Assembly (NCBI GenBank): GCA_025359125.1
Contig: JANYHI010000055.1
Span: 1-64,000, forward strand
Length of the DNA stretch: 64,000 bases
Source: Cytophagales bacterium
Lineage (GTDB): Bacteria > Bacteroidota > Bacteroidia > Cytophagales > Cyclobacteriaceae
Direction of reading: 5' to 3'
In this document: piece after piece, positions 1-64,000 of the stretch
How the letters are laid out: each line of letters starts with the position of its first letter
Numbering within the stretch: the first letter of the stretch is position 1
Program-made: the position numbers and the translations under genes
Notes under the pieces: generated by a model
What the model was told of the DNA's origin: nothing
Databases searched by the model: none
Seen by the model: the letters and a program-made list of their open reading frames with translations, nothing else

Positions 1-2275
1 GGAGGGACTTTGGGCTTCTAACATGTTTGGCGGAATGCCTGCCTACCTGGTTAGCTTAAGATGGAGCGATGGACCTGTTGTGTGGACAAAAAAAATAATG
101 AGCTTTTTCTTACCTCATCCTGTTAATAATATTTTTCTCGCTTTTTTATGCTATTATATTTTGTTGTTGGCTTTTAGGGTACGGCCTTACCTTGCTATAG
201 CAGGTGCTTTGGCTTTTGGGTTATCGTCTTACATAATCATTGGTTTAGGTGCCGGCCATAATGCTCGCATAGGAGCCATTGCTTTTATGCCTTTAGTAGT
301 GGCCGGTATTCATATCGTTTTTTCAGGAAAGCGTATACTCGGTGTTGGCGTTACCGCGATGGCATTTGCATTACACTTGCGCGAGAACCATCTCCAAATA
401 ACCTATTATCTTTTGTTGATTGTTATTGCTTATGGATTGGTACAATTCATTTATCATTATAAATCCAAGCAACTGAGTGAGTTTCTTAAATCTGTTGGAG
501 TTTTAATTCCGGCAGCGTTGATTGCAATAGGTACTTTCTTCGGGCAGTTTTGGGCTATTACAGAATATACAAAATATTCTATTCGTGGAGCTTCAGAATT
601 AGTGAAGCCAGCAGCAGAAAGATCAAAAGACACCGAAGGACTATCGCGCGATTATGCGTTTGCCTATAAGTATGGCGTGTGGGAATCTATGGCGTTACTG
701 ATTCCCGATTTTTACGGAGGCACCAGCATGAAATCATTTGTGCAAGATCAAGGCAGCGCAACCTATAAGGCACTTGTAAATTCTGGTGATAATGAAACAG
801 CGAATCAGTTAGCTAATTATACAGCAGCTTATTGGGGGCCACAAGGTTCTACCGTTGGTTCTTATTATGGCAGTGCTATTATCATTTTTCTTTTTGTGTG
901 TGGGATTTTATTCGCAGATAAAAAATATGTTTGGTGGTTAGTTCCGATAAGTGCGTTGGGTTTAATGTTGAGTTGGGGCGATAGCTTCTCTACCTTCAAC
1001 TATTTTATGTTCGATTATTTTCCTGGCTATAATAAATTTCGGTCGGTAAGTTTTGCTTTAGTGATGATTCTTTTTTCAATGCCTTTGTTGGGAATGCTAG
1101 GTGTTGAAAAACTTTTGACTGTTGGAATTAATAAAGAGACGAAGAAGAATTTACTGATTGCCTTCGGTGCCACAGGTGGTATTTGCTTACTGCTGATTTT
1201 ATTTGCGGGAATGGGCAGCTTTATTAAAGATGGCGAAGGTCAGCTACCTATTTGGTTTACAAAAGCCCTCAGTGCCGATAGAAGGAGTTTGTTGCGAGCC
1301 GATGCGTTTCGTTCGTTGGCTTTTATTGGTTCAATATTTATTATGCTCTATTTTAACGTAGAGAAGAAAATTTCTTCAATAGGATTCTATGCCTTCCTTA
1401 CCTTAATGATTACGTTAGATTTGGCTATTGTTAACAGACGCTATTTTTCTAAAGAAAACTTTCAGCGCAAGCGCGATAATACAACTCATGTAAACACACC
1501 AGCTGACGAAGAGATTTTGAAAGATAAAAGCTATTACCGCGTCTACAATCTTCAAGGCGCAATGGCGGAAGCAAATACATCTTACAATCATCATTCGTTG
1601 GGCGGCTATCATGGAGCTAAACTAAGACGCTATCAAGATTTGTATGACTCTTGCATAGCAAGGGAAACGGATATTTTATATAAGGATGCGCAATCGGGCG
1701 AACTCGATTTTAAAAAGCTGCCTGTTTTAAATATGCTCAACACGAAGTATGTTGTGTACGGACAGCAAGCCGGAAATATTATTCCTAATCAAGATGCCAA
1801 CGGAGCTGCATGGTTTGTGAAAGAAGTGGTGAAGGTAAATTCGCCAACCGAAGAGTTGAAGAAGATTGCCGAGGTAAACACTAAGAGTATGGCGGTACTT
1901 GATAATTCAAAATTCAATGTTCAAGATTTTGAGTTTGATAGCTTGTCAACCATTAATTTAATTGATTTTAAACCTGCTTATGTGAAGTACGAATCGCAAT
2001 CGTCTGTAAATGGCTTTGCCGTGTTCTCAGAAATTTATTACCCGAAGGGATGGCATGCGTTGATGGACGGGAAAGAAGTTCCTATCCTTCGCGCCAATTA
2101 TGTTTTACGCGCCTTGGAAATCCCGCAAGGAAAGCATGTGATAGAATTTAAGTTTGAGCCTATACCTTATACGGTAGGAAACAAAGTTACTCTTGGTTCT
2201 AGTTGGGTTGTTCTTTTAATTCTACTGGGTTGTGTTGGAATGAGCGTTCGTAACGTCTCAGAAGATGTCTTCTAA
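1..2275 (+). CDS. YfhO-like multi-spanning membrane protein, 5' end truncated by window edge
   Basis: Frame is open upstream of the listed ATG (reads EGLWASNMFGGMPAYL from base 2); many TM segments; C-terminal 'YYPKGWHALMDGKEVPILRANYVLRALEIPQGKHVIEFKFEP' typical of YfhO-family proteins. Confidence 0.85.
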   Translation, partial: EGLWASNMFGGMPAYLVSLRWSDGPVVWTKKIMSFFLPHPVNNIFLAFLCYYILLLAFRVRPYLAIAGALAFGLSSYIIIGLGAGHNARIGAIAFMPLVVAGIHIVFSGKRILGVGVTAMAFALHLRENHLQITYYLLLIVIAYGLVQFIYHYKSKQLSEFLKSVGVLIPAALIAIGTFFGQFWAITEYTKYSIRGASELVKPAAERSKDTEGLSRDYAFAYKYGVWESMALLIPDFYGGTSMKSFVQDQGSATYKALVNSGDNETANQLANYTAAYWGPQGSTVGSYYGSAIIIFLFVCGILFADKKYVWWLVPISALGLMLSWGDSFSTFNYFMFDYFPGYNKFRSVSFALVMILFSMPLLGMLGVEKLLTVGINKETKKNLLIAFGATGGICLLLILFAGMGSFIKDGEGQLPIWFTKALSADRRSLLRADAFRSLAFIGSIFIMLYFNVEKKISSIGFYAFLTLMITLDLAIVNRRYFSKENFQRKRDNTTHVNTPADEEILKDKSYYRVYNLQGAMAEANTSYNHHSLGGYHGAKLRRYQDLYDSCIARETDILYKDAQSGELDFKKLPVLNMLNTKYVVYGQQAGNIIPNQDANGAAWFVKEVVKVNSPTEELKKIAEVNTKSMAVLDNSKFNVQDFEFDSLSTINLIDFKPAYVKYESQSSVNGFAVFSEIYYPKGWHALMDGKEVPILRANYVLRALEIPQGKHVIEFKFEPIPYTVGNKVTLGSSWVVLLILLGCVGMSVRNVSEDVF

Positions 2276-2809
2276 ATTAAACTTCAAAGAGGATAAAGAA
2301 GGAGATTGAACTTGTCCGCTTGCAGAGAGGTAAATAAGAGGCACATCAAGTCCTGTTTGAGGTGTGTAGATTTCTAATGTTTTATTTGCTGGATCAACAA
2401 TCCAGTATTCTTCTATACCAAAATCTAAATAAGCTTTTTTCTTTTGATTGCGATCGGTATAGCTGTTGGAAGGCGAGATAACCTCTATAATAAGGTCAAC
2501 TGGCCCCTCAATACCACGACCTGTTATAGAGGCTTTATTTTTTTCTGATAGATAAACGAGATCAGGTTGAAATACATTTTTATTGTCAATGTATAAATCG
2601 ATTGGAGCAAAGAAAATTTCTCCGGGAAGATTAAATTCATAAAAGACTTGAAATAGTTTTCTAAGAATTCGCTGGTGTTCAGTGTTAGGTGCTGGGCTCA
2701 TAATCAATTCTCCGTTTATTAATTGACAAGGAGTTTTTATTTCACCTAACAGCAGATAGTCTGCTACCCTCCACTCTTTTGTCCTATCAATAGTTAAAGT
2801 ATTCTTCAT
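2258..2809 (-). CDS. Uma2-family (DUF820) putative restriction endonuclease-like protein
   Basis: 'FQPDLVYLSEKN...GPVDLIIEVISPSNSYTDRNQKKKAYLDFGIEEYWIVDP' is the Uma2/DUF820 core. Confidence 0.9.
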   Translation of the reverse strand: MKNTLTIDRTKEWRVADYLLLGEIKTPCQLINGELIMSPAPNTEHQRILRKLFQVFYEFNLPGEIFFAPIDLYIDNKNVFQPDLVYLSEKNKASITGRGIEGPVDLIIEVISPSNSYTDRNQKKKAYLDFGIEEYWIVDPANKTLEIYTPQTGLDVPLIYLSASGQVQSPSLSSLKFNLEDIF

Positions 2810-2842
2810 AAGTTCTAAACAAAGATATTATATTTTTTTTAA

Positions 2843-5317
2843 CTATTCATCCTTCAATACTTCTACGGGATTGATCAACGCGGCTTTAATAGAATGATAG
2901 CTGGTAATTAGTAGTGCAGTAGTGAGCGTACCCACTCCTGCAAAAATGTAAATGAATGGCGAGGGCGTAATGTGATATTCAAAATCTTGCAACCAATTTG
3001 TCATTAACCAATACGAGAGTGGAGCGCCAATGATAAAAGCAAGCAATATAAGTCTGGTATAACCTTTTGAGATTAGCACCAGAATATCCATTACAGAAGC
3101 TCCTGAAACTTTTCGTATGCCTATTTCTTTTGTGCGTTGCTCTAATGCGTAAACGATCATCCCCAATAGGCCGAGTGATGCAATCAAGATTCCTAAAGTT
3201 GCTAGTACCGTAAGTGTTTTTCCAAAATTTTCCTCGCCTTTAAAAATGTTGGCAAACGACTGATCGACAAATGAATATTCAAAAGGAAAATCTCCGGCCT
3301 TTTGTTTCCATACAGAGCTTAATCTAGCTATTGTTTTATTCCAGGCCTCTGAGGTTCTGCTATCTATCCGTGCGATCAGATATTTTTTATTACCGCCTCC
3401 AAAAAGTTGTTTATTCTTTAAATGGAAAAGACCCATAGGTTCAATCGGATTTCCCAACGTCCAATAATGGTAATCCTTTAATACGCCAACTACCTCAAAG
3501 CGAATTTCACTTCCGGGGAGTTGAATCTTTTTACCGATTACTGATTCATTTAAATCCCAGCCAATTTGTGCCACTGCTTTCTCGTTTAAAATCACACGAC
3601 TTTCATCTCCGGGAATATCTTTAGAGAAGTTTCTTCCAAATTTAAGTTTGATATTTAATGTGGGAATGTAATTCTCGTCAGCTGAATTGAAATTGAGTGG
3701 AAAGGATTTGTCGCCCATTCCTTCGGCTGTAAATTTATCTCCTCCAAAAATTGTAGGAGGCACAGAAGTTGTCATCGAAATTTTTGAAATGCCGGGAATG
3801 TTTTGAGTAGCGCCAATCATGCTCTCTACATCTTTAATTCGCTCGGCATGACTTAGCACAATCAGGTTTTCTTTATCGAACCCTAAATCTTTTTCGGCCA
3901 CATATTTTAGCTGCTGAAAAACAACAGCGGTGCAGATTATTAGCGCAATGGATACAGTAAATTGAAAAACCACTAATCCGTTTCTAAAAAACTTTCCTTC
4001 TTGTCCGGTTTTTAATTTTCCCTTCAGGGCTTGTATAGGATTGAAGGCGCTTAGAAAGACGGCTGGATAACTGCCAGAGATTAAACTCATCGTCAGGATT
4101 AACCCACCAATAGATAATAGTAGAGTGGGATTGCTTAGCCAATTGAATTCCAATTGTCTGCCGACTAATAAATTGAACCCCGGCAATAGCAATTGTAATA
4201 GTGCTAGTGAAACAATAAAGGCGATTGTGCAGAACACAAGTGCTTCCATAAAATAACCAAAGCCTAATTCTGTTCTTCCTAAACCTAAAATCTTGCGAAC
4301 GCTTACCTCTTTCATTCGCTTGGTAAACTGTGCCGTAGATAAGTTCATGAAATTGACGCATGAAAGTAAAATGATGAAGATGGCTGCACCTACCAGCGAG
4401 TAAATAATTTTCAGGTTGCCATCGTTAGGCAATCTGTTATAAATTGTTTTTGAAGGCAAATGAATACCTGTTAGTGGCTGTAAAAACAACTCCCACTTTT
4501 TGCCCGACTTAACATAGTCAGCATACGACATATTCATAGCGCGCTGCAAAGTTGCCTCCGCATGTTTAGGAGGTATTACTTTCAGCTTTTCTCTCACATT
4601 ATCAATCGAGGCTGTTTGATCTAGCAATACGTAAGTTTCTAGTTGAGTCCATACCCAGCTCCAGTACAATCTTTTTACCACGGGGTAGCTCGTCATAGAA
4701 ACCAACATTTCGAATTGCAGGTAAGTATTAGAGGGCAGGTCTTTCAATACTCCGGTAACTTCAAATGCTTGCTGATTTTCCTCTGATCCCATTCGTACCA
4801 TTTTGCCTATAGGATCTTCGTTTGCAAAATATTTCTTAGCCGTCTTCTCTGTCATCACAATACGGTTAGCTCCATTCAGCGCAGATAGAGAATTCCCTTT
4901 TACCAATGGAAAGGAAAACATTTGAAAGAAATTTGAGTCGGCTGCGAGTAGGTTGGTTTGATCGAAAGTGATTACCTCATTTTTACTATTCGTATAGGAA
5001 ATCAATTGATCGCCAGGAGTGTGCAGGCTAGTTATTAATTTTACTTCAGGCAATTCTTCCTTTACAGCATAAGCGACACCTGGGCCGGTAGAACCAAACT
5101 CTGAGTCATTGTTCTCTCCCCAAATAAATGTTTGATTGACTCGGTAAATATTTTCAGCCATTGGGTGGAATCGATCATAGCTAAATTCATGCTTGGCATA
5201 TAAGTAAATAAACAAAGCGCTAGTAATTCCTGCGGTAAGCCCCAGCAGATTTATGAGCGAGAATAGTTTGTTTCGTTGAAGGCTGCGAGTGAAATGAACA
5301 AAATAATACTTCAGCAT
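2843..5317 (-). CDS. ABC transporter permease, FtsX/MacB-like
   Basis: Two MacB-PCD/FtsX halves, 'RTKEIGIRKVSGASVMDILVLIS' motif, N-terminal 'RSLQRNKLFSLINLLGLTAGI'. Confidence 0.93.
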   Translation of the reverse strand: MLKYYFVHFTRSLQRNKLFSLINLLGLTAGITSALFIYLYAKHEFSYDRFHPMAENIYRVNQTFIWGENNDSEFGSTGPGVAYAVKEELPEVKLITSLHTPGDQLISYTNSKNEVITFDQTNLLAADSNFFQMFSFPLVKGNSLSALNGANRIVMTEKTAKKYFANEDPIGKMVRMGSEENQQAFEVTGVLKDLPSNTYLQFEMLVSMTSYPVVKRLYWSWVWTQLETYVLLDQTASIDNVREKLKVIPPKHAEATLQRAMNMSYADYVKSGKKWELFLQPLTGIHLPSKTIYNRLPNDGNLKIIYSLVGAAIFIILLSCVNFMNLSTAQFTKRMKEVSVRKILGLGRTELGFGYFMEALVFCTIAFIVSLALLQLLLPGFNLLVGRQLEFNWLSNPTLLLSIGGLILTMSLISGSYPAVFLSAFNPIQALKGKLKTGQEGKFFRNGLVVFQFTVSIALIICTAVVFQQLKYVAEKDLGFDKENLIVLSHAERIKDVESMIGATQNIPGISKISMTTSVPPTIFGGDKFTAEGMGDKSFPLNFNSADENYIPTLNIKLKFGRNFSKDIPGDESRVILNEKAVAQIGWDLNESVIGKKIQLPGSEIRFEVVGVLKDYHYWTLGNPIEPMGLFHLKNKQLFGGGNKKYLIARIDSRTSEAWNKTIARLSSVWKQKAGDFPFEYSFVDQSFANIFKGEENFGKTLTVLATLGILIASLGLLGMIVYALEQRTKEIGIRKVSGASVMDILVLISKGYTRLILLAFIIGAPLSYWLMTNWLQDFEYHITPSPFIYIFAGVGTLTTALLITSYHSIKAALINPVEVLKDE

Positions 5318-5469
5318 AAGTTAATTTTCTAACGAGTTTACAAAGCATGTACCAGCTTCCAGATATATTCAAATTCGGTGGAATGATGGTTTCTTAGCTA
5401 ACCGTTGTTCGGATTTGATTTATACTGTCCGATTTTGGGTTTGATATTTCTGATTGCTATACTTGTAAT

Positions 5470-6630
5470 ATGGCTGATGTTGCCCGCTCTATCTTTACTA
5501 TTTTTCAACAGAAATTTTCAACAGATCCATTGCTGATTCGGGCTCCGGGTAGAATCAACCTTATTGGTGAGCACACCGATTACAACAACGGCTTTGTATT
5601 TCCAGCTGCAATTGATCGTGCTATTTATTTTGCGATGACTCCGAGTGGTACTGAGAAATGCAATATTTACTCCGCAGATATGGGCGAAGGTGTTTCGTTT
5701 TCTATTCGCGATTTAAATTCGGGTGAAACCTGGGTGAATTATTTGATGGGTGTAGTGGATGGATTCCAACGAATGGGTTTGCCAGTGCATGGCGTAGATT
5801 GTGTTTTTGGTGGAGACATTCCGGCAGGAGCGGGCCTTTCTTCTTCGGCTGCTTTGTGTAATGGTTTCGCTTTTGGATTAAATATTCTTTTTAATTGCAA
5901 ACTCGATCGGCTAGAGTTGGCAAAAATCTCACAGTATGCCGAGCATGAGTTTGTGGGGTTGATGTGCGGCATTATGGATCAGTACGCGAGTTTGTTTGGT
6001 GTGAAAGATTCGGCCTTGTTATTGGACTGCCGTGCGTTGAAACACGAAGTGGTGCCTGTTCATTTAAAAGATTATTCGCTGCTGTTAATTGATACGAAGG
6101 TGAAACATACGCTTGCTTCTTCGGCTTATAACCAAAGGCGTGCGGCATGCGAAAAGGGTGTTTCCATCTTGCATCAAAAAAATCCAAAGGTATTTTCGTT
6201 GCGAGATGTTTCGCGTGCCATGCTCTACGAATTTCAAGATGCGCTAGGCGAAGATATTTTTATGAAGTGCCTTTACATTGTAGACGAAATTAATCGTACG
6301 CAGCAGGCTGCTGAACTATTGAAGAAAAATGAGTTGAAAGCATTTGGAGCATTAATGTACGAAACTCATTGGGGATTGAGTCAGTCGTATGAAGTTAGTT
6401 GCGAGGAGTCTGATTTTCTGGTAAAGCTGGCAGAAGAAGAGAAAGAAACAGTAGCGGGCGCGCGTATGATGGGTGGTGGCTTTGGCGGATGCACCATCAA
6501 CCTTATTAAAACAGATTCTGTTAAGGCTTTTCAGGAAAAGGCAATTCATCAATACACTTTCACCTTCGGGATTGAACCGGAATTTTACTTAGTGAAGTTA
6601 GTAGATGGGGTGGGAGTAATAGAAAATTAA
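5470..6630 (+). CDS. galK: galactokinase
   Basis: 'APGRINLIGEHTDYNNGFVFPAAI', 'GGDIPAGAGLSSSAALCNG', 'GARMMGGGFGGCTINL' GHMP/galactokinase motifs. Confidence 0.97.
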   Translation: MADVARSIFTIFQQKFSTDPLLIRAPGRINLIGEHTDYNNGFVFPAAIDRAIYFAMTPSGTEKCNIYSADMGEGVSFSIRDLNSGETWVNYLMGVVDGFQRMGLPVHGVDCVFGGDIPAGAGLSSSAALCNGFAFGLNILFNCKLDRLELAKISQYAEHEFVGLMCGIMDQYASLFGVKDSALLLDCRALKHEVVPVHLKDYSLLLIDTKVKHTLASSAYNQRRAACEKGVSILHQKNPKVFSLRDVSRAMLYEFQDALGEDIFMKCLYIVDEINRTQQAAELLKKNELKAFGALMYETHWGLSQSYEVSCEESDFLVKLAEEEKETVAGARMMGGGFGGCTINLIKTDSVKAFQEKAIHQYTFTFGIEPEFYLVKLVDGVGVIEN

Positions 6631-6680
6631 GGCTTACTTTTTAAGCAGCTTCTATTGATCAATCAGTTGTACCAATTGCT

Positions 6681-7109
6681 TTATACGATAGATTCCCACA
6701 GTTCTATTTTATTTCCTTCATCGTCCAGGGTGTGAATAAATTTTCCATATTCAAATGTTTCCAAGTCATCTAGAATGGTAACACCATTGGCGCGCAGCTT
6801 TTCTACGAGGGCTTCTATATTTTGCACGCGGTAGTTAATCATAAATTCTTTTTTTGAAGGCGCAAAATAGTCGCTGCCATTCTTAAAAGGAGTCCATTGA
6901 AGTTGATTAATTTCTTCGGGCTTGTTTACATTTCTTGTTTCGAAGGTGGAGCCCCAATCAGTTACTTCTACCCCTAAATTTTTTGCATACCATTCCCTTG
7001 TTTCTTTGGGGTTGGCAGCAAAAAAGAATATTCCGCCAATGCCAGTCACTTTAGGTTCTGTATTTGTGGCGGATGCCGCGTTTTGCGTGTTGGTTTTTGA
7101 ATCTTCCAT
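6681..7109 (-). CDS. VOC-family (glyoxalase/bleomycin resistance-like) protein
   Basis: 'GIGGIFFFAANPKETREWYAKNLGVEV...DDEGNKIELWE'. Confidence 0.88.
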   Translation of the reverse strand: MEDSKTNTQNAASATNTEPKVTGIGGIFFFAANPKETREWYAKNLGVEVTDWGSTFETRNVNKPEEINQLQWTPFKNGSDYFAPSKKEFMINYRVQNIEALVEKLRANGVTILDDLETFEYGKFIHTLDDEGNKIELWESIV

Positions 7110-7249
7110 TTTGCTTTAAGATAAAATTTTATGACCCTATGCAATAGTACTTCTTTTTATTTTTTAACAGTAGTTTTTGCGGTTGTTTAGATAAAAATGA
7201 TAGAGTGCAAACATTGGTGATAGAGGATTGGATACCATAACAGCAATAA

Positions 7250-7768
7250 TCATTTGTACATATATGGTTCTAAACTGTACACCAATTGCCTTATATTTTC
7301 CAGGACTTGCGTCATATATTTTTTCCGGAAAATTTTTGCGAATAACCAATTTAAAGGATATAGAAATATAATTTCCGAATACATTGTATAAGTATATTCT
7401 ACTAATATTAAATCCTTCTCCAATTCTGTTGTCTTCCATTCTCCAACAAATTTTGAAAACCCTAACATCCAGGACTGAAATTCACTAACCTCAATTTTCC
7501 AGTACTGATTTTCTATTCTTTCTACTACCTTGTCTATTGAACTAAATCCACCTTCTTGAGTTAAGGATTTTGAAACATATACTTTTTTAGTTGAGCCAAC
7601 TTGCCCCCATTTATTGTCATTTGTACAATGCGTAACTTTTGGCATAATACCAAGACCTGTATGGATTTTGGATAGATCGCAAAGTATTGGTGTTTTAAAT
7701 ACTCGCTCGAGTTTGGAATAGTAAATTGCTGTGGTTTTTACTTTTGTTTTCATATTTTTAAATGACAT
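7250..7768 (-). CDS. SRPBCC-like (polyketide cyclase-type) hypothetical protein
   Basis: 172 aa ORF; layout 'FKTPILCDLSKIHTGLGIMPKV...ENQYWKIEVSEFQSWMLGFSKFVGEWKTTEL' resembles SRPBCC proteins. Confidence 0.55.
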   Translation of the reverse strand: MSFKNMKTKVKTTAIYYSKLERVFKTPILCDLSKIHTGLGIMPKVTHCTNDNKWGQVGSTKKVYVSKSLTQEGGFSSIDKVVERIENQYWKIEVSEFQSWMLGFSKFVGEWKTTELEKDLILVEYTYTMYSEIIFLYPLNWLFAKIFRKKYMTQVLENIRQLVYSLEPYMYK

Positions 7769-7880
7769 TTACGATAAGTAGAGAGTATTTTAATATTGGA
7801 AGTTTACACAGTAGGAGAGGTAACCCATCAAACTGGAATAGTATATAAATTAGACTGAGTGCAAACTCGCTATTCGTTCA

Positions 7881-8450
7881 TTATTTTGATGTGACGGCTT
7901 TTCTAATGCGACTGAGACTCTCCGGATAAATGCCCAAGTACTTAGCCAGTTTGCCAACAGGAATTGAATGAATCATCTCGGGGTTATCTTTTAACATTTC
8001 TCTGTACCGAAGTTCAGCTGATTTAGTTATTGCGTCTTTTTCTTTTTTGATCCTCAATAAAAAAAGTTGCTCTACTACATGTCTTCCAAATTGATTTGCC
8101 AATATTGAATTAGAGTAGGATTTATGAAGTTCATCGTAGGTTATTGCTTCCACTTTACTGTCTAACAGGGCTCGTGCCTCTACATCAGAAGGGCCACGAT
8201 TAAGAAAGGAAGTAAAGCAGCTAAACCATTGAGCACGGAAGAAAAAATCAATTACTTTATAAGAATTATTTGAGGGGATAGAAATCTGAACCATCCCTTT
8301 GTCAATAAAGTAAACTCGATCTTCAACATCTCCGATTCCAGTAATTAATTGATTTCTTGAAAATTGATGCTTTTGAATAACGAAAGGAAGCTCTGTTTCA
8401 CTTTTTAATTTTAGCCCAAGGTTTTTATTAATATACTGGATAATTGGCAT
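7881..8450 (-). CDS. Crp/Fnr-family cyclic-nucleotide-binding-like regulator
   Basis: N-terminal cNMP-like fold 'ITGIGDVEDRVYFIDKGMVQISI', C-terminal 'GKLAKYLGIYPESLSRIRK' HTH. Confidence 0.9.
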   Translation of the reverse strand: MPIIQYINKNLGLKLKSETELPFVIQKHQFSRNQLITGIGDVEDRVYFIDKGMVQISIPSNNSYKVIDFFFRAQWFSCFTSFLNRGPSDVEARALLDSKVEAITYDELHKSYSNSILANQFGRHVVEQLFLLRIKKEKDAITKSAELRYREMLKDNPEMIHSIPVGKLAKYLGIYPESLSRIRKAVTSK

Positions 8451-8517
8451 TGATGTTAATTAAAAGATACTATAAATCTATACTAGAAATTTTAAATAAA
8501 TCTACTGCTTGATTTTT

Positions 8518-8928
8518 CTATTTTGGAATTGCGTCTTGAATTGATACTCGAAGAATTTCATTAGCTTTTTCTATTGCTTTCTCTTCTTCTGTATGAATGA
8601 AATATGGGTAGGGCGGCTTTTGAACTAAGAAAACTCCTTTTACAAACACAGATGCTACCATGGAGTTAGTTATAAAAATGATCCCTTGGTTATACTGCTT
8701 GATTATTTCAAAATTTTGCTTGAGAAAATTTCCAAGTTTAATCCTAACCTCACTTGATAAATATTTGATTTTACGTGAATCGTTAATGAAAACCATTTTC
8801 TCTTTTGCTGCGTAAAGCGATTTTAATTCGGCCACATGATCATCAATATCTTGAGTAGTAGGCTTATCATTAAGATAAGTAATGACAACCAGTGGAAATT
8901 TCTCTTTATTTATTTTAGCGAGTTTCAT
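8518..8928 (-). CDS. SpoIIAA/STAS-like small protein
   Basis: 136 aa, 'LVVITYLNDKPTTQDIDDHVAELKSLYAAKEKMVFINDSRKIKYLSSEVR' resembles SpoIIAA-like folds; weak recognition. Confidence 0.5.
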   Translation of the reverse strand: MKLAKINKEKFPLVVITYLNDKPTTQDIDDHVAELKSLYAAKEKMVFINDSRKIKYLSSEVRIKLGNFLKQNFEIIKQYNQGIIFITNSMVASVFVKGVFLVQKPPYPYFIHTEEEKAIEKANEILRVSIQDAIPK

Positions 8929-9011
8929 TTTTATAGTAATTCTATTAGATAGAGTATAGACAGATGAACAAATGGGTTAGCTGAAAAAACATTGATACAA
9001 ATTAACTTAGG

Positions 9012-9434
9012 CTAATTATCTGAAAGTTGTAATGATAAAACAGAAAAAAGAGCCTGATTGACGTTATCGAAAAATTCAACGTTACATCCTTTTAGGAAAA
9101 GTGGAGCTTCAGCTATCATTATTTTTCCAAAGAGGTGCTCAGGAGCTACAAACGCTTTGTACTTTACCCCATTGTTTAACTGGAGCGGCACATATCTACC
9201 AAAGTAAACTGACATATACTCGATAGAGAGCGCAGGAACATCTAATCCATCAAAAATAGAATACTTTAGGTTGGGGTTATCCCTAATCAACTCCCTTATT
9301 AATGAATTATAATTTTCACAATCCCTTTCAAAATCAGCTATGCTGTTCTTTACGGCAAACACCTTCGTGTAGATCACATTAATACTTTCATCAACCCATA
9401 CACGGTAAGTAGAGTCTTCCATTATTTTATTCAT
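9012..9434 (-). CDS. SpoIIAA/STAS-like small protein
   Basis: 140 aa, second related-looking ORF immediately downstream of the histidine kinase (10-bp gap). Confidence 0.5.
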   Translation of the reverse strand: MNKIMEDSTYRVWVDESINVIYTKVFAVKNSIADFERDCENYNSLIRELIRDNPNLKYSIFDGLDVPALSIEYMSVYFGRYVPLQLNNGVKYKAFVAPEHLFGKIMIAEAPLFLKGCNVEFFDNVNQALFSVLSLQLSDN

Positions 9435-9444
9435 TACTTTATAA

Positions 9445-10971
9445 TTAAAAATTGGCTATTGAAAGATTTTGTGAAATAGATCTTTCACTTGGTACTAAAT
9501 GATTAAGTTTATTTGGAACGTTAACAATGACTGTTGTTCCTTTATTGATTTCAGATTTTAACTCAATATCTCCGGAAAGTTTGTTGATTATTGATTTAAC
9601 TATATAAAGCCCCATGCCGCTACCATTGCTTAAGGTTGTTCCCCGAAAGAAAACATCAAATACTTTTTTTCTATGCTCTTTTTCGATACCAATACCATTA
9701 TCGGAAACAGATAATTTTAAGTTATACTTAGTTACTGTTCCGATAATCTTAACAGTAGGATTTTGACTGCTTGGATCTTGATACTTCAAGGCGTTGTCAA
9801 GCAGACTTTTAAGAATTAGCCGAATTCGAATTCGGCTAGACCGAAAAGGTATTTTATTTTCTACTTCTGATAGCACCTTAACATGTTTGTATTGTTCTAA
9901 TTCGGCAAGAACTTCCAGAATTACGGATTGCATATCAATTAGTTCGTGTTCAGCGTCTACAGTATTGTTGTAGGCAAGGGCTACAAAATCTCTTAGTAAA
10001 TTGGTTAAATGAGTGAGTCTCTGTTGCGCCATTACACAATAGGTTTTTATAAGTTGGCCATTATTACTCTCCATTTTTATTAAAGAAAGCAATCCTTCTA
10101 CAGATGTAATCGGAGAGCGAAGGTCGTGAGAGGCGTGATAAATAAATCGGTCAAGTTCTTCATTGACTTCTTTCAATTTTAAAATCTCTCTTCTGCGTTC
10201 AGTAATGTCGATCACAACACCTTCTACAAATTGTTTAATAGCGTATAGTTTACATGATATTGATAGCCATCTTTCAGACTCGCTGTTAGATCTAAATTCA
10301 AAATTCTCAACTTTTGAATGCTGCTGTAATAATGCCATGATGGCTACATAATCCGCAGAATCAAAAAATATACTTCTGAATGATCTTTTATCAAGTTCAT
10401 CGCGCGAGTTATTATCAAAATACGCTTCGCATTTTTTATTGAGTTTTGTGATTGATCCGGTCTGATAGTTAAACTTGAGAATGGCAATAAACGAATTATT
10501 GAATAGATTAAGATATTCATCGCGCACCTGCAAAATTGCCAGCTTATACATCGCTTTGTGAGTAGTATCTTGTATTGTGAAAATGTATTTTGGGCTAGAG
10601 TCGTTAAATGGCTTTATAGCAGTAATTTTTATGGTGGCCCAGAAATGCTGCCCCCTTTTTTTGAGCTTCATGCCAGACATTGTTACCAGACCTTTTTCAT
10701 CTGCTTTGAATAAATCGTTATTTAATTTTCCAGCTATTATATCTACCTCCGTATACAGAATTGAGATGTGTTTTCCCATTATTTCCCACTCATCGTATCC
10801 TGTTATTGTTACTGCTTCTAGGTTGCTGCTAATAATTATCCCTTTTTGATCCAGCCAATATTCTTCATATCCTAATAATATCTTTTGAAGTGCTTCATAT
10901 TTAACACCCTTGATTTCCTCCGTATTGTCCTCATTGTTAAAGGGTACTTTCTTTTCACTATTTTCTAACAT
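9445..10971 (-). CDS. PAS-domain sensor histidine kinase
   Basis: PAS 'SNLEAVTITGYDEWEIMGKHIS', HisKA 'FIYHASHDLRSPITSVEGLLSL', HATPase 'LSVSDNGIGIEKEHRKKVFDVFFRGTTLSNGSGMGLYIVKSII'. Confidence 0.95.
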   Translation of the reverse strand: MLENSEKKVPFNNEDNTEEIKGVKYEALQKILLGYEEYWLDQKGIIISSNLEAVTITGYDEWEIMGKHISILYTEVDIIAGKLNNDLFKADEKGLVTMSGMKLKKRGQHFWATIKITAIKPFNDSSPKYIFTIQDTTHKAMYKLAILQVRDEYLNLFNNSFIAILKFNYQTGSITKLNKKCEAYFDNNSRDELDKRSFRSIFFDSADYVAIMALLQQHSKVENFEFRSNSESERWLSISCKLYAIKQFVEGVVIDITERRREILKLKEVNEELDRFIYHASHDLRSPITSVEGLLSLIKMESNNGQLIKTYCVMAQQRLTHLTNLLRDFVALAYNNTVDAEHELIDMQSVILEVLAELEQYKHVKVLSEVENKIPFRSSRIRIRLILKSLLDNALKYQDPSSQNPTVKIIGTVTKYNLKLSVSDNGIGIEKEHRKKVFDVFFRGTTLSNGSGMGLYIVKSIINKLSGDIELKSEINKGTTVIVNVPNKLNHLVPSERSISQNLSIANF

Positions 10972-11121
10972 CGAATAGTCTTTAATATGATCAGGTGATT
11001 ATAAAAGCGGCTGCAAGATATGGGGTAACTTACTTTTGATTGAATATGGTTGCACTTATGTGTCTATTATATAACATAGGTTAAGTCTACGATGATTAAG
11101 TCACCAAGATTGCTATGCAGT

Positions 11122-11227
11122 GGCCTTTGCGTGAGGGATTGTAACGGAAAGCCCGCAGTGAGCGGCAGCGAAACGAGGACTTGCAGTGAAAAGCCCGACC
11201 GAGGCCGCCTCGGCTGGGGGCACGCCC
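11122..11227. repeat. GC-rich structured intergenic element with two 'GGA(C/T)TTG..N(A)GCCC' modules
   Basis: 'GGGATTGTAACGGAAAGCCC' followed by 'GGACTTGCAGTGAAAAGCCC', then hairpin GCCC-GA-CCGAGG-CCG-CCTCGG-..-GGGC at 11193-11221; much higher GC than surroundings. Confidence 0.6.
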
Positions 11228-11305
11228 AAAACTTTTACACCAACGATTTTGAACTAACAACTTTAAAGCCTAAACTTAACTTTTAGAAATCTAAACGAAT
11301 TGCGC

Positions 11306-12961
11306 ATGCAAAAACTTCAGCTCGTAGATTACATTGTTTTTCTGGTATACTTTGTAATTGTTTCTTCTTATGGCTACTGGATTTACTCTCGCAAAAAAAG
11401 AGCGGAGATAGATTCTAAAGATTTCTTTTTGGCAGAAGGCTCGCTTACGTGGTGGGCAATTGGGGCCTCTTTAATTGCTTCTAATATTTCGGCCGAGCAA
11501 TTTGTGGGCATGTCAGGCTCTGGTTTTGCCATGGGCCTTGCCATTGCTTCTTACGAATGGATGGCGGCCATTACGTTGATTGTTGTTGCGGCTTTCTTCT
11601 TGCCTATTTATCTCAAGAATAAAATTTACACCATGCCACAGTTTTTGTCGCAGCGCTATAGTCCGCTGGTGGCAACCATCATGGCGGTGTTCTGGTTGCT
11701 CATGTACATATTCGTGAACCTCACTTCTATTCTATACTTAGGTGCTTTAGCGGTGAGTACCATTACAGGTATAGATTCCTACACTTGTATTGTCTGTCTT
11801 TCGGTGTTTGCTGTTTTTATTACCCTTGGAGGGATGAAGGTGATTGGCTACACCGATGTTATTCAAGTAATTGTATTGGTACTGGGCGGCTTGGCTACCA
11901 CTTACCTAGCATTAGATTTAGTTGCCGAAAAGATTAGCGGAGGCAATGTGTGGACTGCTCTTAGCTATATAAAGGCAAATGCAACAGATCACTTCCATAT
12001 GATTTTGGATAAAGGCGATGTGATGATGCCCGATGGAAAAGGAGGGACAGAAGATGCATATCAAAAATTGCCAGGCATGGCGGTGTTAATTGGTGGACTT
12101 TGGATTGCTAACCTCGGTTATTGGGGATGTAACCAGTACATTACACAAAGAGCTTTAGGCGCAGATCTTCCTACCGCTCGTAAAGGTTTGCTGTTCGCAT
12201 CGTTCTTAAAATTGTTGATGCCCGTAATTGTTGTGTTGCCCGGCATCGCAGCGTTTGTTTTGTACAAGAATGGATTTTTTCAAACCGAAATGTTAGAGAG
12301 TGTAACCATCGATGGCATTACAAAAGAAGTAGTAAAGTCTGATAAAGCATATCCGGTATTGTTAAACTTATTACCCACCGGATTGAAGGGTTTGTCTTTC
12401 GCTGCACTAACAGCCGCGATTGTTGCTTCCTTAGCGGGAAAGGCAAATAGTATATCAACTATTTTTACGCTCGATATCTATCAAAAATTTTTCAAGAAGA
12501 ATGCTTCAGAAAGAAGTTTAGTAAATGTGGGAAAAGGTGCGATAGTGGGGTCGATGATCATCGCCATTTTTATGGCACCACAGTTAAGCCGCTTCGATCA
12601 GGCTTTTCAATTTATTCAAGAGTTTAGCGGATTGATTTCTCCTGGCGTAGTAGCCATCTTTTTAATGGGTATGTTTTGGAAACGGGCTAATGGAGTAGCA
12701 GCTTTAGTAGCGGCACTTGCTACACTGCCTTTAGGAATTAGTTTTAATGAATGGTTTCCTGCAATTCCTTTTTTACATCGCATGACTATAGTTTTTGGAT
12801 CATTGATGGTAATTATTTTTGTAGTAAGTATGATTTATCCTTACAAAGAAAATAAAGGAATTGAAGTTACACGAGAGATGTTTACGTTAGAGAAATCTTT
12901 TGCGGTGGGGGCATTGATTCTTATGGGCGTTATTGCCGCGTTATATATTGCCTTTTGGTAG
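11306..12961 (+). CDS. sodium:solute symporter (SSS family, SGLT-like sugar transporter)
   Basis: 'SNISAEQFVGMSGSGFAMGLAIASYEWMAA', 'GGLWIANLGYWGCNQYITQRALGA'; ATG at 11306 preferred over TTG at 11300. Confidence 0.93.
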   Translation: MQKLQLVDYIVFLVYFVIVSSYGYWIYSRKKRAEIDSKDFFLAEGSLTWWAIGASLIASNISAEQFVGMSGSGFAMGLAIASYEWMAAITLIVVAAFFLPIYLKNKIYTMPQFLSQRYSPLVATIMAVFWLLMYIFVNLTSILYLGALAVSTITGIDSYTCIVCLSVFAVFITLGGMKVIGYTDVIQVIVLVLGGLATTYLALDLVAEKISGGNVWTALSYIKANATDHFHMILDKGDVMMPDGKGGTEDAYQKLPGMAVLIGGLWIANLGYWGCNQYITQRALGADLPTARKGLLFASFLKLLMPVIVVLPGIAAFVLYKNGFFQTEMLESVTIDGITKEVVKSDKAYPVLLNLLPTGLKGLSFAALTAAIVASLAGKANSISTIFTLDIYQKFFKKNASERSLVNVGKGAIVGSMIIAIFMAPQLSRFDQAFQFIQEFSGLISPGVVAIFLMGMFWKRANGVAALVAALATLPLGISFNEWFPAIPFLHRMTIVFGSLMVIIFVVSMIYPYKENKGIEVTREMFTLEKSFAVGALILMGVIAALYIAFW

Positions 12962-12969
12962 TAAGTTTT

Positions 12970-13047
12970 GAAAGTAAGTATGAAAGTCTGTAGGTCGGTA
13001 GCTTCTTCGGACTTCCTGACTTCCCGACTTTCTAGCTTTCCGACTTA
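12970..13047. repeat. degenerate GACTTCC/GACTTTCC direct-repeat tract with partial inverted symmetry
   Basis: 'ggacttcctgacttcccgactttctagctttccgactt' preceded by 'gaaagtctgtaggtcggtagc'. Confidence 0.55.
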
Positions 13048-13076
13048 ATGACATCCCAGTTTTTAAATAAATCAAA

Positions 13077-14576
13077 GTGACTCAAGCTGTTTCCCACACC
13101 GACAAAAAAAAACTCTGGTCCGTCATCACTGCCTCTTCAGTCGGTACACTTATCGAGTGGTATGACTTCTTCATCTTCGGAAGTTTAGCTACCATTTTAT
13201 CAGAACAATTTTTCCCGAAGGCAAATCCTACCGCAGCATTTCTTTCTACGCTCGCAACATTTGCAGTGGGTTTTATAGTACGCCCATTTGGTGCGTTGGT
13301 GTTTGGCAGATTAGGAGATAAAGTAGGGCGCAAGTACACCTTTTTAGTTACGCTTGTGTTAATGGGTGGCTCCACGTTTGCCATGGGGCTAGTGCCTAAT
13401 TATGAGACCATCGGAATTTTTGCGCCACTGATTGTTTTATTCTTGCGCATTGTGCAAGGTCTTGCGCTCGGTGGAGAATATGGCGGAGCCGCTACGTATG
13501 TAGCAGAACATGCACCTGCCAACCGAAAAGGATTTTATACCAGCTTCATTCAAATTACAGCAACACTAGGTTTGTTTGTTTCGCTTGGCGTAATACTTAT
13601 GGTGAGGCAGTCAATAGGGGTAGAAGCTTTCGCGAGTTGGGGATGGAGAATTCCTTTTCTGTTGTCAGTTTTCTTAGTCGGTATTTCCATTTACATCCGC
13701 TTGCGCATGAGCGAATCTCCATTATTCGCAAAAATTAAATCCGAAGGAAAAATAGCTGCTAATCCTATCAAAGAAAGTTTTGGAAAAAAAGAAAATCTTA
13801 AACTTGTTTTGATAGCACTATTTGGTGCAACAGCAGGGCAGGGGGTAGTGTTTTATACGAGCCAATTTTATGCGCTTTCGTTTTTGCAGAAGACTTGTCA
13901 GTTAGAGTACGTGCAGGCAAACTTTATTATGGCTATTGCATTGGTACTAGGCACTCCGCTTTTTATTTTCTTCGGTGCTTGGTCAGATAAAGTAGGGCGT
14001 AAGTTTATCATGCTCACAGGCATGGCTCTGGCTGTAATTTTATACCGACCAATTTATAAGCAAATGTATTCACTCACAGATACTACTGCTAAAATAGAAA
14101 TCAAAGAACAAGAAAGTATTCAACGATCTTCTTCTATCCAAGAAGGCGATACCTTACGAACATCAACCCGCACACATGTTTTTACAGATCAAACTTCTTT
14201 GGCTGAAATCACTAAAGAGAAAAATGGATCTAAAACAGAAACGAAGAAACAAGTTTCTCTTGCAGGAAAAAATTATTGGCTCATGGTGGGGCTTATCTTT
14301 ATACAAATCGTTTTAGTGACAATGGTATACGGACCTATCGCAGCATTTTTGGTTGAGTTATTCCCTACAAGAATTCGCTACACCTCAATGTCATTGCCTT
14401 ATCATATTGGCAACGGAGTTTTTGGTGGACTCACCCCATTCATTGCAACATGGATGGCCAGCTATAGCACCGATCCATTCGTTGGACTTTGGTATCCGAT
14501 TATTGTAGCAGGAATTTGTTTTGTGATTGGAATGATTTTTTTGAGTAATAAAAAACGAGTAGAGGTTGGAGAGTAA
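13077..14576 (+). CDS. MFS transporter, metabolite:H+ symporter (MHS)-type
   Basis: 'GTLIEWYDFFIFGSLA', 'GRLGDKVGRKYTFLVTLVLMGGSTFAMGLVP', 'RIVQGLALGGEYGGAATYVAEHAP'; GTG start. Confidence 0.93.
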   Translation: MTQAVSHTDKKKLWSVITASSVGTLIEWYDFFIFGSLATILSEQFFPKANPTAAFLSTLATFAVGFIVRPFGALVFGRLGDKVGRKYTFLVTLVLMGGSTFAMGLVPNYETIGIFAPLIVLFLRIVQGLALGGEYGGAATYVAEHAPANRKGFYTSFIQITATLGLFVSLGVILMVRQSIGVEAFASWGWRIPFLLSVFLVGISIYIRLRMSESPLFAKIKSEGKIAANPIKESFGKKENLKLVLIALFGATAGQGVVFYTSQFYALSFLQKTCQLEYVQANFIMAIALVLGTPLFIFFGAWSDKVGRKFIMLTGMALAVILYRPIYKQMYSLTDTTAKIEIKEQESIQRSSSIQEGDTLRTSTRTHVFTDQTSLAEITKEKNGSKTETKKQVSLAGKNYWLMVGLIFIQIVLVTMVYGPIAAFLVELFPTRIRYTSMSLPYHIGNGVFGGLTPFIATWMASYSTDPFVGLWYPIIVAGICFVIGMIFLSNKKRVEVGE

Positions 14577-14621
14577 GGGTTTGAGTGTCTTGTTAAAATC
14601 AGAATGAAAGGATAGATATAG

Positions 14622-15458
14622 ATGGAAATAGATTTTATTCATTGGAATATAAACCCTGAGATCGTTAACATAATGGGTTTCCCTTTAAGATATTATGGAA
14701 TTCTATTTGCTGGAGGAATAGTACTCTGCCTTTTTGTTTTAAAATGGATTTTTAAAAATGAAAATATTCCATCAGACAAATTAGACACTTTAACTTTATA
14801 TGGTGTAGCCGGAGTTCTAATAGGAGCGAGATTAGGTCATTGTCTGTTTTATGAGCCTTCTTATTATTTATCACATCCGATGGAGATGGTTTTACCAATA
14901 ACTTTCTCTCCAGATGGAGGAATACAGTTTGTAGGATATCAAGGGTTAGCAAGTCATGGTGGAGTGCTAGGATTATTGATTGGGTTATTTTTTTATTCTC
15001 GAAAAACTATGCAACCGATGATTGACACTATTGATTTGATTGCTATTGTTGCAGGATTGAGCTTTGGGTTTATCAGACTTGGAAACTTTATGAATTCTGA
15101 AATAATAGGGTCTTCAACAACGCGACCGTGGGGAGTAATTTTTGAGCAAGTTGATAACTTACCCAGACACCCTGCTCAATTGTACGAAGCCATTTCTTAT
15201 TTTTTCATTTTTGGAATGATGATAATTCTATACAAAAAAATTAGATATAGAATTAATAACGGTTTCCTTTTTGGCCTTGCAACAGTCTTATTTTTCACGG
15301 CTAGATTCATACTTGAATTTTGGAAGGAAGACCAAGTTGGATTCGAGGAGGGAATGCTCCTCAATATGGGACAACTTTTGAGCATCCCTTACATTTTGGT
15401 TGGAATTGGATTTATAATTTATGGACTTAGGGGAGTTGAAATGAAAATAAAAATCTAA
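14622..15458 (+). CDS. lgt: prolipoprotein diacylglyceryl transferase
   Basis: 'GVLIGARLGHCLFYEPSYY', 'GLASHGGVLG', 'IRLGNFMNSEIIGSSTTRPWGVIF', 'RHPAQLYEA'. Confidence 0.96.
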   Translation: MEIDFIHWNINPEIVNIMGFPLRYYGILFAGGIVLCLFVLKWIFKNENIPSDKLDTLTLYGVAGVLIGARLGHCLFYEPSYYLSHPMEMVLPITFSPDGGIQFVGYQGLASHGGVLGLLIGLFFYSRKTMQPMIDTIDLIAIVAGLSFGFIRLGNFMNSEIIGSSTTRPWGVIFEQVDNLPRHPAQLYEAISYFFIFGMMIILYKKIRYRINNGFLFGLATVLFFTARFILEFWKEDQVGFEEGMLLNMGQLLSIPYILVGIGFIIYGLRGVEMKIKI

Positions 15459-15460
15459 AA

Positions 15461-16603
15461 ATGAAAAATATACCCTCTCTAATTTTTTTACTGACTCTAC
15501 CCATATTCTCTTCGTACTCCCAAAATTATTTTCCCGACACAGTTTGGCAAACCAAAAAGGCAGCCGAGGTAAAAATGAACCAACAGCTTTTAGATAGTGC
15601 GGTTTCATTTGCCATCCGAAATGAAAATACGGCAGACTACGATTTACGAATAGCCACGTTGAAAGCATACGTGCGTGAGCCATACTACAAGCTAATGGGA
15701 CCCTACAAAGAGAGAGGCAAGCCTGCCGGCATTATTTTAAAGAACGGATACATTGTGGCGCAATGGGGCGATATAAAAAGAGTAGAAATGACATTTAGCG
15801 TGACGAAAAGTTATTTGTCTACCGTGGCGGGAGTGGCAGTAGATAGTCACTTGATAAGAAGCATCGATGATCGCGTGAATGAATACGTCTGGGACGAAAA
15901 ATTTGACGGTGCGCATAATAGTAAAATCACCTGGAGGCATTTGCTCACACAATCTTCTGATTGGTCGGGCTGCTTATTTGACCTATGCGATTGGGCAGAT
16001 CGTCCGCCAAAAGAAGGAGGTATTGATGATTGGAAGAATAGAAAGCTAGTTGAGCCGGGCACTCAGTTTGAATATAACGATACGCGTGTAAACTTACTTG
16101 CCTATTCACTCTTGCAAGTCTGGCGAAAGCCATTGCCAGTGGTGCTCAAAGAAAAATTGATGGATCCAATAGGTGCATCCACAACTTGGCGTTGGTATGG
16201 ATACGATAATTCATTTGTAAATATGGATGGGCAGATGGTTCAGTCTGTAAGCGGTGGCGGACACTTCGGAGGTGGGCTATTTATTAACACGCTCGATCAT
16301 GCTCGCTTTGGTTTGCTCTTCGCCCGAAAGGGAAAATGGAAAAATCAGCAGTTGATTTCTGAACGCTGGGTTAAATCAGTTAACCAATCTTCTGGTGCTA
16401 ACAAATCGTATGGCTTAATGTGGTGGACAAATCAAACCAACAGCCTTGGCGATATTTCTAAAAATATTTACTATGCCGATGGCTTCGGTGGCAACTACAT
16501 AGTGGTAGACCAAGAACATGATTTGGTAATTGTTACCCGTTGGTTAGATTCTTCAAAAATCGGGGAGCTAACCAAGTTGGTAATAAATGCGATAGAAAAG
16601 TAG
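15461..16603 (+). CDS. beta-lactamase-family serine hydrolase (class C-like), exported
   Basis: Signal peptide, SxxK 'SVTKSYLST', 'YNDTRVNLLAYSLLQV', 'YGLMWWTN', 'YADGFGGNYIVVD'. Confidence 0.9.
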   Translation: MKNIPSLIFLLTLPIFSSYSQNYFPDTVWQTKKAAEVKMNQQLLDSAVSFAIRNENTADYDLRIATLKAYVREPYYKLMGPYKERGKPAGIILKNGYIVAQWGDIKRVEMTFSVTKSYLSTVAGVAVDSHLIRSIDDRVNEYVWDEKFDGAHNSKITWRHLLTQSSDWSGCLFDLCDWADRPPKEGGIDDWKNRKLVEPGTQFEYNDTRVNLLAYSLLQVWRKPLPVVLKEKLMDPIGASTTWRWYGYDNSFVNMDGQMVQSVSGGGHFGGGLFINTLDHARFGLLFARKGKWKNQQLISERWVKSVNQSSGANKSYGLMWWTNQTNSLGDISKNIYYADGFGGNYIVVDQEHDLVIVTRWLDSSKIGELTKLVINAIEK

Positions 16604-16612
16604 GACGATCTT

Positions 16613-17659
16613 CTACTCTAAAAATGCATCCATGGCCACGGTAGGTTTGCCAGTAGCATCGAAGCAACCTAGCTCGTAACCTTGCCACCTGTTATAACTC
16701 TGGGGTTCCCAATAGAAAACGCCTTGCCCTTTGCTGTTGGCAATGCTTTTTGTTTTGGCAATAATATCCGACAAAAATGCTTTTGCTTTTTCGGGTTGAT
16801 TAGCGGGCATGCCTACTTCTACCACCATTACCGGAGTGTTATAGCGGGCAACCATATCATTCATATTGGCGAGACAGTTTGTATTTACCACAGCCCAGCC
16901 GTCAACACCCTCTGGTGCCCAAGTAGGGTAAAGCGACATGCCAATGATATCCCAACTGGCACCATTCGCTTTCAGGCCATCAAACATCCATCTAAATAAT
17001 TTATTGTCATATCCGTTAGACAAATGAACAATCACTTGCGTACTGTTGCTCACTTCTTTTACGGCCGTGTAGCCGGCTTTGATAAAACCTGCAAAGTTTG
17101 CGATCGATTTAGAAGCCCGACCTACTTCCCATAGCATTCCATCATTATTTTCATTTCCAACTTGTACCCACTCTGGCGTGACAGAGTTTTCTTTTAGCGT
17201 ATCCATTACATGCTTGGTATAGTTGTACAAAGTCGTTTTCATTTCATCATATGATAGCTTCGCCCATGCAGCAGGAATAGGTTGCTTGCCCGGATCGGCC
17301 CAATCATCACTATAATGAAAATCAACCATCAACTTCATGCCTAACGCTTTTGTGCGTTTGGCTTTTACCACTAAATCTTTTGTGCTGTTCCAACCTTTTG
17401 CAGGATTCACCCACGCTCTCAAGCGAATCGAATTTATGCCTTTGTCTTTAAGAAGTTGCATACATTCTTGTTGCACCCCATTGCTGTTAAAAAACTTTAC
17501 ATTGGCCGCTTCCATCTCGGTAAGCCATCCCACATCGGCTCCTTTTGCAAAGAATGAATCTATAGAGGTGGCTGAGTCAGAACTTGGAGGATTATTTCCG
17601 CAGCCAAAGAGTGAAATAAAAATAATGAACAAGGCGGTTGCACAAATGGGTTTCTTCAT
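16613..17659 (-). CDS. GH53 arabinogalactan endo-beta-1,4-galactanase, lipoprotein-like
   Basis: 'ADVGWLTEMEAANVKFFNSNGVQQECMQLLKDKGINSIRLRAWVNP', 'VQVGNENNDGMLW', 'VVEVGMP'; lipobox-like 'LFGCG'. Confidence 0.95.
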   Translation of the reverse strand: MKKPICATALFIIFISLFGCGNNPPSSDSATSIDSFFAKGADVGWLTEMEAANVKFFNSNGVQQECMQLLKDKGINSIRLRAWVNPAKGWNSTKDLVVKAKRTKALGMKLMVDFHYSDDWADPGKQPIPAAWAKLSYDEMKTTLYNYTKHVMDTLKENSVTPEWVQVGNENNDGMLWEVGRASKSIANFAGFIKAGYTAVKEVSNSTQVIVHLSNGYDNKLFRWMFDGLKANGASWDIIGMSLYPTWAPEGVDGWAVVNTNCLANMNDMVARYNTPVMVVEVGMPANQPEKAKAFLSDIIAKTKSIANSKGQGVFYWEPQSYNRWQGYELGCFDATGKPTVAMDAFLE

Positions 17660-17771
17660 ATCAAAAAATTAGAACGAAAAGATAAGATGAAAAAGGAAGG
17701 GTATGCAAACCAATGGTGTAATTCTTTGTGCAAGACTTTTAATATATTGAATCGGTTAACTTGTACTTGTC

Positions 17772-20090
17772 ATGTCTAAGAAGTCGCAATGGGTAACAAT
17801 AGGAAAGCGCACGGTTGAATTAAGCAATCTTGACAAAGTTTTATTTCCAGAGGATAATATTTCGAAGGCGGAAATAATTGAATACTACCTCAATATTGCG
17901 CCCACTCTTTTGAACCACGTAAAAGGAAGAGCACTTACCCTCATTCGCTTTCCAGATGGCATACATGGCGAGATGTTCTATCAGAAAAACAAACCCGAGT
18001 GGTCGCCCGATTGGTTAGAGTTTGCTCACTTAGGAAAAGAAGAAAAGAAAGATTACATCATTGCCACCGAGCCGGCCTCTTTAGTGTGGCTGGCTAACCT
18101 CGCCTCGTTAGAACTGCATCAACTGCATAGTCGCAAGCCAAACTTTGATTTCCCCGATTACCTCGTGTTTGACCTCGATCCACCAGAAGGATATACCTTT
18201 AAAAATGTGGTGGCCATTGGTTTTGAATTAAAGCTCGTTTTAGAAACATTTGGCTATACCCCTTTTGTAAAAACTACCGGAGGCAAGGGCATTCATATCT
18301 GCTGCCCCATCGAACCTAAAAATGATTTTCATACGGTGTTTGAAGCAGCTCAATTAATCGCCCAACCTTTTGTAGAGAAAAATGCGAATACAACTTTGCA
18401 TATAAAAAAAGAAGCAAGAAAAGGCAGAGTGCTGATTGATATTTACCGCATTCGCTCCGGCCAAAGTATTGTATCGCCCTATAGTTTAAGAGGAAGGGTA
18501 GGCGCACCCGTTTCTATGCCGCTTACTTGGGAAGAATTAGTAAAAGTAAAAGATCCCAAAGAATATAACTTACGAAATGCATTTGAGAAGGTAACGCGCG
18601 ATGGAGATGCGTGGGAAGGCATGGATGCGTATTCCGTTTCTATCCATACACACCGAAAAAAAATGATTGCGAAAGAATTGCCGCCCTCCAAAAAGAGAAA
18701 GACGCCTGCGCAATTAGAATCGTACGAAAAGAAGCGCGACTTTACAAAAACAGCGGAGCCGCCCGCTAACATTGATACCACCGGAGGAAATAACTTTGTC
18801 GTTCACCGCCATCATGCTTCGCATCTTCACTATGACCTTCGCTTGGAAAAAGATGGTGTATTAAAATCATGGGCTGTGCCTAAAGGATTGCCGCCCTATC
18901 CAGGAGTGAAGCGATTGGCTGTGCAAACAGAAGATCACCCCATGAAGTATTTAACTTTTGATGGCACAATTCCGAAAGGTCAGTATGGAGGAGGAGAGAT
19001 GTGGATATATGCTTCGGGCAAATATCAAATCACAAAAGATAAGAAAGATGGATTTTACTTTCGCCTTACGGGAAAGGAGGTAAATGGTGAGTATCGCATT
19101 TACAATATCAAAGGTAAAGAATGGTTATTCGAGCGAGTAGATACTCCTCAAATAAATTACTTACATGATTTAATTGAGCCGATGCTCTCCGATAGCGTTT
19201 CAAAAATCCCGATAAAAGATTCGTATAACTATGAAGTAAAATGGGATGGCATTCGGGCGCTTATCTATTTAGAAGATGGTCAGGTAAAATTAGTTAGTCG
19301 TAATAAAAATGAAATCACAAAGCAGTTTCCCGAGTTGCTTTCTGGCGATAAAGCCTTTCGAGCAACGTGTGGTTTGTTTGATGCCGAGATTGTTTGCCTT
19401 GATAAAGATGGAAAGCCCGACTTTAAAAATGTTATTAAACGATTGATGTGCAATGGGGAAATGGCTATTCAAAAATTATCTAAAACCAACCCTGCTTACT
19501 GTTATATTTTTGATTGTTTGTATCTGGACGGAAGAAGTTTGTTAAATGAGCCGCTGCATAAAAGACAAGAGTGGCTCAAAGATGCTGTGCGAACAGATAC
19601 TCCCTATCGAATTAGCGAGCGTGTGGAAGATGGAGAAAATTTATTAGAAGCTGCACGTGAGTTGGGGCTTGAGGGGATCATGGCAAAAGATAAAAACGGA
19701 AAATATCTTCCTGGAAGGCGATCTGACTCGTGGCTGAAGATCAAAATTAGAAATACAAGTGAATGTGTAATTGTGGGATATAATCCGGGCAAAGGCGAAA
19801 GAGCCTTAACATTTGGTGGACTTCATATTGCTGAAAAAATTGATGGCGAATTAGTTTATCGCGGAAAAGTAGGAACCGGTTTTGATGATGCTACATTAAA
19901 AGAAATTTTCAATCAATTGAAGAAGCTACAACAAGCAAAGAAACCTATCGCAAATAAAGTGATGGATGAAAAAAGTAGTAAGTGGATTACGCCAACACTA
20001 ATCGCTGAAATTAGTTTTGCTTCCTTCACTGCTGATAAGATGTTTAGAGAGCCAGTTTTTGTTAGGCTGCGTCCAGATCTATCCGTATAA
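17772..20090 (+). CDS. ligD: DNA ligase D (NHEJ), POL-PE-LIG domain order
   Basis: N-terminal LigD polymerase ('LSNLDKVLFPEDNISKAEIIEYY', 'YLVFDLDPPEG'), phosphoesterase ('FVVHRHHASHLHYDLRLEKDGVLKSWAVPKG'), ATP-dependent ligase ('EVKWDGIRALIY'). Confidence 0.97.
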   Translation: MSKKSQWVTIGKRTVELSNLDKVLFPEDNISKAEIIEYYLNIAPTLLNHVKGRALTLIRFPDGIHGEMFYQKNKPEWSPDWLEFAHLGKEEKKDYIIATEPASLVWLANLASLELHQLHSRKPNFDFPDYLVFDLDPPEGYTFKNVVAIGFELKLVLETFGYTPFVKTTGGKGIHICCPIEPKNDFHTVFEAAQLIAQPFVEKNANTTLHIKKEARKGRVLIDIYRIRSGQSIVSPYSLRGRVGAPVSMPLTWEELVKVKDPKEYNLRNAFEKVTRDGDAWEGMDAYSVSIHTHRKKMIAKELPPSKKRKTPAQLESYEKKRDFTKTAEPPANIDTTGGNNFVVHRHHASHLHYDLRLEKDGVLKSWAVPKGLPPYPGVKRLAVQTEDHPMKYLTFDGTIPKGQYGGGEMWIYASGKYQITKDKKDGFYFRLTGKEVNGEYRIYNIKGKEWLFERVDTPQINYLHDLIEPMLSDSVSKIPIKDSYNYEVKWDGIRALIYLEDGQVKLVSRNKNEITKQFPELLSGDKAFRATCGLFDAEIVCLDKDGKPDFKNVIKRLMCNGEMAIQKLSKTNPAYCYIFDCLYLDGRSLLNEPLHKRQEWLKDAVRTDTPYRISERVEDGENLLEAARELGLEGIMAKDKNGKYLPGRRSDSWLKIKIRNTSECVIVGYNPGKGERALTFGGLHIAEKIDGELVYRGKVGTGFDDATLKEIFNQLKKLQQAKKPIANKVMDEKSSKWITPTLIAEISFASFTADKMFREPVFVRLRPDLSV

Positions 20091-20121
20091 AACCTGTATT
20101 TTTGAATTCTAATTAGTTTAT

Positions 20122-21174
20122 ATGGCCGCAGACGCATCGCTTTATCTTAAAAATCTTTGGTATTTAGCTTTTCATAGTTCTTTCTTAAAAAAAGGAAAGT
20201 TAGTAGTTAAAGAAATGCTTGGTGAGAAAATTGTTTTTGGGCGAGATGCAACTGGAAAACCTTTTGCGTTGCGCGATAATTGTCCGCACAGAGGTGTACC
20301 ACTCTCTAATGGTTGGTTTAAAGATGATACCATTCAATGCTGCTACCATGGTTGGATGTTCAATACTAGCGGAGTATGCACGAGTATACCCGCCATGCCA
20401 CCCGATGCAACTTTTGATCCTTCTAAGATTAAAGTTTTCCAATATCTGATTGCGGAAATTAACGATACCGTTTGGGTTTACATTCCTGAAAAGAAATTAC
20501 CCAACACAATCCCTAATGAGCCCCCTCCAAATTTAGTGCTGACGGTAGATCAAAAGTTTAAGCATGTAGAAACGGTGATTATGCCCGCGGACATAGACCA
20601 TTCTGTTATTGGGTTAATCGATCCCGCTCACGTTACCTTCGTACATCAGTCGTGGTATTGGAGATCGGCAAGCAAACTGAAATTAAAGGAGAAGAAATTT
20701 GAACCTACTGCACGCGGATTTAAAATGGTTAGACATAAACCTTCTGGTAACTCAAAAGGGTATGGAATTTTAAAAGGAGGAACGAGCACTGAAATTACAT
20801 TTGAAATACCAGGCATCCGCACTGAACATATTCAGGTAGGTGAGAAAAATCAAATTGTATCCATAACGATTCTCACTCCATTAAACGAAAATCAAACAGA
20901 GCTTACGCATATTTTCTATACAGATATTGCTATCGCCAATTTTCTCTGGCTTCCACTAAAGCGGTTAGGTAAACAATTTATCGGGCAAGATTTAGGGGTG
21001 TTTAATAAACTGAACGAAGGCTTGAAATCGAAGCCAACACTTTCTCTTATTGGCGAGCCAGACTTGCAAGCCCGCTGGTATTACGAAATTAAAAGACTAT
21101 GGGCTATCTCCCAACAAAATAACGAGCAGTTTGTAAATCCAGTGCAGCCACAAACACTTCATTGGGTTACTTAG
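20122..21174 (+). CDS. Rieske [2Fe-2S] aromatic ring-hydroxylating oxygenase family protein
   Basis: Rieske motif 'CPHRGVPLSNGWFKDDTIQCCYHGW'; C-terminal ring-hydroxylating-like domain. Confidence 0.93.
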   Translation: MAADASLYLKNLWYLAFHSSFLKKGKLVVKEMLGEKIVFGRDATGKPFALRDNCPHRGVPLSNGWFKDDTIQCCYHGWMFNTSGVCTSIPAMPPDATFDPSKIKVFQYLIAEINDTVWVYIPEKKLPNTIPNEPPPNLVLTVDQKFKHVETVIMPADIDHSVIGLIDPAHVTFVHQSWYWRSASKLKLKEKKFEPTARGFKMVRHKPSGNSKGYGILKGGTSTEITFEIPGIRTEHIQVGEKNQIVSITILTPLNENQTELTHIFYTDIAIANFLWLPLKRLGKQFIGQDLGVFNKLNEGLKSKPTLSLIGEPDLQARWYYEIKRLWAISQQNNEQFVNPVQPQTLHWVT

Positions 21175-21225
21175 CCTTTAACACCCGTAAAAATACCAGC
21201 TCTGTTTGCGTTCATAAAATTAGTA

Positions 21226-22617
21226 TTACCAGATAAAAGTGGATACACATTTACCCATTACCGTTGCCTCAAAGATATTTTTTCCTTCTTTCACCTTAAT
21301 TTTTTTGGCAGCGCTACTTTTGTTAAAAATGATCAGCACTTTTTTTCCTTGTGGTGTACTAAATGCAACATTGGGAAAATCAATCAATTCACTTGAGAAG
21401 ACTCTGACAGATCCTGGCAGTACAAACTTAGAAGCCTGCGCAATAATATAGTACGAAACATTTCGCTTTACTTCTTTGCCAATTGTTAATGCTCCTTGGC
21501 ATAGCGTGCAGCCCCCATCGGGCGTATGCGGATTGAAATTTTCATCTGCTGCTAAGTTCCATTCTAAAACTACCTTACTCCAATTTCGGGTGGCACCTAT
21601 GATAATATTCTCAATATGCCATTCCAGATCATTGCCAAAATCACCTTTGCCTGAAGTCCATTGTTCAGTGAAGTAAATATTTTTGGTTGAATGAGCATTA
21701 TGCACTTTTGATAGTGCCGTTATTTCTCCCAGATACAAATGAAATGCAGTTCCATCAATAAACGTGTTGGCTATTGAATCATTTAAAATGGAAATCGGAT
21801 ATGCTGGATGATCGGCATTATGATCGAAAATGATGATTTTGGTTTCGATTTTTTCTTTTTGAAGTAAGGGGCCAAGGTGATTCTTTATAAAATCTTTTTG
21901 TTCTACGGCTGTCATCAATAAGCTTGGAGTATTGTTAGGATTTCCTGGTTCGTTTTGAATGGTAATCGCATCAATAATTATTTTCTCGTTTTCCATTTCT
22001 TTAACATATTGCATTATGTAGTTAGCGTAAGCCTCATTGTATTCAGGTTTAAGAGAACCACCTTTGGCTGCTTGGTTTGTTTTCATCCACAGCGGTGGAG
22101 ACCACGGACTCGCCATTATCTTTAGAGAGGGATTTATTATTAGGATTTCTTTTAGCAATGGAATCAAATGAAGGGTATCATAATTGAGATTGAATTTTTT
22201 CAATTCAGGATCAGTATCTCCTTTTTCTAAATCATCGTAAGAGAAAACATGATCATCTAAATCAGAAGCGCCAATACTTATTCTTAAATAACTAATACCA
22301 ATTCCTTTTTTAGTCCCGAATAATTCCTGGATAAGTTGATTTCGCTTTACTGAATCTAACTGATGAAGTAACATGGCACTGCCACCGGTTAATGCAAATC
22401 CAAATCCATCCATTGCTTGGTATTGGATTGTGGTATCTATTTCAATCAAAGGAAGTACCTCATTTGATTTCGAAAATTTTATAAAAGTTGAATCTAATAG
22501 CTTGCCTTTATCTGCTGAAGTAGTCCACATCTGTGCTCCTCCAATTGCTTTGTTCTTGTAAGAATTACAAGCGGATACTGCAATGAGAATTAATCCTAAG
22601 TAAATTGAAAGTCTCAT
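21226..22617 (-). CDS. GH30-family glycoside hydrolase (glucosylceramidase-like), lipoprotein
   Basis: 'YQAMDGFGFALTGGSAMLLHQL...GISYLRISIGASDLDDHVFSYDD', 'PWSPPLWMKTN', 'IQNEPGNPNNTPS', 'EQWTSGKGDFG'; start set to 'MRLSIYLGLILIAVSAC' because the longer ORF overlaps the upstream gene. Confidence 0.93.
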   Translation of the reverse strand: MRLSIYLGLILIAVSACNSYKNKAIGGAQMWTTSADKGKLLDSTFIKFSKSNEVLPLIEIDTTIQYQAMDGFGFALTGGSAMLLHQLDSVKRNQLIQELFGTKKGIGISYLRISIGASDLDDHVFSYDDLEKGDTDPELKKFNLNYDTLHLIPLLKEILIINPSLKIMASPWSPPLWMKTNQAAKGGSLKPEYNEAYANYIMQYVKEMENEKIIIDAITIQNEPGNPNNTPSLLMTAVEQKDFIKNHLGPLLQKEKIETKIIIFDHNADHPAYPISILNDSIANTFIDGTAFHLYLGEITALSKVHNAHSTKNIYFTEQWTSGKGDFGNDLEWHIENIIIGATRNWSKVVLEWNLAADENFNPHTPDGGCTLCQGALTIGKEVKRNVSYYIIAQASKFVLPGSVRVFSSELIDFPNVAFSTPQGKKVLIIFNKSSAAKKIKVKEGKNIFEATVMGKCVSTFIW

Positions 22618-22621
22618 TGTT

Positions 22622-23839
22622 TTAATTTTTACAGATTGATGCCATGATTTTAGGTTCAATTTGGGTGCGGAGTTTTTGAGCTTGTAATAAATCTGCACAA
22701 GCTTCTTTTAATTTACCCATCTTGTGATGCGCCAACGCTCTGTTGTAAAAAGCTAAACCATAGTCGGGGTAATAGGTAATGGCTAATGAGTAATCTTCCA
22801 GTGCCTCTTTTATGCGATTCAACTTTACCAACAAGTTGCCTCTGTTAAGCCACGCGCGTTCATAATCAATTTTTAATTTAATGGCTTGTGTATAATCGGT
22901 CATGGCCCCATTAAAATCTTTTAATTTTTCTTTTGTAATTCCTCGGTTAAGCCAATTGTCAGGCTCAGCAGGCGCGAGTAGAATGGCATCATTAAAATCC
23001 GTTAATGCACCTTTCCAATTTTTAGATTTCATTCTTAAGTAGCCGCGTTCTTCATACGAGTAAGATAGCTTCGGATTTTTCTCAATCGCCTCCGTTAAAA
23101 GTTTTTCAGCTTCTTTTTGGTCTCCTTGAAAACCGGAAAGCACCGCCAGATTGTGCGAGGCTATGGGATGTTCCATATCTAAAGCTAGCGCACTCTTATA
23201 ATCTTGAACTGCTCCTGCGGTATCACGCGAAGATTGCTTTACCAATCCTCTGTTGATCCAGAAATCAGCTTCTTTCGGATTATCTTTTATTGCCGAGTCG
23301 AGGTATTTAATGGCTGACTTGTAGTTATTCATCTTCCAATCAATCAATCCCAAATAGTTTAAGTAATTGGCCTTCATGTTGCCTTGTACAGTAATCATTT
23401 TGTTGGTATTTCCTGTTTGATCTGTTTGGTAGAACACTGTGTTGGTTTCTCCACTTTTTGTTTTAAGGAGCTTGATAAAATCTTCTTTAGCTACTGCCCA
23501 CTGGCCGTAGTTATACCTGAGTATAGCTCTTGTAAACAGTGCCTCCATATTTTCGGGCTTCGATTGAATGAAAATATTGTAGTCGGTGAGCGCCCCTTTG
23601 GTATCGCCTAATTTCTCTTTTGTGAATGCACGTGAATGGTAGGCATCCCAAAAATAGGGATCTAATCGAAGGCATTCGTTGTAGTGAGCCAAAGCTGTTT
23701 TGTATGCCTTTTTTTCTATAGCCAGTTCGCCCAAATCAAACAACTGTTGTGGCTTTAGTTTGTTGTCAGAAATTTGCGCGCAGGCTAATGTTAAGGTGGC
23801 AATTATCAGGATTAGAACAGTCAGTATTTTGCTTTTCAT
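22622..23839 (-). CDS. TPR-repeat protein, exported
   Basis: Repeated TPR units ('WLNRGITKEKLKDFNGAMTDYTQAIKL'), signal peptide. Confidence 0.93.
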   Translation of the reverse strand: MKSKILTVLILIIATLTLACAQISDNKLKPQQLFDLGELAIEKKAYKTALAHYNECLRLDPYFWDAYHSRAFTKEKLGDTKGALTDYNIFIQSKPENMEALFTRAILRYNYGQWAVAKEDFIKLLKTKSGETNTVFYQTDQTGNTNKMITVQGNMKANYLNYLGLIDWKMNNYKSAIKYLDSAIKDNPKEADFWINRGLVKQSSRDTAGAVQDYKSALALDMEHPIASHNLAVLSGFQGDQKEAEKLLTEAIEKNPKLSYSYEERGYLRMKSKNWKGALTDFNDAILLAPAEPDNWLNRGITKEKLKDFNGAMTDYTQAIKLKIDYERAWLNRGNLLVKLNRIKEALEDYSLAITYYPDYGLAFYNRALAHHKMGKLKEACADLLQAQKLRTQIEPKIMASICKN

Positions 23840-23911
23840 TCAGTTCGTAAAAGTAATTTAAAAATGATTGCTTCAAGCCCAACCTTTTTTCAGATTTTAT
23901 GTTCTAAAGCT

Positions 23912-24586
23912 ATGGAAGCTACAAAAAAATCAAAATCCAGAAAATCTACTGGAGTCAATTCTGAAGCAATTCAAAAATCTTACCGCGAGTATTTGCTCAC
24001 TGAGGGAAAACAGCCTGCCTCTGTCTTTAAGTTTTGCAAAGATAATGGTATGACCGAATCTGAATTTTATGAGCATTTTGCCTCTTTTAGCGCTATTGAA
24101 AAATCTATTTGGCAAAGCTATGTTATCAATACCAAACATCGACTTGAGTCGGATGAGGCTTTTGTCCAATTTACCTCTCGCGAAAAAATACTTACGTTTT
24201 ACTTTTCATTAGCAGAATTGCTGAAGGCCGACAGAAGCTTTGTCTTGCATCAATTGAAATCTATCAAGACTTCCACTGCTACCCCTATTTTTTTAAAAAG
24301 TTTCAAATCAAGTTTTGAAGAATGGATAAGCGGAGTTTTGAATGAAGGAAAAGGCACAGGTGAGATAGCTAAGCGACCCTTCTTAGACGAACGATATTCA
24401 ACTTTATTTTGGATGCACTTGATATTTATCTTAAAATTCTGGAGTCATGATGAAAGTCTGAATTTTGAAAAGACCGATGCAGCCATCGAAAAATCAGTTG
24501 CTCTTGCCTTTGATTTAATCGGAAAGGGAATTCTTGATAATGCCATCGACTTCGGAAAATTTCTATATCAGAATTCAAAGAATTAA
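23912..24586 (+). CDS. TetR/AcrR-like regulator
   Basis: N-terminal HTH-like segment 'SVFKFCKDNGMTESEFYEHFASFSAIEKSIWQ'; ATG at 23912 likely start. Confidence 0.65.
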   Translation: MEATKKSKSRKSTGVNSEAIQKSYREYLLTEGKQPASVFKFCKDNGMTESEFYEHFASFSAIEKSIWQSYVINTKHRLESDEAFVQFTSREKILTFYFSLAELLKADRSFVLHQLKSIKTSTATPIFLKSFKSSFEEWISGVLNEGKGTGEIAKRPFLDERYSTLFWMHLIFILKFWSHDESLNFEKTDAAIEKSVALAFDLIGKGILDNAIDFGKFLYQNSKN

Positions 24587-24595
24587 AAAATTATA

Positions 24596-25912
24596 ATGAC
24601 CAAGGTAAAAGAGCATGAGAGTATACCTGTAACTAAAGTACAACGAGCTACAAAGTTTATCACTACAGGTGCAAAGATTGGAGGTAACTACCTGAAGCAC
24701 TATAGCAAAAAACTGGTAAACCCTGAGCTGACTAAAGATCAACTTCATGAGGACAACGCAACCGATATTTATAAATCGCTAAGTCAGTTAAAAGGCAGCG
24801 CATTAAAGATTGCACAAATGTTGAGCATGGACAAGAATTTGCTGCCCACGGCTTATCAAAATCAATTTGCTATGGCACAGTACAGTGCACCTCCATTGTC
24901 TTATCCACTAGTGGTGCGCACGTTCGAAAAATATTTTAAAAAACGGCCTAATCAAATCTTCGATACCTTCTCGCAATCTGCTAGAAATGCAGCATCGATG
25001 GGGCAAGTACATGAAGCAACTTTAAACGGAAAGAAATTAGCCGTTAAGATTCAATATCCGGGAGTAGGAGATAGCATTAAGAGTGACTTGGCAATGGTTA
25101 AACCAATTGCCTTGCGCATGTTTAATCTCAATCCTACTGAGTATGATGAGTACATTCAAGAAGTGCAATCGCGAATGATGGAAGAGGCAGATTACGCGCT
25201 TGAACTCGACCGCTCGATGGATCTTTCTGTTAAATGTAAAGATATAGACAATCTTGTTTTCCCGGTTTATTATCCAGAATTCTCTAACGACAAAATTTTG
25301 ACAATGGATTGGTTGGAGGGCAAACCATTAGGGGAGTTTTTAAAACTGGAAAAGCTTACCAAAACAGAGGCAAATCAGATTGGCCAAGCCATGTGGGATT
25401 TTTATCATTTTCAAATTCACCAACTGAAAGAATTGCATGCTGATCCACACCCAGGAAATTTCATTATCACAGATGATAGAAAGCTCGGTATTATAGACTT
25501 TGGTTGCGTGAAAGTAATTCCTCCCGATTTTTATCCACAATATTTCCAATTGTTGGAAAAAGATATCCTGCAAGACAGGGCTCGATTAGAAAAAGCTTTC
25601 TATGAATTGCGTTTTATTTATGAAGATGACTCTGCCAAAGAGAAGAAATTCTTCATTGATATTTTTACTCAGTTAGTAGAACTTTTGGGAAGACCTTTCC
25701 GCACAAAAGAATTTGATTTTGATGATAAGGCATACTTTGAATCTATTTATTTTTTTGGAGAGCGATTAGCAAGTATGAAAGAGTTGCGCGAGTCAAAAAA
25801 GGCGAGAGGAGTAAAGCACGCCATCTACATTAATCGCACTTACTTTGGGCTCTATAATCTACTTCACGACCTGAAAGCAAAGATCAATACTTCTTCTTGG
25901 GTTCCTTTTTAA
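24596..25912 (+). CDS. ABC1/AarF (UbiB)-family atypical kinase
   Basis: 'LKGSALKIAQMLSMD', 'AASMGQVHEATLNGKKLAVKIQYPGV', 'ELHADPHPGNFIITDDRKLGIIDFGCVK'. Confidence 0.95.
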   Translation: MTKVKEHESIPVTKVQRATKFITTGAKIGGNYLKHYSKKLVNPELTKDQLHEDNATDIYKSLSQLKGSALKIAQMLSMDKNLLPTAYQNQFAMAQYSAPPLSYPLVVRTFEKYFKKRPNQIFDTFSQSARNAASMGQVHEATLNGKKLAVKIQYPGVGDSIKSDLAMVKPIALRMFNLNPTEYDEYIQEVQSRMMEEADYALELDRSMDLSVKCKDIDNLVFPVYYPEFSNDKILTMDWLEGKPLGEFLKLEKLTKTEANQIGQAMWDFYHFQIHQLKELHADPHPGNFIITDDRKLGIIDFGCVKVIPPDFYPQYFQLLEKDILQDRARLEKAFYELRFIYEDDSAKEKKFFIDIFTQLVELLGRPFRTKEFDFDDKAYFESIYFFGERLASMKELRESKKARGVKHAIYINRTYFGLYNLLHDLKAKINTSSWVPF

Positions 25913-26086
25913 GGATCAGAAAATTCTTACCTATTTTGAAGCTGCTTTACGGCACCAACTCCCATTAAAATTAAGGGAACCTGATGGGCATATATTTTAT
26001 CCATTCAAAATTTCATTTTGAAAAACAATTCATTATCAATACTTTAGTAGCCTTTATCTCATTTTTTAAACTAACTTCAATTCGCT

Positions 26087-26932
26087 ATGAGATCTATTTG
26101 GAAAGGACATATTCAATTTTCATTGGTAACAATTCCCATTAGGCTTTACAATGCCATTGACACAGGGCAAACCATCGGGTTTAACCTCTTGACAAAAGAA
26201 GGGCATCATCCGGTTGGGTACGAGAAAAAAGATAAAGTAACAGGCCAGCCTTTGCGCAACGAAGACATAGTGAAAGGGTATGAATATGAGCCAGGGCAGT
26301 TTGTGATTGTAGAGCAAGAAGACCTTAATAAAGTAAAACTGAAAAGTGAAAAAGTAATTGAGATTGAAGGTTTTGTAGATACCGCAGAAGTTCATCCAAC
26401 CTTATTTGAAGCTCCGTATTTCATTGGTCCCGATGGCGATGTTGCCGCCAAGACATATGGGTTACTTTGTGCCACCCTAAAGGACTCAGGTAAAGTGGGA
26501 ATAGGTAAAGTTGTTTTGCGCGATCGAGAGACACCCGTATTGATAACGCCACACGAAAATGGAATGCTGCTTTATAGACTCCGCTATCCGAGTGAAGTAA
26601 AAAACATTAACGAAGTTCCGAGTTTATTAGAAGTAAAAGCCGATAAAGAACAACTTAAACTAGCTAAGACATTGGTTGATTCGATGACCACTCATTTCGC
26701 TAAAATTGAAATGAAAGATCATTACTATGATGCCATGAAATCAATCATCGATGCGAAAGTTGCCGGCAAAGAAATAGTGATGATGACCGAAGAAGAACCT
26801 AAAGTAGTTGATATTATGACAGCGCTGAAGGCCAGCATTGAAGCGAAGAAGAAGCCGATGGAAAAAGCGATAGGAGTAGTGGCGAAGCAAAAAAAGGTAG
26901 AGGCCAAGAAGCAAAAAAAGAAAGTAGGTTAA
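26087..26932 (+). CDS. ku: Ku protein (NHEJ)
   Basis: 'MRSIWKGHIQFSLVTIPIRLYNAID', 'GYEYEPGQFVIVEQEDLNKVKLKSEKVIEIEGFVDTAEVHPTLFEAPYFIGPD'; Lys-rich tail. Confidence 0.97.
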   Translation: MRSIWKGHIQFSLVTIPIRLYNAIDTGQTIGFNLLTKEGHHPVGYEKKDKVTGQPLRNEDIVKGYEYEPGQFVIVEQEDLNKVKLKSEKVIEIEGFVDTAEVHPTLFEAPYFIGPDGDVAAKTYGLLCATLKDSGKVGIGKVVLRDRETPVLITPHENGMLLYRLRYPSEVKNINEVPSLLEVKADKEQLKLAKTLVDSMTTHFAKIEMKDHYYDAMKSIIDAKVAGKEIVMMTEEEPKVVDIMTALKASIEAKKKPMEKAIGVVAKQKKVEAKKQKKKVG

Positions 26933-26981
26933 TAATCGCAATGCCACAACAACTCACTAAATTGAGTATTAGTATTTTTAC

Positions 26982-28019
26982 ATGTTGCGTTTTGCTTTAA
27001 TTTCTGTTTTTATTTTTTTTAGCATTGCTCTATTTGGGCAAAAGAGATATTTAGATTCGCTATCAAGGGCTCAATATGTAGAACGCTTTCCTGATTATTT
27101 CTTTATCTGGCCAGTTGTTAGGCAACGTGCGTCTTCATTTGTTTTGCAAAGTGCAAGTAATTCTAATGACCAGTTAACTTTTAGTCCTAATATCCGCTAT
27201 CATGCGGGGCTTGGTTTTTATCTTTTTGAGATCGGCTTTCAATTCATAGTTGCGATACCACCTTCTCAATCAAGCATCAATGAATATGGCAAATCAAACT
27301 CTTTAGATTTACAAACCAATTTAATTGGTAAGAATTGGTTAGTAGAAGGATTTACGGAAAGTTATAAAGGTTATTACATTGAAGATTCCAATAAACCCAT
27401 CCCAAGTGGGGAGCCAAAATTTCAGCGGAGAGATATTGAGACTACTAATCTTGGAATTACGGGCATGTACTTTTTTAATAAGAGAAAGTATTCCGTTCGA
27501 TCTTCATTTAATTTTTATGAGCGCCAATTAAGAAGTGCAGGATCGATCAGTATTCAAACAAGCTACAACCGCTTTTCGCTAAAGGCAGATTCCCTCATTT
27601 ACAACCTTTCTCAATATCCATCTTTTGGCGATGCAGGCAATTTCAATCAGATGAGCTACAATATTATCTCGCTAGCACCTGGCTATGGATACAATTATGT
27701 TTTTCATAAAAACTTTTTCTTGAGTTCATCAGTAAATGTGGGGTCTTCATTTCAGTTTTTTAACTATGAAATTGGAGCTAAAGGAAATAGAATAGTAGAG
27801 GTAAAACCGTACCTTAATTGGAGAGTGGGTGTTGGTTTTAATAGCGAGAGATTTTTTGCAGGAGCTAACTACTCTTATCAAACCTTAGAAGTTGATTATG
27901 AGAACATTCGATTTACAAGTCGCAATGGTACGTTTCGTTTTGTTTTTGGATATCGATTCCGAGAGGTGGGAGCTCTTCGGAAACGCGCTTCAGAAATGAT
28001 TAAGCCTAAAGGCAGATAA
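26982..28019 (+). CDS. DUF4421-like outer-membrane beta-barrel protein
   Basis: Signal peptide; 'YIEDSNKPIPSGEPKFQRRDIETTNLGITGMYFFNKRKYSVRSSFNFYERQLRSAGS'; beta-strand alternation and terminal 'FGYRF'. Confidence 0.75.
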   Translation: MLRFALISVFIFFSIALFGQKRYLDSLSRAQYVERFPDYFFIWPVVRQRASSFVLQSASNSNDQLTFSPNIRYHAGLGFYLFEIGFQFIVAIPPSQSSINEYGKSNSLDLQTNLIGKNWLVEGFTESYKGYYIEDSNKPIPSGEPKFQRRDIETTNLGITGMYFFNKRKYSVRSSFNFYERQLRSAGSISIQTSYNRFSLKADSLIYNLSQYPSFGDAGNFNQMSYNIISLAPGYGYNYVFHKNFFLSSSVNVGSSFQFFNYEIGAKGNRIVEVKPYLNWRVGVGFNSERFFAGANYSYQTLEVDYENIRFTSRNGTFRFVFGYRFREVGALRKRASEMIKPKGR

Positions 28020-28040
28020 GTTTTTAATAGTAAATTATTT

Positions 28041-28070
28041 TTGGATAAATCAAACGCAGGGTTATCTTTA
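28041..28070 (+). promoter_or_regulatory. Bacteroidota-type promoter candidate (TTG-N19-TATCTTTA)
   Basis: TTG at 28041-28043, 19-nt spacer, TATCTTTA at 28063-28070 (consensus TAnnTTTG, one mismatch), just upstream of the tRNA-like array. Confidence 0.6.
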
Positions 28071-28087
28071 CGCCTCGTTTAACGAAG

Positions 28088-28176
28088 GGTCTGGTAGTTC
28101 AGCAGGTTAGAATGTCCCGATTGGGGCGAGAAGGTCTCGGGAACTATTATGAATATTGTGAAAGTTAAAAAGTATT
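28088..28176 (+). pseudogene. tRNA-Asp-derived unit 1 (89 nt; 5' part of tRNA-Asp, altered anticodon arm, no 3' end)
   Basis: GGTCTGGTAGTTCAGCAGGTTAGAATG matches the tRNA-Asp acceptor 5' strand and D arm, then TCCCGATTGGGGCGAGAAGGTCTCGGGA and an A/T-rich tail. Confidence 0.85.
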
Positions 28177-28266
28177 GGTCTGGTAGTTCAGCTGGTTAGA
28201 ATGTCCCGCTTGGGGCGGGAAGGTCGCGGGGAACTATTAGGAATATAGTGAAAGTTAAAAAGTATT
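28177..28266 (+). pseudogene. tRNA-Asp-derived unit 2 (90 nt)
   Basis: GGTCTGGTAGTTCAGCTGGTTAGAATG identical to tRNA-Asp, then TCCCGCTTGGGGCGGGA, AGGTCGCGGG, diverging where the T-loop should start. Confidence 0.9.
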
Positions 28267-28357
28267 GGTCTGGTAGTTCAGCTGGTTAGAATGTCCCGCT
28301 TGGGGCGGGAAGGTCGGGGTGGAACTATTAGGAATATAGTGAAAGTTAAAAAGTATT
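28267..28357 (+). pseudogene. tRNA-Asp-derived unit 3 (91 nt)
   Basis: Near-identical to unit 2, differing at ggtcggggtggaac versus ggtcgcggggaac. Confidence 0.9.
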
Positions 28358-28431
28358 GGTCTGGTAGTTCAGCTGGTTAGAATGCCTGCCTGTCACGCAG
28401 GAGGTCGCGGGTTCGAGTCCCGTCCAGACCG
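28358..28431 (+). tRNA. tRNA-Asp (anticodon GTC)
   Basis: Complete cloverleaf: GGTCTGG/CCAGACC acceptor, D arm, CCTGC-CTGTCAC-GCAGG anticodon arm, GCGGG-TTCGAGT-CCCGT T arm, G discriminator; CCA not encoded. Confidence 0.97.
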
Positions 28432-28436
28432 CTTAA

Positions 28437-28472
28437 AAGCCTTATTTTTAATTAAATAAGGCTTTTTTTATT
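28437..28472 (+). terminator. Rho-independent terminator downstream of tRNA-Asp
   Basis: AAGCCTTATTT-ttaatta-AAATAAGGCTT hairpin followed by T-run. Confidence 0.85.
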
Positions 28473-28509
28473 GAATTGGTCAAGGTTTGGGCGGTCTTAT
28501 TTGGTTTTA

Positions 28510-28746
28510 ATGAGTCGACATTTGAAAAACAATTTTCAACTAACCCAAATCAAAAAACTGATTACCTACAAAGAGAATGAGAGTACACTGTTTACTCGCT
28601 ACAAAGCGCGGACTCCGCAATAAGTAAAAGATAGAATTATCTGGCACCTCAAGGAAGCTTCATATGGCAATAGTCAAAATGTACTTGATCAGTTGGCCAA
28701 GGTTAATGCGGATTTCATGGAAGCTGAAACGTTGGAAAATTCTTGA
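28510..28746 (+). pseudogene. Possible small pseudogene with one in-frame TAA
   Basis: Same frame reads MSRHLKNNFQLTQIKKLITYKENESTLFTRYKARTPQ*VKDRIIWHLKEASYGNSQNVLDQLAKVNADFMEAETLENS*; TAA at 28621-28623. Confidence 0.35.
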
Positions 28747-28930
28747 ATAGTACTGTAAAATCAAAAAAATTTTTTGCTTTTGGACTTTTTGACACCACAT
28801 TAATTAGCAGCGATAATATTTGGGTTATCTTCTCCAGTGATTCGGTCATCCACCTGCGGTCGCGTGCAGAGGTAGAAAAAAATGTATTTGTTGCAAAAAG
28901 ATAAAAGAGAAGTTATTTTTTAATAAAATT

Positions 28931-30268
28931 TTGAAATTAATTAAGGACTCGTATTGGATTAAATCTGGCATCTATAGTTTGCTACAAAATTTTTTTAGCC
29001 TTCTTTTCGGTTTTGGCGGATTTTATCTTTTAGTAAGACTTTTGGACAAGTCACACATGGGCAGTTATACTCTCTTTGTTACCGTAACTTCCATCTTAGA
29101 AGTAGCTCGGGTAGGGTTTATCAAGTACGGCTTTATCAAGTTTAGGGCAGAGGTAGACGAGGCTGAACACGGCAAGCTTTTTACCGCGGCTTTTTTTTTA
29201 AATGTCGTATTTGCTGCCCTTATTTCTATCGGCATGTTATTGCTGGGTAAATGGCTTTCGGTAGTTTGGAAATCGCATGAACTCCAAAACATGTTTTACC
29301 TGTATGCTATCACTTCAATAGTATTGGTTCCGTTCTTTCAGTTTGAATATCTTCAGCATGCTTTGTTAGATTTTAAACGAGTATTCCTCGCTTATTTTAT
29401 TCGAAGTGGTGTTCTGTTTTTCGCCATACTTTTCTCTTATTTAGGCTTTTATCCACTAGATATTTTCCGGTTGGTCTTGTTTAACTTGCTAGGTGCATTT
29501 GTCGCTTCGTTATTCTCATTTATAATTACCAATAAGCCACTTTGTTTTTCTAGTTCAGTTGATTGGGTGTGGATAAAGAAGCTAGTTCAATTTGGCAAAT
29601 TTGTAGTAGGCACTAACTTGGGCTCTATGCTCTACTCTGCCGTAGATCAATTTATGTTAGGCTCACTTTTATCTACCGCTTCGGTGGCAGTTTACAATGT
29701 GGGAGGGCGTATTACCAATTTGGTGAATTTACCGTCAGTGTCACTATCAGCTATTGTATTTCCACACAGCGCCAAGTTAATTAAATCAGAAGGCAAAGAT
29801 GCCGTCAGGGATTTGTATGAGCAATCGGTGGGTGCAATATTATGTATTGCTCTACCAGCAGTAGTTTTTACGCTGATTTTTCCGCACTGGATAATAGCTG
29901 TTATAGCTCCTGGCTACTCGGATACGGTGCCAATTTTGCAAGTTACCATTTTTATGAGTTTGTTCCTGCCGTTTGCATATCAGTTTGGTGTTACATTAGA
30001 TTCGATGGGTTATCCTCACCGGAATTTTTATGTAACGGCTACTTTTTTCATTATTAACTTAATCTTAAATTACTTTTGGATTTCGAATTTTGGTGTGATG
30101 GGGGCTGCATACGGAACGCTTTCTACAACCATTATAGGTTTTGTTGTAATGCAGATTATTTTACACAAGATGATTGGAGTAAATGTGTTGAAGGTATTTA
30201 AAAATACAATCCATTTTTATGGGCGTTTATTTTATACGGCTCATGAATTTGTATTAAAAAAGAGATAG
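28931..30268 (+). CDS. polysaccharide flippase (Wzx/MATE-like, oligosaccharide translocase)
   Basis: ~12 TM, 'VGTNLGSMLYSAVDQFMLGSLLSTASVAVYNVGGRITNLVNLP'; TTG start. Confidence 0.9.
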   Translation: MKLIKDSYWIKSGIYSLLQNFFSLLFGFGGFYLLVRLLDKSHMGSYTLFVTVTSILEVARVGFIKYGFIKFRAEVDEAEHGKLFTAAFFLNVVFAALISIGMLLLGKWLSVVWKSHELQNMFYLYAITSIVLVPFFQFEYLQHALLDFKRVFLAYFIRSGVLFFAILFSYLGFYPLDIFRLVLFNLLGAFVASLFSFIITNKPLCFSSSVDWVWIKKLVQFGKFVVGTNLGSMLYSAVDQFMLGSLLSTASVAVYNVGGRITNLVNLPSVSLSAIVFPHSAKLIKSEGKDAVRDLYEQSVGAILCIALPAVVFTLIFPHWIIAVIAPGYSDTVPILQVTIFMSLFLPFAYQFGVTLDSMGYPHRNFYVTATFFIINLILNYFWISNFGVMGAAYGTLSTTIIGFVVMQIILHKMIGVNVLKVFKNTIHFYGRLFYTAHEFVLKKR

Positions 30269-30381
30269 CAAATGAAATCAACAGGCAGTTCCGAAAATAA
30301 GATTCTCAGAAACCTTGTGATTTCTTTTTTGTTCTTAGTTTTTGTAATGATTTTTCTTAAAGTCCTATTTTTTTAACAGCT

Positions 30382-31830
30382 ATGTTTAAAACAATAGCTG
30401 GTTCACTCAATTCACAAAATTTAAAAACACCTGCTTTATTTTTTACTCTGCTGGGTGGTGCGGTTTTAATTGCTTTTTTAGTGGGCTCGCAAGGCTATGT
30501 AGTAGGTGCTCTTATTTTTGCATTATTAGTCGGACTGCCCATCATTTACAAATCTGTTATAGATGTCCATTTCGGATTTTATTTTCTCACCTGGTATTCG
30601 TACTTCCTATTTTTGATTGCGCGATTGCTTCCCGTGCGTTTGCCAATGGGCGTGGGCGTTGAACTTCTGGAATTGGTATTACTAATTGGAATATTAGTTG
30701 CGGAGTCAAGGCAAAAGAAAAAAATTGATTGGGGTAATTTCAACAATCCAGTTACTTATATTTTTATTTTTTTGCAGACCTATAATGTGTTGCAAGTATT
30801 TAATCCCAGTGCAATATCATTAGCGGGATGGTTCGCATCCACCAGAGGAATTATTTTCGATATTTTAATATGCTTTATTCTAGTGAAGCTTTTTACTAGC
30901 CTGCAAGTAGTGATCAACTTTACAAAGGTATGGCTCTTTCTTTCGCTGCTGGCTGCCTTGTATGGAATCTATCAAGAAATATTTGGTTATGCCGATTTTG
31001 AGTGGCGAGATATCTACAGTGCACCAGGAACTATTTTCTTGATTCAAAACTGGGGTATCTTGCGCAAATTCTCATTTTTGTCAGACGTAGCAGCATTCGG
31101 CATCTGCATGGCATATAGTGCCATCTTTTGTGCCGTGTTAGCTATGTCCAATCATCTCGGTTGGCAAAAGCGAGTCATCTTAATGATTAGTGCTTTGTTA
31201 ATGTTGGTCGCGATGAGTTTTTCTGGGACACGAACAGCAACCGCAATGATACCAGCAGGTGCTTGCATGTATATCATCATGAACATAAACAACAGACGCA
31301 CGCTCATTATACTTTTTTGCCTGATCATTGGTTTTTTGGCAATTCTTTATGGTCCATTTTACGGCACCAGTATTTCAAGAATACGGACTACTTTCCAGTC
31401 GAAGCAAGATGAATCGATGAATGTTAGGGAATATAACAGGGCAAGAGCCCAGCCCCTTATTCGCAATCATCCGATAGGATGGGGGGTAAACACCACAGAC
31501 TCAGAGGGAGAGGCGTTATCTCCTGGGCATTTGTTTGCAGGATTTCCAACGGATAGTGGATATTTAAAGATCGCCATCACAATTGGCTGGATCGGTTTGA
31601 TGATTGTAATGACTCTGTACTTTACGGTGATAGCTACAGGTGTTAAAAATTTTTATGCTACTACTGACCCATTAATAAAGTCATTGTATGGGGCTTACAT
31701 TGCTGCATTCTTTTCATTGATTGTTGCTAACTTTGCCCAGTCGGCTTTGTGGCAAAAGCCAACGGGTCTATTGGTTTTTTCCATATTTGTATTGATGCCG
31801 AACCTAATTAAATTAGAACGTAAGGTTTGA
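30382..31830 (+). CDS. O-antigen ligase/polymerase-family membrane protein
   Basis: Multi-TM, 'MSFSGTRTATAMIPAG' and 'RAQPLIRNHPIGWGVNTTDSEG...PTDSGYLKIAITIGWIGL' Wzy_C-like features. Confidence 0.85.
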   Translation: MFKTIAGSLNSQNLKTPALFFTLLGGAVLIAFLVGSQGYVVGALIFALLVGLPIIYKSVIDVHFGFYFLTWYSYFLFLIARLLPVRLPMGVGVELLELVLLIGILVAESRQKKKIDWGNFNNPVTYIFIFLQTYNVLQVFNPSAISLAGWFASTRGIIFDILICFILVKLFTSLQVVINFTKVWLFLSLLAALYGIYQEIFGYADFEWRDIYSAPGTIFLIQNWGILRKFSFLSDVAAFGICMAYSAIFCAVLAMSNHLGWQKRVILMISALLMLVAMSFSGTRTATAMIPAGACMYIIMNINNRRTLIILFCLIIGFLAILYGPFYGTSISRIRTTFQSKQDESMNVREYNRARAQPLIRNHPIGWGVNTTDSEGEALSPGHLFAGFPTDSGYLKIAITIGWIGLMIVMTLYFTVIATGVKNFYATTDPLIKSLYGAYIAAFFSLIVANFAQSALWQKPTGLLVFSIFVLMPNLIKLERKV

Positions 31831-31900
31831 CAACAATTATTTATCAGGCACAAAAGCTTCCTTTCTTCTATATTTGTATTCAATATTGAAAGCCCTCTAT

Positions 31901-32596
31901 ATGTTCAACAAAGCTCTCGTGTTCATCCTTTTTTTTCCTTCCTTATTAGCAGCCCAGCGAATTGATTACAACAAAATTATTTTGCCTGACGATGCTAAGG
32001 ATATTCAATTTGTAGAAAAGCTTGTTAGGTTAGCATGGGCAAACAATCCAACTAATGAGGGTCTGCGTCATCAGGTAATGGCTGCCCAATTTAGCGAGAA
32101 AGTAGCCAAGCGAAATTTTTTAAATCAGGTAGCTGCAACTGGTAACTTGAATGAGTTCAATGTAAACCCGCCTACTACCAATTCACAGCCTATCTTTTTT
32201 CCAAGGTACAATTTCGGTGCCTCCCTAAACCTAGGTAATATCTTCATTGATCCTATTAAGGTAAAACGGGCAAAAGAAGAAACGGCAATTGCTGTGGCAA
32301 ATGTCAATAGCAGAAAACTGACGTTACGCGCGGAGGTGTTACGCAGATATCAATTTTATTTGACTAACAAAGAGTTATTGAAAGTACAAGTTGAAGCGCT
32401 TGAAGATGCGTCTAATTTATTTTCAACCTCAGAGCAAAAATTTAAGAATGGCGAAGCTACTATTGTTGATTACAATAATGCATTGGAAATATTAAATTCT
32501 CGCAAGACTCAAAAAATTACATCAGAAAGAGAATTCAACATCTCAAAAATTGACATTGAAGAATTGATTGGTGTTAAGTTAGAAGATGTTATCTAG
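31901..32596 (+). CDS. short TolC-family outer-membrane efflux-like protein
   Basis: 'LVRLAWANNPTNEGLRHQVMAAQFSEKVAKRNFLNQVAATGNLN...LEDASNLFSTSEQKFKNGEATIVDYNNALEILNSRK'; only ~230 aa. Confidence 0.75.
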   Translation: MFNKALVFILFFPSLLAAQRIDYNKIILPDDAKDIQFVEKLVRLAWANNPTNEGLRHQVMAAQFSEKVAKRNFLNQVAATGNLNEFNVNPPTTNSQPIFFPRYNFGASLNLGNIFIDPIKVKRAKEETAIAVANVNSRKLTLRAEVLRRYQFYLTNKELLKVQVEALEDASNLFSTSEQKFKNGEATIVDYNNALEILNSRKTQKITSEREFNISKIDIEELIGVKLEDVI

Positions 32597-34203
32597 CGCT
32601 GACGGTACACCTCAATAAATGCACCGGATTTTTCACGAGGTGCGATAAAGGAATTCACTTTTAGATAATGCTCTTGCAACGTCTTCCTCACTTTTTCAGG
32701 ATAGAATTGATTTAGGTAAGGGATTTCCTCAAAGAGAACCAGATCGTATTCATTGTTAATAATCCGCTGACAGATTTCATCAATCTGTTTGTCAAAAATT
32801 GAAACGTTTCGGTGAAACCACATCGGGTGGTTTTTCAGGGGTTCAAATTTCATCTCATAGGCGAGAGGTGTTAGCTCTGACATATTTAATACTTTAAGAT
32901 TATCTTTCTTTAAAACATCCATTTCCATAAGCGAATCTATTCCCGCAATGGTTTCTTCCGGCAGCAAAACGTTTTTAAATGTTTTGTATTTAGAAAGCCT
33001 CCACTTGATCTCCTTTTCTCGGGTCGCAGAATCTGGCAACAGCCAGGTATATTTTGAGATTTTGTCTGCGCTTTTGATTATCGATTGATCACTTGGCCAA
33101 ACTCGATTAATAAGCCGTTTACCATATCTCCAATAATCGGCCGACCACCAAAACATGATCAACATTATATAAATACTAATAACCCAATTGCTTTGAAGAC
33201 GTGAAGTTATTAAGTGATATGCTAAAAATGCAAATGCAATGCTATGAAAATAGATGTTCACGTTATGTGGGATGTAACTTGTAACCTGCACAAGCATGGC
33301 TTGTACTAAAATGCTGAGTGTGAAAAGCGCTAACAACATCTCCTTCCTATTAAAAAGATAGTTTTTTGAAGATGCTAATTTTTGAATGAGAATAGTAATT
33401 ACAGCGAACAAGTAGAACTTTATCCATTGCGAGCCTTCAAATACATCGATGAGAATATCGCTTAGACTGGTACGTGCATTGTGTGGAGCCTGACCATAAT
33501 TAAACCAATAAGAAAAATTATATGGTAAAAACGGAATGATAAAAAGACAGAGAAAAATAGCGTAGAACCCTGTATAATAGATCAACCATTTTATTTTTTT
33601 TGTTACAATAGCATCGTACAGGAGCAATGAAGACGCTGATAAAATTGCTAGCCCTCCACCATCTTGTTTAGTAAACAATGAAAGTGTCAGAAAAAAAGTG
33701 GCGATTCCTAAGTAACCCGTTTTCTTTTTGTTGCTTTCAGATTGAATATGGGTCAGTAAAAAATTTGTTGCCACCAATTGGAAAGTGAAAGCGCTATTGT
33801 TGTACCAAGGCCAAAAATTGACAAACACAAATGAAACACAGAATACAACAAGAGAGAGCAATACAATGGTAGGATGGAGTCCAAGTTTTTTTAAAATGCT
33901 TCGGAACGAAAGTGCCCCCACAGCATTGATGAATGACTGAGCGATAACGAGTGAATAGAGTGATGGCCCAAATACTTTAAAAAAAAGTGAAGGTATAATC
34001 CAAAAACCAAACCCCATTGGCAGTGAAAAATCTCTGAACGGAATTTGCCCGATGGATAATCGATACGCTCCTTCCCAAGCTAGAAAAAGATTTATTTTAA
34101 AAGGAAGTTGCACAAATAATGGTATGGCAGAAAAAACCAATAAGATGCCCACTTGCAAACGGTTTAAATTTTTATTGCTTACATCTTGAGAGATAAATGA
34201 CAT
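32593..34203 (-). CDS. multi-TM GT-C-like glycosyltransferase candidate
   Basis: ~10 TM, 'WEGAYRLSIGQIPFRDFSLPMGFGFWIIPSLFFKVFG' early loop, soluble C-terminal domain. Confidence 0.6.
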   Translation of the reverse strand: MSFISQDVSNKNLNRLQVGILLVFSAIPLFVQLPFKINLFLAWEGAYRLSIGQIPFRDFSLPMGFGFWIIPSLFFKVFGPSLYSLVIAQSFINAVGALSFRSILKKLGLHPTIVLLSLVVFCVSFVFVNFWPWYNNSAFTFQLVATNFLLTHIQSESNKKKTGYLGIATFFLTLSLFTKQDGGGLAILSASSLLLYDAIVTKKIKWLIYYTGFYAIFLCLFIIPFLPYNFSYWFNYGQAPHNARTSLSDILIDVFEGSQWIKFYLFAVITILIQKLASSKNYLFNRKEMLLALFTLSILVQAMLVQVTSYIPHNVNIYFHSIAFAFLAYHLITSRLQSNWVISIYIMLIMFWWSADYWRYGKRLINRVWPSDQSIIKSADKISKYTWLLPDSATREKEIKWRLSKYKTFKNVLLPEETIAGIDSLMEMDVLKKDNLKVLNMSELTPLAYEMKFEPLKNHPMWFHRNVSIFDKQIDEICQRIINNEYDLVLFEEIPYLNQFYPEKVRKTLQEHYLKVNSFIAPREKSGAFIEVYRQR

Positions 34204-34272
34204 GGCTTAAAATAATCGGTTTGCAAATTAATCACTATAAAGTATCTTTAAAGTTACTAAACCCCAATAGTT

Positions 34273-35412
34273 ATGAAAAGAATTTTATCCGTTACTATTT
34301 TCCTGTTAGCAGCGGTGTCTTTAATTCAACTTCAAAGTTGTTCAAAGTCAGACCCAGCCCCAGCAGCAGTCGCTATTTTTCCAGATGTGAAATCATATTT
34401 TGATGCTGCGTATGTAGCCCCACAAAGTTTTCAAGATAATGGAATGACCAACGCCATCGTAGATGGAACATCTGCTCTCGTTATTAAAGATTTAGTTGGT
34501 GATAATCATCTTATTTGGTCAAACGACCGAGTGGTTCCTTCGCCTATGTGGCCCAATCCACCTGTTTACCACGTAGATGGTAGTATTGGGTACATCTTGG
34601 TTCCTAATGTTGATAAATCTCGTTGGGTTAGCAAGTTATTCGCAAAAAAAGCACAGCCATTTGATTTGTATGTAGCATTGCGGGATTTGGAAGCAGTATC
34701 ATTCGAAGGATATTTTGCTGTTACATTAGGTATGAGAAATAGAGGTGATCATGTAGAAATTAGTTTGACGGATGGGGCAAATACGGTTAGCCCTCAGATG
34801 AATCCGCCATTATTAGAGTTTAATAAAATTTCAATTGTTAGAATTAGATTTGATGGAGCTAATTCTAAACTCTTTATTAACAACGTTCAAGTTCAACCCA
34901 ATACAGTTGATGTTGGCACAGGTGGAATCAATCAAATAGGCTATGGAACGGTATCGCACGTTGCTCAGCATGATTTCTTTGGTATGTGGGTTAAGTTTGG
35001 CACTATATCAGATACTGACCATGCTACTATCTATAAGACACTTTCTGATTTTTATAAGCCAGGAACATTTCCTGATAAACCTTTGGCAACTAATATAAAG
35101 GCAACTTGGAATACAACCTCTAAAGCATGGGAGGCAAAATATACATATCAGGGTACTAATCCTGAGGACAAAACAAAAACAGAGTACCGCTGGGGCTATC
35201 ATGATAGATCACAAGATCTCAATACGGCAAACTTATTGACTACTAGTCAAGCATCTGCCTCGAGCTTGATACGGGCTAGCTTTAATACCATTTGGACACA
35301 GCCAGGACTGAATAAAGTAGATGTTTTTTGTTCGGTAAAGGTTTATGATAACAAAGGTAATTCATGGGATCACTTTGTCCGATCTCCGCCTACACCTGAC
35401 AATGTTCCTTAA
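34273..35412 (+). CDS. hypothetical lipoprotein
   Basis: Lipoprotein signal 'MKRILSVTIFLLAAVSLIQLQSC'; no confident family. Confidence 0.7.
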   Translation: MKRILSVTIFLLAAVSLIQLQSCSKSDPAPAAVAIFPDVKSYFDAAYVAPQSFQDNGMTNAIVDGTSALVIKDLVGDNHLIWSNDRVVPSPMWPNPPVYHVDGSIGYILVPNVDKSRWVSKLFAKKAQPFDLYVALRDLEAVSFEGYFAVTLGMRNRGDHVEISLTDGANTVSPQMNPPLLEFNKISIVRIRFDGANSKLFINNVQVQPNTVDVGTGGINQIGYGTVSHVAQHDFFGMWVKFGTISDTDHATIYKTLSDFYKPGTFPDKPLATNIKATWNTTSKAWEAKYTYQGTNPEDKTKTEYRWGYHDRSQDLNTANLLTTSQASASSLIRASFNTIWTQPGLNKVDVFCSVKVYDNKGNSWDHFVRSPPTPDNVP

Positions 35413-35429
35413 TAATCATTTAAAAATTT

Positions 35430-36605
35430 CTATGCTTGCCTTTCTGAATTTAATTTGAAAAAGTAAGGCAAGCATAGTATTCCAAAATAAATTTGGGTGC
35501 CAGCTACAGCAATCCAACTAGTGTAGGGGATATCAAATTCGCTTCGTATAATGTAGTTGTTCAAATTTCTGACTATCTCTAAACTAGCACCTGCAATTAC
35601 TACAAATGCCAGTATTGCAAGGCAGGCAAACAATTTACTACCAACATATTCTTGAATAAGGGTTTTATTTCCTTTGTAGTAAAGTATTACAGCGTATATC
35701 ACCCACGGTGCAAGCAAATAAATAATCCTGATTTCGTTAAAAATGCCACCTAAAAAAGTGGTAATCATTACCAAAAAGAAAACTGATAACGATGAGTTGT
35801 GAAGGATGTCGCTATCTATTTTATTTTTTTTAAAATCAATTATGTGTAAAAGAAAAGGCATCCAAAGTATTCCAAACGAAATATAAGTGAACCCAATCAC
35901 CTGAAGTAAATGAGTTCTGTTCCAATTAAAACCTTCCCAATGGTTATAGTCCGTGGGCTCGATGTAAAACCTAATTCCAAAAAATAGTGCGAAGCAAAGT
36001 CCTGCAATGGCAGTACGGATTACTAGTTTTTGCTGCTGGTTAAAGAAAAGATTTACAAATGGCAAGAGCAATAGTGTTTCACGACAAAAAACGCCTAGCA
36101 CAAAAAAGAGCAATATTAGTTGTATGTTATTTTTCATGATTGCCACCAGTCCAAGAAGTAAAATCGAATAGGCCAATGTGTCTTCTCGGGTATGCACAGG
36201 TACATTATATGCCAATGACATAGCGGGTAGCAGAGCGAAGATTATCGCACCCGCTAATGCATAAATTTTGAGTTTTGTTTGACTTAAAAAATAGTAAAAA
36301 AGACAAATGGCTAAATAGTGAAAAATAAATGCCATAATTCGATAGGTATTAAAGAAGAGCTCATTGTCGTATCGGTTACTAGATAGAATTTGGTAAACGC
36401 CAACAACAATAGCGCGATGCAAAACCCGATACTTGAACGGAGCTTCTTGAGAAATTTTCCACTGATACAATGAATCAGCAGATGATTTTAGTTCACCGCC
36501 TAAATTGAGCTTATGGTTGAGTGAACCATTGATTAATACATTACTCACAAAAAAAGTTATGCTGGCTATTGCTAGCAGAATTATTAAGTGCTTAGGGTAT
36601 TTCAA
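35430..36605 (-). CDS. multi-TM membrane protein, possible glycosyltransferase
   Basis: Multi-TM with 'WKISQEAPFKYRVLHRAIVVGVYQIL', 'VPVHTREDTLAYSILLLGLVAI'. Confidence 0.6.
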   Translation of the reverse strand: MKYPKHLIILLAIASITFFVSNVLINGSLNHKLNLGGELKSSADSLYQWKISQEAPFKYRVLHRAIVVGVYQILSSNRYDNELFFNTYRIMAFIFHYLAICLFYYFLSQTKLKIYALAGAIIFALLPAMSLAYNVPVHTREDTLAYSILLLGLVAIMKNNIQLILLFFVLGVFCRETLLLLPFVNLFFNQQQKLVIRTAIAGLCFALFFGIRFYIEPTDYNHWEGFNWNRTHLLQVIGFTYISFGILWMPFLLHIIDFKKNKIDSDILHNSSLSVFFLVMITTFLGGIFNEIRIIYLLAPWVIYAVILYYKGNKTLIQEYVGSKLFACLAILAFVVIAGASLEIVRNLNNYIIRSEFDIPYTSWIAVAGTQIYFGILCLPYFFKLNSERQA

Positions 36606-36672
36606 GCCAACAGTGTTTTAACAAAAATATTCTTTTTAAAGCCTTCAATGGTGTATTTTTAGCTTTAAATTA

Positions 36673-37572
36673 ATGGCTTCAATATCGGCTAAAATGATCA
36701 GTCTGCGAAATGTATTTAATCTGCTTAGAATAGAACACTGGATCAAAAATCTGTTCCTTTTTATTCCCATTTTTTTCGCTGGTGAATTTTTGAATGCAGA
36801 TAAGTTAGGTCAAGTTGCCATCGCTTTTTTTGGTTTTTGTTGCACGGCTAGCGCTATTTATATTTTAAATGATTTGATGGATGTAAAATCGGATCGTCTT
36901 CATCCCGAAAAGTCAAAACGGCCAATCCCTTTAGGGCTAGTAAGCGTCTCAACTGCATGGGTGATTTTTACTATTTTAATATTGGTAGGAGTTTTAGTTT
37001 CTTTTCAGTTTACTCGCCAGTCTTTTATAATTTTACTAGGCAGTTACTTCTTTTTAAATGTTGGTTATTCGTTGGGATTAAAGCGCGTTCCCATTCTTGA
37101 AATACTGATTGTTTCCTCGGGCTTTGTCTTACGTGCAGTGGGGGGTGGTCTGGTTGCAGATGTAGATGTGTCGCAATGGATGTTGATGATGATTTTTTTG
37201 TTAGCGCTCTTTTTGGCTTTGGCAAAAAGGCGAGACGACTTATTGTTATTCGGCAAGTCCAGTAAGTCTGTTCGTGTAGCGTCCGAGCACTATAATTTGG
37301 AATATATCAATTCTTTATTAATTATGGTATCTGGTATCATCATCGTTGCTTATTTGATGTATGTGATTTCCCCCGAGGTCATCAACCGATTTCATTCAAA
37401 GTATTTATACATTACTTCAATTTTTGTGATTGCAGGAATGATGCGGTACTTGCAAATTACATTGGTGGAAAACAAGTCTGGTTCCCCTACTAAAATTTTG
37501 TATCGCGATAATTTTATTCGCATCGTGGTGATGCTTTGGGTAATTACGTTTTACTTTATTATTTATTTATAA
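36673..37572 (+). CDS. UbiA-family prenyltransferase, DPPR synthase-like (decaprenyl-phosphate phosphoribosyltransferase)
   Basis: 'LLRIEHWIKNLFLFIPIFFAGEF', 'ASAIYILNDLMDVKSDRLHPEKSKRPIPLG', 'NVGYSLGLKRVPILEILIVSSGFVLRAVGGGL'. Confidence 0.9.
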   Translation: MASISAKMISLRNVFNLLRIEHWIKNLFLFIPIFFAGEFLNADKLGQVAIAFFGFCCTASAIYILNDLMDVKSDRLHPEKSKRPIPLGLVSVSTAWVIFTILILVGVLVSFQFTRQSFIILLGSYFFLNVGYSLGLKRVPILEILIVSSGFVLRAVGGGLVADVDVSQWMLMMIFLLALFLALAKRRDDLLLFGKSSKSVRVASEHYNLEYINSLLIMVSGIIIVAYLMYVISPEVINRFHSKYLYITSIFVIAGMMRYLQITLVENKSGSPTKILYRDNFIRIVVMLWVITFYFIIYL

Positions 37573-37576
37573 AAAA

Positions 37577-38899
37577 ATGCCCACCACTACTTCCATATCG
37601 AACTGGGGCAACTATCCAAAACTGGAAGCGATCGTAAATAGCTTTAAATCTATTAAAGAGCTAAAGTATTTGTTGAAAACCAATAACAACTTTATTGCTC
37701 GTGGCAACGGAAGGTGCTATGGTGATTCAAGTCTTCACAGCCATATTCTATCTACTACTAAGTACAATAATATCTTAGCATTTGACTCAACTAAGGGTTT
37801 GATTACATGCCAAGCCGGTGTCTCGTTCGATGAATTGATTCATTTTTTAGTACCCAAAGGTTTTTTTCTGCCCGTTACGCCTGGCACTAAATTTATTACG
37901 GTAGGGGGGGCGGTGGCTTCCGATATTCATGGTAAGAATCATCACCAGGATGGATCTTTTGGAAGGCATATTGTAGTAATGGATGTTTTGATTGCGGCTG
38001 GTGAAGTAGTTACATGTAGTAATCAAATAAATTCTGAATTGTTTAATGCTACATGCGGTGGCATGGGTCTCACCGGTATTATTTTACAAGTTACTTTTTC
38101 TCTAAAACGAATTTCGAGTTACGAGATTGACCAAGTATCAATAAAGGCGCACAATCTTGAAGAGGTTTTTAAGTTGTTTGAAGAATATAAAAACGCTACT
38201 TATTCGGTGGCATGGATCGATTGTTTACAAAGCGGTGAATCGCTTGGTAGAAGTATATTAATGGTAGGCGAGCATTCAGATAATATTCAACGTAATAAAT
38301 TTAGGTCAGAACGAAAATTCTCAATTCCATTTAACTTTCCGAGTTGGGTGTTGAATAAATGGAGCATCAAAATTTTTAATTTTTTGTTTTACCATAAACT
38401 GATTAAGAAGAAAGTAAGATCAAGAGTAAGCCTCGATCAATTTTTTTATCCACTTGACTTTATTGGTAGATGGAATAAAATGTATGGCAAAAATGGATTT
38501 GTCCAATATCAATTTGTATTGCCACTGGTTCAAAGCAAAGAAGGATTAAAAAAAATCCTGACAGCGATTGGTAACAGTGGTTCTGGATCTTTTTTAGCTG
38601 TCCTTAAATTATTTGGTGAACAAGACAGCGGATTGATCTCGTTTCCTATGAAAGGCTATACATTGGCATTGGACTTTCCGATGAGAAAAGGATTGTTTGA
38701 ATTTTTGGACAAGCTGGATGCTCTGGTGTTAGAACACGGAGGACGAATCTACCTCACCAAAGACGCGCGAATGAAAAAAGAGATTTTTTGGGATTCATAC
38801 CAGCGAGCAAAAGAATTTGAAAAAGTAGTGCTTCATTATAATCCCAATCTTAATTTTCGATCATCTCAATCAGATCGGCTAGCCATCACTAAACTATGA
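37577..38899 (+). CDS. FAD-binding oxidoreductase, DprE1-like
   Basis: 'NNFIARGNGRCYGDSSLHSHILST', 'PVTPGTKFITVGGAVASDIHGKNHHQDGSFGRHIVVMDVL', 'CGGMGLTGIILQVTFSLKRI'. Confidence 0.9.
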   Translation: MPTTTSISNWGNYPKLEAIVNSFKSIKELKYLLKTNNNFIARGNGRCYGDSSLHSHILSTTKYNNILAFDSTKGLITCQAGVSFDELIHFLVPKGFFLPVTPGTKFITVGGAVASDIHGKNHHQDGSFGRHIVVMDVLIAAGEVVTCSNQINSELFNATCGGMGLTGIILQVTFSLKRISSYEIDQVSIKAHNLEEVFKLFEEYKNATYSVAWIDCLQSGESLGRSILMVGEHSDNIQRNKFRSERKFSIPFNFPSWVLNKWSIKIFNFLFYHKLIKKKVRSRVSLDQFFYPLDFIGRWNKMYGKNGFVQYQFVLPLVQSKEGLKKILTAIGNSGSGSFLAVLKLFGEQDSGLISFPMKGYTLALDFPMRKGLFEFLDKLDALVLEHGGRIYLTKDARMKKEIFWDSYQRAKEFEKVVLHYNPNLNFRSSQSDRLAITKL

Positions 38900-39624
38900 C
38901 CGCCTTATTATTTGGAGCTACCTCCGATATTGCCATTGCATTGGCCAAGTGTCTAGCTAAAAATAAATACAACTTGCAATTGGCTGGGCGCGATATGGAA
39001 GTGATGACTGGCCTTAAAAGCAACATTGAGATTCAACAACAGGTTAGAGTATCCATTTACGAATTTGATGCAGAAAAATTTGATGGGCATGCCGCTTGGT
39101 ATGATCAATTGCTACCTAAACCTGATATCGTAATTTTGGTTTTTGGTTATTTAGGTAATCATCAAAAAGCACTTGAGGATTGGAAGGAAAGCAAACGAAT
39201 TTTAGATACCAATTATGTGGGTGCTGTTTCTATTTTAAATATTGTAGCTAATGATTTTGCGAATCGAAAGCAAGGTGTTATTGTAGGTATTAGTTCGGTA
39301 GCAGGCAATAGGGGTAGAATGTCTAATTATTTGTATGGTAGTGCGAAAGCAGGCCTAACCGCATATTTATCTGGCTTGCGCAACCGTTTGTATCATTCGG
39401 GAGTTCACGTGCTCACTGTTATGCCTGGCTTTGTTCGCACACAGATGACCGAGGGTTTAAAGTTGCCACCCTTGGTTACGGCAGAGCCTGATCAAGTTGC
39501 TCAAAAAATTGTGAATGCCATAGCAGGCAAACGAAACACTTTATACGTCTTGCCAATTTGGCGTTTGATTATGTTGGTTATTCGCAATATTCCAGAATTC
39601 ATTTTTAAGAAATTGAAACTGTGA
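38896..39624 (+). CDS. SDR-family oxidoreductase, DprE2-like
   Basis: 'LLFGATSDIAIALAKCLAKNKYNLQLAGRD', 'GVIVGISSVAGNRGRMSNYLYGSAKAGLTAYLSGLRNRLYHSGVHVLTVMPGFVRTQMTEG'. Confidence 0.9.
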   Translation: MTALLFGATSDIAIALAKCLAKNKYNLQLAGRDMEVMTGLKSNIEIQQQVRVSIYEFDAEKFDGHAAWYDQLLPKPDIVILVFGYLGNHQKALEDWKESKRILDTNYVGAVSILNIVANDFANRKQGVIVGISSVAGNRGRMSNYLYGSAKAGLTAYLSGLRNRLYHSGVHVLTVMPGFVRTQMTEGLKLPPLVTAEPDQVAQKIVNAIAGKRNTLYVLPIWRLIMLVIRNIPEFIFKKLKL

Positions 39625-40211
39625 AACGCGGTTTAGCTCTTTTTGATTTTGATGGCACCATCACAAAACACGATACCCTTTTTGAATTTATAATTTTCCA
39701 CAAAGGACTGCTGACTTTTTTAGTTGGAATGATCTGGCTTTCACCTAGTCTTACTTTGTTTAAACTTAAGATGGTTAGTGGCAGCGTAGTTAAAGAAAAA
39801 GTGTTTAGGTATTTTTTCAAGGGCATGAGTTTCTCTAGTTTCGAAATACTTTGCGCAGATTTTACTCAATTACAACTACCAAAATTGATTCGACCAAAAG
39901 CTTTAGATAAAATCAAACAGCATAAAAACAACGGAGACCGTGTTGTGGTGGTGAGTGCTTCGATCCAAAGTTGGATACAGGGTTGGTGCAATGCGCAAGA
40001 CATTGAGTTAATTGCCACCCAAATTGAAATTTCCAATAATACCATTACTGGTAAACTTAGTTCACCGAATTGCAACAGATTGGAAAAGGTGACTCGAATC
40101 AAAAATTACTTGACTTTATCTGACTACAATCCAATTTATGCCTATGGTAATAGTTCAGGTGATAAGCCCATGCTGGATTTAGCAACTCATCGTTTTTATA
40201 AAGAGTTTTAG
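39621..40211 (+). CDS. HAD-IB-family hydrolase (phosphatase)
   Basis: 'LALFDFDGTITKHDTLFEFI', 'KQHKNNGDRVVVVSASIQSWIQGWC', 'YAYGNSSGDKPMLDLA'. Confidence 0.9.
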   Translation: MKRGLALFDFDGTITKHDTLFEFIIFHKGLLTFLVGMIWLSPSLTLFKLKMVSGSVVKEKVFRYFFKGMSFSSFEILCADFTQLQLPKLIRPKALDKIKQHKNNGDRVVVVSASIQSWIQGWCNAQDIELIATQIEISNNTITGKLSSPNCNRLEKVTRIKNYLTLSDYNPIYAYGNSSGDKPMLDLATHRFYKEF

Positions 40212-41260
40212 CTGCCGATTACTAACCTACTTCGATCTTTAAATATTTTTTTGATTATCCAAACAGCAGCAACGGATATCCCAATTATTGAAGCTGTGAA
40301 GACCAAATAAGCTATTCCATTTTGCAATCGAGACAAATTCAGATAATCCGTTATTCTTTCGGTCGCATTGATGAAATAAATATGAATGAAATATATTCCA
40401 AAACTGTAGTTTCCCAGCCGTGTTAACCATTCAATTTTCTGTTCTTTGATACGATAAAATACTACCAATAGAATAACTGCTAACGTCATCTCCTTCAGCT
40501 TGCTCAAGTTGAAGATTGTAGTGAAGTAATGCGGTCTCTCTTCAAAGAAATTCAAGTGTTGCGGATGAATGATCTGAGATACTTCTAAGCACAATACTAG
40601 AAAATAGAATAGGGTAAGGCTTGCGAGAATCCAATTATTAATGATTAGTAGTTTCTCTTTATGATAGCTTGCCCACATTCCAAAAACGTAAACAGGTAGG
40701 AAGTATAGCAACGACTCGCCAATATTACCATAGTAGCCATATGCATATGTGAATAATCCAGATAGTGCAATCAAGCCTCCTGCCCAAGCAAAAAGTTTGG
40801 CTTTTTGAAATCGAAATAGGAGTGGGGCCATGCAATAGATTACCGCAATCATAGGAATAAAATAAAATGGCCCAGAATGTTTACCCGTTGCTAATAAGTA
40901 AACGGCCTGAAAGGGTATTGACAAACTTTTGTAAAAGGGTGACATCCAATATGCGTCTGTTTCAAAAAATAGTTTATCAACAACTGCGGGTATGGATATT
41001 AATACATAGGGGAGAATCACGTACGTACCTTTCTTGAATATGTATTCATTGAATCGGAAAGAGTTTGCGTTTAAATGTTGGAATAGAAATCCGGCAATGA
41101 ATACAAACAGAATAGTGGAGGAATCCAGGAAATGGGTCAAAAACTTATTAATTATCGAATCATTTGGCCAATGGAGTGACGTGCGACAATGAACACTTAC
41201 TATCAACACGATGGCTAGCCCTCGGAAGGTGTGTATGAACTGAAGGAATTTGTTGTTCAC
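40208..41260 (-). CDS. acyltransferase-3 family membrane protein
   Basis: 'FIHTFRGLAIVLIVSVHCRTSL', 'FVFIAGFLFQHL', 'GNYSFGIYFIHIYFINATERI'. Confidence 0.88.
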   Translation of the reverse strand: MNNKFLQFIHTFRGLAIVLIVSVHCRTSLHWPNDSIINKFLTHFLDSSTILFVFIAGFLFQHLNANSFRFNEYIFKKGTYVILPYVLISIPAVVDKLFFETDAYWMSPFYKSLSIPFQAVYLLATGKHSGPFYFIPMIAVIYCMAPLLFRFQKAKLFAWAGGLIALSGLFTYAYGYYGNIGESLLYFLPVYVFGMWASYHKEKLLIINNWILASLTLFYFLVLCLEVSQIIHPQHLNFFEERPHYFTTIFNLSKLKEMTLAVILLVVFYRIKEQKIEWLTRLGNYSFGIYFIHIYFINATERITDYLNLSRLQNGIAYLVFTASIIGISVAAVWIIKKIFKDRSRLVIGS

Positions 41261-41450
41261 AAAGAAGGGGTAGTCAATAATTTGAAATGCAAGTAAGCAT
41301 TTATTGGGCTTAGATTAAATTTATCAAAGACTTTCGATACGCAAAGGTTGACTCATAATTATCAAAATAAATGAACCCGTTTTTAGTGAGCCGCTTTATT
41401 TTTGTTAGGATTGGCATAGATCCGTTTCGAGTACTAGTACTTGTAAATAA

Positions 41451-44400
41451 TTACTTAACTATCAATTTTTGATAAACTACCTTATCACCTTGTTTAACTT
41501 TCACTATATAAATTCCCGAAGATATTTTTTGTTGAAGTTGCACGCCCTTGGTATAATCTTCTATAGATAGGGGCAATGTGGCCAAGTCTCGGCCTATCAT
41601 ATCGATTACATTCACCTGCAAAGACTCTAACGAAGAGCTATTTCCGCTTACAGTAAAATGCCCTGATTCAGAAGGGTTAGGAAACACCGTCAAAATAAAA
41701 GGTCGATTGCCACTGTCTTCAATAGCGGTCACTAGGTACGGAGCAGAGACTCTTGCACAATAAGTATTTTTTGCTTGCACAGAGTAGCTGCCCGATAACG
41801 TTGGTTGCAACTCTATCATATTGGCACCAGCAATCGGAGTACCGTCTAACAACCATTGCAATGATTGAATCGCATTGGTCTTAAGTATGCCTTCAGTCAT
41901 GGAAATGGTAGGCAAATCCAACGAATCGGCTCTTACCAAAATAATGGTCGGTGCTCCTTTACAGCCACTAGCATTGATTGCCGTTACTTGATATGCATTG
42001 ATCGGATTAATTACTGAGATCCGTAATGTTCCTCCGGTTTCGCGTAGTACTTGACCAGAGCTTGCATTTTCCCATTGGTATTTTGTTCCCGTGCCACTGG
42101 CAGTCAAATCAAATGGGCTTCCCAAGCAGGCACTTACAGATGACTGAGTAGTTACGGTAGGTAATTCTGAAATTGAAATTGTTTTTGTGTTAACAAGCAG
42201 GGTAGATGAACATCCTGGAAAAGAAGATCGCACACGAAGGGTGTTTTGATTGGCTGCTAAATCTTTGACCGGCACCATCAAGTAGATGGTCTCTCCGTTT
42301 CCCATCACTTGTGAAGACAAGATAGAATTACTCGTACTCAAGGCTTCGTAAGCAACACCTGATTGACTGTTGCGAACTTCCACCATCACACTTTCTTCTG
42401 AACGACAGAAAATATCTTTTTGAGTAGCCACAATATTATTAGAAATAATACTTGGTCGTGTCAATTGAAGCGATAACCTGTTTTGGTAAGAGGCAGCATC
42501 TGTAGTAACGGTAATTGTATATTGTGGATTGCTGCTAGTAATATTCGTAGTCGTATTGGTGTAAGAATCTACCAACTTCACATTTGCTAAACTAAAATTA
42601 TCAAGATTCTCAAATTGCAAGATGTATGTACCTGAATTGATAGTGGCTAAGTTGATAGGGATGATCTTATCGCAGAAAGAATTTTCTAAGTCATTCACAG
42701 CTAAGTCTACTCCATCAGCAGACAAGGTTGACAAATTAAAAAACGAATTTCTATTTTTAAAACCATCCCTGATTTTGTCGTAATTATCAGTGCCTCCATC
42801 TGTCAACTTCACATACGCATAATCTTGATAGGTGCCGTTGTTGATGGATATCGAAAATAAGTAGTTGGGGGCATCGTTTCCTGTTCTGTAGAAGTTTGTA
42901 TTGCTAGACGCTGGCTGAGCAGTTTTCGCAGCCTCGGTAACTTGCAATGAAGGATTTGTAGTGCTTGTCTGTACCCAGAATGCTTGGCCTGCTGGGATTT
43001 GACCATTTGTTAATGTCCCGCTGTTGCTCTGACGATCCCACGTTCTCCATTGAATTCCACCACCTACTAGGTTTTCCCTTACGTAAACTACATTGCTCAC
43101 TCCACTAGATGTCCATCCGTTGTTTGACCAGATAATATCTGAGGGGTATGGATTACCCAATAAGTTCCATCCCGTGGTGGAAGAAGGACTGTTAGTTCCT
43201 GTGAGAGAAAGATTAATGTTTCCTTGATTGGGAACACCTGTATTAGTCCAAGTAATGGGATTTGTTCCTTCTCGTATATATGCAGCATACCCTTTACCCA
43301 CTTGAATGGGTTCCGTATTAGCAGACACTGGATAGGCTAAATAACCAGCAGTTCCTATTCCCCTAGTTTCATTATAATCAAACATAGAAGAATTGCTGCT
43401 TAGGCCAGTGCCTGTACTAGCACCGGAAAAACTTCCCGTTATCGGAAAATTATTTTGCCAATTTGCTACGGTAAGGCTAGCCACCGGAGTTGAGATGTAT
43501 CGGTAAACACGTTTGGGGTCAACATATCTTTCTACGATCACGTTTCCGGTAATACTTCCCCCACCTGCAATTTGTTGAATGGAAGCACTGGCAGTAACTG
43601 TAGATTTTATCGTAACGTTTCCATTAGCAGCTAATGTGCCACTATTGATTTTCAGCCCATTGTAAATCTCCATCATGCTGCGGATTTGAATAATACCGAT
43701 GCCGGTCTCTTGCATGGTGAAGTTTGTCACTTTGTTGTTGGTAGCGTCAAAGTAGAAATTCGCATTGGTGGTGGCAGTAGTAGTGATTTGAATATTTCCA
43801 TTATTGATGGATAGTTTCCCTGTTGTATTTGTTGGGTTCACTGCTGCCTTATCTGTCAATGTAAGTGTGTTGTTTCCGATTACTAATGAACTCCCGCTTG
43901 CCAGATCCAGTCCACCCCCATTGGGCGAACCAAGGCTGAGTGTTTGAGCAGAGCTAGTGTTAAGCGTGATAACATCCGTTGAACCAGTTGTAATCTTGTA
44001 AAAAGATAAGTTGCTATTTGCGGTAAGGTTGTGTGAACTGTTATTTGCAAACAAAAGATTTACACGGTTGTCAGCAGAGACGGTAGCTACACTCGACCCA
44101 GTAATCAAATGGCTACCAATTTTTACGGTAGTGCTGTTCGATGATCCACCGTTTATTCCAACGCCATTTGTAAGCGTCAAATCTCCCTGAACTTCCAGTG
44201 TTCCAGAAGTTACGTTCTTCAACCCACTTCCATTCAAAACCAGATTTCCATAAGTGGCAATTGGTATTGAACTATAGGTATTATAGTTGACAGTTGAGGT
44301 GGGTGAAATCGTTTCAAAGGTGGGTTGAAAATCATAGTTAACATTTAGAGAAGCGGAACCATTAAGTTTGAGAATTCCTGTAATAGATTGATTGAGGGTA

Positions 44401-47400
44401 AGTGATACTCCATCATTTACAAATATCCGTGATACCGCTCCTCCTATACCTAAAGTAGAATTAAGTGTTTGTGAATTTTGGATAACAAAATATTGGCCGT
44501 CATAGTTAAAGCTTGTTGGAATAGTACCTGTGCCCCCTACATTATCTGTCCATGAAGTAAGTTGAGTTAAATCTACTGATGCAGCTTTAGAATAGAAAGT
44601 TAAAGGAGCATTAGTTGCAAAGCTAGCTAGGCTTGAAGACTGTGCTGATTCATTGCCAGCTATATCATATGCACTTACTGTTAAGTTATAAAAAGTACCT
44701 GGCAATAAATTAGTTGTATAAAATGTATTGGAAGTAGATGAGCCTAACAGCGTAGTTCCATTATTATAAATTTTGTAACCAGCAACACCCACGTTGTCAG
44801 TTGATGAATCCCATTTAATTCCAGCATTGGTGTAGTTGCTGGAAAGCAACAAAACATTCGAAGGGGGTGTTGGGGCTTGTGTATCTGGGGCAGTGGTTGC
44901 AGGGGTCGCTGTTGCGGTTAAAGATGAGCTTCCATTCGTATTAGATATGCTTTTTAACTTGTAATTATAAGTGGTGCTTGGCAAAAGACCAGTATCAGTG
45001 AAGGGAGTTGTGGCCACCGTTCCAATAATTGAATAAGTGTTGGAACTTCCAACAGAGCGATAGATTTCGTATGAATTTGCTCCGGACGCAGCGGTCCATG
45101 TTAAATTTATAGAAGTCATTCCACCTTGTGTAGCCACTACGTTGGTAGGAGCAGTCGGTGGAGTTAGATTGGGAGCCGACCCACTGTTTAGTACTGAGTT
45201 TGGAATTGTAACCCAGCCATTAGTGTCTGGACCTATATACTCCACCGTAAGACTTTGCCCCCCAGTCTGTTCAAAGAAGATTGCAGTAATTTGTTGTGCT
45301 GTATTAGATGGAAGTGAAATGTTTCCAGATGTTACAGGTGTATTCCCGTGCAATCCGTCATTGTTTACGATCCGATAAGTAGTGAAATCTGGATTTGGAT
45401 TTAAGAAAGGTCCTTGTAAGAATAGCATGCTACCATCGTCCGAAGTTGTCTTGAATTGGTAAGTACCACCTAATGTTATATAGATGTAACCACTGAAATT
45501 GAAATTGAAGAAGTCATCTTGCAGACGAAGAGAGATGTCAAAGTTTGCGACAGTTCCTGTACGCTCTGGAGTTGTCCAGTTATTTCCTGCATCCGTTAGT
45601 GAATTAACATTAACTGCCGAGTAAGTATAGTTTAATCCAGAAAAAGTAGTACTGGCCGTTAGCTGATTGCTGGCCGCAGAAAGATTAGCTGCTAAGTCAA
45701 TGGCTTTTACAGTAATCAGGTAATTTGAATTTCCTGATAGTCCAGTTAATGTAAAAGTGGTGGCAGTGCTGTTAGTAGGCACGGTTGTCGAGCCGTAATA
45801 AATGTTATACCCGCTGATTCCTGTATTGTCGGTCGAGGCAGTCCAGCTAAGTGTAATTGAGCTTAGTGTTCTATTGGTGAATATTAGATTTTGAGGCGCA
45901 GTGGGAGGCTGTGTGTCGATCGTTGTTGTTCCTGAAATAGGAGCATAAGTGGAGACGGATGTATTATTGACTGCCCTGATTTGATAGTAATAAGTGGTTC
46001 CGGGTGTTAGCCCTGTATCTGTAAATGATGTTGCCCCCTGATTTAGAAGCTTGAAAAAATTGTACGATCCAGCTAGGCCAGTTGACGATCTAAAAATCTC
46101 AAACCCCATTTCATCGGGAGTATTGTCAGTCCAAAACAATTGAATGCTACCTGAATTTAGAACAACCAATTGAGGATTGACTGGAGCAATTAGGCTAACA
46201 GGAGTTGCCATTGTTACGTAAATTGAATTAGATTCTAAACTCGAGCAGGTATTTAATGGAATAGTTTTTAAGCTCACCCGGCCGGCCGTAGTTCGCAAAG
46301 TATAATTGGAGGTATCTTTATTATTAAGCGTAGGAAAATTGGTGTTAGTAGTATTTACGACTCCATCTACCAACCAATTCTTAGTCAGGTCTTTGGTGGT
46401 GGGACCATTAATGCGAATGATGTTACCATTATTTACATCGGGCAAATGAGAAGTACCAATTGCCGTAATGGTAGGAGTAATTGCTGGAGTTTGGCGGATT
46501 ATAACGGGTTTCGACCATTTATTCCATTGTGCCTCGCTTGGCGTTGCCGAAATTCTGCTGAACCTTGCGCGGTAGGTGCCGGGTTGAGTTACAGTTATAG
46601 TAGAAGTAGTAAAGCCAGAACCCATAATCGCTCCATCTTGTTCCCATTGATAGGCTAAGAAACCTGTACCTAGGGCAAGCTTCACTCCACTATTATCAGT
46701 TGCACAAAGAGTAGAATCACCGAACAATATTTGGATGTCTGTTTTGTTTTTCTTCAGCATCCAAGAAAAAAAATCAGGTTCATTGTAGGCTGCGCCCCAT
46801 GTTCCATGTCCTGTGGTTGGATAAATATAGTAGCGAGGGGTTCCACCAAAAGCTTTCAGCCTAGCAACCAACTGATTAGTTTCAGGCAAAGAACTCAATG
46901 GAGTGGTATCCGTTCCGCCTTGAAAAATCCAAGAAGGAATTGTCACTGTACTTGCAATATTTGCATTAAAAACAGGGGATGATCCGTAGCTAATAGTAGC
47001 AGACATGGGCAATATCCCCGCAAATAAATCAGGTCTCGTATTCAGCACTTCCCAAGCAGCAGACCCACCATTGGATAATCCATGTATATAGATACGATCT
47101 GGGTCGATATTATAATAGGCAACCAGAAGATCGATACTTTTCACTACTTGATCATATTGACCGCTACCAGACCATCCATCTTGGTTTTGTGGAATAAATA
47201 CAAACCCTGGCCAGCCCCGAGTAGGCAAAGTTGGGTCTTCTGCTTTTTTTCCGTTAGAACCAGTAGAGGCATTATAGATTGCTTCCAAATGGACTTGGCC
47301 TCCATGAGTTAAATTCAAATCATTGTTTCGATATTGATTATCTGTTCCATAGCCATAGGTGAATGTTTTATTGGTGACGCTCGTGGCAGCATTATTATTT

Positions 47401-48248
47401 AATGTTACATGAGTCGCATTTGTATATGTTGTAATAGTCCCAAAATAAGTTCCTCCGCTTGAGCCAGCCCCAGGAATTTGAATGTCTTTGTTTACATCAC
47501 TTGCTGAAAAAGTGCCAGATGTTCTCGTAAGTGTATTTGTACCAGCTGATATGCTTGCACCATTTGTAATGCTCGTAATGCCGGAATTATAGAAACAACT
47601 TCCATTCCAACAGTTAGCCCTTTCACCTGCTCCATGTAAGAAAACTATTAGCGGATATTTATAATTTTCCACTTGACTATAATTTGCTGGAAAAAGTAGT
47701 CGATAGTTCATTTCAAAATTGCCATTAGAGTAGGTAGTGTAGTGCCCTTCTGTGTAAGCTGGCTTGGTGGCATCGCCCACGTGGAGAATTACTTTAGTCA
47801 CCGTTGTAGATGCAGGCGTAGAAATAGTTACTTGAGTGGACGAAGTATAGGTACTTATTGTAGCGGTTAATAAACCACCTGCTGGGCCTGCGCCAATAAT
47901 CTCAACTGTTTTGCCAGCATCAGAGCTTGCAAAAAAACTAGCACTAGTGGTAAGAGTGGTGCTACCTGAGGAAATTGAGCCACCGGTGGTTGATGAACCT
48001 GCAAGTGTTTTTCCACCATAAAATCTACTATTCCAACCCGAAATCATTGGGTGATAAGTCCATGTCCTCGGATCAATGTTATTGTTAACGCCATTGGTAG
48101 TTCTATTGCTATAGCTCCCCTGACGCAAAGACCTCTGTGTACCACTAGCTGTAGATTCGTAAATAATAGGTTGATTAGACTGACTGAGAGCTGATAGATA
48201 AGGAAGAAATCCAATAGCGATTAAGCCAAAGATTTTGACATATTTCAT
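41451..48248 (-). CDS. giant T9SS cargo: N-terminal esterase/PHB-depolymerase-like domain, FnIII modules, PA14-like domain, type A C-terminal sorting domain
   Basis: 'YPLIVFLHGAGER...DPDRIYIHGLSNGGSAAWEVLNTRPD'; repeated FnIII 'DTQAPTPPSNVLLLSS...GVAGYKIYNNGTTLL'; PA14-like 'GYIYITLGGTYQFKTTSDDGSMLFLQG'; CTD 'LTVFPNPSESGHFTVSG...GIYIVKVKQGDKVVYQKLIVK'. Confidence 0.92.
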   Translation of the reverse strand: MKYVKIFGLIAIGFLPYLSALSQSNQPIIYESTASGTQRSLRQGSYSNRTTNGVNNNIDPRTWTYHPMISGWNSRFYGGKTLAGSSTTGGSISSGSTTLTTSASFFASSDAGKTVEIIGAGPAGGLLTATISTYTSSTQVTISTPASTTVTKVILHVGDATKPAYTEGHYTTYSNGNFEMNYRLLFPANYSQVENYKYPLIVFLHGAGERANCWNGSCFYNSGITSITNGASISAGTNTLTRTSGTFSASDVNKDIQIPGAGSSGGTYFGTITTYTNATHVTLNNNAATSVTNKTFTYGYGTDNQYRNNDLNLTHGGQVHLEAIYNASTGSNGKKAEDPTLPTRGWPGFVFIPQNQDGWSGSGQYDQVVKSIDLLVAYYNIDPDRIYIHGLSNGGSAAWEVLNTRPDLFAGILPMSATISYGSSPVFNANIASTVTIPSWIFQGGTDTTPLSSLPETNQLVARLKAFGGTPRYYIYPTTGHGTWGAAYNEPDFFSWMLKKNKTDIQILFGDSTLCATDNSGVKLALGTGFLAYQWEQDGAIMGSGFTTSTITVTQPGTYRARFSRISATPSEAQWNKWSKPVIIRQTPAITPTITAIGTSHLPDVNNGNIIRINGPTTKDLTKNWLVDGVVNTTNTNFPTLNNKDTSNYTLRTTAGRVSLKTIPLNTCSSLESNSIYVTMATPVSLIAPVNPQLVVLNSGSIQLFWTDNTPDEMGFEIFRSSTGLAGSYNFFKLLNQGATSFTDTGLTPGTTYYYQIRAVNNTSVSTYAPISGTTTIDTQPPTAPQNLIFTNRTLSSITLSWTASTDNTGISGYNIYYGSTTVPTNSTATTFTLTGLSGNSNYLITVKAIDLAANLSAASNQLTASTTFSGLNYTYSAVNVNSLTDAGNNWTTPERTGTVANFDISLRLQDDFFNFNFSGYIYITLGGTYQFKTTSDDGSMLFLQGPFLNPNPDFTTYRIVNNDGLHGNTPVTSGNISLPSNTAQQITAIFFEQTGGQSLTVEYIGPDTNGWVTIPNSVLNSGSAPNLTPPTAPTNVVATQGGMTSINLTWTAASGANSYEIYRSVGSSNTYSIIGTVATTPFTDTGLLPSTTYNYKLKSISNTNGSSSLTATATPATTAPDTQAPTPPSNVLLLSSNYTNAGIKWDSSTDNVGVAGYKIYNNGTTLLGSSTSNTFYTTNLLPGTFYNLTVSAYDIAGNESAQSSSLASFATNAPLTFYSKAASVDLTQLTSWTDNVGGTGTIPTSFNYDGQYFVIQNSQTLNSTLGIGGAVSRIFVNDGVSLTLNQSITGILKLNGSASLNVNYDFQPTFETISPTSTVNYNTYSSIPIATYGNLVLNGSGLKNVTSGTLEVQGDLTLTNGVGINGGSSNSTTVKIGSHLITGSSVATVSADNRVNLLFANNSSHNLTANSNLSFYKITTGSTDVITLNTSSAQTLSLGSPNGGGLDLASGSSLVIGNNTLTLTDKAAVNPTNTTGKLSINNGNIQITTTATTNANFYFDATNNKVTNFTMQETGIGIIQIRSMMEIYNGLKINSGTLAANGNVTIKSTVTASASIQQIAGGGSITGNVIVERYVDPKRVYRYISTPVASLTVANWQNNFPITGSFSGASTGTGLSSNSSMFDYNETRGIGTAGYLAYPVSANTEPIQVGKGYAAYIREGTNPITWTNTGVPNQGNINLSLTGTNSPSSTTGWNLLGNPYPSDIIWSNNGWTSSGVSNVVYVRENLVGGGIQWRTWDRQSNSGTLTNGQIPAGQAFWVQTSTTNPSLQVTEAAKTAQPASSNTNFYRTGNDAPNYLFSISINNGTYQDYAYVKLTDGGTDNYDKIRDGFKNRNSFFNLSTLSADGVDLAVNDLENSFCDKIIPINLATINSGTYILQFENLDNFSLANVKLVDSYTNTTTNITSSNPQYTITVTTDAASYQNRLSLQLTRPSIISNNIVATQKDIFCRSEESVMVEVRNSQSGVAYEALSTSNSILSSQVMGNGETIYLMVPVKDLAANQNTLRVRSSFPGCSSTLLVNTKTISISELPTVTTQSSVSACLGSPFDLTASGTGTKYQWENASSGQVLRETGGTLRISVINPINAYQVTAINASGCKGAPTIILVRADSLDLPTISMTEGILKTNAIQSLQWLLDGTPIAGANMIELQPTLSGSYSVQAKNTYCARVSAPYLVTAIEDSGNRPFILTVFPNPSESGHFTVSGNSSSLESLQVNVIDMIGRDLATLPLSIEDYTKGVQLQQKISSGIYIVKVKQGDKVVYQKLIVK

Positions 48249-48598
48249 TAAAGCGAACTTTTAGATGTTTTGACTACCACGTGCATACATAGACAATGCC
48301 AGCAGTAACCTTGCAAAGATAATTTGTTTTAGCTGATTTTTATTACATGGACCTTACTCAAAAACCTTGCAAACGATGCAAAAGCGAAGTTTATTTTAAA
48401 TTGAGGTTAAATGCGAAGTTGCTCGTAAAATGAGCTGGTAATAGGTGGTATTTAACCTCTACCAATTGGGGAGTTTTATTCCCAGATTGAGAACCAATTA
48501 CCTGGTTTTAAAAACTATGCCCCCTTATAGCACAATCAAAGAAATTTGCTGTAGGAGAGGAATTTTAGACCTTTGGGATAATTCAAACTTAGCAATAG

Positions 48599-49174
48599 AT
48601 GAAGCGAAGACAAGCCATATTGAGTATTTCAGGATTAATCGGTGGTGCGTTGCTATCGTATACTGGCTATCGGTGGTTTAGGCTAACCTCGTCTCCCGAT
48701 TTTCAATACCTGCTTTCCAACAAGAAGCTGGTCGCAACTCTCACAGATATCATTATCCCAAAAACTGATTCTCCCTCCGCTAGCGAAAGTCATGTGCATG
48801 AATTTGTTATTAAGATGATCATGGAATGTTCAGATTCAAAAACCCAAAATAATTTTCTTGATGGCTTGGCAAACGTTGAAAAAGAAAGTCAGTTAATGTT
48901 CAATAAGTCGCTGCAGGATTGTTCGATAGACGAAAAGCATGTATTGATACAACGCTTGGCTGATCAAGATAAATATTCAAGCGTATTAATAGGTAAAATT
49001 AATAAGAGGATTTTTGGTAAATCATTTTTCATGTCACTCAAAGAATATACAGTAATAGGTTACTTCACTTCTGAGCAAGGCGCCACACAAGCATTACGTT
49101 ATTCTTTGGTACCCTCAGCGTATGAAACATGTAAATCCTATCAACCAAACGAAAAGGCATGGGCTACTTTTTAA
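48599..49174 (+). CDS. gluconate 2-dehydrogenase subunit 3-family protein
   Basis: 'LSNKKLVATLTDIIIPKTDSPSASESHVHEFVIKMIMECSDSKTQNNFLDGL', directly upstream of a GMC oxidoreductase. Confidence 0.88.
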   Translation: MKRRQAILSISGLIGGALLSYTGYRWFRLTSSPDFQYLLSNKKLVATLTDIIIPKTDSPSASESHVHEFVIKMIMECSDSKTQNNFLDGLANVEKESQLMFNKSLQDCSIDEKHVLIQRLADQDKYSSVLIGKINKRIFGKSFFMSLKEYTVIGYFTSEQGATQALRYSLVPSAYETCKSYQPNEKAWATF

Positions 49175-49252
49175 GATTGCCATGAATGCATCTCGCAGAT
49201 TTATGTTGACAGGAATCTTGCATCAAAATTCACCAATTAAATATTTCTCATC

Positions 49253-50953
49253 TTGAACTTAAACGTAAAGTCCAAACAAGAGCATACCTACGATGCAATA
49301 GTCGTTGGCTCGGGAATTAGTGGTGGGTGGGCTGCTAAAGAACTTACAGAACGTGGACTTAAAACACTAGTACTAGAACGTGGCCGAAATGTAGAGCACA
49401 TAAAAGATTATGAAACCGCGATGAGCAATCCATGGGATTTTGCTCTTCGTCTTCATTCCCGAGAAAAAGATTCGATTGAAGATCCGGTGCAAAGTACGGC
49501 ATACGATGAAGGTAACAAACACTTCTATGTTCGAGATCATGAACATCCCTATATTCAAGAGACACCTTTTCGCTGGATACGTGGCTATCAGGTAGGGGGA
49601 AGGTCGCTTACGTGGGGAAGGCAATGTTACAGACTAAGCGATTTAGATTTTGAAGCTAATGCAAAAGACGGCATTGCTGTAGATTGGCCCATTCGATACA
49701 AGGATATTGAGCCGTGGTATGGTTATGTCGAAAAATTTATTGGACTCAGCGGAAAAGCAGAGAACTTATCTCACTTGCCAGATGGGGACTTTCTGCCACC
49801 CATTGAAATGAATTGCTTAGAAAAATATTTTGAGGAAAGCATTCGCGAAAAATTCTCAGATCGATTAGTTACTCCTGCCCGAATTGCAAATTTAACCCAA
49901 CAACATAACGGCAGGGGACCCTGCCAATATCGTAATTTGTGTAGTAGGGGTTGCCCATTCGGTGCTTATTTCAGCAGCAATGCAGCAACATTACCGGCAG
50001 CTAATGCAACAGACAATATGACGTTACGCCCTTTTTCCATCGTGCAAGAAGTATTATATGACAAAGAAAAAAAACGTGCAATTGGCGTGAGAATAATAGA
50101 TACCATTACCAAGGAGGTAATAGAGTATTATGCTAAAATCATTTTTTTAAATGCTTCAACCATTGCAACAGCTTCTATACTGTTAAACTCAACATCAGAT
50201 GCATTCCCAATTGGTTTAGGCAATTCAAGCGGTGAAGTAGGGCATAATTTAATGGATCATTTCATCGGCACTGGTGCTGAAGGTGATTTTGATGGGTTGA
50301 AAGATCAATATTATTCTGGTCGCACGCCTGGTTCATTTTATGTGCCTCGATTTAGAAATGTAAATGAGGCTACAACCCAAAAAGAATTTTTACGCGGCTA
50401 TGGTTTTCAAGGTCGCGCTTACCGCGAAAATTGGGAAGATCAACTTTACTCCGTCCAGGGTTTTGGTGAAAAATTTAAGGAACAATTGACACAACCCGGC
50501 AACTGGAAAATTTGGATGGGGGCGTGGGCCGAGACGTTACCGTATTTTGATAATAGAATAGCATTGGATACTTCAAAAAAAGATAAGTGGGGTTTGCCTC
50601 TGGTAAAAATTCACTTCCAGTATCATGATAATGAGACTGCGATGAAAAAGGACATTCAGGCTAGCGCTGAGGAGATGTTATCAAAGGCAGGGTTTACAAA
50701 CATTCACGGCTTTAGTTACGATACTCCTGGAGGCTCGGCCGTTCATGAGATGGGCACTGCGCGTATGGGAAGAGATCCAAAAACATCTGTGATAAATGCC
50801 TTTAATCAAATGCACGATGTTCAAAATGTCTTTATCACGGATGGAAGTTGTATGACCTCTTCTGCTACCCAGAATCCCTCTCTTACTTACATGGCATTAA
50901 CAGCAAGGGCGTGTATGTTTGCTTTAGGAGAGTTGAAGAATGGAAATCTCTAA
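49253..50953 (+). CDS. GMC-family FAD-dependent oxidoreductase
   Basis: 'YDAIVVGSGISGGWAAKELTERGLKTLVLERG', 'GGRSLTWGRQCYR', 'AVHEMGTARMGRDPKTSVINAFNQMHDVQNVFITDGSCMTSSATQNPSLTYMALTARA'. Confidence 0.95.
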   Translation: MNLNVKSKQEHTYDAIVVGSGISGGWAAKELTERGLKTLVLERGRNVEHIKDYETAMSNPWDFALRLHSREKDSIEDPVQSTAYDEGNKHFYVRDHEHPYIQETPFRWIRGYQVGGRSLTWGRQCYRLSDLDFEANAKDGIAVDWPIRYKDIEPWYGYVEKFIGLSGKAENLSHLPDGDFLPPIEMNCLEKYFEESIREKFSDRLVTPARIANLTQQHNGRGPCQYRNLCSRGCPFGAYFSSNAATLPAANATDNMTLRPFSIVQEVLYDKEKKRAIGVRIIDTITKEVIEYYAKIIFLNASTIATASILLNSTSDAFPIGLGNSSGEVGHNLMDHFIGTGAEGDFDGLKDQYYSGRTPGSFYVPRFRNVNEATTQKEFLRGYGFQGRAYRENWEDQLYSVQGFGEKFKEQLTQPGNWKIWMGAWAETLPYFDNRIALDTSKKDKWGLPLVKIHFQYHDNETAMKKDIQASAEEMLSKAGFTNIHGFSYDTPGGSAVHEMGTARMGRDPKTSVINAFNQMHDVQNVFITDGSCMTSSATQNPSLTYMALTARACMFALGELKNGNL

Positions 50954-50954
50954 T

Positions 50955-51872
50955 CTATTTACCCAGCCCTATATTCTTTTTTATTGCCTTTATATTTTCG
51001 TTGAAGTCGGCTGAACTATTAGGTGAAGTCTTAGTATCGTGGTCTGCGTGTTTACTAAAAAGCGAGCCTAGATTTGCAAACGCCATCGCGACTCTATTTT
51101 TAAATGCATTCGAAAGAGAGCCATCCATACTAATCGTTCGTGTTCCAGTCCAAACTCTCGATCGGTTAGACATCACACTTTTTATTTTTCCATACTTCAT
51201 CAAATCAAACGCAAGTCGGCCATCTTCTCCCCGAATATGACTGTCTACATATCCGATTTTTAGAGCATATTCCTTTACGTAGCCCATCGTCATTCCATAG
51301 GCATTTAAAAAAGGGCGTTTAAAAGCTTTGACAAAGACCAATAGATCACTGAATGTTTCGTATAGAGTAAGTTTCCATCGCGGAGTAATCTCATCGCTGA
51401 TAAAAGAATAACGTCCGTACACACCGGATATTCCTGGTTTGGATAATTGGTTCAGCATTTCATTCACCCATTGGGGCGGGTAGAGTGTATCGGCATCCCC
51501 CGTAAGGATGTATTTTCCTTTTGCATGTTCCATACCAAGTTGCCTAGATATTCCACAACCTTGTATCTTTTGAAATACATAGCGCACGTTTAACTTTTTT
51601 AGTTGTTCCGCGGTTTTGTCTGAAGAATTATTGTCAACAAAAATAATTTCAAAAGGATACTTCGTTTCACATTTTGATAAGGAGTCAATACACCGAATTA
51701 CATTTCCCTGTTCATTGTAAGCGATAAAGACGAGAGACACTATTGGTTCATTAGATTGAATACGGTCTAACCGCTGATTGATCTCCTCAAAAAGTTCTTG
51801 TGGAAATTCATCCTCTTTATTTTTATTTAGTAACTGAAGATTAATCCACGAGGGGTTTTTAAGACGCAACAT
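50955..51872 (-). CDS. family 2 glycosyltransferase
   Basis: 'VSLVFIAYNEQGNVIRCIDSLSKCETKYPFEIIFVDNNSSDKTAEQL', 'KGKYILTGDADTLYPPQWV'; start at 51872 avoids the 62-nt overlap with the upstream gene. Confidence 0.9.
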   Translation of the reverse strand: MLRLKNPSWINLQLLNKNKEDEFPQELFEEINQRLDRIQSNEPIVSLVFIAYNEQGNVIRCIDSLSKCETKYPFEIIFVDNNSSDKTAEQLKKLNVRYVFQKIQGCGISRQLGMEHAKGKYILTGDADTLYPPQWVNEMLNQLSKPGISGVYGRYSFISDEITPRWKLTLYETFSDLLVFVKAFKRPFLNAYGMTMGYVKEYALKIGYVDSHIRGEDGRLAFDLMKYGKIKSVMSNRSRVWTGTRTISMDGSLSNAFKNRVAMAFANLGSLFSKHADHDTKTSPNSSADFNENIKAIKKNIGLGK

Positions 51873-51921
51873 TGTGCAATTTTTGCAAAGTTTGAATAAA
51901 CTAATTGGTTTACCAAATGAT

Positions 51922-52857
51922 TCAATACTTCCTTTTGAGACCTGCCGGTAATGCTTTGGGTTTGATGGATTTTTTTTTCGCAATTTTTTCTTTTCTTAAT
52001 AAAAGGGTCAACCTAAACTCATGCGTATTGAAATTGAATTGCGACACATCATTTGTTGGGAATTCGTATGAATACCCAAACTGAAATACCTTATTAACCT
52101 GAAATCCAGCATGGGCATCAGCTCCAAAATTTTGTCGATATAAACCACCGAACCACACTGTTTCCTTTACGTAAAATGTTCCGTAAACCTCCCATTGCGA
52201 TGTGGTCTGATTTGTTTTGAACAATAAAATAGGCTCGAAGCTGAGTGATGATCCTAAATTGAATTTGACGCGAATGCTCGATATACTAGCATTAAATGGG
52301 TTGATATTAATTGTTTGTAAACTTTGAACATCTACTAACATTCGATCAAAAAACTGTGGCAGCGAAAAGCCGATCACCAGATTTTTGTGTTGAAAGTTAA
52401 ATCCAGCTTGACCTTCAAAATAATAGCTATTGTTAAGGATGCGTGCAATGACCGGGTCGTTCATGTCTACTTGGTTCATATCCAATGTATTTCTGCCAAC
52501 GCCTGCCGCAATTCCGAAAGCGAGGCTTGTGTTGGTTGAAAAAGGTACTTTATAACTAAAAGCTATTTGAGCTGATGAAGTAGTAATTAATCCGCGAGTA
52601 GTATTGTGAATGGACATACCAAATCCCAATCTGTTAAGCGAGGTAGTCAAAGTAAGATTCGTGAATTTTGGAGCACCCTCTAAACCCGTCCACTGTTGAC
52701 GATACAGTATCGTCAGCTCAGATTGTTTTTTTGATCCTGCAAATGAAGGATTATAAAAAAAAGGGTTATTGTAAAAGTTATTGTAAAGAGGAACATCCTG
52801 AGCGATGCATATGAACCTCAAAAAAATAAACGGAACGATGAAAATAATTTTCTTCAT
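51922..52857 (-). CDS. PorP/SprF-family T9SS membrane protein
   Basis: 'YNNFYNNPFFYNPSFAGSKKQSELTILYRQQWTGLEGAPKFTNLTL', 'RLGFGMSIHNTTRGLITTS'. Confidence 0.95.
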   Translation of the reverse strand: MKKIIFIVPFIFLRFICIAQDVPLYNNFYNNPFFYNPSFAGSKKQSELTILYRQQWTGLEGAPKFTNLTLTTSLNRLGFGMSIHNTTRGLITTSSAQIAFSYKVPFSTNTSLAFGIAAGVGRNTLDMNQVDMNDPVIARILNNSYYFEGQAGFNFQHKNLVIGFSLPQFFDRMLVDVQSLQTININPFNASISSIRVKFNLGSSLSFEPILLFKTNQTTSQWEVYGTFYVKETVWFGGLYRQNFGADAHAGFQVNKVFQFGYSYEFPTNDVSQFNFNTHEFRLTLLLRKEKIAKKKSIKPKALPAGLKRKY

Positions 52858-55800
52858 CGAATGATAGTGATGCTGCCTGTTTCTTTTTTACTTCCGCAAT
52901 CACAAAGGTAGTAATAGACATCTTGCGGTAAAGAGCGTCCATCATGTGTGCCATCCCAATCGTTTTGGTAGCCTATTATCTCGAAAATTTTTTGACCCGC
53001 GTTGGACAGTATGATCAATTTGCAAAATTCGTATCGAGTAATATCTGGATCAAGAACCCATTTGTCGTTGGAGTTATCGCCATTAGGCGTAATGAACTTT
53101 TTCCGCGTAAACGGAGGTTGATTATCATCTGCTAGTACAGTAACGTTTATGTCGGCATGTTCCGTAGCATCACTGTTATCCGTTGCGCTAAAGCGAAAGG
53201 TATACGTACCTTGCAATAAATCCATAACCGTCAGATCATTTTCATTTGTTGTCATCGTGGCTTTCCTTCCACTGACTTGCGACCATGCGCTAGATTTTAT
53301 CGTACCGTCACTATCCGTTGCAGTTCCCTTAATCGTCACCTGATTTTTTGGTAGTTTAATCATTAAGTCAGCTCCAGCTGAAACAAATGGAGGAGTATTT
53401 GCTTTAGGCTTTACAATTAATGTCATCGTGTTAAGTCCGATAGCGTCATCATTATCTTGTACTAACAATCTAAATTGATAAATGCCTTCAACCAAATTAC
53501 TAATTGTAGGAGTTAGGGTGGATTCGCCCTTGATACTAAAAGATGCTGGCCCAGCAATTTTCGACCAAACAATTGATGCAATCGTACCATCAGCATCATT
53601 GGCTGATCCATTGGGTGTAAGGCTATTCGTTGGTAATGTGATGGTCAAATTTCCGCCAGCGTTTGCGATTGGTGGATTGTTCAATCGAACGTCAAAAGTT
53701 ATAGGAGTTCCTTCACATGTTCCTGCTTTCGGTGTAATAGTGTAACGAACACTTCCGCTGGTGGAAATTTTAGTCAGCGCTTGATTAATGTTTGTTCCTG
53801 TTCCTGAAGCGTAACCATTAACACTTCCTGAAAGAATACTGGAAGCCCAAGAGAAAGTAGTACCGGTTACATTGTTGGGATTTTGAATGATAATATTTGT
53901 TGTGCATCCGTTGCAAATTACCGAAGTGCTTGCCAAGGTGTTAATAGATGCGGTTGGAACAGGAGCTACTTGCACGTCAGTTGTAATGGATGCGCTTGTG
54001 CAATTGCCAATATTAGAAATAGCCTGAACAGTGTACCGTATCACACCTCCCATGTTGTCCGTTGTTGGTGATTGTACGATAGGGCTACCATTTCCCCCAC
54101 TAAAACCTGATACATTTCCATTAATAGCACTTGCACTCCAATTAAAAATGGAAGGAACTGAGTTGAAAGTAGAGAGTTGAATGTTAGTGGCTGAAGCACT
54201 GCAAACAGCAGAATTTAATGGCGAAACAGTTAAAACAGGCTGGTCGTATCTAGTAGTAGACACTTCAGCAACATTAGAACAATTATTCGAGTCAGTCCCT
54301 TTGATGTAGAAAGTTCCAGAAGTATTTACCGTAGATGCATTTGCAAGTTGAGTGGTTGCCAATGAATTCGTCCAATAAGAAAATATAAGTCCACTTGAAG
54401 AGCCAGAGGTTATTGCCGGAGACGTTAGATCAATTGCTGCTGGAAAACAAACGGCAGATGGATTTTTGATTACTAAGGTTGGCAAAGGGTTTACGGTAAC
54501 ACTAACAGGTTTAATATCGAAACAATCTCCTGCGTTTGTGCCTTTGATGTAGTAAATTCCTGCGGTTAGAGATGTAGGAGTTGCAAGTGGTATAGTTGCA
54601 ATTGAGTTTGCCCAATAAGTATAAGTTAAACTGGCTGGTGAAGATCCACTTGTGATTGAAGTTATTGTCAAGTCAACAGTTCCTGGTGAGCAAATCGCTG
54701 CTGGGTTGGTAATGGTTACGATAGGAGTGGGTGTGATGGATACAACTACGGGTTTAGTAGTAGAGCAAGAGTTAGCATTTGTTGCTTTGATATAATAAGT
54801 GCCTACGGTTGCAGTAGTTGGCGTTGCATATGAACTTGATGCATTTGAATCTAACCAATAAGTAAACACCAAACTAGGGGAAGAGCCAGCCGTGATAGCA
54901 GTCGCAGTTAAATCAATTGTTGCTGGAGTGCATACCGCAGATGGATTGATAATAGTTAAAGCGGGAGCAATAAATTGACTTACTGTAATAGGTTTGACAT
55001 CAAAACATCCAAATGAATTAGTTCCCTTAATATAATATATGCCCGTGCCTACTGCGGTAGGTGTTGAGAGTGCAGTAGTAGCCGTTGAGTTTGTCCAATA
55101 AGAAAATGTAAGACCTGTTATAGAGCCAGCAGTAATAGAAGCAGCTGTAATATTTGTATTGATAGAGGGACAAACCGAAGGAGGATTTGTAATCGCAACA
55201 GTTGGTACGGGATTGGCTGAAACAATTATTGGTTTAATATCATAGCATCCTGTTGTCGCTATTCCTTTTATAAAATAGGTTCCAATACTGGCAGCACTTG
55301 GTGTAGAGTATGATATGGTAGCATTCGAATCTGTCCAAAAGGTAAAGATTAAATTAGATGACGATCCTGCCGTAATGCTAGCCGTTGTAAGATTAGCTGT
55401 TCCAGATGGGCAAATAGCAGCTGGGTTTGTGATGTTAACAGTTGGTTTTGAATTTACAATAACTGTTATGGGTTTAATATCAATTGCTGCACCTAGCGTT
55501 CCTTTAATATAATAAGTGCCAGTGGTAGCCATAGCGGGTGTTGTGTATGAATTGGATGCCGCTACGTCTGTCCAATAGGTAAATGTCATTCCTGAAGTTG
55601 AGCCAGCTGTTATACTCGATGCAGTAAGATCTACCGTTGCGGGCGAGCAAACTGGTGGAGGATTGTTGACAACGAGGCTTGGTAAATTATTTTTTGATTT
55701 AGATAAAAACCATTGATATAGGTTTGGATTATGGAGGGTATTGTCTGTTCGGTAGGCAAAATTTTCCCAAATATCATGGCCTTGGCCTGGGTAGCTTGTC

Positions 55801-56477
55801 CATTTTAATTCTGCGGTGGGTACTGGAGTAGTGCACCAACCAATCCTACTAAATTCGGTTAAGCCCGTACCGTAAGGAATAGTTCCATCGTTTTCCCCAT
55901 GAAAACCCCATGCTGGCAGCTTTCGCGCGGAAATGGAGCAACCATTTCCATTACCAAATCCTGATACTGGAGCAATAGCAGCAAAAATGTCTGCTACTGC
56001 TGGGTCACCTCCTCCAATATAAACTCCCCAGCCACCGAGGCTCAGCCCAGTTAGGTAAACTCGATTCAGGTCTATTCTATAGTTTTGCGGCCCACTTAGC
56101 ACATAATTAAATACATCGTTCAGTATACTTGGCCACCAACCACCTTGGTTACCGAGTTGAGGTGAAATAACAATAAAGCATTCATCTACCCCATTCACGT
56201 TGAAGCACATGTTGTGACCGCCTTCAATTATTTTAGGAATTCCATGTGCCTTAACCTTATTTAAATCAGATGGTGATCCATTTCCAGTTTCACCAGAGCC
56301 ATGTAAGAAAAAAATAACAGGATACTTTCGGGTAGAATTGGTTACATAATCGGGTGGAAGCTTTTCCAAATAGCCCGTTCCACCACTAGTCATTTTAGCT
56401 GTCTGCTGAGCTTCCCCATCGAAGGAAAACCCAAGCACGCATGTCAATAGAGTAAAAAGAAAATATACTCGAATCAT
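52854..56477 (-). CDS. T9SS cargo with esterase-like N-terminus, six tandem Ig-like repeats, two PKD/REJ-like domains and type B (CHU_C) sorting domain
   Basis: 'YPVIFFLHGSGETGNGSPSD', 'DLNRVYLTGLSLGGWGVY'; repeats 'NPxAVCxPxTxDLTxxxITAGSS..GTYYIKGT'; C-terminus 'FITPNGDNSNDKWVLDPDITRYEFCKLIILSNAGQKIFEIIGYQNDWDGTHDGRSLPQDVYYYLC'. Confidence 0.94.
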   Translation of the reverse strand: MIRVYFLFTLLTCVLGFSFDGEAQQTAKMTSGGTGYLEKLPPDYVTNSTRKYPVIFFLHGSGETGNGSPSDLNKVKAHGIPKIIEGGHNMCFNVNGVDECFIVISPQLGNQGGWWPSILNDVFNYVLSGPQNYRIDLNRVYLTGLSLGGWGVYIGGGDPAVADIFAAIAPVSGFGNGNGCSISARKLPAWGFHGENDGTIPYGTGLTEFSRIGWCTTPVPTAELKWTSYPGQGHDIWENFAYRTDNTLHNPNLYQWFLSKSKNNLPSLVVNNPPPVCSPATVDLTASSITAGSTSGMTFTYWTDVAASNSYTTPAMATTGTYYIKGTLGAAIDIKPITVIVNSKPTVNITNPAAICPSGTANLTTASITAGSSSNLIFTFWTDSNATISYSTPSAASIGTYFIKGIATTGCYDIKPIIVSANPVPTVAITNPPSVCPSINTNITAASITAGSITGLTFSYWTNSTATTALSTPTAVGTGIYYIKGTNSFGCFDVKPITVSQFIAPALTIINPSAVCTPATIDLTATAITAGSSPSLVFTYWLDSNASSSYATPTTATVGTYYIKATNANSCSTTKPVVVSITPTPIVTITNPAAICSPGTVDLTITSITSGSSPASLTYTYWANSIATIPLATPTSLTAGIYYIKGTNAGDCFDIKPVSVTVNPLPTLVIKNPSAVCFPAAIDLTSPAITSGSSSGLIFSYWTNSLATTQLANASTVNTSGTFYIKGTDSNNCSNVAEVSTTRYDQPVLTVSPLNSAVCSASATNIQLSTFNSVPSIFNWSASAINGNVSGFSGGNGSPIVQSPTTDNMGGVIRYTVQAISNIGNCTSASITTDVQVAPVPTASINTLASTSVICNGCTTNIIIQNPNNVTGTTFSWASSILSGSVNGYASGTGTNINQALTKISTSGSVRYTITPKAGTCEGTPITFDVRLNNPPIANAGGNLTITLPTNSLTPNGSANDADGTIASIVWSKIAGPASFSIKGESTLTPTISNLVEGIYQFRLLVQDNDDAIGLNTMTLIVKPKANTPPFVSAGADLMIKLPKNQVTIKGTATDSDGTIKSSAWSQVSGRKATMTTNENDLTVMDLLQGTYTFRFSATDNSDATEHADINVTVLADDNQPPFTRKKFITPNGDNSNDKWVLDPDITRYEFCKLIILSNAGQKIFEIIGYQNDWDGTHDGRSLPQDVYYYLCDCGSKKETGSITIIR

Positions 56478-56578
56478 GCAAATGTGTAATCTAGGTTATA
56501 GGTCAGATTGCAAAAATAGACGATTTGCCCATAAAGAAAAGCTAACCTATTTTATGATTTTATGAAAGCTGCCAAAAC

Positions 56579-57463
56579 TCACTTGGGTACCGTTATTCGG
56601 TATAATTTACCGCCTAAAATCTTTTCGAAAAATTCGTCTGCCACAAAAATGTCACCTTTAGTATCAAAGCAGATGGCCTCTTTTTGAGAAAAGTGATTTA
56701 GTTTTAAAACGTGTAGTTTACCTTTAAAGAAATGACTGCCCTCAAAGGTTTCAAACACCCAAATCTTGTCGTGGCTTAACATCGCCAATTTTTTCCCGTC
56801 ATTTGAAATATCTGCGCCAGTAACCCAAGAGTTCAACATGTTTTTTCCGCCAAGCAGAATACTGTCTGAGAGTATTGCATGGTACTTCCCTGGTTTGGCG
56901 GGTAATTTGTACATGCGCAGATATCCATCATATGGTTGGGTTCTGTTTTTGCTAAAAATAAAAATTGAATCATTAAAAAAGATCATCGCTTCTGCATCGT
57001 ATTTTAGTTGACTCGCTTTAGGGGGAAAATCTTTTTGATCTGGGTAATCGAATTCGATTTTTTCAGATTCTATTCGGAGGCTTTCGGTAGCTAATGGTTT
57101 ACTTATTTTGTAAATCTGAAGTTCGCGCCTATTATTATTATTGTTGCCGATGTCTCCAACAAAAAGATTACCTGCTGGGTCTATTGCCATGTCTTCCCAA
57201 TCGTAATTAGGTGCATTTGTTATTTTTTTAATTGATTTGATTGTGCCATCATTTTGGAGCAGCATAATAAATGGACCGTTATCGCCATCGTTGTGTACCC
57301 AAAGTCCATCTTTGGTATAGGCCATTCCAGATATCTCAGTTAATGATTTTGGTAAGGTCGCAATTGTTTCGATTTTGCATTGAATTGTATCCACTCGTTG
57401 GACTTGCGCAAATGAAGATGAGCAATAAAATAAAGCTATAATTAGGTAATACTTTGGATTCAT
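56579..57463 (-). CDS. exported beta-propeller-like hypothetical protein
   Basis: 'TLPKSLTEISGMAYTKDGLWVHNDGDNGPFIMLLQNDGTIKSIKKI', 'EAICFDTKGDIFVADEFF'; start at MNPKYYLIIALFYC, 4-nt overlap with upstream gene. Confidence 0.7.
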   Translation of the reverse strand: MNPKYYLIIALFYCSSSFAQVQRVDTIQCKIETIATLPKSLTEISGMAYTKDGLWVHNDGDNGPFIMLLQNDGTIKSIKKITNAPNYDWEDMAIDPAGNLFVGDIGNNNNNRRELQIYKISKPLATESLRIESEKIEFDYPDQKDFPPKASQLKYDAEAMIFFNDSIFIFSKNRTQPYDGYLRMYKLPAKPGKYHAILSDSILLGGKNMLNSWVTGADISNDGKKLAMLSHDKIWVFETFEGSHFFKGKLHVLKLNHFSQKEAICFDTKGDIFVADEFFEKILGGKLYRITVPK

Positions 57464-59733
57464 TTGACTGCTATTTCGGAATAAACTTTTACTAGTTGCT
57501 GTGCCGTCTTTATCCAACTAAAATCTTTTGCTCTGGCATATCCTTTTTCAATCAATTCGTCTTTTAGTTTTTGATTGGATAATATTATTGAAATTCCATT
57601 CGCAATGGAGATATGATCATTAGGATCAATTAAGTGGGCAGCACTCCGTGCTACCTCTGGCATGGAGGAAGTGATGGAAGTAATAACAGGAGTTCCGCAC
57701 GCCATTGACTCGAGGATGGGTAATCCAAAACTTTCTCGTTTAGATGTATACAAAAATAGACTTGCTAAATTGTAGATGGCTGGTTGTTCCTGAAAGGGGA
57801 TATAGCCGATGAGAAGGATGTGCGATTTTATTTCTTGTGGCAGGTTGATCAGTTTTAATTGCTGGTTGAGGTAATCTTGAAATGCGCCAGCCACTACCAG
57901 GGGTAATCTATTTTCATCTGAAGATTGAAAATAATGCACATAACCTCTCAATGTCTCGTATGTATTTTTCTTTTCGGCAGTATTGCCGAAGAATAGAATG
58001 AATTGATCGGGTAAATGATATTTTTCTCGAATCGAAGCCAGCTGCGAACCATCCATTTTCTTGAACGAATCGTTTACTGCATTGTAGATTACATTTACTT
58101 TATCGGAGCTCAACCGCAGCTTTTCGATAATTTGTGTTTGTTCCCAATTGGAAACAGTAAGCACTCTTTTTATTTTTCCGGCAACGCTCTTTACAATTAA
58201 TCGTCTGTAAATATTACCTAAGTTTTGATAGTAGTTTCCTCTCAGCTTTGTACTTTCCATAAAAATAATGTCATGCAAAGTGAGCACCATGGGGACAGAA
58301 GTAAAGAGTGGAGCCGTGTTAGCAGTGCAATGCAACAGGTCAAGTTTTTCTTCTTTGATTGCCAACGGCAATTTTACTTGCTCCCATTCGGGAAAGGATC
58401 CAGCTTCTATTTCTCGTATTTTAAAATTTGATGTTTCTGTGATACAGGCATTGTCTACATCTTTGCGCACAAAAACAACGTATTGATTTTCTTTATCCAC
58501 CACTTGCAGATGCCGAATGACCTCCAATGCGACAATCTCAAGTCCATGTTTTTTCTCGCGAAATAATCGCTGCGCCTCAATGCCAATCCTCAACGGTCTA
58601 GAAATAGAAATGGATTTTTTAGCTATAGAGGAATAGATTTTTTCTATATCATGCACCATTCGCTTTACCTCGAAGCGCTCTTCAATTGTTTTGCGCGCAT
58701 TGGTCCCCAAATCGTGAAGCTGATTTTTGTTTTCGTGCAAATAGATAATTGCCTCTGCTAATTCTATTGGCGATTGGTGCGAGATCAAAATACCTGAGAG
58801 TTTATCTTGAATAGCCTCCTTGGTGCCGTCTACGGGTGTAGCCACAATAGCTTTACGCATCGCCATTGCTTCTAGCAATCCAATGGGCAATCCTTCCCAC
58901 AAACTTGGCAAACAATAGATGTCAATCCCCGCAAGAACGTTGGGTGTATCTTGCCGGAAGTTTTGAAAAATTATATTGCTCTCTATACCCAATGTTTTAG
59001 CTAATGCTACGGTGCTCTCTTTCAGATCACCATCGCCAATAATTAAGAATTTTATTTTATTGGTTATTTTCAAAACTTCCGCAATGGCATGTATAAGTGT
59101 GTGCGGATCTTTTTGAATAGTAATGCGAGCCATGTAACCTACTAGCGTTTCGTCTTCAGCAATGCCCAGTTCCTTCTTCAGGTTATTGTATTTTTTATTG
59201 GGATCAAATTTATCAAGATCAATTCCATAGTTGACGATGGTAGATTGTGTTAGACCAACTCGCTCTTGGCCATCTTTCAAGTTGCTTTTTGAAACACAAA
59301 TGGTAAGCTTCGAGCGTTTAATTAAAAAACGTTCGCCTGCTTCTCGCATGGTGCGCACAAAAAAATTCTGATCTTGATGAAAAGACCAACCATGTACAGT
59401 ATAAATAATTGGTAATTTTAAGCGATTGGCTGCCCAAAATACATTAGAATTAGCGCGCGTTCCGTGAGCATGTACTAGTTCAATGCGTTGATCTTTCAGA
59501 AACCTTTCAACCTTTCTCCATAAGAAAAAATTGAACGGTTTTTCGGTATAGATGACATGCGTTTTTATGCCCCACTCTTGCAGGGTATTGATCATTGGTC
59601 CTTCTGTAAAGGCAAGAACAATGGGCTCGTAAAGGTTACGATCTAGGTGTTTGATTAAATCCAGTACGTGCGATTCTCCACCACCGATCTTTCCTTGCCG
59701 AATGGTAATCAAAATTCTGCTTGCCGAGCTCAT
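57460..59733 (-). CDS. tandem two-domain glycosyltransferase (GT4-GT4 fusion)
   Basis: Domain 1 'IRQGKIGGGESHVLDLIKHL...GLPIGLLEAMAMRKAIVATPVDG'; domain 2 'PLRIGIEAQRLFREKKHGLEIVALEVIRHL...ESFGLPILESMACGTPVITS'. Confidence 0.92.
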   Translation of the reverse strand: MSSASRILITIRQGKIGGGESHVLDLIKHLDRNLYEPIVLAFTEGPMINTLQEWGIKTHVIYTEKPFNFFLWRKVERFLKDQRIELVHAHGTRANSNVFWAANRLKLPIIYTVHGWSFHQDQNFFVRTMREAGERFLIKRSKLTICVSKSNLKDGQERVGLTQSTIVNYGIDLDKFDPNKKYNNLKKELGIAEDETLVGYMARITIQKDPHTLIHAIAEVLKITNKIKFLIIGDGDLKESTVALAKTLGIESNIIFQNFRQDTPNVLAGIDIYCLPSLWEGLPIGLLEAMAMRKAIVATPVDGTKEAIQDKLSGILISHQSPIELAEAIIYLHENKNQLHDLGTNARKTIEERFEVKRMVHDIEKIYSSIAKKSISISRPLRIGIEAQRLFREKKHGLEIVALEVIRHLQVVDKENQYVVFVRKDVDNACITETSNFKIREIEAGSFPEWEQVKLPLAIKEEKLDLLHCTANTAPLFTSVPMVLTLHDIIFMESTKLRGNYYQNLGNIYRRLIVKSVAGKIKRVLTVSNWEQTQIIEKLRLSSDKVNVIYNAVNDSFKKMDGSQLASIREKYHLPDQFILFFGNTAEKKNTYETLRGYVHYFQSSDENRLPLVVAGAFQDYLNQQLKLINLPQEIKSHILLIGYIPFQEQPAIYNLASLFLYTSKRESFGLPILESMACGTPVITSITSSMPEVARSAAHLIDPNDHISIANGISIILSNQKLKDELIEKGYARAKDFSWIKTAQQLVKVYSEIAVK

Positions 59734-59737
59734 GATT

Positions 59738-60502
59738 CTATTTCTTTTTCCACACCATTAAATAGCCACCAGTAAATGATGTGGGCAAAACATCTGCAAA
59801 CTTGCTGTCCATTTTTTGCAATACCACTGATCGCTTGGTAAGGAGAGAAATAGGGAATATGTCGTCTACAAAATTTGAACTCTGAATAGCATCAATAACG
59901 AATCCGTTTTCTAGTGATAAACTTCTAAGCTGCTTTCGGGTAAAAAACTGAATATGATCAAGATTATCATTATCTGATTGAATGGTAGTTCCAGAGTATC
60001 CAAGTGATTTTTTTAGTCGCACCACAGACCTCCAAACCCAATTATTTTTTTTGCGAAGTCTTAAAAACGGCTTTGTTACAAGAGATTCACGCGGACCTTT
60101 GCCATTGGGTACTGTTACCAAAAGAATGCCGTTTTCGTCAAGGATTTCATGCAATTGTGTCACTAATCCTGCTGGCTGATGAAGATGCTCGAGCACCTCT
60201 GAACATACAATGGCGTTGTACCGCTGACCTGATGCCCGAAGGGTTTCGGCATCCACTACGCTAAAAGTTACGTTGCTAAATGGGTTTTTGCGTTTTGCGT
60301 TTTCAATCGACTTGTCGCTCATATCGATACCATGCACTTGATAGCCTTGCATGCCTAGTTGCAAACTAATAATTCCATTGCCACAACCCACATCAAGTAC
60401 TGTTCCGTTTACAGGAATGAATTGTGCGAGCTTGGTCTTTATAAACTCTAACCGCTTAATGTCAGCGTATCGGGTGTAATTGGGTATTTCTGTTTGATTC
60501 AT
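59738..60502 (-). CDS. class I SAM-dependent methyltransferase
   Basis: 'GTVLDVGCGNGIISLQLGMQGYQVHGIDMSDKSIENAK', 'AIVCSEVLEHLHQPAGLV'. Confidence 0.93.
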   Translation of the reverse strand: MNQTEIPNYTRYADIKRLEFIKTKLAQFIPVNGTVLDVGCGNGIISLQLGMQGYQVHGIDMSDKSIENAKRKNPFSNVTFSVVDAETLRASGQRYNAIVCSEVLEHLHQPAGLVTQLHEILDENGILLVTVPNGKGPRESLVTKPFLRLRKKNNWVWRSVVRLKKSLGYSGTTIQSDNDNLDHIQFFTRKQLRSLSLENGFVIDAIQSSNFVDDIFPISLLTKRSVVLQKMDSKFADVLPTSFTGGYLMVWKKK

Positions 60503-60529
60503 ACTCTCAAGATTGAGTAAAGGTAGTTG

Positions 60530-62425
60530 TTAGTTCATCCATTTGTTATACCATAGCTGGAAGAGTAAGATATTCCAGATTTTTTGATGGCTAATACCGG
60601 CTCCAGCTAAGTACTGATCTCTCCATTTAATTACTTCCTTAGCCTGAAATATATTTTGTTTTTGAAGTGATGCTTCATTTAGATGTTCGTGCAGCAAATC
60701 TTTCATTTCATTTTTGAACCAAACCGTAAGCGGAGCAATGAAGGGCATCTTTGGTCGATCCATCAGTTTCGGATCGATATACTTATGTACAATTGTTTTT
60801 AAAAGAGCTTTCGTTACTCCATTTCTTATTTTGTAATCGGACGGTAGCTGGGCTACAAACTCAATAACCCGTTGATCTAGAAAAGGCTCGCGTCCCTCAA
60901 GCCCAACTGACATAGCAGCACGGTCTATTTTTACCAAGTTATTATCCATCAAAAATGTTTTGTAATCGATGGCCAACAGCTTATTGAGTGCATTGTTGCC
61001 TGAGTTTAATAAACCTTCATCATCAAAGTAAGTATGTTGATTCGCAAAATCTACGTTGAGAATTTTTTTTGTCTCTTGTTGAGTAATATAATGACTGATC
61101 GCTTTTAGTGCAACAAATGGGCTATGCGATTGCCAGATGTCATGCATCTTTTCGTAGCGACTGCTGAAGTTATGAGTGTTTGAAAAATAAGGAATGGTAT
61201 TTGGGTTAACCAACTCCATACCTTTGGCCAATAAGGTTTGTACTGCTTTTGGAAATTGACTTGTATAACCGATTGATTGACTAAATTTATTATAGCCAGC
61301 GAAAATCTCATCTCCACCATCTCCCGAAAGGGCAACCGTAACGGACTTACGTGCTAATTGACTTACTAGGATTGTGGGCACAACCGAGTTGTCAGCAAAG
61401 GGTTCATCGTACACAAAAGGCAATTGATGAAAAACGTTAATTGCATCTTGAGCAGTGCAATAATATTCAGTGTGATCAGTTCCCAAGTATTCAGCTATTT
61501 TTTTTGCCTCGGTTGCTTCATTGAATTTTGCTTCGTGAAAACCAATAGTAAATGTTTTTATTTTCTCTGTTCTGTTTTTTTGAAGAATAGACGTTACAGC
61601 TGAACTGTCATAGCCTCCACTTAGGAAAACACCAACAGGTACATCGGCCACCATCCGATAATTGAAAGCGGAAGTCAATAATCGATCAGTTTCTTCCACT
61701 GCTTCCTCAAAAGTGATGGAAAGTTTGGGGAGATTATAGGCATCGTTCACATCCCAATACTTTATGTCTTCAAAAGATTTCTTAGCCAGATTAAATTTTA
61801 GGTAGTGACCCGGCCTGATCTTATGTGTGTTCTTAAAAATGCAATAGGGAGTAGGTATATAACTATATTGAAGATACAAAGCCAGTGCATCGTAGTCAAT
61901 TTCTTTTTTGAAGGCTGGATTTTGGTGGAAAGCCTTTAACTCTGAAGCGAATAAGAAGGTCTGATTATCGAAGTAGTAATAGAGGGGTTTAACCCCAACA
62001 CGATCTTTAACAAGAAATAATGCGGAGAGTGCTGGGTCATATAACGCATAAGCAAACATGCCAATGAATTTTTTGATCGAATCCATCCCCCAAGCTTTGT
62101 ATGCGGCAATAATGACTTCTGTATCCGTATCTGTGTCGAATGTATAGCCTATTTGGATTAGTTCTTGACGGATTTCTTTGAAGTTGTAGATTTCTCCATT
62201 GAATATAATGGAGATGCCATGCCTCACAAAGGGCTGATTGCCTTTTTCTGAGAGATCAAGAATAGAAAGTCTTCTGTGACCCAATCCTAGCCGGAAATTA
62301 CTTTCGTTTATCACTTTATATCCTTCCGAATCTGGTCCGCGATGCGCTAACGTGCGCGTCATGTTGCTGAGTACTTCCTCTGAAAGAGTATTCTTAAAAT
62401 CACAAAATCCGGCTATGCCACACAT
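60530..62425 (-). CDS. asnB: asparagine synthase (glutamine-hydrolysing)
   Basis: 'MCGIAGFCDF', 'AHRGPDSEGYK', 'GVFLSGGYDSSAVTSIL', 'ALSGDGGDEIFAGYNKF'. Confidence 0.96.
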   Translation of the reverse strand: MCGIAGFCDFKNTLSEEVLSNMTRTLAHRGPDSEGYKVINESNFRLGLGHRRLSILDLSEKGNQPFVRHGISIIFNGEIYNFKEIRQELIQIGYTFDTDTDTEVIIAAYKAWGMDSIKKFIGMFAYALYDPALSALFLVKDRVGVKPLYYYFDNQTFLFASELKAFHQNPAFKKEIDYDALALYLQYSYIPTPYCIFKNTHKIRPGHYLKFNLAKKSFEDIKYWDVNDAYNLPKLSITFEEAVEETDRLLTSAFNYRMVADVPVGVFLSGGYDSSAVTSILQKNRTEKIKTFTIGFHEAKFNEATEAKKIAEYLGTDHTEYYCTAQDAINVFHQLPFVYDEPFADNSVVPTILVSQLARKSVTVALSGDGGDEIFAGYNKFSQSIGYTSQFPKAVQTLLAKGMELVNPNTIPYFSNTHNFSSRYEKMHDIWQSHSPFVALKAISHYITQQETKKILNVDFANQHTYFDDEGLLNSGNNALNKLLAIDYKTFLMDNNLVKIDRAAMSVGLEGREPFLDQRVIEFVAQLPSDYKIRNGVTKALLKTIVHKYIDPKLMDRPKMPFIAPLTVWFKNEMKDLLHEHLNEASLQKQNIFQAKEVIKWRDQYLAGAGISHQKIWNILLFQLWYNKWMN

Positions 62426-62428
62426 GCA

Positions 62429-63385
62429 CTATTTTTGAATTAAGTCTAATGAAACTTGATCTAAAGTTGTATAAAATGGTACTCTTCTGTAAATGAAAAT
62501 ATTTTTGATGTTCCAGATTAACGCGCTAATAAATGCACGCAGATGGTCAAACTGTCGAGTTACTAAGAAAGTAAAGATGTTTTTAGGGATAGTTAGTAAA
62601 GTTAAGTACACCAAAAAGCAAGTGAGTTCAAATCCATTTGTATTTCTGCGCATAAACATAATGCGGTTACGATTATTGTAGTACACTTTTAAAGGAGAAG
62701 TCTTGCCTATGGACATCGACTCTTTGTGCAGCAGATAAACTTCACTTTGATAGTAAATATTGAAGCCGTGTTTAATGGTTTGTGCAGACCAATCTAATTC
62801 CTCGTAGCACAGAAAAAAATGATCAGTAAACACACCCACCTTTTCTAGTACTTCTTTTTTTACCATCATGGCAGCTCCATTGGCATAATGAGTGTAGCCA
62901 GATGTATCATATTGGCCTAGGTCTTCTTCTCGATCGCCCACTTGGCTATTACGTCCAGTTAAAGAATTGATCTTGTTATATCCTGCAAACTGAATAATGT
63001 TGGAGTGATAGAAATACCTAATTTTTGGACTTACCATACCAATGCTTGGGAATTGATAAAAAGGCTCAATCAATTTTTCAATCAGGTTTGTATCCGCGAT
63101 TTCAGTATCGTTGTTTACGATGAAATAAAAATCCCCCTTTGCTAATTTCAACCCTAGATTATTTCCGCCTGTAAAACCTAAATTTATCTTCGTTCTATAA
63201 AATCTAACAGAGGGAAACTCTTTGGTGATTGCCTCAGTCGGGTTTTCAAATGAATCGTTGTCGATTACAATCACTTCGTAGTTTGTGTAGCTCAATTTTT
63301 TAAGTGAACGCAAGAACTCTAACGTAATCGTAAGCTGATTATAGTTGATGGTAATAAACGAAACAAATGGTGTTGGCTGAGGCAC
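62429..63385 (-). CDS. family 2 glycosyltransferase
   Basis: 'VSFITINYNQLTITLEFLRSLKKLSYTNYEVIVIDNDS', 'KGDFYFIVNNDTEIADTNLIEKLI'. Confidence 0.93.
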   Translation of the reverse strand: MPQPTPFVSFITINYNQLTITLEFLRSLKKLSYTNYEVIVIDNDSFENPTEAITKEFPSVRFYRTKINLGFTGGNNLGLKLAKGDFYFIVNNDTEIADTNLIEKLIEPFYQFPSIGMVSPKIRYFYHSNIIQFAGYNKINSLTGRNSQVGDREEDLGQYDTSGYTHYANGAAMMVKKEVLEKVGVFTDHFFLCYEELDWSAQTIKHGFNIYYQSEVYLLHKESMSIGKTSPLKVYYNNRNRIMFMRRNTNGFELTCFLVYLTLLTIPKNIFTFLVTRQFDHLRAFISALIWNIKNIFIYRRVPFYTTLDQVSLDLIQK

Positions 63386-63390
63386 TTTTG

Positions 63391-64000
63391 CTAGTACTGT
63401 TTATGCGGTGTGTGAATGAATTTTTTGTTAGCGCCTTTTAGCTTGAAATGAAGCGCGAAAATAGTGATGAATACCTTTGGTGCTGTAAGCAAGGCTATGA
63501 AGAAAGATTTGTTGAAATAAGATGATGGAATTGCCAGTATAAAGCTTAGTGCATATACGAATAATAACAGAGACCAATACCAAAATGGCAAAGCCAAAAA
63601 ATTTCTAGCCAGTATTGCCAATGTCGCAACGATTGTAAGAAGACCCAAGTTCATCATTCGTGGCAACTGAATATTGTAAAGTATTGCAATGTTAAATATG
63701 GAAAGGTTTCCTTTAAAAAGATTGATGATACCTTTTGTAAAGAATTTCTTAAAATAAATGTAATGACTTGACATCCAGCGCTTGCGCTGATTTTCAAATA
63801 CTTCTGGGTTATCTACCTTTTCGTCTAAAATAATGGCATCTTTTGCATAATAGATCTTAGTGCCACTTTCTAGTATTTTTAATTGAAGTTCTTTATCGAA
63901 TCCACCAACGGAGTCTATGGTGTTCAATGTATTCTTAAGCAATGTATAGTCGAAGGCCATGCCTGATCCAATAATCGGACTGGATAGACCTAAGGCTATT
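63391..64000 (-). CDS. glycosyltransferase (GT2-like), N-terminus beyond window edge
   Basis: Frame open to the window end (reads ALGLSSPIIGSGMAFDYTLLKNTL); 'VGGFDKELQLKILESGTKIYYAKDAIILDEKVDNPEVFENQRKRWMSSHYIYF' is a membrane GT2 C-terminal pattern. Confidence 0.85.
   Translation of the reverse strand, partial: IALGLSSPIIGSGMAFDYTLLKNTLNTIDSVGGFDKELQLKILESGTKIYYAKDAIILDEKVDNPEVFENQRKRWMSSHYIYFKKFFTKGIINLFKGNLSIFNIAILYNIQLPRMMNLGLLTIVATLAILARNFLALPFWYWSLLLFVYALSFILAIPSSYFNKSFFIALLTAPKVFITIFALHFKLKGANKKFIHTPHKQY

Follow-up and report, generated by a model that had tools for sequence, protein, structure and literature searches.

tRNA-derived hairpin repeats beside bacterial tRNA genes as probable parts of tRNA-resident GIY-YIG nuclease cassettes

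We analysed a 64,000-nucleotide stretch of a Cytophagales genome (hereafter the window) in which a tandem array of half-tRNA-Asp units precedes one intact tRNA-Asp gene. We compared 231 distinct units, which involve about 15 tRNA isotypes and occur in Bacteroidota as well as in a few further phyla. The comparison suggests that such units are probably tRNA-derived palindromic repeats of widespread tRNA-resident GIY-YIG nuclease cassettes, amplified by cutting and recombination, with the window's Asp array a nuclease-less member of the family. A complete cassette consists of the native promoter, n 5'-half hairpin-armed tRNA copies, the intact tRNA and its terminator, followed by m blocks that each comprise a GIY-YIG gene, a 3'-half hairpin-armed copy and a terminator. 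A first-pass annotation of the window had read the array either as the relic of former tandem tRNA-Asp copies or as a tRNA-like RNA that shares a transcript with tRNA-Asp. That interpretation is borne out in part, yet both readings miss the main pattern: units of this kind lie on many isotypes and in several phyla, they form a split pair of 5' and 3' halves around the intact tRNA, and they are linked to GIY-YIG genes.

The tRNA-Asp array, its genome and its relatives

The window locus holds three half-tRNA-Asp units with starts at 28088, 28177 and 28267 and lengths of 89, 90 and 91 nt, as the first-pass annotation had described them from the sequence. Tandem Repeats Finder reported this as the single array of the whole window (28088-28384, period 90, 3.3 copies, 95% match). 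ARAGORN, a check of the type the annotation had suggested, called only the intact tRNA-Asp(GTC) in the region and none of the units, and the Rfam tRNA model (RF00005) gave the intact gene 70 bits and the half units no score. With neither a 3' acceptor strand nor an anticodon loop, the units fall outside the cloverleaf definition of a tRNA gene. The features of the locus are:

28040-28070, + strand: promoter-like site of the Bacteroidota type, TTTG-N19-TATCTTTA, upstream of unit 1, read from the sequence
28088-28176, + strand: half-tRNA-Asp unit 1, diverged, hairpin broken (sequence, repeat finding; fold z -0.8, not significantly stable)
28115-28131, + strand: anticodon-arm replacement of unit 1, TCCCGATTGGGGCGAGA (sequence)
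28177-28266, + strand: half-tRNA-Asp unit 2 (sequence, repeat finding; fold z -3.0)
28179-28189, + strand: predicted 5' strand of the unit 2 basal stem (tRNA nucleotides 3-13), pairing with 28231-28241
28204-28220, + strand: unit 2 hairpin TCCCGCTTGGGGCGGGA in the anticodon-arm position (sequence)
28231-28241, + strand: predicted 3' strand of the unit 2 basal stem, GAACTATTAGG (RNA fold)
28267-28357, + strand: half-tRNA-Asp unit 3 (sequence, repeat finding; fold z -4.2)
28294-28310, + strand: unit 3 hairpin TCCCGCTTGGGGCGGGA in the anticodon-arm position (sequence)
28358-28432, + strand: intact tRNA-Asp(GTC) (ARAGORN; Rfam RF00005)
28435-28466, + strand: intrinsic terminator of the tRNA-Asp transcript (13-bp stem and T run)

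Each unit runs from tRNA-Asp nucleotides 1-27 through a 17-nt arm to AGGTC, and the 3' half of the tRNA is missing. The sequence confirms the replaced anticodon arm: the new stem pairs perfectly in units 2 and 3, and unit 1 has a variant in which it is broken. One point of the annotation needs correcting, in that the tail is related to the unit: GAACTATTAGG is able to pair with the 5' end of its own unit, TCTGGTAGTTC, over 11 bp with three G-U pairs in the predicted RNA fold. Because of this pairing, units 2 and 3 are long hairpins in the predicted fold, and unit 1 is not. The units abut one another with no island in between. The Bacteroidota promoter consensus is TTTG/TAnnTTTG; given the promoter-like site before unit 1 and the terminator after the tRNA, the units are probably transcribed together with tRNA-Asp, and we found no terminator between units and tRNA in the window locus. 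The description of the units as tRNA-derived, homogenised and placed behind the tRNA's own promoter holds up. Among the neighbouring ORFs of the window there is neither a GIY-YIG gene nor a 3'-half tRNA copy near the array. The interval from tRNA-Asp to a flippase-like gene (28470-28930) contains short frames only; an accA-like gene that follows tRNA-Asp in genomes G029, G011 and G406 is absent at the window locus.

Searching the same genome with the array revealed a second one on contig C52, where three 5'-half tRNA-Arg(TCT) units, carrying the TCCCGC/GCGGGA stem of the Asp array, precede an intact tRNA-Arg. The sole small stand-alone GIY-YIG gene of the genome adjoins this Arg(TCT) array and runs off the contig end. 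Units also persist next to tRNA-Asp in the relatives G029, G016, G011 and G007, as the annotation had proposed to look for, and an array precedes tRNA-Arg in G051, a member of another family of the order. Absence from close relatives, which would have spoken for a local event, applies in part, with tRNA-Asp arrays in only about 5 of 37 genus-mates; recurrence at other loci and in other genomes rules out a one-off local duplication. Nor did a GIY-YIG gene turn up next to the tRNA-Asp arrays in G029, G016 and G011; the nuclease link of the Asp array therefore runs through family resemblance.

The leader block before unit 1 also precedes intact tRNA-Asp in three array-less genus-mates (loci L009, L010 and L015). 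L010 and L015 present a near-empty site, in which the leader runs straight into a single tRNA-Asp and then a terminator. At the G029 locus (L027), the leader, identical to that of L015 at 88 of 95 positions, runs into unit 1, and the terminator after the intact tRNA-Asp is the one found in L010 and L015. From the common leader and terminator, the array reads as a clean addition at the 5' half of tRNA-Asp. Two further loci differ in detail. In the units before tRNA-Asp in G007 (L017), a second palindrome, TCCCGATTTAATCGGGA, replaces the tRNA 5' end in addition to the replaced anticodon arm. At L080, three tandem genes called as tRNA-Gly(GCC) (1768-2044) have the body of tRNA-Asp and differ from it in a single anticodon base; they belong to a tRNA-Asp array that also holds hairpin units, and mischarging or a shift of anticodon is possible there.

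Polarity, hairpins and spread of the units

Many loci share one anatomy, in which 5'-half units, an intact tRNA and a terminator are followed by a small GIY-YIG gene, a 3'-half hairpin-armed tRNA copy and another terminator. Across the 231 units, the 5' acceptor strand is present in 106 of 131 upstream copies versus 7 of 100 downstream (Fisher 5e-32), and the 3' end is kept in 49 of 100 downstream copies versus 9 of 131 upstream (Fisher 1e-13). Units occupy both sides of the tRNA at about 36 loci, usually with closely similar hairpins. At L266 (tRNA-Arg CCT) and at L303 and L326 (tRNA-Leu CAA), some tRNA copies have a palindrome such as CCTGCCTGCCGGCAGGCAGG in the T loop instead of the anticodon arm.

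We assessed the hairpin on loci fetched without the TCCCG motif, either because they resemble the array or through GIY-YIG. A stem of at least 6 bp replaces the anticodon arm in 57 of 62 altered copies (92%), versus 3% of shuffled arms, which bears out the earlier remark that the hairpin is unlike random decay. TCCCG opens 46 of these 57 hairpins. Most stems are of the form TCCCGN/NCGGGA, others are TTCCGAT/ATCGGAA, CTCCGAC/GTCGGAG, TGGCGC/GCGCCA or TCCTGAC/GTCAGGA, and the inner stem pairs 6-8 vary by compensation. Over 61 loci, pairing between the 5' end and the tail came to 9.6 of 17 bases, versus 6.4 with shuffled tails (Wilcoxon p 6e-7). Taking conserved sequence and conserved pairing together, we infer that something recognises a hairpin; the conserved arms and complementary tails could instead reflect an RNA function. 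A strand test comparing RNA with one DNA strand, by G-T versus A-C at stem positions 2-7, gave 9 versus 6, both small counts.

Several accounts of the hairpin were rejected. The UGG of CUUGGGG does not make the new arm a tRNA-Pro-like anticodon arm, as the stem persists but loops are free, with GTG, TAGG, CTCAA and TTAAG among the variants. Intragenomic gene conversion as the route of spread is at odds with loops and a sixth stem pair that differ between arrays of one genome, and a functional RNA specific to tRNA-Asp is at odds with the same units on the other isotypes.

A pattern combining the D arm, TCCCG...CGGGA and AGGTC matched 31 of 391 genomes of the order; the reversed pattern, used as control, matched none. 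A scan of GTDB species added matches in other Bacteroidota orders and in Uhrbacteria, Neomarinimicrobiota, Kiritimatiellae and Ignavibacteria MAGs, with the full anatomy in one Uhrbacteria and one Neomarinimicrobiota MAG, a taxonomic picture biased by the collection of many loci through the TCCCG motif. About half of the scan matches are lone, with no tRNA near, many of them in unrelated genomes, and none of these lone matches has a GIY-YIG gene within 2 kb. The clearest case outside Bacteroidota, L186, has an identical hairpin, TCCCGACGTGACGTCGGGA, flanking a tRNA-Arg(GCG) and an 88-aa GIY-YIG frame.

Genome-wide, TCCCG...CGGGA palindromes reach about 5-15 times the reversed-pattern control in G324, G051, G406 and G199; counts are 146 versus 17 in G324 and 40 versus 63 in Dyadobacter. 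A 19-bp form of the palindrome in G324, TCCCGATCTTTCATCGGGA, lies within a longer dispersed repeat. An origin from dispersed repeats in general would be an incomplete explanation, the excess being present in some genomes and not in Dyadobacter.

GIY-YIG genes linked to tRNA genes

The linked proteins are bare GIY-YIG domains (PF01541, E 1e-9 to 1e-16), many of about 85-135 aa, and the catalytic Y, Y, R, H and E are conserved in 60 aligned sequences. The family thus has the GIY-YIG catalytic domain, of which the window genome holds only the contig-truncated copy on C52. The nearest solved chain to the cassette proteins is 1zg2, a UPF0213 protein, and no NCBIfam model scored above its cut-off for them.

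In a set found in part through tRNA units, 60 GIY-YIG genes have an upstream tRNA that shares their strand, and 0 have one on the opposite strand. When the window's genus was sampled by GIY-YIG alone, 20 of 30 small GIY-YIG loci lay within 1.5 kb of a tRNA, for which we estimate a chance rate of ~3% (some 40 tRNA genes per 4 Mb); these genus loci together with six further GIY-YIG loci gave 23 same-strand and 0 opposite-strand cases. In a phylum-wide sample, 7 of 29 GIY-YIG loci were tRNA-linked. The protein tree tracks tRNA isotype, requiring 19 changes versus 40.2 after shuffling in a tree of short proteins with many forks unresolved, and all 14 Asp-linked proteins fall on a single branch with support 98. 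By strand and isotype clustering, the family is linked to tRNA genes as a homing cassette is to its target, which would here be the tRNA; the Asp locus of the window is without a GIY-YIG gene.

GIY-YIG genes away from tRNAs have repeats of their own. Shared repeats of at least 15 nt lie across the gene in 19 of 29 such loci, versus 1 of 87 control windows, and Rfam gave no match at these loci. Because such repeats surround the tRNA-less genes, it seems that these nucleases generally come with cognate repeats, of which tRNA halves are a special case; at tRNA-linked genes, the hairpin-armed tRNA copies occupy the place of the cognate repeats that surround an Ssn-type nuclease gene. Dispersed repeats, TTGTCATCCCGAGCGCAGTCGAGGGACAA and GTCATGCAGAGCCTGTCGAAGCAT among them, border small tRNA-less GIY-YIG genes at L274, L216, L219, L297 and other loci, either on one side or on both.

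Proposed cycle, rival explanations and known systems

We propose a cycle modelled on phage SegB amplification, in which hairpin-armed tRNA halves would serve as the repeats. The nuclease would recognise, and cut at, a sequence or a hairpin that lies within its cognate tRNA gene or stems from it; recombination between tRNA-derived repeats would then mend the breaks and add cassettes or half units, and the intact tRNA would always be retained through rounds of cutting and recombination. Half units would later be reshaped into long hairpins. The window's Asp array would be a nuclease-less member, either non-autonomous or a remnant, possibly multiplied in trans by the small GIY-YIG protein of the Arg(TCT) locus or by a nuclease that the genome no longer has, and its units would be transcribed with tRNA-Asp as passengers.

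The strongest rival is a functional or protective RNA: co-transcribed hairpins could act as small RNAs or decoys, or could insulate the precursor against mispairing of 5' halves with the 3' half of the tRNA. The promoter-like site before unit 1, the uninterrupted path from units to tRNA, the folding of units 2 and 3 beyond that of shuffles, the end-to-tail pairing over 61 loci and the compensatory variation of inner stem pairs all agree with an RNA role. We nevertheless regard it as unlikely: presence in the genus is patchy, TCCCG/CGGGA is conserved across isotypes and phyla beyond structural need, the same hairpin recurs in downstream copies behind the nuclease gene, and unit 1 of the window is decaying. 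A neutral origin, in which surplus tRNA copies arose by tandem duplication, decayed and were homogenised by slippage with no nuclease link, draws on the tandem intact tRNA-Asp copies present in relatives, the degenerate unit 1, tails that differ from lineage to lineage and the minority of genus-mates with an array. It would have to produce stems of at least 6 bp in nearly all altered copies, opposite polarity upstream and downstream, and a strand-fixed, isotype-specific GIY-YIG association; for the family as a whole it is hard to hold, and we give it little credence. Integrative elements usually reveal themselves by partial tRNA copies at a tRNA gene (PMC9897764), yet attachment-site remnants left by integrases of prophages or islands entering tRNA genes are a very improbable source of ~90-bp units with no island between copies, an anticodon arm replaced and not merely cut, and a GIY-YIG gene as recurrent partner. 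An assembly artefact, conceivable in a short-read draft of 87 contigs, has next to no probability, since the same kind of unit appears in independent assemblies of many species, including the single-contig genome G385, and collapse of the window array is unlikely because its units differ from one another and its flanks are unique.

Extending the GIY-YIG cassette reading, we tentatively suggest a new class of minimal mobile elements colonising tRNA genes in Bacteroidota and at least a few other phyla, in which each lineage may combine an isotype-dedicated GIY-YIG nuclease with an intact target tRNA bracketed by hairpin-armed halves, and may spawn nuclease-less arrays. If this is true, many bacterial genomes hold a small selfish system for which tRNA genes supply the target as well as the repeats. 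The target would be kept alive since the element carries a working tRNA copy, and recombination that removed the element would leave behind a non-functional tRNA. Such elements would account for puzzling partial tRNAs and for small GIY-YIG genes beside tRNA genes, would extend SegB-type tRNA amplification from phages to chromosomes, and would supply an isotype-by-isotype series of nucleases for a direct test of how tRNA copy number and loci evolve. A literature search on Ssn/NTS, rtT and bacterial tRNA-linked GIY-YIG genes, which covered few subscription papers, returned no description of such elements.

Among known systems, the GIY-YIG enzyme SegB of phage T6 drives tandem amplification of tRNA-Tyr and segB, by a mechanism that includes recombination between the 5' part of the tRNA and the 3' end of the nuclease gene (PMC13096335). 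Like SegB of T4/T6 and free-standing GIY-YIG homing endonucleases, the cassettes place a small GIY-YIG gene beside a tRNA in tandem tRNA and nuclease copies (PMC13096335). Unlike SegB, they are chromosomal and occur over bacterial phyla, encode bare GIY-YIG domains known from sequence alone, are flanked by tRNA halves with the anticodon arm replaced, and have nuclease-less arrays as counterparts. Ssn is a family of GIY-YIG single-strand nucleases with NTS repeats in Neisseria. The cassettes resemble it in their small GIY-YIG proteins, in cognate short palindromic repeats around the gene and in a TCCC...GGGA core, which may be set beside the dRS3 repeats of Neisseria, ATTCCC(N8)GGGAAT (PMC3898611). 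They differ in that their repeats are rebuilt tRNA copies, each tied to one tRNA gene, and in that single-strand cleavage by their nucleases is putative.

REP sequences pair with RAYT transposases of the tyrosine (HUH) type. With REP/RAYT the cassettes share short hairpin repeats, a nuclease-like partner gene and gene-less repeats elsewhere in the same genome; their partner is instead a GIY-YIG protein, outside the HUH/Y1 transposases, and their repeats are tRNA-derived. The rtT repeats of E. coli tyrT hold 3' tRNA pieces in 178-bp units downstream of the gene, and like them the arrays are tandem units with part of the adjacent tRNA gene, except that here 5' halves lie upstream and carry a replaced anticodon arm. 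Elements that integrate into tRNA genes leave partial tRNA copies beside the intact tRNA (PMC9897764), as seen here, but not with a hairpin for the anticodon arm, with both 5' and 3' halves left and with no island between copies. Set against these systems, the tRNA-half elements are best placed among GIY-YIG nucleases that have cognate repeats, as a form of their own.
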